A stretch of DNA of 33,715 nt from a virus. Each line of letters opens with the position of its first letter. Position 1 is the first letter of the stretch. Both the position numbers and the translations under genes were made by a program. The notes beneath the pieces were generated by a model. The model was not told the origin of the DNA and did no database searches. It saw only the letters and a list, made by a program, of their open reading frames with translations. The DNA is taken from the IMG/VR virus record IMGVR_UViG_3300006805_002624, positions 1-33,715 of that record; one strand, given 5' to 3'. Shown here in pieces: positions 1 to 33,715 of the stretch.

Positions 1-39
1 CAAGCCGTTGAGACAGCTACTAACGCTAAAAATTCAGCG

Positions 40-1086
40 ATGAAACAACATAACTATGAGATTCAATTAGCCAAAACACGCCGCGATCGGCTTGCAAATA
101 TTGTAGCTAGCAAAACCGAATACCGAGACGTCACTGTTAAAGCCATTGTCACCACGACTATAAACCCACCCACAGTAGCGCTTAAAAAGTTCATAAAGAT
201 TGCCAAGAAAGACGACTGGCATCTTTTTATAGTTGGGGATCTTAAAACCCCCCACAAGGAGTACCAGGACATTGCGCTGGTCGAAGATTGTGTGACGTAT
301 CTCACACCAAAAGATCAGGATCTTATTAGCCTCGAGCTATCCGAAGCGATCGGCTGGAACTGCATACAGCGCCGGAACTTTGGATTGGTGGCCGCATACC
401 AATGGGGCGCTGAGATCATCGCTACCGTTGACGACGATAATATCCCATACGATCATTGGGGCAAAAACTGCAAGGTCAACACCGATTGGTCGGCCATGAC
501 CTATAAGTGCAAGCAGGACGTATTCGACCCGCTGTCGCCGTTGTTCCCTGCACTATGGCACAGAGGCTTTCCACTTGAATTATTACCCGATCGAATGCTC
601 CAGAAGCCGCAGCTCGTTAAGCGCCATGTGCTCGTTCAGGCTGATTTTTGGGACGGCGACCCGGACATCGATGCCATCGCCCGGATCGCGATGCAACCGG
701 AGATCGAATTCCCCTCGAGCATGTCACCGATCGCCGCAGATAAACTGTCGCCATTCAATAGTCAAAACACGTTCCTGAGCCGCAAGGTCTTCCCAACCTA
801 CTTCTTATTCCCTCACATAGGCCGCATGGATGATATTTGGGCGGCTTACGTTACCCAGTTCAAGTTCCCTGATTCAGTGATCTACGCTAAGGCCAGCGTC
901 AAGCAAGAGCGCAATCCGCATAACCTAGTCAACGATCTAAAAGCGGAAATGATCGGCTATGAAAATAATCTCGAGTTTACCAAAACGCCAATTGGCTGGG
1001 AAAAGTTCTTGCCAGAAAAGGCGTTGCGGGCATACAATATCTACAAAGAGCTCCTAACCGATAAAAAGGCAACCCCCAATGGCTAA
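40..1086 (+). CDS. STELLO/DUF288-like glycosyltransferase
   Basis: Predicted nucleotide-sugar glycosyltransferase of 348 residues. The N-terminal core starts near residue 33 with TTTINPPT, followed by DWHLFIVGDLKTP around residues 59-71. A RRNFG segment near 111-115 leads into an acidic VDDDN motif (residues 130-134), the expected metal/nucleotide-sugar site of GT-A enzymes. This order matches the DUF288/STELLO family, known from plant Golgi proteins and from bacteria and viruses. The acceptor is unknown. The ATG at 40 has no visible ribosome binding site and the frame is open back to base 1, so the true start may lie outside the window. It overlaps the next gene by 8 bases. The family call rests on motif recognition only. 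A role in modifying virion or host-surface glycans is inferred from the other glycosyltransferases in the window. Confidence 0.72.
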   Translation: MKQHNYEIQLAKTRRDRLANIVASKTEYRDVTVKAIVTTTINPPTVALKKFIKIAKKDDWHLFIVGDLKTPHKEYQDIALVEDCVTYLTPKDQDLISLELSEAIGWNCIQRRNFGLVAAYQWGAEIIATVDDDNIPYDHWGKNCKVNTDWSAMTYKCKQDVFDPLSPLFPALWHRGFPLELLPDRMLQKPQLVKRHVLVQADFWDGDPDIDAIARIAMQPEIEFPSSMSPIAADKLSPFNSQNTFLSRKVFPTYFLFPHIGRMDDIWAAYVTQFKFPDSVIYAKASVKQERNPHNLVNDLKAEMIGYENNLEFTKTPIGWEKFLPEKALRAYNIYKELLTDKKATPNG

Positions 1087-1432
1087 AACTACCATCCGAA
1101 TCACATTTGTAATCCTCGTAATCGCAGCATTATATACGTTTACGTTTCATTGTGATTGGATAGTGGCCGGGCCCCCAAAAGCGCAAGCCATCAGCACTGA
1201 AAAATCTGATGGCGAGTGTACCGGATTAGAAACTGTCGGCCGCTGCGCAGACAAATGCCCGGAGGGTGATTTTGTCCGTGGCTTCGATAAAGAAACCGGC
1301 GCGCTCGTTTGTGGCCATGTGACTGGTTGCCCTTATGGCGATTCAATCCCAGTCGATTCTCCAAAATGTGCGCCGCCCAATCCGGTTGTGTATAATCAAA
1401 TGCAACCAACTGAATCATTCGTTGGCAAATAA
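1079..1432 (+). CDS. small cysteine-rich secreted or membrane-anchored protein
   Basis: Hypothetical protein of 117 residues. Residues 6-24 form one hydrophobic segment (signal peptide or membrane anchor) with a basic start (MAKTTIR), so the rest probably lies outside the membrane. That exported part carries six cysteines in CPEG, VCGH, GCPYG and KCAPP contexts, suggesting a small disulphide-bonded or metal-binding domain. There is no proper lipobox. The gene overlaps the upstream glycosyltransferase by 8 bases and is followed 19 bases later by the KH-protein gene, so the three probably share a transcript. I do not recognise a family. A superinfection-exclusion or surface-modifying role would fit a phage gene of this shape but is only a guess. 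Confidence 0.6.
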   Translation: MAKTTIRITFVILVIAALYTFTFHCDWIVAGPPKAQAISTEKSDGECTGLETVGRCADKCPEGDFVRGFDKETGALVCGHVTGCPYGDSIPVDSPKCAPPNPVVYNQMQPTESFVGK

Positions 1433-1451
1433 CTAATCGGAGGGTACCGGG

Positions 1452-1724
1452 ATGGAGCCAACGTCACACATTGATTTTGTTAGACAAATCGCCGAGGCGA
1501 TTTGTGTGGAGCCTGAAAAGATTGAGGTTGAAAGCAGCATCGACGAAAAGGGAGTGCTGATTAAGTTGTTTGTCGCACGGTCAGATCTTGGCCGCATGAT
1601 CGGCCGCGGCGGGGAAACCGCCCAAGCTGTCCGCACCTTACTGCGTGGCTTAGGGGCCCGCAACAGTGCGCACTACGGCCTCAAAGTCGATAGCAAAGAA
1701 CCACCCGAAGAAGAAGCCGAATAG
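1452..1724 (+). CDS. KhpA-like KH-domain RNA-binding protein
   Basis: Single type-II KH domain of 90 residues, the usual length of bacterial KhpA. The GxxG RNA-binding loop is IGRGG (residues 50-54), followed by the helix ETAQAVRTLLRG; a short acidic tail (PPEEEAE) ends the protein. KhpA proteins bind RNA broadly and in Firmicutes act with KhpB (Jag/EloR) in cell elongation and sRNA or translation control. The gene has a good GGAGG ribosome binding site eight bases before ATG. In bacterial chromosomes khpA usually sits by rpsP and rimM, but here the next genes are terminase genes, so this looks phage-borne. It is the last gene before a strong terminator. A role in controlling phage or host mRNA is inferred. 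Confidence 0.85.
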   Translation: MEPTSHIDFVRQIAEAICVEPEKIEVESSIDEKGVLIKLFVARSDLGRMIGRGGETAQAVRTLLRGLGARNSAHYGLKVDSKEPPEEEAE

Positions 1725-1744
1725 ATCTAGTTTCAAGCAGTTTT

Positions 1745-1769
1745 AAAACCCCCGAAATCGGGGGTTTTT
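1745..1769 (+). terminator. rho-independent terminator
   Basis: Perfect 10-bp stem (1745-1754 with 1759-1768), loop AAAT and a run of five T. The flanking A-run also makes it potentially bidirectional. It closes the operon ending in the KH-protein gene. Confidence 0.9.
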
Positions 1770-2051
1770 GCTTTGTCGACCACTTCCCCGCACCCCCCTG
1801 AGCCCTCAACCCCCCCGTTCGCGGTTTGTTCGCTATTAACAGAGGTAAAAAGCGTTTTTTCGACCGACAACCCCCCTGATAGGGGAGTGGTCTTAACACC
1901 TTAGAATTTTTTTCATGGCGCAACCCATGCGGTAGGGGAGGGGTGGCCCATACGCGTGCACACACGTTCACACGATCGACTGTACCCATCGCTTCCCAAC
2001 CATTCCCAAAACCAAAATTTTCCGCAACAAAATGATTGCAAAGCACTAGAG
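1770..2051. other. non-coding, C-tract-rich region; candidate packaging site
   Basis: No convincing gene lies here. The + strand is rich in C6-C7 runs, with ACCCCCCTGA repeated at 1792-1801 and 1870-1879 and a further C7 run at 1810-1816. A short CCCCT-GAT-AGGGG hairpin lies at about 1873-1885. Such a region directly before terminase small subunit is where cos or pac sites are often found, so a terminase recognition site is a reasonable inference. No cohesive-end sequence can be shown. A 121-residue minus-strand open frame covers it but has no protein-like features. Confidence 0.35.
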
Positions 2052-2125
2052 TGATACAATAACCTCACAATCAATTAATCCATTAGTGCAGACGATAGCA
2101 CGTTAAAAACGGAAAGGATGAAATC
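2052..2125 (+). promoter_or_regulatory. terminase promoter and leader (module A)
   Basis: Extended -10 TGaTACAAT (2052-2060) with no good -35. About 40 bases downstream the leader carries TAATCCA, ACGATA and ACGTTAAAAACGGA (2100-2113), which holds a small CGTT-AAA-AACG hairpin just before the ribosome binding site. The same order of elements appears at 7044-7136. Confidence 0.65.
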
Positions 2126-2725
2126 ATGCCAATAGATCCAGAACCAACTAATCCCGAGGAGCCAAAAGACCTAAGTGGCCGCCCTCCCCACCGCCCGCTC
2201 AAATTCCAAACGGTGGCAGAGCTAGAGCAAAAGATCGAGGAGTACTTTGCGAGCTGTGAGCCGCATGTTGAAAAGCGCTTGGTGCTGCGGCTCAAAGCTC
2301 ATGGTGGCGAACAGTACCACGCCTGGGAAGAAGCGATCACAGACAAAGAGCCCTACACCATTCATGGCTTGGCAAGAGCACTGGACACAACAAGGGAAAC
2401 ATTACGCGACTATGAATCCGGCAAGTACGACGACAGGAACATGGACGTGGAATCGCAACAATCCTTTTCTGACACGATTACGCGCGCAAAGGCTCGAATC
2501 GCTGAATACGCCGAAAAGATGTTGTATGTGAGCGGTGCCTCACACGGTGCGCAGTTCAACCTTAAAAACAATTATGGTTGGAAAGACGAATCGGAAGTTA
2601 CCACTCGCAATGTTGACGAGGACTTGGCTGCACTCGATGATCCAGTTGCCGATCGTTTGGATGTTGCCGCCCAGGCAGATAAGGCTTTAAACGATGAGCC
2701 AGCGAAACCCACTACTCCGCAATAA
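2126..2725 (+). CDS. terminase small subunit
   Basis: DNA-recognition subunit of the packaging motor, 199 residues. The N-terminal part reads TVAELEQKIEEYF, then TIHGLARALDTTRETLRDYE, a helix-turn-helix typical of phage DNA-packaging proteins of the gp3-like family. It continues with helical AKARIAEYAEKML and the conserved FNLKNNYGWKD. The tail is acidic and proline-rich. The ribosome binding site is GGAAAGGA. It overlaps terminase large subunit by 32 bases, a normal TerS-TerL pairing. Transcription probably starts at the 2052-2060 promoter. It should bind a packaging site in or near the upstream 1770-2051 region. Confidence 0.88.
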   Translation: MPIDPEPTNPEEPKDLSGRPPHRPLKFQTVAELEQKIEEYFASCEPHVEKRLVLRLKAHGGEQYHAWEEAITDKEPYTIHGLARALDTTRETLRDYESGKYDDRNMDVESQQSFSDTITRAKARIAEYAEKMLYVSGASHGAQFNLKNNYGWKDESEVTTRNVDEDLAALDDPVADRLDVAAQADKALNDEPAKPTTPQ

Positions 2726-4262
2726 GTGGTGGCGGCTTACTCACCTTTATAAAATCCTAGATAAAGAGGGAAGCCTGGTCACTTTTAAGCCCAGCCGGAT
2801 CCAATTAATGATCCTCCGGGCTTTAGGGCCACGCCTACGCGCCCGCATTCTGAAATACCGCCAGGGTGGTGTTACCACACTGTTTTGCATCCTATACCTC
2901 GACGATGCCCTATGGACCCCGGGCTTTTCCGCGGCCATCATCGCCCACGAACGTGAGACGCTCGACAAGATCTTCGAGATCGTGGATCGTGCCTATGCCA
3001 ACTTACCCGATTCAATCAAACCGAAAACGTCTCGCGATACTCTGCGAATGCTCCACTTTGAGCAGACATTTGACGGTCAACTCCTGGATTCCGAGATCTA
3101 TGTTGCTTTGAAACTGCGTGGTGGTACCGTACAGGCCATGCACGTTACGGAGCGTGCTTACATTGAGGGTGACAAATCAAGGGAGCTCGAGGCCGGTTCC
3201 AAGCAAGCGGTGCCAATGTCCGGCCGGATCACTGAGGAAACTACGGCCAACGGCTATAACGAATATTACGATTCGTTTACCGAGGACTTTAGTAACCCAA
3301 GCGATAACCCGCTCGACTACCTTGCCCTATTCTTTGCTTGGCACGAGGATCCCCAATACCGGCTTCCCGGCCCCCCACTGGAACGAACTGGCGCTGACAT
3401 CGCCCTGGATGAGCTGGTTTTTGGGGCTTATGGCTACCACTTGGATGATGATCAGATCCGTTGGTACAACTGGAAAGAAAAGGAATTGATCAAAGCGGCT
3501 AGGGCATCTGATGATAAAGTCGGGCTCGATGGTAAGCAGCTTATGCGGCAGGAATACCCAAGCACCATGCGTGAGGCGTTCCAATCAGGCCAGGGTAACG
3601 TGTTCGATTCGTTCATTCTCGATAACTACGTGGCGCCCAAAGCCATCCGGGTCGTTGAGAGCAAAAAGGTGCAGGGCGAGAAGATCTACATATACAAAGA
3701 AGTTGAGCCTGGCAAGTTTTATGGCCAGGGCTGTGACCCATCAGACGGTAATGCGGATCCGGCCGGTATCGCTGTTTGGGATGCCAATTATGAAAAGGCG
3801 GCTGAATGGTCCGGCTTGCTGCGGCCCGATAAATTAGCGCTCCTGAACCAGGAGATTGCGGAAATGTACAACGAAGCTTTTGTCGGCGTCGAAAATAACA
3901 TGCTATCCACCGTTCTGTTTTTGTCCCAAACCTATTACAATATCTTTTCCACAGTCACGATCGACAAGCGGCATAATACCCGCACCAAGAAAATCGGCTG
4001 GACCACAACCGGCAAATCGCGCGATGTGATGATCGACGATTTCGTAATGCACTTTGAGGATGGATCGCTTATTGGGTTGACCGAAAAAACCCTCAAAGAG
4101 ATGCAAACCTTTGTTCGCAAAGAGGGCGGGAAGCGTGAGCACGCCACTGGCAAACATGACGATATGCTGTTTGCCGATATGATCGCAGTCCAAATGATTA
4201 AAAACAAAGATCGGTCGAAAACTAAGACGGTTGTATTTGCAGATAAACCAGCCGGATTTTAG
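2694..4262 (+). CDS. terminase large subunit
   Basis: ATPase-nuclease motor that packs DNA into the prohead, 522 residues. The Walker-A-like site is KYRQGGVTT (about residues 54-62), a known variant form in large terminases. An ETTANGYNEYY segment near 180-190 is the typical coupling region. The C-terminal RNase-H-like nuclease shows GCDPSDG near 345-351, VGVENN near 400 and KHDDML near 487-492, which supply the acidic metal ligands. It overlaps TerS by 32 bases and shows no strong ribosome binding site, so it may be translated by coupling. Its stop is 15 bases before the portal ATG. Confidence 0.93.
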   Translation: MSQRNPLLRNKWWRLTHLYKILDKEGSLVTFKPSRIQLMILRALGPRLRARILKYRQGGVTTLFCILYLDDALWTPGFSAAIIAHERETLDKIFEIVDRAYANLPDSIKPKTSRDTLRMLHFEQTFDGQLLDSEIYVALKLRGGTVQAMHVTERAYIEGDKSRELEAGSKQAVPMSGRITEETTANGYNEYYDSFTEDFSNPSDNPLDYLALFFAWHEDPQYRLPGPPLERTGADIALDELVFGAYGYHLDDDQIRWYNWKEKELIKAARASDDKVGLDGKQLMRQEYPSTMREAFQSGQGNVFDSFILDNYVAPKAIRVVESKKVQGEKIYIYKEVEPGKFYGQGCDPSDGNADPAGIAVWDANYEKAAEWSGLLRPDKLALLNQEIAEMYNEAFVGVENNMLSTVLFLSQTYYNIFSTVTIDKRHNTRTKKIGWTTTGKSRDVMIDDFVMHFEDGSLIGLTEKTLKEMQTFVRKEGGKREHATGKHDDMLFADMIAVQMIKNKDRSKTKTVVFADKPAGF

Positions 4263-4265
4263 TGC

Positions 4266-4277
4266 TACAATGTGCTC
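4266..4277 (+). promoter_or_regulatory. leaderless -10 element before portal
   Basis: TACAAT at 4266-4271, then exactly six bases (GTGCTC), then ATG at 4278. There is no Shine-Dalgarno sequence. It matches the TANNNT-N6-ATG pattern seen before five other genes in the window. Confidence 0.6.
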
Positions 4278-5777
4278 ATGCAAGATGACAATCCACTCTT
4301 ATTCCCCAAGACTGTGGACAAGCCCCGATTACAGGCTTATGAACACTATGATCAGCTTTATTTTGGGAATCACTACAAAGCATTCGCCATTAAGGCCGAT
4401 AAGGGTTTTACTGATCGTTATGCCAATCTCCGCTACATAGCCGCCAACTTTGCCGGTTTGATGTCCCGCGTTATGGCCGATATGATGTTTGGCGAAAAGA
4501 TCGTGTTTGACGTTAAGGACAAAGAGAACCAGGCTTGGATGTCTGGCTTCATTGACGATAACCACCTAATCGCCCAGCTTTATGAATCAGAACTTGGCAA
4601 CTCACGCCACGGCGATGCGGTCTTTAAGCTTCGTGTCGGCCCAGCCGAAAACAGTCCAACGGCTGAGAGCACGGTCATTGTTGAGGAGATTACCCCATCG
4701 ATATACTTCCCTGTTTTGGATGTCAGCTCGGCGCGTTACGTTCCAAAAGAGGATATTTTGGCCTGGACTTTTAAACAGAACGGCAATACCTATCTCCATA
4801 AAGAAACCCACCGACCGGGCTATATTTTCCATGAGATCTATCGGTACGATGAAGCCAAGCAAATGATCATTAACGCTGAGCCAGTCGAATCGTTTGGCTT
4901 TAAGCCGCAAGAGGAAACTAAGGTTGGTCGCTCGCTGATATTCCACATTCCAAACGTCCGCGATGGCGATTTCTTTGGGGGTTCAGACTATCGAGATCTT
5001 GAGCAATTATTCTTTGCCCTCAATAACCGTATTACCAAAATCGATAACATTCTCGACAAGCACTCTGATCCGATCTTAGCCGTGCCTCCCGGTGTTATCG
5101 ACGAAAAAGGCCAGGTCAAGAAATCAGCCCTTAATATGTTTGTTGTCGACAACGAAAACCCCGGCTTTAATAAGCCCGAATACATCGTCTGGAACGCTAA
5201 CCTGGAATGGGCCTTTAAAGAAGTCGATAAGATTATCGAAATGCTATTTATGTTCTCCGGTATTGCGCCAACATCCGTTGGTCAACAGACCGATTCAAGC
5301 AAGGGCGGCCAAGCAGAATCAGGACGAGCCCTCAAGTTCAAACTGCTTTCAACTATCCGCAAACGTAACCAGAAGATTATCTATTACGACATTGCCATTA
5401 AGGAAATGATCGAGGTCGCTATGGAGCTTGGGAAAGCTCACAATATCGCCATCGATGGCCACCGGGTCAACAAGCCCGAGAAGCCCGAAATCAATTGGGG
5501 TGACGGCGTTATCAACGACACCAAAGAAATGGTTGAAGAAGAAGTCGCTCGAGTTGATGCCGGCCTTAGTAGTAAGGCTGATTCAATCGCTCGCCTCGAC
5601 GGCCTATCACCGGAAGATGCCAAAGCTAAGGTTAAGGAAATCGAGAGCGAATCTGCAATTACTGTCCCAAGTCTCGACAAAACCACGCCTGGCGGCACTA
5701 ATCCGGCTCCACCAGTCCCAACTCCAGCCGCCCCGGGTGCTCCAAACGCACCACAACCCCAACCAGTAGGTAAGTGA
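4278..5777 (+). CDS. portal protein (SPP1 gp6-like)
   Basis: Dodecameric head portal, 499 residues from ATG 4278. A GTG at 4272 would add two residues but falls in the promoter spacer, so ATG is preferred. The family signature includes RYANLRYIAANFAGLMSRV near the N terminus and a central LEQLFFALNNRITKID. Further on come SGIAPTSVGQQTDSS and then ESGRALKFKLLSTIRKRNQK, the helix lining the portal clip and tunnel. The C-terminal 45 residues are Pro/Ala/Thr-rich and probably disordered. The stop overlaps the start of the MuF-type gene by one base (TGATG). It follows terminase directly, as in many siphoviruses. Confidence 0.9.
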   Translation: MQDDNPLLFPKTVDKPRLQAYEHYDQLYFGNHYKAFAIKADKGFTDRYANLRYIAANFAGLMSRVMADMMFGEKIVFDVKDKENQAWMSGFIDDNHLIAQLYESELGNSRHGDAVFKLRVGPAENSPTAESTVIVEEITPSIYFPVLDVSSARYVPKEDILAWTFKQNGNTYLHKETHRPGYIFHEIYRYDEAKQMIINAEPVESFGFKPQEETKVGRSLIFHIPNVRDGDFFGGSDYRDLEQLFFALNNRITKIDNILDKHSDPILAVPPGVIDEKGQVKKSALNMFVVDNENPGFNKPEYIVWNANLEWAFKEVDKIIEMLFMFSGIAPTSVGQQTDSSKGGQAESGRALKFKLLSTIRKRNQKIIYYDIAIKEMIEVAMELGKAHNIAIDGHRVNKPEKPEINWGDGVINDTKEMVEEEVARVDAGLSSKADSIARLDGLSPEDAKAKVKEIESESAITVPSLDKTTPGGTNPAPPVPTPAAPGAPNAPQPQPVGK

Positions 5778-7033
5778 TGGCTGATCATGGCGAGGTGAAG
5801 CTAAGAAGCCTCAAGATCCAAAACCTTATCGATACCTACCATCAGGCCTATAAAGATATTGTCGAAACCATTGTAAACGACACAACAGCGGGCAAGATCA
5901 ATAAGGCTCGAACTCTGGCCACAATTAAAGCCCAGCTCCAAGAGCTTGGCGATGATGTTGCTAAGTGGGTACAGGCCGAAATCCCGCAGTATTATCTCGA
6001 TGGTGCCAATATAGCTATTCAGGACTTAAAAGAGCTTGGCGTGGATCTAAACGGCCCCAAAGGCCTAGCCCCGATCAATAAGGAGGCGATCGCTAGTCTG
6101 GTTGACGAAACCAATACCGCATTCGCCCAGTCACTTACCGCTATGCAGCGCAATGCAGCGGCGCTCGTTGGTGACGCCTTTAAGCAGCAGCTTAATTTCA
6201 TAATCGCTGATGGCACCCTAACAGGCGCGGCTCGTGATACGATTGCGGCATCGATCAAAGAAGCCATTAAGTCTAATGGGATCTCGGCACTCACTGACAA
6301 AGCCGGCAAGAACTGGAGTTTTGATAATTACGCACAAATGCTGGTTCGAACTAAAGCAGTCGAAGCTCGCAACGCTGGCCTCCAAAACAAGATGCTCCAA
6401 AACGGCTATGATCTGGTTCAGGTTAGTAATCACATGTCCAGCCATACGGCCTGTGCCGAGTGGGAGGGTAAGATCTTGAGCATAACCGGAAGTACGCCTG
6501 GCTATCCAACCACCGACGAAGCCGAAGCCGGTGGCCTCATGCACCCGAACTGCGAGCACGCCTATAACGTGATTAATCCGGACATCGCCGAAATGACCAA
6601 CATGTACGATAACCCTTACAATTACGACGATGCCGAGGCCGAACTCGAGGACATGCACGGACCGGGCGCCGCGGGCGTCAAAACCCAACACATCCCGGTT
6701 TATCATGGCAATGGGCTTGATTCGTTCAATGACGGTACCGACCTATTTGGTAACGGTTACTATGTGGCCAGAGATAAGGCCGTTGCAAAAGAGTTTGGTA
6801 GCAAAGTCACCCAATCAACCCTCAACATTAAGCCCAGCCAAATCCTCACCATCGATAGCGATTCGGAATACAATAAGCTGATTATTTCCAGCCTTAAAGC
6901 TTACCCATCGGAAGACATCCAGGTTGCCCTACCAAAATACGTTCGATCGCTCGGATATTCCGCAATTGAGGGTACGCCGAACTATGATCGCTTGGCCGGA
7001 ATTGCAATTTTTGATAAGAACTTATTGAAATAA
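5777..7033 (+). CDS. MuF-type minor head protein with C-terminal ADP-ribosyltransferase-like domain
   Basis: Head morphogenesis protein of 418 residues from ATG 5777 (a GTG one codon upstream is less likely). Residues 1-270 form the SPP1 gp7/Mu F/minor-capsid-2 part: a helical N terminus, then a His/Cys region with SSHTACAEWEGK (221-232) and LMHPNCEHAY (254-263). Residues 300-418 form a second domain with VYHGNG (308-313), FGNGYYVARDKAVAKEFG (324-341) and a last strand GIAIFDKNLLK (408-418). This resembles H-Y-type ADP-ribosyltransferase domains of phage polyvalent and MuF proteins. The usual last acidic catalytic residue is not evident, so activity is unsure. MuF proteins often enter the head, which would let the domain be delivered to the host cell. 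That is inference. Confidence 0.78.
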   Translation: MADHGEVKLRSLKIQNLIDTYHQAYKDIVETIVNDTTAGKINKARTLATIKAQLQELGDDVAKWVQAEIPQYYLDGANIAIQDLKELGVDLNGPKGLAPINKEAIASLVDETNTAFAQSLTAMQRNAAALVGDAFKQQLNFIIADGTLTGAARDTIAASIKEAIKSNGISALTDKAGKNWSFDNYAQMLVRTKAVEARNAGLQNKMLQNGYDLVQVSNHMSSHTACAEWEGKILSITGSTPGYPTTDEAEAGGLMHPNCEHAYNVINPDIAEMTNMYDNPYNYDDAEAELEDMHGPGAAGVKTQHIPVYHGNGLDSFNDGTDLFGNGYYVARDKAVAKEFGSKVTQSTLNIKPSQILTIDSDSEYNKLIISSLKAYPSEDIQVALPKYVRSLGYSAIEGTPNYDRLAGIAIFDKNLLK

Positions 7034-7043
7034 AGCATAAACA

Positions 7044-7136
7044 TTGACCTGTGGAAAAGCTGTGTATACAATCAAGCCTGTAATAACCTAATCCAATAAG
7101 TCGATACGATACGACGTTAAAAACGGAGGAGCCCTA
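7044..7136 (+). promoter_or_regulatory. scaffold/coat promoter and leader (module B)
   Basis: TTGACC (7044-7049), 17-base spacer, TACAAT (7067-7072). The roughly 65-base leader holds TAATCCA, ACGATA and ACGTTAAAAACGGA (7114-7127), the same elements and spacing as module A at 2052-2125. The ribosome binding site is GGAGGAG. This is the best -35/-10 promoter in the head region and should drive high scaffold and coat expression. Confidence 0.8.
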
Positions 7137-7835
7137 ATGACAACACCTTCACAATCTAGCACCCCACCAGCGGGAGGCGATCCAACTCCGCCAGCAGCGG
7201 GAGATCCAACACCACCAGCAGCAACGCCACCGGCGTCAAGCGGTGATATTGACCTCACAAAACTGTCGGCCGATCAACTCACAAAGGTGCTTGAACATCC
7301 AGACTTTTTCAACATCCCGAGAGTGAAAGAGTTACGCGATAAAGCGGCCGAGGCTGATAAGCTAAAAACCGAGCAGCAAAAGCGTGACGAGCAAAAGTTG
7401 AAAGACGAAAAAAAGTGGGAAGAACTTAGTCAGCAAAAAGAGACTGAGAATGCTACCCTCAAGGAGCAGATCAAGAACTCGAACATTAACCAAGCTTTAA
7501 CAGCCGTGCTCGTTAAAGAATCCGTGGTTGATCTCGATGGTGCGCTGAAACTCGTGGACAAGAGTAAAATCTCGGTCGACGATAACGGTAATGTTAGTGG
7601 AGTGCAAGAGGCATTAGACGCTTTGAAAACGGAAAAGGCTTATTTGTTCAACGGAAGTGGTCAACCTCAAGTCGGCAATCCGAGTAATCCTCCTGGCTCA
7701 CAGCCGGGCGGCCCGATGAAATACAAGCGGTCACAATTGACGCAAGAGTTCATCAACGCCAACAAAGATGAAGTCTATAAGGCTATGAACGCCGGGCTCA
7801 TCGAAGATGATGGCCCACCACCACAGAACCAATAA
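7137..7835 (+). CDS. capsid scaffolding protein (GP20-like)
   Basis: Internal scaffold for prohead assembly, 232 residues. It begins with a proline-rich disordered stretch of repeated GDPTPP units (residues 12-36). A charged coiled coil rich in Lys/Glu/Gln follows (about residues 65-120). Then comes the GP20-like region: INQALTAVLVKESVVDLDGALKL, followed by VQEALDALKTEKAYLF. The C terminus is again Pro/Gly-rich with a short helix (FINANKDEVYKAMNAGLI). Position immediately before the coat gene, length and coiled-coil composition all agree. It has its own strong promoter and a GGAGGAG ribosome binding site six bases before ATG. Confidence 0.85.
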   Translation: MTTPSQSSTPPAGGDPTPPAAGDPTPPAATPPASSGDIDLTKLSADQLTKVLEHPDFFNIPRVKELRDKAAEADKLKTEQQKRDEQKLKDEKKWEELSQQKETENATLKEQIKNSNINQALTAVLVKESVVDLDGALKLVDKSKISVDDNGNVSGVQEALDALKTEKAYLFNGSGQPQVGNPSNPPGSQPGGPMKYKRSQLTQEFINANKDEVYKAMNAGLIEDDGPPPQNQ

Positions 7836-7862
7836 ATTTAATTTCGAAAGTAGTAAAACATC

Positions 7863-8780
7863 ATGGCTGAATTAACCAGCACAAACAACGCGGTATGGAT
7901 CCCCGCGGAAATCATCGCCAATCAAACGCTCGGCGCATTGGGCGCATACCTGAACTTGGGTCGCACAGTAACTAAAGATTCCGACATTACCACAGTCCAG
8001 CAAGGTACTGTGATCTCCGTTCCGAAGCGTGGCGCGGTAACATCTAACAGCTTGGCTGAGGGTGGTTCCGTCAACATCCAGTCGATCACTGGTACCGACG
8101 TTCAAGTCACATTGAACAAGCACCAGGAAGTTACGATCTCCGAACTCGATTACACTCGTAGCTTGCAACCCGGTTCTGTATTACCTGGCTATATGGAGGA
8201 TGCCGTTATCGCCCTTGCGGAAGATATCGAATCTGCACTAGCCGGCCTGTGGGCGTCTGCCGCCTTTAACAACGATGCCGCTTCTGGTGGTGTCGCTGCG
8301 ACCATCATGCAGGACTTCATTGGAATGCAAAAAGGTCTGTTCGATCGCAAAGTGCCTGTGCTCGCAAAGCGCTACGCGTATGTCTCGACTGGTTTGCACG
8401 CCGTAGCTCAAGCCGCAACCGCGTTTATTGATCCAAAACTCATCCCGAACAATAACGTGCTAACCGAGGGCGCAGTCGGCCGAATCTCTGGATTCGACGT
8501 ATTCGCCGGCCAGCTAACCGTTAAAAGCGGTTCGCCTGGTGTTCACCGAAACTTGTTCTATACTCGTAATGCTATGGTTCTGGCTACTCGACCGCAACCG
8601 TTACCTGACGCTGGCTTGGGTGCCGTGGGTTCTAACGTAATCGACGCCAATGGCATCGCCCTGCAAGTAGTTAAGAGCTACAACCCAACCAAGCTCGCTA
8701 ATCAGTTCACCGTTCACGTTGTCTTTGGTGCCGCCGTCCTCGACGACCGCCAATTCGGTGTTCTGGACTCAACCGTCTAA
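7863..8780 (+). CDS. major capsid protein
   Basis: Main coat protein of the head, 305 residues, probably HK97-fold and resembling P22 gp5-like coat families. Visible features are AELTSTNNAVWIPAEI at the N terminus, strands around GTVISVPKRG and the spine-helix-like YMEDAVIALAEDIESALAGLW. Later come an AVGRISGFDVFAG segment and the regular beta pattern of the A domain. There is no maturation-protease gene nearby and no long delta domain. Only a weak GAAAG lies upstream, about 12 bases from ATG, which is odd for such a highly expressed gene. Transcription comes from module B. A terminator follows 23 bases after the stop. Confidence 0.85.
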   Translation: MAELTSTNNAVWIPAEIIANQTLGALGAYLNLGRTVTKDSDITTVQQGTVISVPKRGAVTSNSLAEGGSVNIQSITGTDVQVTLNKHQEVTISELDYTRSLQPGSVLPGYMEDAVIALAEDIESALAGLWASAAFNNDAASGGVAATIMQDFIGMQKGLFDRKVPVLAKRYAYVSTGLHAVAQAATAFIDPKLIPNNNVLTEGAVGRISGFDVFAGQLTVKSGSPGVHRNLFYTRNAMVLATRPQPLPDAGLGAVGSNVIDANGIALQVVKSYNPTKLANQFTVHVVFGAAVLDDRQFGVLDSTV

Positions 8781-8803
8781 CCCGGGAGTCTCTCAAGCAA
8801 TAC

Positions 8804-8831
8804 AGGAGCCCTTTGCGAGGGGGCTCCTTTT
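8804..8831 (+). terminator. rho-independent terminator after coat gene
   Basis: Perfect stem AGGAGCCC (8804-8811) with GGGCTCCT (8821-8828), nine-base loop, followed by T-rich sequence. It separates the head operon from the modification island. Confidence 0.88.
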
Positions 8832-8834
8832 GCT

Positions 8835-8864
8835 TTATCCACAGGTGTAAAAGCCTGTGGATAA
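8835..8864. promoter_or_regulatory. inverted pair of DnaA boxes / operator palindrome
   Basis: TTATCCACAGG (8835-8845) and its exact reverse complement CCTGTGGATAA (8854-8864), separated by eight bases. Each arm contains a perfect TTATCCACA DnaA box. It lies about 30 bases upstream of the -10 element of the next transcript, a position suited to a DnaA-responsive operator. Confidence 0.65.
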
Positions 8865-8896
8865 CCATTTCCACCATGTGACGAATATGGTTGTGG

Positions 8897-8902
8897 TATG
8901 CT
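8897..8902 (+). promoter_or_regulatory. possible -10 element for the modification island
   Basis: TATGCT at 8897-8902, seven bases before ATG 8910. The same hexamer is the -10 of the promoter at 32006-32034. No clear -35 is present. Confidence 0.4.
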
Positions 8903-8909
8903 TAATTCC

Positions 8910-9005
8910 ATGACAGCGGCAAGGTTGGTTTCAAAATTATTAATGGCCCACAGTAGCCTTGCCGCGCTGTGGGCTTTTTGTAATTTGGAGGTGTCATGCT
9001 ATTAA
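8910..9005 (+). CDS. possible 31-residue leader peptide
   Basis: Short open frame beginning seven bases after TATGCT and running across both arms of the attenuator-like hairpins. It ends 10 bases inside the first glycosyltransferase gene. The peptide (MTAARLVSKLLMAHS at its start) is hydrophobic, with Leu/Ala/Trp toward its end. There is no Shine-Dalgarno sequence, so it would have to be translated leaderlessly. Its position suggests that ribosome movement could decide which hairpin forms and couple translation to the next gene. It could also be a chance frame. Confidence 0.35.
   Translation: MTAARLVSKLLMAHSSLAALWAFCNLEVSCY
8916..8979 (+). promoter_or_regulatory. attenuator-like pair of competing hairpins
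   Basis: Hairpin 1 pairs GCGGCAAGGTT (8916-8926) with AGCCTTGCCGC (8955-8965). Hairpin 2 pairs GCCCACAG (8946-8953) with CTGTGGGC (8967-8974) and is followed by five T, a classic terminator. The strands interlock, with only one base between the 3' arms, so both can hardly form together. This looks like a terminator/antiterminator switch in front of the glycosyltransferase genes. Confidence 0.6.
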
Positions 9006-10192
9006 TCCGACCTGATGGCCGCCCTGTGGATGTTGACGATCCGTGGTGGATAAATGAGCGGAAAAGTAAGGGCTACCGAGAAGCAACCGACGACGAAGTA
9101 TTGGACTATCGGGTTAAAAAAGATGCTGCATTAGCGCCGGCCGCTGACTATGATCCGAACGTAAATCTCAAGGTGTTTTATCAAACTGTGGCGCCCGGAT
9201 CTGACGGCTACGGTATGAGCCGCGATATTATTAAAGCTGAACTCTACCAGCTTGGCATTTTGCTCGAGGAAAACTTCGATGATCAGAAAATCGGTTTATT
9301 GTACTCATACCCTAACGGCATTACCCAAATGAAAAACGACGTCCGGCTCGTTATGACCATGTTTGAAAGTGATAAGATCCCCGAGGACTGGCCAGAATAC
9401 CTAAGTGCGGCCGACGAGGTAATCGTGCCAAGCAAGTTCTGTGCTGATACGTTTGAGCGATCCGGCATCGCTGCAACAGTGGTACCGCTGGGCTATAATG
9501 ATCGTGTTTTTAAGTACATTGAGCGAACTATTCCGGTGGAGGAATCCCAGCCGTTTACGTTTATCCACTATGGATCATTCAATATGCGCAAAGGTTTTTC
9601 GGAAGTCTTTAAAGCTTTTAATGACGAATTTAAAAACAATGAACCAGTTAAGCTGATTCTCAAAACAACTGATCGCCGGCCAGCGATTCCAGTAATGAAA
9701 GATCAGTACCCAAATATTGAAGTTGTTTGTGGCAGCTTATCCGAGCTCGAACTATCCGACTTACTCGGCCGCTCAAACTGTATGGTTTATCCATCCAGGG
9801 GTGAGGGCTTCGGGATCACCCCGCTTGAAGCTATGGCCACAGGCTTGCCAGCTATCGTTCCAAACGCCCACGGAATTTCTGAATATTTCAATAGTAATTA
9901 CATGATCGAAGTTAAGGCAACCGACCGTTGCCCTGGCCTGTATCACCGCTTTAAAGGCGAGGATGTTGGCGAAATGGTTGTTTGTGATCTCAAAGACTTA
10001 CGCAAAAAGATGCGTTATGCCTACAACCACCAAAAAGAAGTTGCCGCAATGGGTAAGGCCGCCAGTGAGTACGTTAAAAAATACACCTACAGGATTACGG
10101 CCGAGCGCCTAGCTGAGATATTTAAAAAGTGGCAAGCAACCGAAACTAAGAAGCGCAAAGACACGAAATTCTTGCAGGTTGAGGAAGTATGA
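8996..10192 (+). CDS. GT4-type glycosyltransferase
   Basis: Predicted retaining GT-B glycosyltransferase of 398 residues. The C-terminal half carries the family hallmark around residues 263-286 (SRGEGFGITPLEAMATG), an E-x7-E donor-binding motif. VIVPSKFCADTF near 140 and FIHYGSF near 190 fit the N-terminal domain end and linker. The first 35 residues (RPDGRPVDVDDPWW) look like a short extra domain not needed for catalysis. The start is fixed by GGAGG five bases upstream. It overlaps the next glycosyltransferase by four bases. A strong coat-gene terminator and the attenuator-like region lie before it, so expression is separated from the head genes. Sugar and acceptor are unknown. Confidence 0.85.
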   Translation: MLLIRPDGRPVDVDDPWWINERKSKGYREATDDEVLDYRVKKDAALAPAADYDPNVNLKVFYQTVAPGSDGYGMSRDIIKAELYQLGILLEENFDDQKIGLLYSYPNGITQMKNDVRLVMTMFESDKIPEDWPEYLSAADEVIVPSKFCADTFERSGIAATVVPLGYNDRVFKYIERTIPVEESQPFTFIHYGSFNMRKGFSEVFKAFNDEFKNNEPVKLILKTTDRRPAIPVMKDQYPNIEVVCGSLSELELSDLLGRSNCMVYPSRGEGFGITPLEAMATGLPAIVPNAHGISEYFNSNYMIEVKATDRCPGLYHRFKGEDVGEMVVCDLKDLRKKMRYAYNHQKEVAAMGKAASEYVKKYTYRITAERLAEIFKKWQATETKKRKDTKFLQVEEV

Positions 10193-11310
10193 ACGTCGCT
10201 TACCAGGGCCCACTTAAAGACTATTCGGGCTATGGCGAGGCGAATCGTCATGCTGTGGCTGCACTGGACGCCGCTGGGGTCCATGTTTGCGCAAAGTTGG
10301 TCCGATATACCAGTGAGCCATCAGATTTCGGTGTGATGGGCCAGCTCGTCGATAAGCTGATTAAGAACGATGATTATTACAAGATAAAGATTATGCACAC
10401 CACACCCGATGAATTCCTGCGGCTCAAAGAACCGGGCAAATATCACATCGCGCATTTCTTTTGGGAAACTGACAAGATACCAAAAATATTTGCTGAGGGT
10501 TTCGCTCACGTTGATGAAATCTGGACTGGCTCACAGGCCAACGCTGACGCTATCAAGGCGGGGGGTGTGGATAAGCCTGTGTATATCTTCCCGCAAGCAA
10601 CCCAAACCGATCGGGAGTGGCCGGCTCCGTATGAGCTACCAGGATTCCCGGATGATGGCTATTTATTTTACTCAATTTTTGAATGGACCGATCGCAAAAA
10701 CCCGATTGCACTAATCGAATCATATCTGCGGGAGTTTCAAAAAGACGAGCAAGTCGGCTTGTTGATCAAGACCTATTTCCGTAACTTTACCCTGCAAAAC
10801 AAGCGTTTGATTCGGGATAAGATCGCTAAGCTCAAAGCTCAAATGTCCCTAAAGAAGTTCCCGCCAATATTTCTGTATTTAGATCTCATGGATCGTGATC
10901 AGCTTATGCGAGTGCATAGTACCGGTGACTGCTACGTTTCAGCACACCGAGGCGAGGGCTGGGGAGTGCCTCAGGTTGAGGCAATGCTAGCTGGCAACCC
11001 GGTTATTTCAACTGGCTATTCTGGTGTGCACGAGTTTTTGACTGACGGCAAAGACGCTAAGCTATTGCCCTATGAAATGGTCCCACTCAAAGGCATGGAC
11101 CACAGCCAGCATTTTTATACTCCTGATCAAAAGTGGGCCGATGTGGATCCGCTCAAGCTACGCAAAGCAATGCGCTGGGCTTATGAAAACCAAAAAGACG
11201 CTAAGTCTCTTGGTGAGGAGGGAAGAAAGTCGGCAACAAACCAGTTTAATTTAGCGAGAGTTGGTAAACTAATGGCTGACAGGCTAAAGGAGATTGAGGC
11301 AAGCTTATGA
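10189..11310 (+). CDS. GT4-type glycosyltransferase
   Basis: Second GT-B glycosyltransferase, 373 residues. It begins with a typical Rossmann N terminus containing GPLKDYSGYGEANR, where the glycine-rich turn binds the acceptor. The donor motif is HRGEGWGVPQVEAMLAG at about residues 251-267, again E-x7-E. HFFWETDKIP and VDEIWTGSQANADAI in the N-terminal half match other phage and bacterial group-1 transferases. ATGA overlaps with the genes on both sides indicate translational coupling and one operon. Sequence patterns are similar to the preceding gene, so the two may be distant paralogues adding successive sugars. Confidence 0.87.
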   Translation: MNVAYQGPLKDYSGYGEANRHAVAALDAAGVHVCAKLVRYTSEPSDFGVMGQLVDKLIKNDDYYKIKIMHTTPDEFLRLKEPGKYHIAHFFWETDKIPKIFAEGFAHVDEIWTGSQANADAIKAGGVDKPVYIFPQATQTDREWPAPYELPGFPDDGYLFYSIFEWTDRKNPIALIESYLREFQKDEQVGLLIKTYFRNFTLQNKRLIRDKIAKLKAQMSLKKFPPIFLYLDLMDRDQLMRVHSTGDCYVSAHRGEGWGVPQVEAMLAGNPVISTGYSGVHEFLTDGKDAKLLPYEMVPLKGMDHSQHFYTPDQKWADVDPLKLRKAMRWAYENQKDAKSLGEEGRKSATNQFNLARVGKLMADRLKEIEASL

Positions 11311-12314
11311 AAATACACTATATATCGGATCACTCAGTACTTGAATATGACGAAGTGCAGCTATTGCTTGATCTTGGCCACGAGGTTTTTAGCAATGGCG
11401 CTTACCTGGATCCAAAGGGCCACATTACCCTGCCCCGACCTGGCTTAAAAGGCGGCAAGTTTTATGAGGATTACGTTAAGCTTGCCAGCACCACTCCCCG
11501 CACTGACATGCCTCAAGAGTTGATCGATCCGTTCGACGTGATAATCGTTATGCACAGCCCAAATGTCATTATCCAGAACTGGGAAAAGCTCAAGCACAAA
11601 ACTGTTGTCTGGCGTAGCATCGGCCAGTCCGTGCCGCGGATTGAGCGCCAATTGACCCATTGCCGCAATGAGGGCTTAAAGGTTATCCGTTACTCGCCTA
11701 AAGAGGAGAATATCGAGGGCTTTATGGGCTCCGATGCCATGATTCGTTTTTACAAAGATGAGAACGTTTATAAAGGCTGGACCGGCAAAGATCATAATGT
11801 TGTAAGTTTTGCACAGTCTTTGAAAGGCCGGCGTGAATTCTGCCATTACGAAGAAATTATGAGTGTCGTTGAGGCGTTCAACGGCACTGTCTATGGTCCC
11901 GGCAATGAGGATCTCGGCAAGTTCAACGGCGGTCAGATTCCTTACGAAATGCAGATCAAAACGATGCAGGGCGCGGCGCTCATGCCTTATGGCGGGACGT
12001 GGCCAGCTTGCTATACGCTGTCGTTTATTGAGGCGCTTATGACCGGGCTGCCGATTGTGGCAATATCAAAGCGCCTTGCTCATTACCCACAATATGAGCC
12101 GATTGATTTCTATGAGGTGGATGAGATCTTAGCTAAGATTAGCGGCGTTGTTTGCGATACGGCCGAGGACATGGTTTATCAGGCGCAGCGTTTACTCGAC
12201 GATCCGGAACACGCTAAAGAGATTAGTAGGCGCCAGCGTGAGCTCGCCATTGAAATGTTTGGCAAAAAGAATATATCGAAGCAGTGGCGGGACTTCTTGG
12301 ATGGGTTGGTTTAG
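11307..12314 (+). CDS. GT-B fold glycosyltransferase
   Basis: Third putative glycosyltransferase, 335 residues, more divergent than its two neighbours. It starts MKIHYISDHSVLEYDE. DVIIVMHSPNVI near residue 80 closes the N-terminal domain. The donor-binding region is MPYGGTWPACYTLSFIEALMTGLPIV (about residues 228-253, written here in pieces: MPYGGTWPACY, then SFIEALMTGLP), where Glu replaces the canonical second Glu context. A DPEHAKEISRRQRELAIEMFG tail helix is typical of GT4-type enzymes. It overlaps the preceding gene by four bases. The predicted role is sugar transfer in the same pathway as its neighbours. Confidence 0.75.
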   Translation: MKIHYISDHSVLEYDEVQLLLDLGHEVFSNGAYLDPKGHITLPRPGLKGGKFYEDYVKLASTTPRTDMPQELIDPFDVIIVMHSPNVIIQNWEKLKHKTVVWRSIGQSVPRIERQLTHCRNEGLKVIRYSPKEENIEGFMGSDAMIRFYKDENVYKGWTGKDHNVVSFAQSLKGRREFCHYEEIMSVVEAFNGTVYGPGNEDLGKFNGGQIPYEMQIKTMQGAALMPYGGTWPACYTLSFIEALMTGLPIVAISKRLAHYPQYEPIDFYEVDEILAKISGVVCDTAEDMVYQAQRLLDDPEHAKEISRRQRELAIEMFGKKNISKQWRDFLDGLV

Positions 12315-12534
12315 CCCAAAGCATAAGGAAAATAACAGCTCCATTTTCAATGGGGTAGCTTACCAATTTGAGACAGGGAACAACTGCGGCATTAAGTTTA
12401 TCCCGGATAAGCAAGAGATGCAGCGGCGTTATTACGCCGGCCAATTACGCAAAATAATGCCAGGTATAATATTCAGTAATTTAAGGAGCAAGTATGAATC
12501 CAGTCGGCACCCACGTCCTAGTAGAACTGATTGA
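12301..12534 (+). CDS. possible small hypothetical protein
   Basis: Open frame of 77 residues (MGWFSPKHKENNSS at the start) filling the otherwise empty 180 bases between the third glycosyltransferase and the GroES-like gene. It overlaps the former by 14 bases and the latter by 41. No ribosome binding site is visible, so it would depend on coupling to the upstream stop. The middle has IFNGVAYQFETG and a basic helical part. No family is recognised. A CGGCGT-TATT-ACGCCG hairpin (12424-12439) and the TATAAT promoter lie inside it, which argues somewhat against a coding role. Confidence 0.3.
   Translation: MGWFSPKHKENNSSIFNGVAYQFETGNNCGIKFIPDKQEMQRRYYAGQLRKIMPGIIFSNLRSKYESSRHPRPSRTD
12465..12493 (+). 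promoter_or_regulatory. internal promoter for the GroES-like gene
   Basis: Consensus TATAAT at 12465-12470 and a ribosome binding site AAGGAG at 12483-12488, giving a short leader of about 17 bases. No good -35 is seen. It would raise co-chaperonin expression above that of the rest of the island. Confidence 0.55.
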
Positions 12535-12790
12535 CCGAGCCGAACAGTACGCGGCCGATTTAAAGAAGCGATCCGGCCTTTTGATGCCGACTAAGATCGT
12601 TCATGGTATGCCCGATCGCGGCATCGTTTATGGCATCGGTGATGAGATCGAGAACCCGGAGATCGCTATTGGTGACATGGTAATATTTACTCATCAGGAG
12701 CATTTCCAGGGCTTCGAACATGAGGGCAAAAAGCTTGGCGCGATACCTTACAAAGACATTAGGGGCATAATAACGGAGGATGAAGAATGA
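12494..12790 (+). CDS. GroES-like co-chaperonin
   Basis: Protein of 98 residues with the GroES beta-barrel pattern. VGTHVLVELIDR opens the barrel. A flexible loop (about residues 17-32) ends in SGLLMP, corresponding to the mobile loop that docks on GroEL. DRGIVYGIGDEI and IAIGDMVIFT follow, and IPYKDIRGII is the closing strand. Phages such as T4 (gp31) encode their own GroES-like protein to fold the coat protein with host GroEL, so a similar role here is likely but unproven. It has its own TATAAT and AAGGAG, and overlaps the methyltransferase by four bases. It is unusual to find it embedded among glycosyltransferases. Confidence 0.85.
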   Translation: MNPVGTHVLVELIDRAEQYAADLKKRSGLLMPTKIVHGMPDRGIVYGIGDEIENPEIAIGDMVIFTHQEHFQGFEHEGKKLGAIPYKDIRGIITEDEE

Positions 12791-13323
12791 TCGACTTATG
12801 GCAAATCGCAGTTAAATCAGGGGCTAGCCAAGATGCTTTCGAGCTTTTCCAAATGCTCAAGGTCGTTGAATACCTCAACACCAAAAAGATTTTAGAAGTT
12901 GGAGTGCATACCGGGCTAGGCTTGAAAGCTTTTGGCGATGCGTTCCCAAAGGCAAAACTATTTGGTGTTGAGTGTGACGATCGCAGTCTCGTTTTTAAAG
13001 AGTTCGAACTTATTAAAGGTGATTCTACAAGCCAAGAGATCATAGATAAAGTTAAAGCTTATGGTCCATTCGACTTTATTTTTATCGATGGAGATCACAC
13101 GTTTGAGGGCGTTAAGGCTGACTGGGAAAACTACAAAGACATGGTTCGACCCGGTGGTGCGGTTGGTTTCCACGACACAAGCCGAGTTGGTGAGGGGTGG
13201 ATGTCGAAAGTCGAAGTCCGGCCGTTTCTCGATGATCTGTTGCAACACAGCAGTATGCCGATGGTTGAATTTCGAAATGGTTGGGAAAACCCCGGAACTA
13301 TAATCGTATGGCCAAAGTCTTAA
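12787..13323 (+). CDS. class I SAM-dependent methyltransferase
   Basis: Rossmann methyltransferase of 178 residues, resembling the Methyltransf_24 group that includes sugar O-methyltransferases. Motif I is ILEVGVHTG (residues 35-43), the SAM-binding glycine loop. Glu62 in GVECDD would hold the ribose. FIFIDGDHTFEGVKADW (97-113) is the highly typical motif with the acidic/His metal or catalytic residues. RPGGAVGFHD (121-130) completes the core. The frame overlaps the GroES-like gene by four bases and the next glycosyltransferase by 16. Methylation of a sugar added by the island's glycosyltransferases is the natural inference. Protein or small-molecule targets remain possible. Confidence 0.85.
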   Translation: MIDLWQIAVKSGASQDAFELFQMLKVVEYLNTKKILEVGVHTGLGLKAFGDAFPKAKLFGVECDDRSLVFKEFELIKGDSTSQEIIDKVKAYGPFDFIFIDGDHTFEGVKADWENYKDMVRPGGAVGFHDTSRVGEGWMSKVEVRPFLDDLLQHSSMPMVEFRNGWENPGTIIVWPKS

Positions 13324-14348
13324 CCGATTTTCACCATTCCAGTTTGCTTAGGGCGACCAATCTTTTGTTTGGTGATCGCCTCGGCATGGAGGTGTTCCGT
13401 CCGATTGGGATGGAGTGGTACGAGCATGGCTATTGGGCGCTTAACGATCAGCTCGATACAGCTAGGCAGTACTTAGAAGAAGCCTCGCAACCACTTGATA
13501 ACACGCCCAGGCTGAACGATCCGGCAAAAAAGACAGAGTTTGTTGAGGGTACATGTCGGATCATGGACCCGGGCAATTTAAGCTTTCATAGGGCTTGCAC
13601 ACTGGATTATTTCAAAGCAAACGAGTTCGACTACGTTATCGCCTCAATACCGCAGCATGTCCCCTTATTTAAGGCTCTGATCAAAGAATTCATGCCAAAC
13701 GCCAAGCTAATAATCCAAATGGGTAACAATTGGGACATCGAACAATATGCCGGCATGAACGTATTGGCCTCGATCGCACCCACGCTAACCAACGCTAATG
13801 CAGTTTTTTACCACCAGGAAATTGAGTCGGTATTTAAGCCTCGTGTTACGCACTCCAGCAAAAAGATCTATAGTTTTGTGAATATATTACAGAACACCGG
13901 CCAGGGGTGGAACGATTTTGAGGAGCTGGAAAAACTCTTGCCGGAGTACAGCTTCAAGTCTTATGGCGGCCAATGCCGTGACGGCAATATGAACGGTCCA
14001 TTGGAAATCGCTAATGCAATGCACGAAGCTGAATTTATCCTGCATAGCAAACCAGGCGGTGACGGTTTCGGTCATGTGATCTTTAGCGCCTACGCATGTG
14101 GCCGGCCGGTCATTGCGCGGCCGTCACAGTACAAAGGCCAGTTGGCCGAACAGTTATTAGTGCCCGGCACCTTTATCGACCTGGACAAGTACGGCCGTGG
14201 TGAAACTAAGAATATGATTCGTCGGATCACCTGTGACCCGGATATGCTTTTTCAGATGGGGAAGCGTGCCGGTGAGCGATTCGCGGAAGTGGTAGACTAT
14301 GAAAAGGAGGCCCTGGATGTTGCGGAATGGCTTAAAACTCTTAGGTGA
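13308..14348 (+). CDS. GT-B-like glycosyltransferase
   Basis: Probable glycosyltransferase of 346 residues from ATG 13308; the in-frame TTG at 13281 is a weaker choice. The N-terminal half contains DFHHSSLLRATNLLFGDRLG and FDYVIASIPQHVPLF. The middle, LIIQMGNNWDIEQYAG, ends the acceptor domain. The donor region is HSKPGGDGFGHVIFSAYACG at about residues 245-264. Here the usual Glu pair is replaced by Gly-rich and aromatic residues, so it is an atypical GT-B member. No ribosome binding site is visible and it overlaps the methyltransferase by 16 bases, implying coupling. It ends within a small membrane-protein gene (32-base overlap). Confidence 0.68.
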   Translation: MAKVLTDFHHSSLLRATNLLFGDRLGMEVFRPIGMEWYEHGYWALNDQLDTARQYLEEASQPLDNTPRLNDPAKKTEFVEGTCRIMDPGNLSFHRACTLDYFKANEFDYVIASIPQHVPLFKALIKEFMPNAKLIIQMGNNWDIEQYAGMNVLASIAPTLTNANAVFYHQEIESVFKPRVTHSSKKIYSFVNILQNTGQGWNDFEELEKLLPEYSFKSYGGQCRDGNMNGPLEIANAMHEAEFILHSKPGGDGFGHVIFSAYACGRPVIARPSQYKGQLAEQLLVPGTFIDLDKYGRGETKNMIRRITCDPDMLFQMGKRAGERFAEVVDYEKEALDVAEWLKTLR

Positions 14349-14442
14349 GATATTAATTGACGGTGTGGTTGTAGTCGGTGCAGTTATTCTGTGTTTTGGT
14401 TTTGCCTACGCAATTGGGAGGTTTTTTGCATGGCTGATCTAG
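14317..14442 (+). CDS. 41-residue single-membrane-span protein
   Basis: A very short gene overlapping the end of the glycosyltransferase and the start of the next gene. A perfect AGGAGG lies seven bases before ATG, stronger than most start signals here. The product has a hydrophobic segment of about 20 residues (VVVVGAVILCFGFAYAI, residues 18-34) between a polar start (MLRNGLKLLGE) and RFFAWLI. It is therefore a likely one-pass membrane peptide. Position at the entry of the lysis region makes a holin-like or lysis-timing role possible, but nothing shows it directly. Confidence 0.6.
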   Translation: MLRNGLKLLGEILIDGVVVVGAVILCFGFAYAIGRFFAWLI

Positions 14443-14747
14443 CTAAAATCGAATGCAAGATTAAAGATATTAAGCCGGTTCCTAATACGACCAGCCAAAT
14501 TGTTAGTGTGGAATTCAAACTTGGTGATCGCCAGTGGTTCAAGGGCTACAGGTTAAATTACGACCGGCCGATCAGCATGGAGGAATTCAAAAAAGAAATA
14601 GTCAGGGTTGGTGTGTTCCCGGAAAATGAGGACGACTTCTTGGCGTTCGTCAAAGAGGAGGCCGATCAGCCGTTTACCGTGGAAGTTGACCGATCCGAAA
14701 CTGTGAATAATGCCGCAGACAACATAGACCCACCAGCGGATAGTTGA
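14430..14747 (+). CDS. hypothetical small acidic protein
   Basis: Protein of 105 residues from ATG 14430, chosen because GGGAGG lies nine bases upstream. An upstream GTG at 14391 would add 13 residues inside the membrane-peptide gene. The sequence alternates beta-like stretches (KIECKIKDIKP, IVSVEFKLGDRQWFKGYRL) with an acidic helical part, and ends in a Pro/Asp-rich tail. No family recognised. A short GCCTAA/TTAGGC hairpin follows (14756-14779) before the next gene. Confidence 0.55.
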   Translation: MADLAKIECKIKDIKPVPNTTSQIVSVEFKLGDRQWFKGYRLNYDRPISMEEFKKEIVRVGVFPENEDDFLAFVKEEADQPFTVEVDRSETVNNAADNIDPPADS

Positions 14748-14790
14748 TAACATAAGCCTAATGCGTAAAAAAGTTAGGCAGTAAGGAATA

Positions 14791-15147
14791 ATGATTGAGC
14801 CACTCACAATCTTTGCCAACGCGTTTGCCTCATTCGGCGATACCATCGGGATATTCGCAGTCTTATTTGGGCTCGTCGGATGTGCTGGTGGTGCGGTTGG
14901 ATATTTCGCCAAAGGGCGGGGTGATTCTATCATTGCATACCAAGCCAAAGAGATGGAGTTGCAGGGTAAAACAATTAAGCGGTTGGAGTTGGATAATGCG
15001 GCGCTCACTCGAGAACGCGATACTCTCAAGGAACAAAACTCGACACTTACCGCGCTTGCGCAAGGATCTCCTGAGCTCGTGAAACTAACTAATCAAATCA
15101 GAAATTTGGTACAAGTTGTGGCTAAAATTAGTAAAGGGGCAAAGTGA
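14791..15147 (+). CDS. membrane-anchored coiled-coil protein
   Basis: Protein of 118 residues with one glycine-rich membrane segment (IGIFAVLFGLVGCAGGAVGYF, about residues 19-39). A long Lys/Glu/Leu coiled coil follows (about 50-118: EMELQGKTIKRLELDN, then ALTRERDTLKEQN). The predicted shape is an inner-membrane anchor with a helical rod. Its location among lysis genes suits a lysis accessory or antiholin-like role, but no family match is claimed. The ribosome binding site is GTAAGGA. It is one base short of overlapping the next gene's ATG region. Confidence 0.6.
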   Translation: MIEPLTIFANAFASFGDTIGIFAVLFGLVGCAGGAVGYFAKGRGDSIIAYQAKEMELQGKTIKRLELDNAALTRERDTLKEQNSTLTALAQGSPELVKLTNQIRNLVQVVAKISKGAK

Positions 15148-15148
15148 T

Positions 15149-15616
15149 ATGGATCACAAAAAAGGTGTCGTTGAATTGATATCATCGATCGAGACTAAGG
15201 ATCGTCGGTTTCGGTTTGCTCTCGGCATCTTTATGATGCTGATTGCCCTGGCTCTATTAGCCGTTTTTATGGTCCAATTTAATTCAGCACAGGCATCTAG
15301 GGACCAGGGCGCAGATCGCCAGCGCGAGATCCTCAAACTACAACAGCACAACGATGAGGAATTTGCTAAGCAGACTCGTTACATCCAGTGCATAGCCCAG
15401 TTCTTCGCGACTAAAGATCGAGCTAGTCGCGTGTTGACTGATCTTGATAATTGTAGTTTTTTGCAAGATGGCCAGCCTGTAACCGGCGTTGTGCTGCCAG
15501 CGACGAATGTCTTGCCAGGCGATTCGATACCAGGCCAGTCGGTTACGCCAACAACAATTCCGTCATCTACTGGCACCACGCCACAAACAGCCAACAATGA
15601 TTCAGTCCCACCGTAG
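15149..15616 (+). CDS. membrane protein with extracellular Ser/Thr/Pro tail
   Basis: Protein of 155 residues from ATG 15149, which has AAAGGGG upstream; the frame extends further but without a good start signal. Residues 26-46 (GIFMMLIALALLAVFMVQF) are one membrane segment. The following 55 residues form a polar helix (QREILKLQQHNDEEFAKQ) with two cysteines. The last 50 residues are a flexible Pro/Thr/Ser tail. The topology suggests a cytoplasmic basic head, one span and an exported tail. The stop is followed by about 110 bases without a gene, then a promoter. Confidence 0.6.
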   Translation: MDHKKGVVELISSIETKDRRFRFALGIFMMLIALALLAVFMVQFNSAQASRDQGADRQREILKLQQHNDEEFAKQTRYIQCIAQFFATKDRASRVLTDLDNCSFLQDGQPVTGVVLPATNVLPGDSIPGQSVTPTTIPSSTGTTPQTANNDSVPP

Positions 15617-15703
15617 AACTCCACGGATGGTGCAGTTAAGCCGGTTGAGGTGCTAGGCATCCCTGTTTGTGTGCCGCTGACTACAATCTGTCTTGCCGAT
15701 TAA

Positions 15704-15735
15704 TGGTATAGTGGAATTATAACTAGGAGGATCTG
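15704..15735 (+). promoter_or_regulatory. extended -10 promoter before the lysis genes
   Basis: TGGTATAGT (15704-15712) is an extended -10 of the TGn type. The leader is about 16 bases and contains AGGAGG six bases before ATG 15736. No -35 match is seen. Confidence 0.55.
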
Positions 15736-15975
15736 ATGGCAACCAAACTATTCAAAAACTGGGAAAAAGAAAAGAACATCATGGTCAATATCCCCGATGT
15801 GAGCGACGAAAATCAAAGGGTCACTGAGGAGTATTTTCAGCAAATAGTCGACTTATACGGATTTACCGGCGTCAACCACGACGACCGAATCAAGTTTTTG
15901 AAAGATAATAACTATGAAGTGACGCGGGAAAATATGACCGCCGATCTGTCGTCTCGACAGGCGGAGGTAGAATAA
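15736..15975 (+). CDS. hypothetical 79-residue protein
   Basis: Small charged protein (MATKLFKNWEKEKN start) with predicted helix and few hydrophobic residues. The motif YFQQIVDLYGFTGVNHDDRIKFL near the centre suggests a compact helical domain. There is no membrane segment. Strong AGGAGG ribosome binding site and its own extended -10 promoter. It ends on the base before the lysin ATG region, so it is co-expressed with the endolysin. No family recognised; a lysis-regulating role is possible but not shown. Confidence 0.6.
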   Translation: MATKLFKNWEKEKNIMVNIPDVSDENQRVTEEYFQQIVDLYGFTGVNHDDRIKFLKDNNYEVTRENMTADLSSRQAEVE

Positions 15976-17138
15976 TGGCTGAAATTAGAGTTGCAGATAT
16001 TAGCCGATGGCAAGGCACTATCGATTGGAACACGTTTAAGAATCATATCGACGCAGTAATTATTAAGGCCACTGGATCCGACGGTGGTTTGTACACAGAT
16101 GGTATGCTCGGCCGTAACCGTGATGAAGCCCGCCGCCTTGGAATTCCACGCTGGTATTATCACTATAAGGGTGTTGGATCAGCTCGGGACCAAGCTGCTT
16201 ATATGCTTAATGCTATTGGCATTCAGGCCGGCGAGGGTATTGTTATCGATGATGAAAACGAGGGCAAAGTAAATGTTGGCTTCATTGCTGAATTCACGGA
16301 TGCTATCAAAGAACTTACTGGCGGCTTGATCAACGTGGCTTATTCGAATCTATCCAGGTTTCAGGGCGTAGACCTAAGCCCCATCAAAGACCGTAATGTT
16401 GGCGCATGGGTAGCTAAGTACGGCCAAAACACGGGAACCATCGAGGGAGCCGGCGCGGCTCCTGGCGGCATCGATCTGCCGATCATTGCTTGGCAGTATA
16501 CCAGCGCGGCACGCATTCCTGGTGTCTCGGCTAACACCGTTGATATGAGCGTTTTTTACGGTGACGTCAATCAATTCTTAGCCTACGGTGCGAGCGGCAA
16601 TGTTCCACAGGTCAGCCCACCAAGCACAGCAACTCCGCAATCTCCAGGCAACGGAACTTATACTGTTGTAAAAGGTGACACGCTTTCTGGTATTGGCGCC
16701 AAGCTTGTTATCGACTGGCGCAACATTGCAGCCACAAACGGTATCGTTGCTCCGTACACGATTTATCCCGGCCAAGTACTCAAGATCTATGGTGGTACCA
16801 TGTCCCAAACTGTCACCTCTGGTGGTGGATCCTACATGGTTGTTAGCGGTGACAACCTAATCGGAATCGGCCAAAAGACCGGCCACGACTGGCAAGAAAT
16901 TGCGAAACTTAATGGCATTAGTTCGCCTTATACAATCTATCCCGGCCAGTCTCTCAAGTTGCCTGGCGGCGGTGTGACTGAACCGGCGCAAGCTCAATCA
17001 ACGTATACGGTTGTTCCGGGCGATTACCTGAGCAAGATCGGTGCCGCTACTGGCGTAGCATGGACCCGAATTGCCGAACTCAACGGAATTTCCGCACCGT
17101 ATGTTATCTATCCCGGCCAAGTTCTTAAATTAAACTAA
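15975..17138 (+). CDS. endolysin: GH25 muramidase with three LysM domains
   Basis: Cell-wall lysozyme of 387 residues that cuts the glycan strand for release of progeny. Residues 1-205 are the GH25 barrel: VADISRWQGTIDW with Asp8, VIIKATGSDG, RWYYHYKG, the catalytic IDDEN (91-95, a D-x-E site) and NTVDMSVFYGD near the end. Three LysM repeats follow at about 227-271, 286-329 and 343-387, each ending in a YPGQ-x-LK strand. They bind GlcNAc in peptidoglycan. Serine/proline linkers separate them. The three-LysM tail is typical of lysins for monoderm hosts. No signal peptide is present, so export through the neighbouring holin is expected. The ribosome binding site GGAGG lies in the end of the preceding gene. 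Confidence 0.95.
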   Translation: MAEIRVADISRWQGTIDWNTFKNHIDAVIIKATGSDGGLYTDGMLGRNRDEARRLGIPRWYYHYKGVGSARDQAAYMLNAIGIQAGEGIVIDDENEGKVNVGFIAEFTDAIKELTGGLINVAYSNLSRFQGVDLSPIKDRNVGAWVAKYGQNTGTIEGAGAAPGGIDLPIIAWQYTSAARIPGVSANTVDMSVFYGDVNQFLAYGASGNVPQVSPPSTATPQSPGNGTYTVVKGDTLSGIGAKLVIDWRNIAATNGIVAPYTIYPGQVLKIYGGTMSQTVTSGGGSYMVVSGDNLIGIGQKTGHDWQEIAKLNGISSPYTIYPGQSLKLPGGGVTEPAQAQSTYTVVPGDYLSKIGAATGVAWTRIAELNGISAPYVIYPGQVLKLN

Positions 17139-17151
17139 CGGAGGGAACGCG

Positions 17152-17406
17152 ATGGAAATTCCAGGCGCATCACCAATAACACCAAAACAATGGCAAAAAG
17201 TATTAAAGGCTCTATGTTATAGCTTTGGTTCTGGCTTTGCAGCCGGCTTCTCGTTAGCCGTGACAGGCGCACTTAGCGGCCTGGTAAACGGAGGTAGCTT
17301 GTCGGTCAATACAGCTCTCATCGTGGCTCTGGTGGCCGGTGGCCTAGTCGGCGCATTTAACAGTATTGCTGTGACCATCAAACAGCTATTTACACCCGGC
17401 GAATAG
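17152..17406 (+). CDS. holin
   Basis: Membrane pore protein of 84 residues. It has two hydrophobic stretches: SFGSGFAAGFSLAVTGALSGL (about 24-44) and ALIVALVAGGLVGAFNSIAV (about 55-74). The N terminus is polar and the C terminus short, the common two-span holin layout. GGAGG lies eight bases upstream. It directly follows the lysin, so together they form the standard lysis pair. The gene end contains TTTACA, which is the candidate -35 of the downstream RNA. Confidence 0.8.
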   Translation: MEIPGASPITPKQWQKVLKALCYSFGSGFAAGFSLAVTGALSGLVNGGSLSVNTALIVALVAGGLVGAFNSIAVTIKQLFTPGE

Positions 17407-17417
17407 TTTGTTACTTT
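17389..17417 (+). promoter_or_regulatory. possible promoter for the structured RNA
   Basis: TTTACA (17389-17394), exactly 17 bases, TACTTT (17412-17417). Start would be near 17424, right at the 5' arm of the first stem. Confidence 0.45.
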
Positions 17418-17423
17418 ATCCGG

Positions 17424-17569
17424 GTGCTCAGTCCAAATAGTGCAAGAACACACGTCATTCGCGGACGTGGCCCAGCTAAGCGGGTGCACTGGAGCTGGAG
17501 ATAATATCCTGCAAAAATCCAGCCTGAGCCAGGAATCAAAACCCGCCAATTCTGGAATGGCGGGTTTTT
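17424..17569 (+). ncRNA. candidate structured non-coding RNA (three-way junction)
   Basis: The gene-free stretch after the holin folds by eye into a three-way junction. P1 pairs GCTCAG (17426-17431) with CTGAGC (17524-17529). P2 pairs AGTGCA (17439-17444) with TGCACT (17485-17490) and contains P3, CACGTC (17451-17456) with GACGTG (17464-17469). P4 pairs GCTGGA (17494-17499) with TCCAGC (17518-17523) and lies directly against P1. A terminator hairpin ends it. It has no tRNA T-loop or CCA and no open frame. I recognise no known RNA family. Function is unknown; a regulatory or packaging-related RNA is possible. Confidence 0.5.
17538..17569 (+). terminator. rho-independent terminator
   Basis: Perfect 11-bp stem (17538-17548 with 17558-17568), nine-base loop and T-run. 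It ends the lysis operon and the candidate RNA, just before the leaderless promoter at 17580. Confidence 0.92.
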
Positions 17570-17579
17570 CTGTTTAGGC

Positions 17580-17591
17580 TATAATGAGCTT
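17580..17591 (+). promoter_or_regulatory. leaderless -10 element before the SGNH gene
   Basis: Perfect TATAAT (17580-17585), six bases GAGCTT, then ATG 17592. There is no Shine-Dalgarno sequence. A terminator lies directly upstream, so a promoter is required here. Confidence 0.75.
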
Positions 17592-19226
17592 ATGTCAAAC
17601 CCAGCAGCAGATTTTCCAGCAGCGGTGCATAGCCCTGTTGATACTACGGCCAACGCCACTAGCGCGCTTGGTGAAACTGGTCCCACTCACTCACAGGTAC
17701 ATGGAAAAACAGAATCAGAAATAGTTGCTATCCAGCAAAAGCTCGGGATCGGTGCAGCGCCGGCTAGTTCAGCGTCGGCTCGAGAAGTGCTTAGAGTTGA
17801 CGGCAGTGGAAACAGTGAATGGGCAGCCAACGATGAGAAGCCCCGGCCACTTGGATCGCGGGTTATTGGTTTGGGCGATTCAATTATGGCGGCCACAACG
17901 CCAAGTGGCCAGTTTGGTAGCGCGGGCCCCTACACTGATTCCCGGCCAAACTTTAATGCCTGGTTTAATCGAATGTGTTACGCAAACCCAAAGCGATTTT
18001 ATCGGCTCCGAAATGCTGGTATCGGCGGTGACGTTACTGGTGGTTATGGAAAAACCACCACTGTCGTTACAGCCGGATTAACTACCAGCGTTACTTATCG
18101 GGTCACTAAAGGCACCAAAATGTTTGGGGTGAATACCCTTTATATTGGCGCGCTGGACGGTACGAACGACACAAAGACGCCAAGCGGCCACGTAGATAAT
18201 GGCGATGGCACGTTTACTGTTAGCTGGTCTGGCACGATGGTAAACACCTGGCCGGCTGATTCAGATATCCGTTGGGGTATGCTCGGTCGCTTGCAAACAG
18301 ATGTTATTAACTGGAACCCGGAGGTTGTTTTTGTACACGGTGGTACAAACGATCTGAACAATTTAACCACCGCCCAAATCGTTTCAGCCCTCATGGACAT
18401 TGGAACCGACTTGCGAGCGGCCAATATCGAACCGATCTTTATGGAGCTCTTGCCGCGTTCCACGTATATGAGCCAAGTTGTTCAAGTAAACGACGCATTG
18501 CGCTATGCTTGTCGAACTTATGCCGGTGGGTCATTTCATCTAATCCCTATTTATGACGTTTTCGCCGGCTCAGATGGTATGTATTCTTCTGTTGCTTATA
18601 GTTCTGATGGCCTACACCCAAGTGCGCTTGGTAATAATATGATCGCGAATTTGGTTGTTGCGTATATGGAAAAATTGCCGATGCGCATTAGTGCTGTTCC
18701 AACATCTGCATACGATACTGATCCAGTGAACTTACTCCAAAATACTCACTTCTTAACTGGTTCAGCGGGCGGTGGTGGCACGATTCCGACAGGCTGGACG
18801 TACAATCCATTCTTTACGACTAACACCATCCCATCATTGCAAACACCGGGCCCACTAGACGCAATCAGGGGCAACTGGTTTAGGTGGCGCTGTACGGCAG
18901 CAACCGGGACCACATCGATCCGCAAAGCGCTCACATCACAGCCGGCAGTTGGTGATTTCTTTCGGATCTCAGCTCGAGTTAAAACTGTTGGGCTAACTGG
19001 CGGCATGACAGTCACGCTCCAATATCTCGATGGATCATTCAATAACAATCTGATTCATAACTTGGCAGAAAACACCGAAGTTACTTTGTTTACAACCACA
19101 GCAAGAGTAAGCTCGGCCAACAATAATATATTTGAGATTCTCGTTACACCAGTTGGCGGCACCGGCGATTTATATGTTGGTGAAGTCTTTGTGCAAAATT
19201 TGGGGCCATTAGGGAGGACGCCATGA
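17592..19226 (+). CDS. SGNH/GDSL esterase fused to a carbohydrate-binding-like domain
   Basis: Probable tail-associated esterase of 544 residues. Residues 1-80 are a low-complexity attachment region (SQVHGKTESEI is typical of fibre N termini). The SGNH core has GLGDSI (block I, Ser97), NAGIGGD (141-147), HGGTNDL (249-255) and DGLHPSALG (339-347) with Asp339 and His342. All four catalytic blocks are present. A beta-rich insert (about 155-225) interrupts blocks II and III. Residues 380-540 resemble a CBM4/9-like jelly roll (NLLQNTHFLTG, then beta strands). Such enzymes remove acetyl or other ester groups from surface glycans during adsorption. Transcription is probably leaderless from TATAAT six bases before ATG. 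Confidence 0.85.
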   Translation: MSNPAADFPAAVHSPVDTTANATSALGETGPTHSQVHGKTESEIVAIQQKLGIGAAPASSASAREVLRVDGSGNSEWAANDEKPRPLGSRVIGLGDSIMAATTPSGQFGSAGPYTDSRPNFNAWFNRMCYANPKRFYRLRNAGIGGDVTGGYGKTTTVVTAGLTTSVTYRVTKGTKMFGVNTLYIGALDGTNDTKTPSGHVDNGDGTFTVSWSGTMVNTWPADSDIRWGMLGRLQTDVINWNPEVVFVHGGTNDLNNLTTAQIVSALMDIGTDLRAANIEPIFMELLPRSTYMSQVVQVNDALRYACRTYAGGSFHLIPIYDVFAGSDGMYSSVAYSSDGLHPSALGNNMIANLVVAYMEKLPMRISAVPTSAYDTDPVNLLQNTHFLTGSAGGGGTIPTGWTYNPFFTTNTIPSLQTPGPLDAIRGNWFRWRCTAATGTTSIRKALTSQPAVGDFFRISARVKTVGLTGGMTVTLQYLDGSFNNNLIHNLAENTEVTLFTTTARVSSANNNIFEILVTPVGGTGDLYVGEVFVQNLGPLGRTP

Positions 19227-19936
19227 TAGTATCAGCACCCAGTGCATCAATTATGGACATCCTGCGAGCGATCGGTGCTCGCATTTTTGGCGGTGATTCG
19301 CAAAAAGGCGGTGAGTACGTTATCCCTCGTATTGACCTGGCGGCCAGTTGGACCGCTAATAACCCGGTACTTGGATATTTAGAAATTGGTTTTGAATTAG
19401 ATACTGGTAAGTGCAAAATCGGAAACTCTGTTACTGCCTGGAATAGCTTGGGTTATTTCACCCCAACGCTAAATAATATTCCTACTCCAACTGGCACAGT
19501 CCAAATGGGTGGTCAATACGTCAGTAACGTTGCCGCACCGTTCTTCGGCAACGACGCAGCAAACAAAACTTACGGTGGTTCGGGCACCAAGACTATGACC
19601 AACACCCGAACGCCGCCACGCGTGCTCAGCGCTGCGTCTGCTTCGCCTTTGACAACAGAAAAAGATACATACGACCTTTTCAAGTTTACGGCCCTTGCAG
19701 CGGCTTTAAACATCGCAAACCACTCAACCAGCACCCCGAGTGATGGTGAGCAAATCCGCATCCGACTACTAGATAATGGCACAGCTCGAGCTTTAACTTA
19801 CGGCACAAACTATGTTGCAAAAGGCGGTACAGCACTGCCTAATACAACGGTACTTGGCAAAAATATGGAACTACTATTCGAGTGGGATTCCGGCCTCGTC
19901 AAGTACAACCTTATGGCTGTGACACAGGAGACATAA
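19223..19936 (+). CDS. tail fibre / tropism-determinant-like protein
   Basis: Protein of 237 residues. The segment NNPVLGYLEIGFELDTGK followed by CKIGNSVTAWNSLGY (about 53-86) is the repeat seen in phage hyaluronidase-like and major-tropism-determinant-like fibres. The rest is beta-rich with a C-terminal jelly-roll-like region (GEQIRIRLLDNG and ALTYGTNYVAKGG). It overlaps the esterase gene by four bases with GGAGG just upstream, so both proteins are made together. A structural role in receptor contact is inferred. Confidence 0.7.
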   Translation: MIVSAPSASIMDILRAIGARIFGGDSQKGGEYVIPRIDLAASWTANNPVLGYLEIGFELDTGKCKIGNSVTAWNSLGYFTPTLNNIPTPTGTVQMGGQYVSNVAAPFFGNDAANKTYGGSGTKTMTNTRTPPRVLSAASASPLTTEKDTYDLFKFTALAAALNIANHSTSTPSDGEQIRIRLLDNGTARALTYGTNYVAKGGTALPNTTVLGKNMELLFEWDSGLVKYNLMAVTQET

Positions 19937-19939
19937 CCT

Positions 19940-22024
19940 ATGGCGAATCGCTATTGGGTTGCAGGTGGTTCAACACTCCACAACGGTACGGACACAAATA
20001 ACTGGTCAACTACTAGTGGTGGTGCGTCAGGTGCTTCTGTTCCTACGTCTAGCGACGATGTGTTTATAGATGCAAACTCCGGTTCTGGCGCTTACCAGTG
20101 GACGGCTGCTGCTGTCATGCGCAGTATTGATATGACTGGTTTCACCGGAACGTTTAACATGGGTGGCGCTGTGAATGTAAACATCTATGGAAGCATGACG
20201 CTTAATGCTTCTGTAACACCTTCTGGGACGGCATTTTCAACACAAACTTTTGCCGCAACCTCAACTGGTTTTACAATCGACACAAAGGGGTGGCCGCTTG
20301 GTAGCGTAACCTTTACAGGCGTGGGTGGTGGCTGGACGTTGAACAGTGCCTTACAAGTTGGGGCATCTGGTACAGCCATACTAACACTAACGAATGGCAC
20401 ACTTGATACGAATGGCAAGACTGTAACGGCCGGTGGGTTTAACTCAAACAATACTAATACACGAGTGTTGACATTGGGTGCATCAGCTTTGAACCTGAGC
20501 ACAACCAGCCCTTGGAATGTTAATGTAACAAACCTAACTGTAACTGCAAATACTAGCGTTGTTACTTGTAGCGCTAATGGTGCATCATTTATTACATGGC
20601 AAACATTCAACTGGAATGGGATGTCCTTAGTATTCACTGGGGGTGTTGCTAATACCGGCGTAACAACAAACCTCACATTCGCTAACTTTACATTTACGGG
20701 TACAGCCGCCAAGACAAATGTTCTGACTCTGTATGGAAACATAACGACAACTGGCACATTCACTATTAATGGCAACTCTGTTATCAACAGAGCACTTGTC
20801 AACACAAACATACTAGGGACTACTAGAACTGTGACCGCAGCCGCTGTCTCTCTCAGCAATGTCGATTTTATGGACATAGCCGGTGCAGGAGCAGCTTCAC
20901 CATTTACAGGGACATCTCTTGGTAACGCATTGGGTAATTCTGGCATAACATTCACTACCCCTGTCACGAGATATGGAGTCGTCGCTGGTAACTGGTCAAG
21001 TACCGCAACATGGTCGGCAACATCTGGTGGTGCGGGGGGTGTTAGCGTGCCACTCTGTCACGATACAGTAATTTTAGATGCTAACTCTGCCGCAGGTACC
21101 TACACAGCAGATATGCCGAGAATGTGTGCTGACCTGACATGTACGGGCTTCACTCGAACACTCGCAACAACCAGTACAGCTAACACTATATTTGGTAGCC
21201 TCACACTTGGGTCGGGTATGACTAATTCCACTGGTTCAGCTATTACTCTTGCTGGTCGCAGTACCCATACTATTACATCGGCTGGCAAAACGTGGGGAGC
21301 GACCTTTAATATAAATTCCTTTGGTGGTTCATACACGTTCCAAGATGCTTTTACGACCACAGGTGCTCTCAATCATAATAACGGTGGTTTAGACTTTAAT
21401 AGCCAAGTGATTGCACTACTAAGCTTTTCTTCACCATCGCCAACCACGCGCAGCCTTACGGGTGGTACAGCAACTATAAACCTTACCAATACCACAGCAT
21501 CAAACTTATGGATTCAAGTGAGCAGTGGGCTTACTCAGAGCATGACAAACACTAATATTGTTGTTGCTAATGCATCGGCTAACCAACGAGATATTGTCGG
21601 TAACGGTAACATTTTAGGCACACTTACCTACACGGTGGCCGGCTCAACTGGCCGGCTATACATTCGTGGTACAGGTGGCGATTCGTTTGGGGCAATTAAC
21701 TTTAGCGACGCAACGAATGCTCGGACTTTGCGGTTCCAGGCTGGGCTTACGTTCACCATTAGAGATGGCACGAAGTTTAACGTAAACGGTACTAGCGGAA
21801 AATTGATGAGCATTGAAACCCAAACGGCTGGAGTGGCTGCAACGCTTGCCTTTACTACCGGAATTGTGAGCTGTGATTACCTGTCTGTTAAAGATATAAC
21901 TGCCTCTATAACGACCCCAGCATATTGTGGTGTGAATGGTGTACTGGTGTCTGGAACTACAAATTGGTTAGCTTCCGCCCCACCAGTTCTATCCAATGCT
22001 GACTTCTTTTTCTCGACCGCATAA
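19940..22024 (+). CDS. large repetitive beta-structured surface protein
   Basis: Protein of 694 residues, rich in Thr, Ser, Asn, Ala and Gly, with many short strands such as TLTNGTLDTNGKTVTAGGF typical of a beta-helix or adhesin-like fibre. An internal duplication is visible: residues 4-47 (RYWVAGG, NWSTTSGGASGASVP, DANSGSGAY) and about 343-387 (RYGVVAGNWSS, SATSGGAGGVSVP, DANSAAGTY). Two related modules of about 340 residues are therefore joined. There is an AGGAG ribosome binding site. A long shadow frame of 260 residues on the other strand is caused by the skewed composition. The likely role is a tail fibre or depolymerase-like spike, though no catalytic motif is seen. Confidence 0.7.
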   Translation: MANRYWVAGGSTLHNGTDTNNWSTTSGGASGASVPTSSDDVFIDANSGSGAYQWTAAAVMRSIDMTGFTGTFNMGGAVNVNIYGSMTLNASVTPSGTAFSTQTFAATSTGFTIDTKGWPLGSVTFTGVGGGWTLNSALQVGASGTAILTLTNGTLDTNGKTVTAGGFNSNNTNTRVLTLGASALNLSTTSPWNVNVTNLTVTANTSVVTCSANGASFITWQTFNWNGMSLVFTGGVANTGVTTNLTFANFTFTGTAAKTNVLTLYGNITTTGTFTINGNSVINRALVNTNILGTTRTVTAAAVSLSNVDFMDIAGAGAASPFTGTSLGNALGNSGITFTTPVTRYGVVAGNWSSTATWSATSGGAGGVSVPLCHDTVILDANSAAGTYTADMPRMCADLTCTGFTRTLATTSTANTIFGSLTLGSGMTNSTGSAITLAGRSTHTITSAGKTWGATFNINSFGGSYTFQDAFTTTGALNHNNGGLDFNSQVIALLSFSSPSPTTRSLTGGTATINLTNTTASNLWIQVSSGLTQSMTNTNIVVANASANQRDIVGNGNILGTLTYTVAGSTGRLYIRGTGGDSFGAINFSDATNARTLRFQAGLTFTIRDGTKFNVNGTSGKLMSIETQTAGVAATLAFTTGIVSCDYLSVKDITASITTPAYCGVNGVLVSGTTNWLASAPPVLSNADFFFSTA

Positions 22025-22031
22025 GTTGCTG

Positions 22032-22043
22032 TAAACTGAGCAC
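22032..22043 (+). promoter_or_regulatory. leaderless -10 element
   Basis: TAAACT (22032-22037), six bases GAGCAC, ATG 22044. No Shine-Dalgarno sequence. Confidence 0.5.
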
Positions 22044-22226
22044 ATGAGTTGGTTCACTAAAACGAAAACGCCCTGGTATAACCGCTTACTCGGTGTGCTT
22101 GCCCTATGGGATAGTGATCGTTATCTGTGGGATGACCCAGTTGTCACCTGGGACCAGATATCTACCAACGGCGCGGCCGGCGATTGGCAAACCCCAAATT
22201 CGGGCAGTTGGTTTACTAAAAACTGA
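22044..22226 (+). CDS. small tryptophan-rich protein
   Basis: Hypothetical protein of 60 residues with seven Trp. It starts MSWFTKTKTPWYNR and ends GSWFTKN, so the SWFTK motif is present at both ends. The coding DNA shows the same as a direct repeat: 22047-22063 and 22206-22223 differ by one substitution and one extra A. No membrane segment or known domain. Transcription appears leaderless. The next leaderless gene starts 13 bases after its stop. Position between fibre and connector genes hints at a structural or assembly accessory, but this is unproven. Confidence 0.6.
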   Translation: MSWFTKTKTPWYNRLLGVLALWDSDRYLWDDPVVTWDQISTNGAAGDWQTPNSGSWFTKN

Positions 22227-22238
22227 TATACTCAGTTT
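22227..22238 (+). promoter_or_regulatory. leaderless -10 element
   Basis: TATACT (22227-22232), six bases CAGTTT, ATG 22239. No Shine-Dalgarno sequence. Confidence 0.55.
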
Positions 22239-22949
22239 ATGAGCCTAACAACTACTCCTCGAAACTATTTGACTATCGCAGAGTTGCAAATCCTGTCCAA
22301 CCTAACTGTCACCGATAATGACGAAGCCCTGCGCCAATTGGACCGTGCGGAAAAGGCAATTGACGATTATATCGGCTACCAATGCAAGAGTGTCGAACAA
22401 ATGGCGACCGGACAAGTCACCTCTGTAAATTCACTGAATGTTATCGATACTGGATCAGGTACTCCACTGGATGTTACGAATGGAACTTACGCCCGTTGTT
22501 TAATCGAAATCATCGGCGGTACTGGGGCTGGCCAGATCCGCTATATTGCGAGCTCCACAAGGTCCAGCAAGTCAGTTACGATTGTCGATGCCTGGGACAC
22601 TGCGCCCGATTCGACTTCGATTTATAAGATCTACCAATTAGCTAAATTCCCTCGTGGTTCAGACGTCAACAGCAACCGCGACGGCACTTCGATTTATAAG
22701 ACTATTCCGGAAGCTATTAAAAAGGCGGTTGCCGCTCAGATCGATTACTTTATCTCTAAGGGTGACGACTTCTTTACTGGCAATGATTCAAACGTCAATA
22801 GTGAACGGATTGGCAACTACTCTTATTCCCGAGGTGGCTCGGGTGCCGCTGCGTCTGTCGAATTAGTTTCGCCGAGGGTCCGATCGTTATTGGTTGGTTT
22901 TAAAAACTCTGGTGGCGAGCTAATTAACGACAATCCGACGACACTATGA
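22239..22949 (+). CDS. head-tail connector (adaptor) protein
   Basis: Protein of 236 residues resembling gp6/gp15-type adaptors that sit under the portal. YLTIAELQILSNLT followed by DNDEALRQLDRAEKAIDDYIGY (about 11-47) is the typical N-terminal helical bundle. A central beta insert (SLNVIDTGSGTPLDV through IYKIYQ, about 63-140) is extra compared with minimal adaptors. The second helical half has IPEAIKKAVAAQIDYFISKG. The C-terminal end (VSPRVRSLLVGFKN) is the usual adaptor tail. It is followed by a four-base overlap with the head closure gene. Transcription is probably leaderless from 22227. Confidence 0.78.
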   Translation: MSLTTTPRNYLTIAELQILSNLTVTDNDEALRQLDRAEKAIDDYIGYQCKSVEQMATGQVTSVNSLNVIDTGSGTPLDVTNGTYARCLIEIIGGTGAGQIRYIASSTRSSKSVTIVDAWDTAPDSTSIYKIYQLAKFPRGSDVNSNRDGTSIYKTIPEAIKKAVAAQIDYFISKGDDFFTGNDSNVNSERIGNYSYSRGGSGAAASVELVSPRVRSLLVGFKNSGGELINDNPTTL

Positions 22950-23266
22950 ACCTAGATCACTTACTCAAACAATTGTGCACGATCTCCACGGCCGGCGCCC
23001 AGGACAAATTTGGTAAAAAGACACAAGGTACTGCCGTCGAATATGACTGTCGCTTTCAGAAAACGTCTAGGGTGATCGCAACCACGCAACGTGAGCGAGA
23101 ACCCATTAATGGTGTTGTTTGGCTGTCAGCGACCGCCGTGGTGGCTCGTGACGATAAATTAACCTTTGATTCAGTCGACTACCGAGTTATGACCATCGAG
23201 CCGATGATTGATCGCAACGGCGCTACCCGCCACATTGAGCTAATGGTACAGGAGTGGAACCTATGA
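22946..23266 (+). CDS. head closure / head-tail joining protein
   Basis: Protein of 106 residues with a small beta-barrel pattern: AGAQDKFGKKTQG, VEYDCRFQKTSR, then DDKLTFDSVDYRVMTIEP and HIELMVQEW. This pattern is common to the SPP1 gp16/HK97 gp7-like closure family. Place in the order (adaptor, closure, neck, terminator, tail tube) supports the call. ATGA overlap with genes on both sides indicates translational coupling. The call is from pattern and position rather than a strong motif. Confidence 0.68.
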   Translation: MNLDHLLKQLCTISTAGAQDKFGKKTQGTAVEYDCRFQKTSRVIATTQREREPINGVVWLSATAVVARDDKLTFDSVDYRVMTIEPMIDRNGATRHIELMVQEWNL

Positions 23267-23619
23267 TAGGCAGTATTCAAGTTGATACCAGTGGCTTCAT
23301 CGCCAGCATTCGCCAACTCGGCAAGAAAGCCGAGAACTCTAAGAAATTATCCGCTCTCGATATCGGTTATGAGATTATGCGTTTGAGCCAGCAAGAAGTC
23401 CCTCACGATAAAGGTTCGCTCCAAAACTCTGGTAATGTGGAGCAGATCGGTGACGACGTTATTGTTGGCTACCATGAGCCCTATGCCGCCCGGCTGCATG
23501 AGCACCCCGAGTATCGATTCCAAAAAGGTCGAAAAGGTAAGTATCTCGAGGATCCAATTAATCGAAACGCTAACGTCCTGGGGATCAGGTTTAGCAAATC
23601 ATTTGGGGATAACCTATAA
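23263..23619 (+). CDS. neck / HK97 gp10-like tail-joining protein
   Basis: Protein of 118 residues from ATG 23263; AGGAG lies nine bases upstream, and a GTG at 23254 is less likely. It begins IGSIQVDTSGFIASIRQL, with a helix continuing to about residue 45 (LDIGYEIMRLSQQEVPHD). A beta part with VGYHEPYAARLHEHPEY follows, the latter being characteristic of gp10-like proteins. It ends with LGIRFSKSF. Family members connect head and tail. It overlaps both neighbours by one to four bases. Confidence 0.78.
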   Translation: MIGSIQVDTSGFIASIRQLGKKAENSKKLSALDIGYEIMRLSQQEVPHDKGSLQNSGNVEQIGDDVIVGYHEPYAARLHEHPEYRFQKGRKGKYLEDPINRNANVLGIRFSKSFGDNL

Positions 23620-24047
23620 TGTCGCGCAAAATTGATTTTCTTTCGCAATTGGCCGACTATTTATCGATCAATGGCATGGGCGAAACGAACCCCGATAATG
23701 GCATCGTCAACATCTTTTGTGGTATTTACCCCTCAGATCCAGACGATTGTGTTGCTTTGCTGGGGCTAATCGGCTCAACCCTACCAAATATTAATATTCC
23801 AGACTTTGAATATCCCCGATTCCAGGTCGTCGTTCGCAATGCTGATTACGAAACTGGCTCACAGGTTTTGCGCGATGTCAGGTCACTTTTGCACGACAAG
23901 TTAGCGGTCGCTTTACCAAATTATTACTGCCTGTATATTCAGGCTCAACAAGACGGATATCCAATAGGGCAAGACGACGAGGGGCGTTATGAATTCTCCA
24001 TCAACTTCACCGCACAAATCAGGTACGGCGATTCCATCACCAGCTAG
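23619..24047 (+). CDS. tail terminator / minor capsid-type protein
   Basis: Protein of 142 residues. It opens with a helix DFLSQLADYLSINGMG. A beta core follows: RFQVVVRNADYETGSQVLRD, a typical element of tail-completion/minor capsid proteins, then helix VRSLLHDKL. The end, RYEFSINFTAQIRYG, is the closing strand. Position immediately before the tail tube gene supports a tail terminator function. The start overlaps the preceding stop by one base. The Com-like gene begins within its last 59 bases. Confidence 0.72.
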   Translation: MSRKIDFLSQLADYLSINGMGETNPDNGIVNIFCGIYPSDPDDCVALLGLIGSTLPNINIPDFEYPRFQVVVRNADYETGSQVLRDVRSLLHDKLAVALPNYYCLYIQAQQDGYPIGQDDEGRYEFSINFTAQIRYGDSITS

Positions 24048-24231
24048 TGATATACTGCGCGACAACAAGGGTCGAATCTTTCGGCCGATCAACTGTTTAA
24101 AGTGTGGAGAATTAATCGGTTACGAGTTTATTTTTCGCGGCCGGATTCAATTGCGCTGCGCTAATTGTGGTAGGATAATGGTATTGGTGTTTCGCCAGCG
24201 AAAGCCGGCTAAACGGTCGGGCCAAAAATAG
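23989..24231 (+). CDS. Com-like zinc-ribbon protein
   Basis: Protein of 80 residues with two Cys pairs: INCLKCGELIGY and LRCANCGRIM (about residues 34-63). The layout, CxxC then about 17 residues then CxxC, resembles the Com family first described in Mu, where it regulates translation of a neighbouring gene by binding mRNA. The first 25 residues are Ser/Pro-rich and encoded inside the previous gene. The basic C terminus (RQRKPAKRSGQK) would suit RNA binding. GAGGGG lies four bases before ATG. It lies between tail terminator and tail tube, so a control of tail-tube translation is plausible but not shown. Confidence 0.6.
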   Translation: MNSPSTSPHKSGTAIPSPASDILRDNKGRIFRPINCLKCGELIGYEFIFRGRIQLRCANCGRIMVLVFRQRKPAKRSGQK

Positions 24232-24254
24232 CAATTTAAACAAGGGAGAACGAT

Positions 24255-24767
24255 ATGGCAGACGCAACTAAAATTCAGCTTGGTGTCTGTTCCGTGACGT
24301 ATAAAGGCGTAGATCTTGGTCACACCATTGGTGGTGTTACTGTGGTTTATAGCCCGGAATATCACGAGACATCAGTGGATCAATACGGTAAGTCTAAAGT
24401 TGAGAAGTTCCTGGTCGGCGAAAGCCTTTCAGCGAAAGTTTCACTAGCCGAATTCACAATAGCCAACCTCCAGCGGGCAATTAACCAGGGAACTTTAGTC
24501 GGTGACGACGCTGTTTCTATGGGCTCAAATGCTGGTAAGCGCGCTAGTTTGAATGCGGGACTTTTGCTATTGCACCCATTGAATGCTGCTTCGAACGATA
24601 CTCGTGCATACGACGTAGCGATCTATAAGGCAGTTGTCACCAACGAATTGTCCATCGAATTCAAAAACGATGGTGAAAGAGTATTGCCTGTTGAGTTTGA
24701 CGGTTTGATCGATGAGGGTCGGAGTGATGGAAACTTACTCGGCTTTATCGGTGATTCAATAAGCTAA
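24255..24767 (+). CDS. major tail (tube) protein
   Basis: Protein of 170 residues forming the tail tube. It has the tube-protein beta pattern: CSVTYKGVDLGHTIGGVTVVY at the start, then YHETSVDQYGKSKVEKFLVGE and SLSAKVSLAEFTIANLQRAI. The end is ERVLPVEFDGLIDEG. These segments match siphoviral tube proteins with the SVDQYG turn. GGGAGA ribosome binding site. It directly precedes the chaperone and tape-measure genes as expected. No Ig-like extension. Confidence 0.88.
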   Translation: MADATKIQLGVCSVTYKGVDLGHTIGGVTVVYSPEYHETSVDQYGKSKVEKFLVGESLSAKVSLAEFTIANLQRAINQGTLVGDDAVSMGSNAGKRASLNAGLLLLHPLNAASNDTRAYDVAIYKAVVTNELSIEFKNDGERVLPVEFDGLIDEGRSDGNLLGFIGDSIS

Positions 24768-24811
24768 ACAGACGATTGGGTACTCGGTTGCAAAGCCTAG
24801 TTATTTAAACT

Positions 24812-25216
24812 ATGGGTGACTCAAACACAATTACCGTAAACACGGAGCTCGGTGCTGTCGAAGTGCGCAAAATGGCACTCAAGGACTACGCCGAGCTTTT
24901 GCGTGCCTTAGATAAACTGCCTAAGCAAATCGGGCAAATTATCGGCGCTGACAAGAACGACATAAAGAACATGGACACATCGGAGTTACTGGCTATGTTG
25001 CCAGCGGTGTTAGCCGAATCATGGTCGGACGTCGTTGCTCTTATCGCAGTACCAACCGATCAAGATGCCGAGTATCTCGGCTCACTTGATGGTGCGGATG
25101 CTGTCGATATCATTGTTGCCATTTTTGAGCTAAACGACTTCGCGCGAATCGTGGCCTCAGTAAAAAAACTAATGGCCCTAAAAGCAAAAATCCAAAAACC
25201 AGCTCCCCAAGAATAG
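24812..25216 (+). CDS. tail assembly chaperone, short form (gpG-like)
   Basis: Protein of 134 residues, helical and acidic (VRKMALKDYAELLRALDKLP, and ESWSDVVALIAVPTDQDAEYLG). It is in the usual place between tail tube and tape measure. In lambda-type phages gpG and a frameshifted gpGT coat the tape measure during tail assembly. An A-AAA-AAA slippery run lies at 25162-25168 near its end. The start has no clear Shine-Dalgarno sequence and no exact leaderless -10. Confidence 0.8.
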   Translation: MGDSNTITVNTELGAVEVRKMALKDYAELLRALDKLPKQIGQIIGADKNDIKNMDTSELLAMLPAVLAESWSDVVALIAVPTDQDAEYLGSLDGADAVDIIVAIFELNDFARIVASVKKLMALKAKIQKPAPQE

Positions 25217-25551
25217 ACTTTGAGGATTGGCTTTATGGGGCCGTCGACTTGCTCGCCCACGAATACGGATGGAGCCTCCGGGATATTATGTTTAACACTT
25301 ATCCCGAGGACTTCTTTTTGCTGCAACGGCAAATCAAAATGCGTAAGATTGATGAGTATCTTATGGATATTGCCATTGTCGCAAATCCTCACCGTGAGGG
25401 CGATGATGCCAAAGAGTTTGTTGAGAACCTGATGAGCGAACGTCGCTGGTATCGAGGTGATGAAGACGCCGAAGCCGAGCTCGATACAGCGGCTTTCGAA
25501 CAATTCCGCAACACAATGCAAAATGAATCCAAATCAATCAAAGCTAAGTGA
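24812..25551 (+). CDS. tail assembly chaperone, -1 frameshift product (gpGT-like)
   Basis: Predicted frameshift protein of about 246 residues. The first 119 residues are shared with the short form up to the slippery A-AAA-AAA at 25162-25168. A -1 shift then continues for 127 residues (start TNGPKSKNPKTSSPRID) in the frame that is open from 25090. That frame contains a good T-domain-like sequence, DWLYGAVDLLAHEYGWSLRD, then FFLLQRQIKM. It would otherwise be an orphan with no start site before 25249. The slip site is followed by more A-rich sequence, but no clear stem-loop is seen. The shift direction (-1) matches the conserved rule in tailed phages. Frequency of shifting is unknown. Confidence 0.75.
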
Positions 25552-25563
25552 TAGAATAAGCTC
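25552..25563 (+). promoter_or_regulatory. leaderless -10 element before tape measure
   Basis: TAGAAT (25552-25557), six bases AAGCTC, ATG 25564. It begins at the last bases of the chaperone stop. No Shine-Dalgarno sequence. Confidence 0.6.
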
Positions 25564-27858
25564 ATGGCAGGATTCAACCTCGGCGATATTATCGTCACTA
25601 TTAAGGCTAAGACCGACGACTTACAGCGTGGCCTCGGTGAGGTGCAGGACATGGCCCAAAAAACCAAGTCATTCGGCGATAAGATGGGTAACGCCCTAGA
25701 GGGTGGATTAAATGCGAGCAAGAAGTTAGCGCTGGGGATCGGTGTGGCCGGCGCCGCAGCGACAGCGTTCGGAGTGGTTTCGGTTAAGGCCTTTTCCGAA
25801 TCCGAGGATATGATTGCGCAGACAAACGCTGTATTAAAGTCAACAGGTGGAATAGCCGGCGTCACTGCTCAAGAGGTGGAAAAGTTGGCCAGCGCTCTTG
25901 AAAAAACTACTAAGTTTTCTGATGAAGAAGTCCGCTCGGCCGAAAACCTATTGCTGACATTTACCTCTATTGGTAAGGACATTTTCCCGGAAGCCACCAA
26001 GACTGTGCTGGATATGAGCACTGCCCTGGGCCAGGACACCAAAAGCTCGGCGATCCAGCTCGGTAAAGCATTGCAGGATCCGATCGTTGGTGTGACGGCA
26101 CTACGCCGTGTTGGTGTGAACTTTAGCGAATCACAGCAGGAGGTAATTAAAAATCTGGTGGAAACCGGCCGCAAAGCCGAAGCCCAAAAACTGATCTTGA
26201 AAGAGTTGGGAACTGAATTTGGCGGATCGGCCGAAGCGGCCGGCGGCACGTTTGCCGGTGCATTAGCCAAGCTCAAGAACCAATTTAATAATGTCCAGGA
26301 GGCCATTGGTGGCTTCATCGCCAAAGCGGCAACGCCGTTTATTAATAAGCTGATGGACTGGTTCGATTCAGTCGGCGGCGTCGAGGGTGTTATGACCAAA
26401 TTGGGTGACGCTCTCAAAAAGATGCAGCCCTACATTCCTATGATCGCCGGCGCAATCGCGGGCCCGCTGGTTGTCGCGATGATCGCTTGGGCGGTTTCGG
26501 CCGCACCAATGTTGTTGTGGGCTACGGCCATCCTGGCTGTTGGTGCAGCCCTGGGCTTCTTATTTAACCTCCTAGCACAGAAGATGGGTGGATGGGGCGC
26601 TGTCCTCGAAAAGGTAAAGGGTGGCCTATCGGCTGTATGGCGCGGAATGCAACAGGCATTTAATTTCTTAAAGCCATCCCTCGAGGCATTGTTCAATACG
26701 ATTATGACCCGGCTGTGGCCGGCACTGAAAAAGCTATTTGACCTCCTCACGCCGGCTCTATGGACCGCACTTAAAGTTATTGGCGCAATCATTGGAGGGG
26801 TGATTCTCGTCTACCTATGGCTATTTATTAACGGTCTGAACGTAGCAATTAGCGTTATATCGTGGCTCGGCAGCACCGCAGTGAGTATTTTCCTCGGCAT
26901 TAAGAACGCCGCGGTTGATCTATGGCATGTCATGGTGGCTGTTTGGCAAGCAATTTTCAACGTCGTTTCGACTGTCTTTAGCGCCATTTGGACGGTTATC
27001 TCAACATATTGGAATATGATTATGGCCGTGGTTACGTTCTTTTATAACTATTACAAATTCGTTTTTGATACCCTTTACGCAATTGCCGTTTATGTTTGGC
27101 AGGCCATTTACGGTGTGGCCATTAAGCCGATCATCGACTGGATCGTCGGCAGCATCATGTGGTTAAGGGACGTGATTGTCGGAGTTTGGCAAGCCATTTG
27201 GGGCGTTGCCGGACCGATCTTTGGCGCCATAGGTAGTGCGGCAGTCGGGGCGTGGAACTGGATCGTGAGTGTCTGGCAAGGTGCGGCCGGCTGGTTCCGC
27301 GGTGTGTTTGGCTCGATTGAGGGCATTGCCAGATCAGTAGCCAACGCGATCGGCGGGTGGTTTAACGGCGCGTGGGAAAGCATGAAAGGTGGATTTAAAT
27401 CTGCCGTCAACTGGATTATTGACACCGCTAACCGGCTGATCAGTGGCTATAACAATACCGTCGGCAAGATCCCAGGCACGCCACACGTTGCCAATATCGG
27501 CCGCTTTGCCCGCGGTACTGAGAACTTTGCCGGCGGCGGCGCGATCGTTGGTGAGGAGGGAGCCGAGCTCGGTTTATTCCCATCTGGTACAAAGATCATT
27601 CCACACAATATGACTGCTAACTTAGTCGATAACCTGATGAATGTTGGCGATATGCTACGCTCGTTCTTGAGCGGTGGCATGGGTAACTTTATGTCACCAA
27701 GCCAGCTAGCGCCTCAAGGAGCCGGCAGTAAGCAAATTACTAGCAGTACGAATATTTACGGTGACATCCATATCGGCTCACAGGCTGATGCTGATTATCT
27801 GCTCAAGAGGTTGGATCGTGATTTTGAGCTAGAGGGAATGGGGGTCGCAGTATTATGA
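25564..27858 (+). CDS. tape measure protein
   Basis: Tail-length ruler of 764 residues. N terminus: LGDIIVTIKAKTDDLQRGLGEV, helical and typical. Residues 85-260 are the conserved tape-measure core (FTSIGKDIFPEATKTVLDMS; TALRRVGVNFSESQQE). Long hydrophobic segments lie at about 290-335 and 395-500, as in many membrane-inserting rulers. VWQ(A/G)-type repeats recur at about 460, 510, 541 and 570 (AVWQAIF, YVWQAIYG, VWQAIWG, VWQGAAG). The C-terminal region has the common FAGGGAIVGEEGAELGLFPSG motif. The length suggests a tail of roughly 110 nm using the usual rule of 0.15 nm per residue. Transcription is probably leaderless from TAGAAT. Confidence 0.93.
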   Translation: MAGFNLGDIIVTIKAKTDDLQRGLGEVQDMAQKTKSFGDKMGNALEGGLNASKKLALGIGVAGAAATAFGVVSVKAFSESEDMIAQTNAVLKSTGGIAGVTAQEVEKLASALEKTTKFSDEEVRSAENLLLTFTSIGKDIFPEATKTVLDMSTALGQDTKSSAIQLGKALQDPIVGVTALRRVGVNFSESQQEVIKNLVETGRKAEAQKLILKELGTEFGGSAEAAGGTFAGALAKLKNQFNNVQEAIGGFIAKAATPFINKLMDWFDSVGGVEGVMTKLGDALKKMQPYIPMIAGAIAGPLVVAMIAWAVSAAPMLLWATAILAVGAALGFLFNLLAQKMGGWGAVLEKVKGGLSAVWRGMQQAFNFLKPSLEALFNTIMTRLWPALKKLFDLLTPALWTALKVIGAIIGGVILVYLWLFINGLNVAISVISWLGSTAVSIFLGIKNAAVDLWHVMVAVWQAIFNVVSTVFSAIWTVISTYWNMIMAVVTFFYNYYKFVFDTLYAIAVYVWQAIYGVAIKPIIDWIVGSIMWLRDVIVGVWQAIWGVAGPIFGAIGSAAVGAWNWIVSVWQGAAGWFRGVFGSIEGIARSVANAIGGWFNGAWESMKGGFKSAVNWIIDTANRLISGYNNTVGKIPGTPHVANIGRFARGTENFAGGGAIVGEEGAELGLFPSGTKIIPHNMTANLVDNLMNVGDMLRSFLSGGMGNFMSPSQLAPQGAGSKQITSSTNIYGDIHIGSQADADYLLKRLDRDFELEGMGVAVL

Positions 27859-28628
27859 CCAGGCCAACAGTAAGCTTTAACGGCAAAGATTTTGCAACTT
27901 ATGTTACTGGGCTGATTGTAATTGGCAGAGATCCATATAGGGCGGCAAATCGCGTTGTGAACAATTCGCCTTTGGCTGGATCTAATAAATCAGTCACAAC
28001 CTCAGCGTGGTTTACCGGCAATAAAATGAATATTAAAGTCGAAATAGGCCGCAATACCCGCGAACTTTTAGATGATTCTATCGATCAATTAAGGGCCCTT
28101 TTACACCCGAGAGAGGCGGCACTTGTTACTAACTATGGTTCAAGTAGCCGGCAATGGACAGCAACTTATAGCAATTACTCCGTTTCAGAAGTTGAGGGTG
28201 GCCATGCCACGATCGAAATAGAATTTATCTGCTCAGATCCATATGGCTATGCTGTGACACCTACCACCCTGTTTAGCTCAACGCGAACCGGCTCAAGCAG
28301 CACCGACAACTTTATTGTTGGCGGTAGCGCAGAATTCCAGGTGCCAGTGATTACGATCGTATTTAACGCTGTGACCGGGGGCACGCTCAAGGATGTTGTT
28401 GTGGGAAACCCCAATACAGGCCAGCAGGTTACTATCACTAATACTTTTGCGACCGCAGACGTGCTCGTGATTGATTCGCGAAACAAGATTATAACCCTAA
28501 ACGGCGATGAAATACTGGGCGTCGGCGCACTGCCTCAATGGGAAGCTGGCCCCGGTTCGCTCGATTACTCCGATACCCTAACCACTCGCAATTACACAAT
28601 TTCAGCCGAGTATTATAAGCGGTATTAG
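27855..28628 (+). CDS. distal tail protein (Dit)
   Basis: Baseplate component of 257 residues. The N-terminal half has the Sipho_tail pattern: TVSFNGKDFATYVTGLIVIGRD, DQLRALLHPREAALV and ATIEIEFICSDPYGYAV. The C-terminal half is a galectin-like beta domain (AEFQVPVITIVF, QVTITNTFATADVLVID). It overlaps the tape measure gene by four bases and is followed after two bases by the tail-associated protein, the standard order. Confidence 0.83.
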   Translation: MTRPTVSFNGKDFATYVTGLIVIGRDPYRAANRVVNNSPLAGSNKSVTTSAWFTGNKMNIKVEIGRNTRELLDDSIDQLRALLHPREAALVTNYGSSSRQWTATYSNYSVSEVEGGHATIEIEFICSDPYGYAVTPTTLFSSTRTGSSSTDNFIVGGSAEFQVPVITIVFNAVTGGTLKDVVVGNPNTGQQVTITNTFATADVLVIDSRNKIITLNGDEILGVGALPQWEAGPGSLDYSDTLTTRNYTISAEYYKRY

Positions 28629-28630
28629 CC

Positions 28631-30907
28631 ATGTCATTGCAAAAAACCCACCGCTATGAAATATCACGAGCTGGCGTATTCTTAGGTGTCTTGCAAGACG
28701 TTACGTCTGATTTTACCTATAGCCAGCCGATTGCTTCAATTGGCACGCAGGTCATTATTTCAGTTGGACAAAGCGCCAACGTAATTACCAGGTCGGTCGA
28801 AGCTTTTACTGACGAGGCCGGCGATCCAATTACCGACGAAAGCGACAACCCGATTATCTCCGACGGCCAACCGAACACAATCGGCGACAGCAACGAAGAT
28901 AACCTAATTCGTAACCACAACACGATTAAAGTTATCGAGTTTTCTTCGTATCACCCCAACGGCGTTACTGTTTTTGAGGGCTATATATCCAAATGGAAAG
29001 CCGTTTTTGGCGGTGGCGACGATATCGAAATTACCTGCTTGAGTGAGGGCCAAGACACCCAAAACTTCTTAGTTCAAACTGGCGATTCGGCATATATTAC
29101 TCAAAGCGATAGCGTTGGTATGTATAACCGTTTCGGCAGCCCACCACACGACTTCCAGGAAACGGTTATACAGACTTTCACGATGCCCCTTACCAAAACC
29201 GTTTCGGCGATCACTGTGCAAATGTCTTGCGTCGAAACCGGCTATGTTTCCGTAATTATCCAGGAGCAGATTGGCGCGTCGCCGGATCTCGGGAACGACC
29301 CGACTGTGGCTTCGGGCACGGTGCTCGTAACACCCAAAGCCCAAGAGAATGTTAAAATTGGCCTCAACGCTTCGACTGATCTATCCACTGGCACAACCTA
29401 TTATTTCCGACTTAGTTTTAGCGGCAATGACTGGGCCTATGCCTACGGCAGCAGCTCAAACCCTTACGCCAACGGCACGCTTTGGCTGGCTTCGTTTAGT
29501 GGTACAACTTGGGGAGCACCAACACAATACTCCAGTTATGATATGTACTTCATTTTGTGGGAGTTTGGTGGCTCGCTCGTCGGTAGCTACACCAGTGAGG
29601 ACCCAACCTTTATGCTCACCAGCATTATGGAGGACTACGCAAATCGCGGCGGCCACATTCTAATCCCGCCCAGCCCGGTCGTTCCTTATCTTTCACAAAT
29701 TGCTCATGGTTCAACCGTGCCGTCCGGTTACTGGTCGTGCTCGTATGCGCAAATATTTACCCCTACGGCCGACACGCTTACGAACCTAATCCAACTTTAT
29801 TTAGGTGTGAGTAGTGGAAGCTGTCTTGTGGGTGTCGCGATTTATGAGGGTGATCCCTCCGGTGATGGTGTGACTGTTATCGGTGGTGTTGGGAATTATG
29901 ATAACAACGGCAGCAGCACGCTTATCGCAACAGCTACCCCTCAAACCATCACTAACACCACCGCTCAAGTAACTACTTTTGAAATTGCCACACCAGTCAC
30001 CTTACAAGCCGGCCACGATTATTTCTTACTATTATTCTTCAATCAGGGTGGGTTCGGTACCTTAAATATGTATGGTGCCGGTTCGTCTGATCTGCCAATC
30101 ACCGCAACAGGTGTTGGCCAACTTTATATTGCTCGTGCCACCTTTAACAACTCATCATTCAGCGCCACATATAGCACTTCAAACCCAGCACTATACTTTG
30201 GGCTGGCACACCTGGATCCAGTCCCCGATTCATTAGCGGCCGGCTACGCGGACACTGGGGTTTCAACCGACTATGACTTTAAATACCAAACCATTAAGCA
30301 GGCAATTGAGGCCATTGTAAGCCTCGCACCGGAAGATTGGTATTGGTATGTCGAACCGGCCGATTCAACGCTTTATTTCCAGCCTGTGAGCGCCACAGCG
30401 GATCATACGTTAGTTAAGGGTCGGCATATCAACCTACTAGAAATTGAGGCCACAAAAGAAAACATCGCCAACCGGGTTTACTTTACTGGCGGTCCGACGG
30501 CCGGCGTGAACACATTTGTTAAGTACGAAGACGCGGCCTCACTGGCTATAAACCGTGTTGGCTTAAAGCAACTCACCGATAACCACGTTACCGACGACGC
30601 CGTTGCCCTATTGATCGCACAGAACTACTCGGCCGCGCACAGCGCCGAGGAATACATAACGCCAGTGACGATTCTGGACCAAACGATCGATACCACGCTT
30701 TTCCATATTGGTGAGACTATTGGGTTTCAGGGATTTGGAAACTTTGTCGATGATCTAATTTTGCAAATTGTTGGCAAAACTCCACATAAAACAGGGGTTA
30801 CGCTATCACTGGGGGTATTACCTAAAAAGCCGTCCGGCAAGGTCGAAGAAATCCGCAAGGGTCTTACCGACGAACAAACGATTGATAACCCGGACACACC
30901 AACGTAG
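28631..30907 (+). CDS. tail-associated baseplate hub (Tal) with two inserted beta domains
   Basis: Protein of 758 residues. The first 160 and last 230 residues look like the two halves of a tail-hub protein: early YEISRAGVFLGVLQDVTS and KVIEFSSYHPNG; late DYDFKYQTIKQAIEAIVSLAPEDWYWYVEP and LLEIEATKENIANRVYF. Between them are two extra jelly-roll-like segments, about 170-320 (with ASTDLSTGTTYYFRLSF) and 350-528 (with PVTLQAGHDYFLLLFF), similar in pattern to each other. These probably bind surface glycans. No peptidase or lysozyme motif is seen. The ribosome binding site is weak; two bases separate it from Dit. Confidence 0.75.
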   Translation: MSLQKTHRYEISRAGVFLGVLQDVTSDFTYSQPIASIGTQVIISVGQSANVITRSVEAFTDEAGDPITDESDNPIISDGQPNTIGDSNEDNLIRNHNTIKVIEFSSYHPNGVTVFEGYISKWKAVFGGGDDIEITCLSEGQDTQNFLVQTGDSAYITQSDSVGMYNRFGSPPHDFQETVIQTFTMPLTKTVSAITVQMSCVETGYVSVIIQEQIGASPDLGNDPTVASGTVLVTPKAQENVKIGLNASTDLSTGTTYYFRLSFSGNDWAYAYGSSSNPYANGTLWLASFSGTTWGAPTQYSSYDMYFILWEFGGSLVGSYTSEDPTFMLTSIMEDYANRGGHILIPPSPVVPYLSQIAHGSTVPSGYWSCSYAQIFTPTADTLTNLIQLYLGVSSGSCLVGVAIYEGDPSGDGVTVIGGVGNYDNNGSSTLIATATPQTITNTTAQVTTFEIATPVTLQAGHDYFLLLFFNQGGFGTLNMYGAGSSDLPITATGVGQLYIARATFNNSSFSATYSTSNPALYFGLAHLDPVPDSLAAGYADTGVSTDYDFKYQTIKQAIEAIVSLAPEDWYWYVEPADSTLYFQPVSATADHTLVKGRHINLLEIEATKENIANRVYFTGGPTAGVNTFVKYEDAASLAINRVGLKQLTDNHVTDDAVALLIAQNYSAAHSAEEYITPVTILDQTIDTTLFHIGETIGFQGFGNFVDDLILQIVGKTPHKTGVTLSLGVLPKKPSGKVEEIRKGLTDEQTIDNPDTPT

Positions 30908-30916
30908 AATGAGCTT
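30882..30916 (+). promoter_or_regulatory. leaderless promoter with -35
   Basis: TTGATA (30882-30887), exactly 17 bases, TAGAAT (30905-30910), six bases GAGCTT, ATG 30917. It is the best of the leaderless set, with a full -35. Confidence 0.75.
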
Positions 30917-31507
30917 ATGACTAAAATATCCGGGCAGCCAAATAATACAAGTCCCGCCAGCGCGGACTATTTGCTCGGTAACGCCGCCTCCGGCCCAACA
31001 ACCAAACGATTCACTTTAGCAAATCTTATTACGTTCTTTTTTAATAATATTCCGGCCGGTGTAATTACTAACTCTAAACTGTCAACCACGACCGGCGAAC
31101 TCGGGGGCGCATGGAGTGACTGGACCCCAACTTGGACTATTCTTACTATTGGTGACGCCGTTCAGGCGTGCAAATATACTCGAATCGGCAATACGATTAT
31201 TGGCCGTATATCTGTTGTTCTGGGGAGCACAAGCGCTATGGGTACCGGAGTGCCGACCTTTACGCTACCTGTCCCTGCCGTTTCACAGGCAGCCGCTATG
31301 CCTTTCGGGCCACTGCGCATAAACGCCGGTTCGGCCAATGCTTGCGGCGGTATCATCCGATTTTCAGACACTACCCACGGCGACATCGTGCAGGCTTCGG
31401 CATCAGGTTCTAACGTACTAGAGGCTGGTTTTTCTTCTTCATCACCAGGAGCATGGGGCGCGGGTAAATCGATATACGGTACCTTTACTTACGAGGCGGC
31501 ACCATGA
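30917..31507 (+). CDS. tail fibre / receptor-binding-type protein
   Basis: Protein of 196 residues. The N-terminal half is helical and Ser/Thr-rich with a trimer-like linker (TKRFTLANLITFFF, GVITNSKLSTTTGE). The C-terminal half starts WSDWTPTWTILT, then YTRIGNTIIGRISVVLG, a common phage fibre beta-domain start (a W-x-x-W/T-P strand followed by YTxIGxxI). Such domains end tail fibres. It overlaps the next gene by four bases. Promoter at 30882-30910 is strong and close to consensus. Confidence 0.75.
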   Translation: MTKISGQPNNTSPASADYLLGNAASGPTTKRFTLANLITFFFNNIPAGVITNSKLSTTTGELGGAWSDWTPTWTILTIGDAVQACKYTRIGNTIIGRISVVLGSTSAMGTGVPTFTLPVPAVSQAAAMPFGPLRINAGSANACGGIIRFSDTTHGDIVQASASGSNVLEAGFSSSSPGAWGAGKSIYGTFTYEAAP

Positions 31508-31746
31508 GCACTTACGAGCATGATGGACTTCGGAATTTCGAACACCTGGCATGGGGCTTGGTTAAGAAAGGTGTCATTGATGAGGCCGTTTATGACGAAT
31601 CAGTCGAGGCCTATATTGAGAATAATTTTGCCGGTGCTGTCGGCCAAGTGGCTTTAGTGAATGGGGCAATCCAGAGTGAGCAGATGCCGCTCTTTGCGAG
31701 CGTACCGATCGAGGGCTCTACTCCTATTGCGGACACTCGCAAGTAA
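31504..31746 (+). CDS. hypothetical 80-residue protein
   Basis: Small protein following the fibre gene with ATGA overlap and GAGGCGG near it. It starts MSTYEHDGLRNFEHLAWGLV, then a helical VIDEAVYDESVEAYIEN and an Ala/Val-rich middle. No membrane segment. Fibre-associated or chaperone role is possible. It is the last gene before the 320-base origin-like region, so its transcript probably ends shortly after, although no terminator hairpin is seen. Confidence 0.55.
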   Translation: MSTYEHDGLRNFEHLAWGLVKKGVIDEAVYDESVEAYIENNFAGAVGQVALVNGAIQSEQMPLFASVPIEGSTPIADTRK

Positions 31747-31757
31747 TACTTAAAAGT

Positions 31758-32000
31758 TGTGCATAACCTGTGGATAACATGGGTATAAGTAGTGGGTAAA
31801 TAAATGCGAGCGTCTCTGATAGAATAGTTATCCCAAAGTTATCCACACTGAATCCACAGGCAATCCACACCCCGCTTTTTCGCTTATGTTTTTACTAACA
31901 AAGGTGGGTAGAGACGCTCGTAAACTTATACACATTATCCACAGGCCCTATAACTACTACTATTTATATATTAACTATTATAGTAATTAGTGAAAAATAA
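31758..32000. other. candidate replication origin with DnaA boxes and DnaA-trio-like repeats
   Basis: Five perfect TTATNCACA boxes: 31758-31766 and 31769-31777 on the minus strand, 31839-31847, 31926-31934 and 31935-31943 on the plus strand. The last two are directly adjacent, followed by a short GC cluster (AGGCCC) and then ACTACTACTATTTATATATTA, a TAG-triplet run on the complementary strand and AT-rich DNA to 32000. Box, GC cluster, DnaA-trio and AT-rich order is the plan of bacterial basal unwinding systems. Degenerate boxes (31850-31858, 31861-31869) add to the cluster. No gene lies here. Confidence 0.7.
31807..31920. repeat. inverted repeat around part of the origin region
   Basis: CGAGCGTCTCT (31807-31817) and its reverse complement AGAGACGCTCG (31910-31920), 11 bp perfect, 92 bases apart. 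The 31803-31811 word AATGCGAGC recurs at 32010-32018 inside the RecT-like promoter spacer, suggesting a shared protein-binding site. Confidence 0.5.
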
Positions 32001-32005
32001 AGTGC

Positions 32006-32034
32006 TTGCAATGCGAGCAGCTCCTAACTATGCT
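32006..32034 (+). promoter_or_regulatory. promoter for the recombination operon
   Basis: TTGCAA (32006-32011), 17 bases, TATGCT (32029-32034). The spacer includes AATGCGAGC, which also occurs at 31803-31811. Leader of about 23 bases with AGGAG before ATG 32065. Confidence 0.65.
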
Positions 32035-32064
32035 TAGTAGGTACATTTAAAAAAGGAGCCCGCT

Positions 32065-32862
32065 ATGACCGATCCAACATCAACTAATGGTCCCGAATTT
32101 TCGGTACCAAGCCCAGAAGAAACCGCTGAGGTATTCAAAGGGGAGCTCGAGCCGTCGCAGACAGCAGTAGCACCCCCCGAAGCCTCAAAACCAATGACGA
32201 TTCGTGACACCACTGCCACGAACTTTTTGGACCCAAATCTCTATATTCAGCTAAAGGCGTTGGCCAACGATTTCATACGTTCCGGTGCCATTCCGAAAGT
32301 TTGGGAGACGGCCGAGCAAGTGCTGGTTGGTTTGCAAACCGGCGCTGAAATGGGAATGAAGCCAATGGAAGCGATGAACTCGCTTTATCCAGTCAACGGT
32401 GCGATCAACGTGTGGGGCAAGGCCACGATCCGCCGGCTGTCCGAACATGGTTGGAAAATTAAGTATTCAAACGAAAGCCAAGAATCTTGCACTGCGACCG
32501 TCACCAAAGGTCGCGAAAAGTACGTTGAGACGTTCACGTTTGCTGACGCTGTGGCATCCGGCTACACGACCGACAGCTACGGCAAACTTAAAATTGGCTG
32601 GCGTCCTGGTATGAACCGAATTAAGAAGCTGCGCTATGGCGTGATCAGTTTAATCATTAGCACATACATTCCTGACGTGCTTGGTTCGGCTATGGGTATT
32701 GTCGAAGTGTCAGACGATTACGATCTCGGCACCAATAAAAAACCTGCCGAGCTGTCAGCTAAAATAGACAACCGCAAGGAACTGATGGCTGCGGCCGAGG
32801 CCAAGCACAAAGAACTTAAAGCCGTTCCATTCAAGCCGGCCAGAATAAACACCAATGGCTGA
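32065..32862 (+). CDS. RecT-like phage recombination / single-strand annealing protein
   Basis: Protein of 265 residues. The disordered acidic start is followed by a core with LYIQLKALANDFIRSGAIPKV near 65-85, VLVGLQTGAEMGMKPMEAM near 94-112 and INVWGKATIRRLSEHG. This family often stands beside a RecB/Cas4-like nuclease and is annotated RecT-like in phages. The following gene is such a nuclease, overlapping by eight bases, which strongly supports a recombination pair. A strict RecT signature is not seen, so the name is tentative. AGGAG ribosome binding site; promoter at 32006-32034. Confidence 0.6.
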   Translation: MTDPTSTNGPEFSVPSPEETAEVFKGELEPSQTAVAPPEASKPMTIRDTTATNFLDPNLYIQLKALANDFIRSGAIPKVWETAEQVLVGLQTGAEMGMKPMEAMNSLYPVNGAINVWGKATIRRLSEHGWKIKYSNESQESCTATVTKGREKYVETFTFADAVASGYTTDSYGKLKIGWRPGMNRIKKLRYGVISLIISTYIPDVLGSAMGIVEVSDDYDLGTNKKPAELSAKIDNRKELMAAAEAKHKELKAVPFKPARINTNG

Positions 32863-33469
32863 TTATCTTTACGCCGACGATGGCAAAATCCATACTCGCT
32901 ATACCGAACTGAGCCGCTGCACAGCGGGGCAAATCGATCGTGTGATCGACGAGCGCCTGGGAACCCGCGAAAGCTTCAAAAGCGACAATATGGAGTTTGG
33001 AACCGATAGGCACGATATGTGGGAAAATGAGGGCAAGCGCACTGGCCGAATCCCCGAATGTTTTGGCCTAGACTGGCCGATTAGTCATGTCGAACAAGAA
33101 TTTGTTAGTGAGATTCTGCCCGATGTTGTGCTCCACAGCCGTCCTGATGCGGTTTGCGCGGATATTAGCACAATAGTCGACTACAAGACCCTCATCGCCG
33201 ATTCGTTCGCTATGGGCGAGCTCCTGGCCGTCCAACGATACTCGAAATCAAAACAGCTTCCGATCTACGCTTACCAGGCTGGGCTTCACGATATCCGAAT
33301 TAAGCGGATCGCCTACCTAGTTGAGATTTGGAACCGGCAGCAGACCGAGATCCTCGGCTATAAGATCATTACTAAAGAATTTAAGATGAAAGATATCGGC
33401 GCGGCACTGCCGTGGGTGCGTGAACGCGTTGCAATGCTGGTGTCTGCTATTGAGGGGAGGTCCTTATGA
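32855..33469 (+). CDS. PD-(D/E)XK (RecB/Cas4-like) nuclease
   Basis: Exonuclease of 204 residues. FGTDRHDMWE (48-57) gives the N-terminal His/acidic motif, RPDAV (97-101) the first Asp, and VDYKT (108-112) the D-x-K catalytic pair. QLPIYAYQ (134-141) is the QxxxY motif of the RecB/Cas4 subgroup. There is no visible four-Cys iron-sulphur set, so it is more like phage RecE-type nucleases than Cas4. It overlaps the RecT-like gene by eight bases and the next by four. It likely resects DNA ends for annealing during phage replication. Confidence 0.85.
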   Translation: MADYLYADDGKIHTRYTELSRCTAGQIDRVIDERLGTRESFKSDNMEFGTDRHDMWENEGKRTGRIPECFGLDWPISHVEQEFVSEILPDVVLHSRPDAVCADISTIVDYKTLIADSFAMGELLAVQRYSKSKQLPIYAYQAGLHDIRIKRIAYLVEIWNRQQTEILGYKIITKEFKMKDIGAALPWVRERVAMLVSAIEGRSL

Positions 33470-33715
33470 ACGACGACATTAAATTTAAAGTCTGGTCACC
33501 ACAAGACGGCATGGCTGAACTATGGGCGCTTGCCTGGACACTTGAGCTCGTCGAGGCTATGAGCCACACCGATTCAAACTCGCCGGTCGAGGAGCCGCAT
33601 ATCCATCCGTGGGAGGTTTTGATGAAGCAATTAGCTGTGGCTAATGGGAAATTGCTTAGATACACCGGCCTCAAGGACAAGAACGGTATCGAGATTTATG
33701 AGGGGGATATTGTTA
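33466..33715 (+). CDS. YopX-like protein, partial at window end
   Basis: Gene cut off by the window end after 83 codons. The N terminus MNDDIKFKVWSPQDGMAELWA and later LLRYTGLKDKNGIEIYEGDIV (shortened: YTGLKDKNG, IYEGDIV) are the hallmark of the YopX family, common phage accessory proteins of unknown function. GGGGAGG lies six bases upstream and the ATG overlaps the nuclease stop. The conserved C-terminal part lies beyond the window. Confidence 0.82.
   Translation, partial: MNDDIKFKVWSPQDGMAELWALAWTLELVEAMSHTDSNSPVEEPHIHPWEVLMKQLAVANGKLLRYTGLKDKNGIEIYEGDIV

Follow-up and report, generated by a model that had tools for sequence, protein, structure and literature searches.

Covariation in related phages points to a structured, terminator-ended RNA beside the lysis genes of a phage that probably infects Patescibacteria

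Does the short gap between the lysis genes and the tail genes of a phage genome encode an RNA of its own, and if so, how might that RNA act? The question is raised by the IMG/VR record IMGVR_UViG_3300006805_002624, which was analysed over its full length of 33,715 nt (positions 1-33,715, referred to as the window). The window is a tailed phage whose plausible genes all lie on the + strand. Genes for a gp3-like small terminase, a large terminase (522 aa, with relatives in tailed phages), an SPP1-type portal, a minor capsid protein, a scaffold and a P22-type coat protein are followed by glycosyltransferases and a methyltransferase, a GH25-LysM endolysin, an 84-aa holin-like ORF, the stretch of interest, an SGNH/fibre gene and tail genes. 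The holin-like small membrane protein (17152-17406, + strand) is named from its position after the endolysin and its hydrophobic sequence; it has no Pfam or PHROG match. The original prediction placed a non-coding RNA with a promoter, a three-way junction and a terminator in the gap that follows, and the gap is indeed intergenic, extending from 17407 to 17591 with the SGNH/fibre gene starting at 17592.

The phage probably infects one of the Patescibacteria, bacteria with tiny genomes, because a related 34-kb phage contig sits within a Patescibacteria genome, shares the gene order of the window and carries a terminase 52% identical to that of the window; the caveat to this assignment is a possible binning error in that genome. 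Several other features of the phage were recorded. A GroES-like (Cpn10) gene (12494-12790) lies amid the glycosyltransferase and methyltransferase genes, between the capsid and lysis genes, and has a 33% relative near 18974 of the related sequence L023. The coat gene is followed by an 11-bp terminator (8804-8828) within a fold (8793-8904, z about -6) that, allowing for composition, is the genome's most stable. In a 400-base gap at 1725-2125 there is a strong terminator (1745-1768), and the + strand shows no clear gene there. The phage also encodes a KH-domain RNA-binding protein of the KhpA/KhpB type (1452-1724, PF13083, E 3e-17). A link between this KhpA-like protein and the RNA was considered and rejected, since its gene was not found in the related contigs checked, including the examined part of the contig that bears the RNA homologue.

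The predicted fold occupies approximately 17420-17535 on the + strand and is closed by a very strong intrinsic terminator at 17538-17568. As originally predicted, the terminator ends at 17569: an 11-bp stem (17538-17548 with 17558-17568) runs into a stretch of U residues that reaches this position. Mutually compatible stems had also been proposed and are present in the fold, but the single three-way junction they were thought to form is replaced in the minimum free energy (MFE) structure by two nested three-way junctions. The closing helix P1 (GCUCAG/CUGAGC) joins 17426-17431 to 17524-17529. Inside it, P2 consists of two short blocks in the MFE fold (17432-17435 with 17490-17493, and 17440-17443 with 17486-17489), and the junction segment AAGAACA (17444-17450) leads to two hairpins, P3 (CACGUC/GACGUG, 17451-17456 with 17464-17469) and P4 (GCCC-A-GC/GC-GGGU, 17470-17476 with 17480-17485). 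The third hairpin, P5 (GCUGGA/UCCAGC, 17494-17499 with 17518-17523), carries the apical loop GAUAAUAUCCUGCAAAAA at 17500-17517. An inverted repeat, CACCCGG/CCGGGTG (17393-17399 and 17420-17426), spans the holin stop codon and would make a hairpin ahead of the RNA in a read-through transcript.

In terms of folding energy the core of this single sequence is ordinary and not beyond chance: its z score against shuffled sequence is -1.8, and 68 of 602 windows of this phage (~11%) are as extreme. The full stretch including the terminator reaches a z of -2.75, the cores of the two homologues described below score +0.3 and +1.2, and the complementary strand of this stretch gives a still more stable fold than the + strand. 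The proposed -35/-10 promoter, TTTACA and TACTTT separated by 17 bases, does not fare better, as it matches 8 of 12 positions and equally good sites occur at 3.9 per kb per strand in the window, which is the density expected by chance. On the evidence of the original prediction alone, the claim of an RNA would be weak. Both the ordinary core energy and the chance-level promoter match would suit a locus with no functional RNA at all, where the lysis genes simply end in a usual terminator and the stems ahead of it arose by chance. We nevertheless regard that explanation as very unlikely; it is contradicted by two homologues with 17 core pairs changed on both sides, a conserved loop, and a conserved place wherever this could be tested.

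The homologues were found with a covariance model, R1, built from the single window sequence and searched over 25 sources of related DNA (362 kb). Besides the window itself, the model recovered two diverged matches in related viral contigs, both with E below 1e-6, namely L036:1-132 (E 7e-7), which is cut at its 5' end by the start of the contig, and L027:14092-14252 (E 9e-7); the same search gave nothing else convincing. The second match belongs to contig IMGVR_UViG_3300033553_000177, which shares the gene order of the window and has a terminase 74% identical to the window's. When the terminator is removed from the single-sequence model, L036 still scores 27.1 bits and L027 scores 12.5 bits; the latter score is weak by itself, but the match stands by its gene position and the shared loop.

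A test for compensatory changes, the absence of which in homologues would have counted against the original prediction, could thus be run on three phages, and pairs that change on both sides and still pair number 17 in the core and 8 in the terminator. In the R1 alignment, which is partly fitted to structure so that its pair counts are inflated somewhat, 93% of cells are paired, and both sides change in 25 of the 46 pairs, including the 8 of the terminator. As a control, sliding the partner strand reduces the 17 of 35 two-sided core pairs to 0-3. P3 and P5 are paired in 100% of cells with changes on both sides in 4 of 6 and 5 of 6 pairs, respectively, P4 is paired in 88% of cells with three such pairs, P1 pairs vary on both sides, and the terminator stem, which each of the three phages keeps paired, has two-sided changes at 8 of its 11 pairs. 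P2 is partly supported, with two-sided changes in its inner block, and its outer block, paired in 67% of cells, is doubtful. In an alignment-free check anchored on the loop motif, the six bases on each side of the loop form perfect Watson-Crick pairs in all three phages, for which the probability of pairing by chance is about 0.0024 in each. The terminator is palindromic enough to work on the opposite strand too, and the alignment contains eight G-U cells compared to two A-C cells, which indicates that the + strand is the RNA strand. Conservation of unpaired bases is concentrated in the P5 loop (consensus GAUARU-NN-CCYGCRAAA), the most conserved unpaired part, and in the GAAYA of the junction segment, whose bases are the same in all three homologues. 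Because the homologues show this covariation, we judge the folded RNA in this phage to be real; the basis of that judgement is comparative and involves neither the promoter nor the fold energy.

The same comparison bears on whether the stretch might be coding sequence, either through readthrough of the holin stop or as a short GTG-started ORF (17440-17577) across the RNA. The frame in line with the holin does stay open to 17577 in the window, yet by estimate any given frame would stay open for 56 codons ~7% of the time, TAG serves as an ordinary stop in other genes, and the variation among the phages tracks base pairs, not codons. In L027 the holin frame is closed 13 codons past the holin, so readthrough is not conserved there and was rejected. 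A coding explanation in either form is, in our assessment, extremely improbable.

The place of the RNA is tied to the gene upstream rather than the gene downstream. In both phages where the upstream side is visible (the window and L027) the RNA follows the holin, the two holin-like proteins being 57-59% identical and each standing directly before the RNA in gene order. The gene that comes next differs in all three phages: it is the fibre/SGNH gene in the window, a head-tail connector gene in L027 and another protein in L036, where tail genes orthologous to those of the window then follow. In the window this next gene has its own promoter outside the RNA, TATAAT-gagctt-ATG at 17580-17594 on the + strand (GCTATAATGAGCTTATG), of which an identical copy follows the RNA in L027 (TATAATGAGCTTATG at 14262-14276); a promoter element similar to TATAATGAGCTTATG lies near 144-161 of L036. 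TAnAnT hexamers exactly six bases before ATG with no ribosome-binding site occur at five window genes (17580-17594, 22032-22046, 22224-22241, 25549-25566 and 30905-30919), and on account of this arrangement these appear to be leaderless late genes.

Genuine promoters of this phage group seem to resemble TGnTATAAT, judging from these hexamers and from the block TGCTATAAT, which is conserved ahead of the small terminase gene in five relatives. The weak extended -10-like element TGTTACTTT (TGtTACTTT, 17409-17417, + strand) is a weak match to that pattern and, as a possible promoter of the RNA, is a better candidate, itself a weak one, than the -35/-10 pair cited originally. A similar element, TGATAGTTT (TGaTAGTTT), stands at 14085 of L027 and precedes the RNA by almost the same distance, keeping this place beside the RNA although the holin lies about 240 nt away. 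A start at 17424, as first proposed, is weakly supported. The 240 bases between holin and RNA in L027 (13846-14085) contain further inverted repeats (GGGTGTC...GACACCC) and possibly a second structured element. Elsewhere in the genomes, a conserved element precedes the small terminase gene at 2052-2115 of the window, 3044 of L015, 7117 of L016, 7234 of L019 and in L023. Its extended -10 reads GTGCTATAATG in the relatives and GTGATACAATA in the window, a 34-base block is 82-88% conserved, and the element is probably a late promoter or packaging-site region.

We lean, somewhat beyond an even judgement, towards a separately terminated, structured phage-encoded small RNA (sRNA) that uses its exposed, conserved loop to make contact with another RNA or with a protein. 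Such an sRNA would be about 145-155 nt long, with its 5' end near 17415-17424 and its 3' end at 17569, set by the intrinsic terminator. It would arise either by transcription from the weak promoter just ahead of it or when the late lysis transcript is processed. Helices P1-P5, arranged in two nested three-way junctions, would act as a scaffold holding out a single-stranded loop of 18 nt whose sequence is nearly fixed. The loop and the GAAYA junction would be the working part, most likely pairing with a host RNA or binding a protein during infection; contact with another RNA or a protein is favoured because the loop is fixed in sequence and exposed. We infer that the RNA accumulates separately, acts in trans and uses the loop as its contact site. 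The complement of the loop was sought within the three phages, and the matches were no better than those of shuffled loops. A related reading is that the RNA acts via its own three-dimensional fold and not by antisense pairing, the fixed loop and the GAAYA junction binding, for example, host RNA polymerase, the ribosome, or a lysis or packaging protein; that it represents such a new class in Patescibacteria phages seems to us improbable.

The main rival to the sRNA is a cis-acting element at the 3' end of the endolysin-holin mRNA, which would protect against 3' exonucleases or provide a processing site and thereby set the holin dose and the timing of lysis in the manner of a retroregulator. 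The placement of the RNA after the holin and the weak promoter evidence agree with it, as does a relative (L003) with a similar endolysin and another holin, which has a plain terminator only. On the other hand, the RNA lies about 250 nt from the holin stop in L027, and simple stabilisers need neither a fixed 18-nt loop nor a GAAYA junction. We consider this element a substantial alternative, though on balance an unlikely one.

With a structured RNA adjoining a terminator and all genes of the genome pointing in one direction, the element could also be a nascent-RNA antiterminator or attenuator that gates the passage of polymerase into the tail genes, comparable to HK022 put or the EAR element of Bacillus. 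The put RNAs, likewise structured phage RNAs near terminators, do suppress intrinsic terminators, but they are about 70 nt long with two stem-loops and act on distant terminators (PMC9378689); the nested three-way junctions and the adjoining terminator found here are set apart by that description. Moreover, only 4 nt separate the fold from the start of the terminator, and no competing pairing that would free it exists within 6-14 kcal/mol. Neither the exclusive antiterminator nor the conserved downstream gene of a terminator-type riboswitch or attenuator was found. Since the downstream genes differ, a separate promoter serves the next gene in both the window and L027, and there is no antiterminator fold, control of the following gene by the RNA is unlikely, and gating of this kind is in our view quite improbable.

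Turning back to the sRNA, no known family accounts for it. In agreement with the original prediction, which recognised no known family and no tRNA features, no Rfam 15 family matches at the gathering threshold and searches for tRNA and tmRNA are negative; Rfam matches at E<=10 are partial and at chance level, mostly to the terminator. Comparison by blastn to phage and plasmid collections gave chance matches of 22-26 bases only. Neither the core model over 380 Patescibacteria genomes (with stricter filters) nor the full model over the class of the Patescibacteria genome that carries the related phage gave a match. A scan of viral contigs for the loop pattern returned the two homologues and nothing else, and a looser pattern gave 14 matches, with model support for these two only; 21 pattern matches in bacterial genomes, none backed by the models, were taken as chance. 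The part examined of a holin relative (L072) contains no such RNA, and more distant relatives (G005, G007 and G009) have no match to it. In the open-access literature no description of the RNA was found. The homologues with their two-sided changes and the Rfam search together support a phage RNA that is structured, ends in a terminator and has no counterpart in Rfam. It forms a new family, of three members with one cut at its 5' end, of an already known kind.

This adds a comparatively supported RNA family missing from Rfam, from phages of poorly studied and mostly uncultured bacteria. Because it lies next to the lysis genes, a role in timing or in taking over the host can be tested, and mutations can be aimed at a definite site, the fixed loop. 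Among known systems, the phi29 prohead RNA (pRNA) also comes from a phage, is of similar size and has a three-way junction; the RNA described here differs in that it has no Rfam match and belongs to a phage whose packaging genes appear to be a large terminase of the ordinary type and a gp3-like small one in place of a phi29 packaging ATPase. The lambda sib retroregulator is a folded element that closes the 3' end of its transcript. The L17 downstream element is a structured 3'-UTR element (PMC2864571). In contrast to both, our RNA has a fixed apical loop and can lie 250 nt from the upstream gene. The phage-encoded trans-acting sRNAs, including lambda PreS, VpdS of VP882, 24B_1 of phi24B and StxS, are likewise short RNAs that act on host or phage RNAs, an action we only infer here; those studied belong to phages of proteobacteria, and Hfq is required by several of them (PMC12197685). 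Compared to these, the RNA described here is more heavily folded, has no Rfam match and comes from a phage whose probable host belongs to the Patescibacteria.
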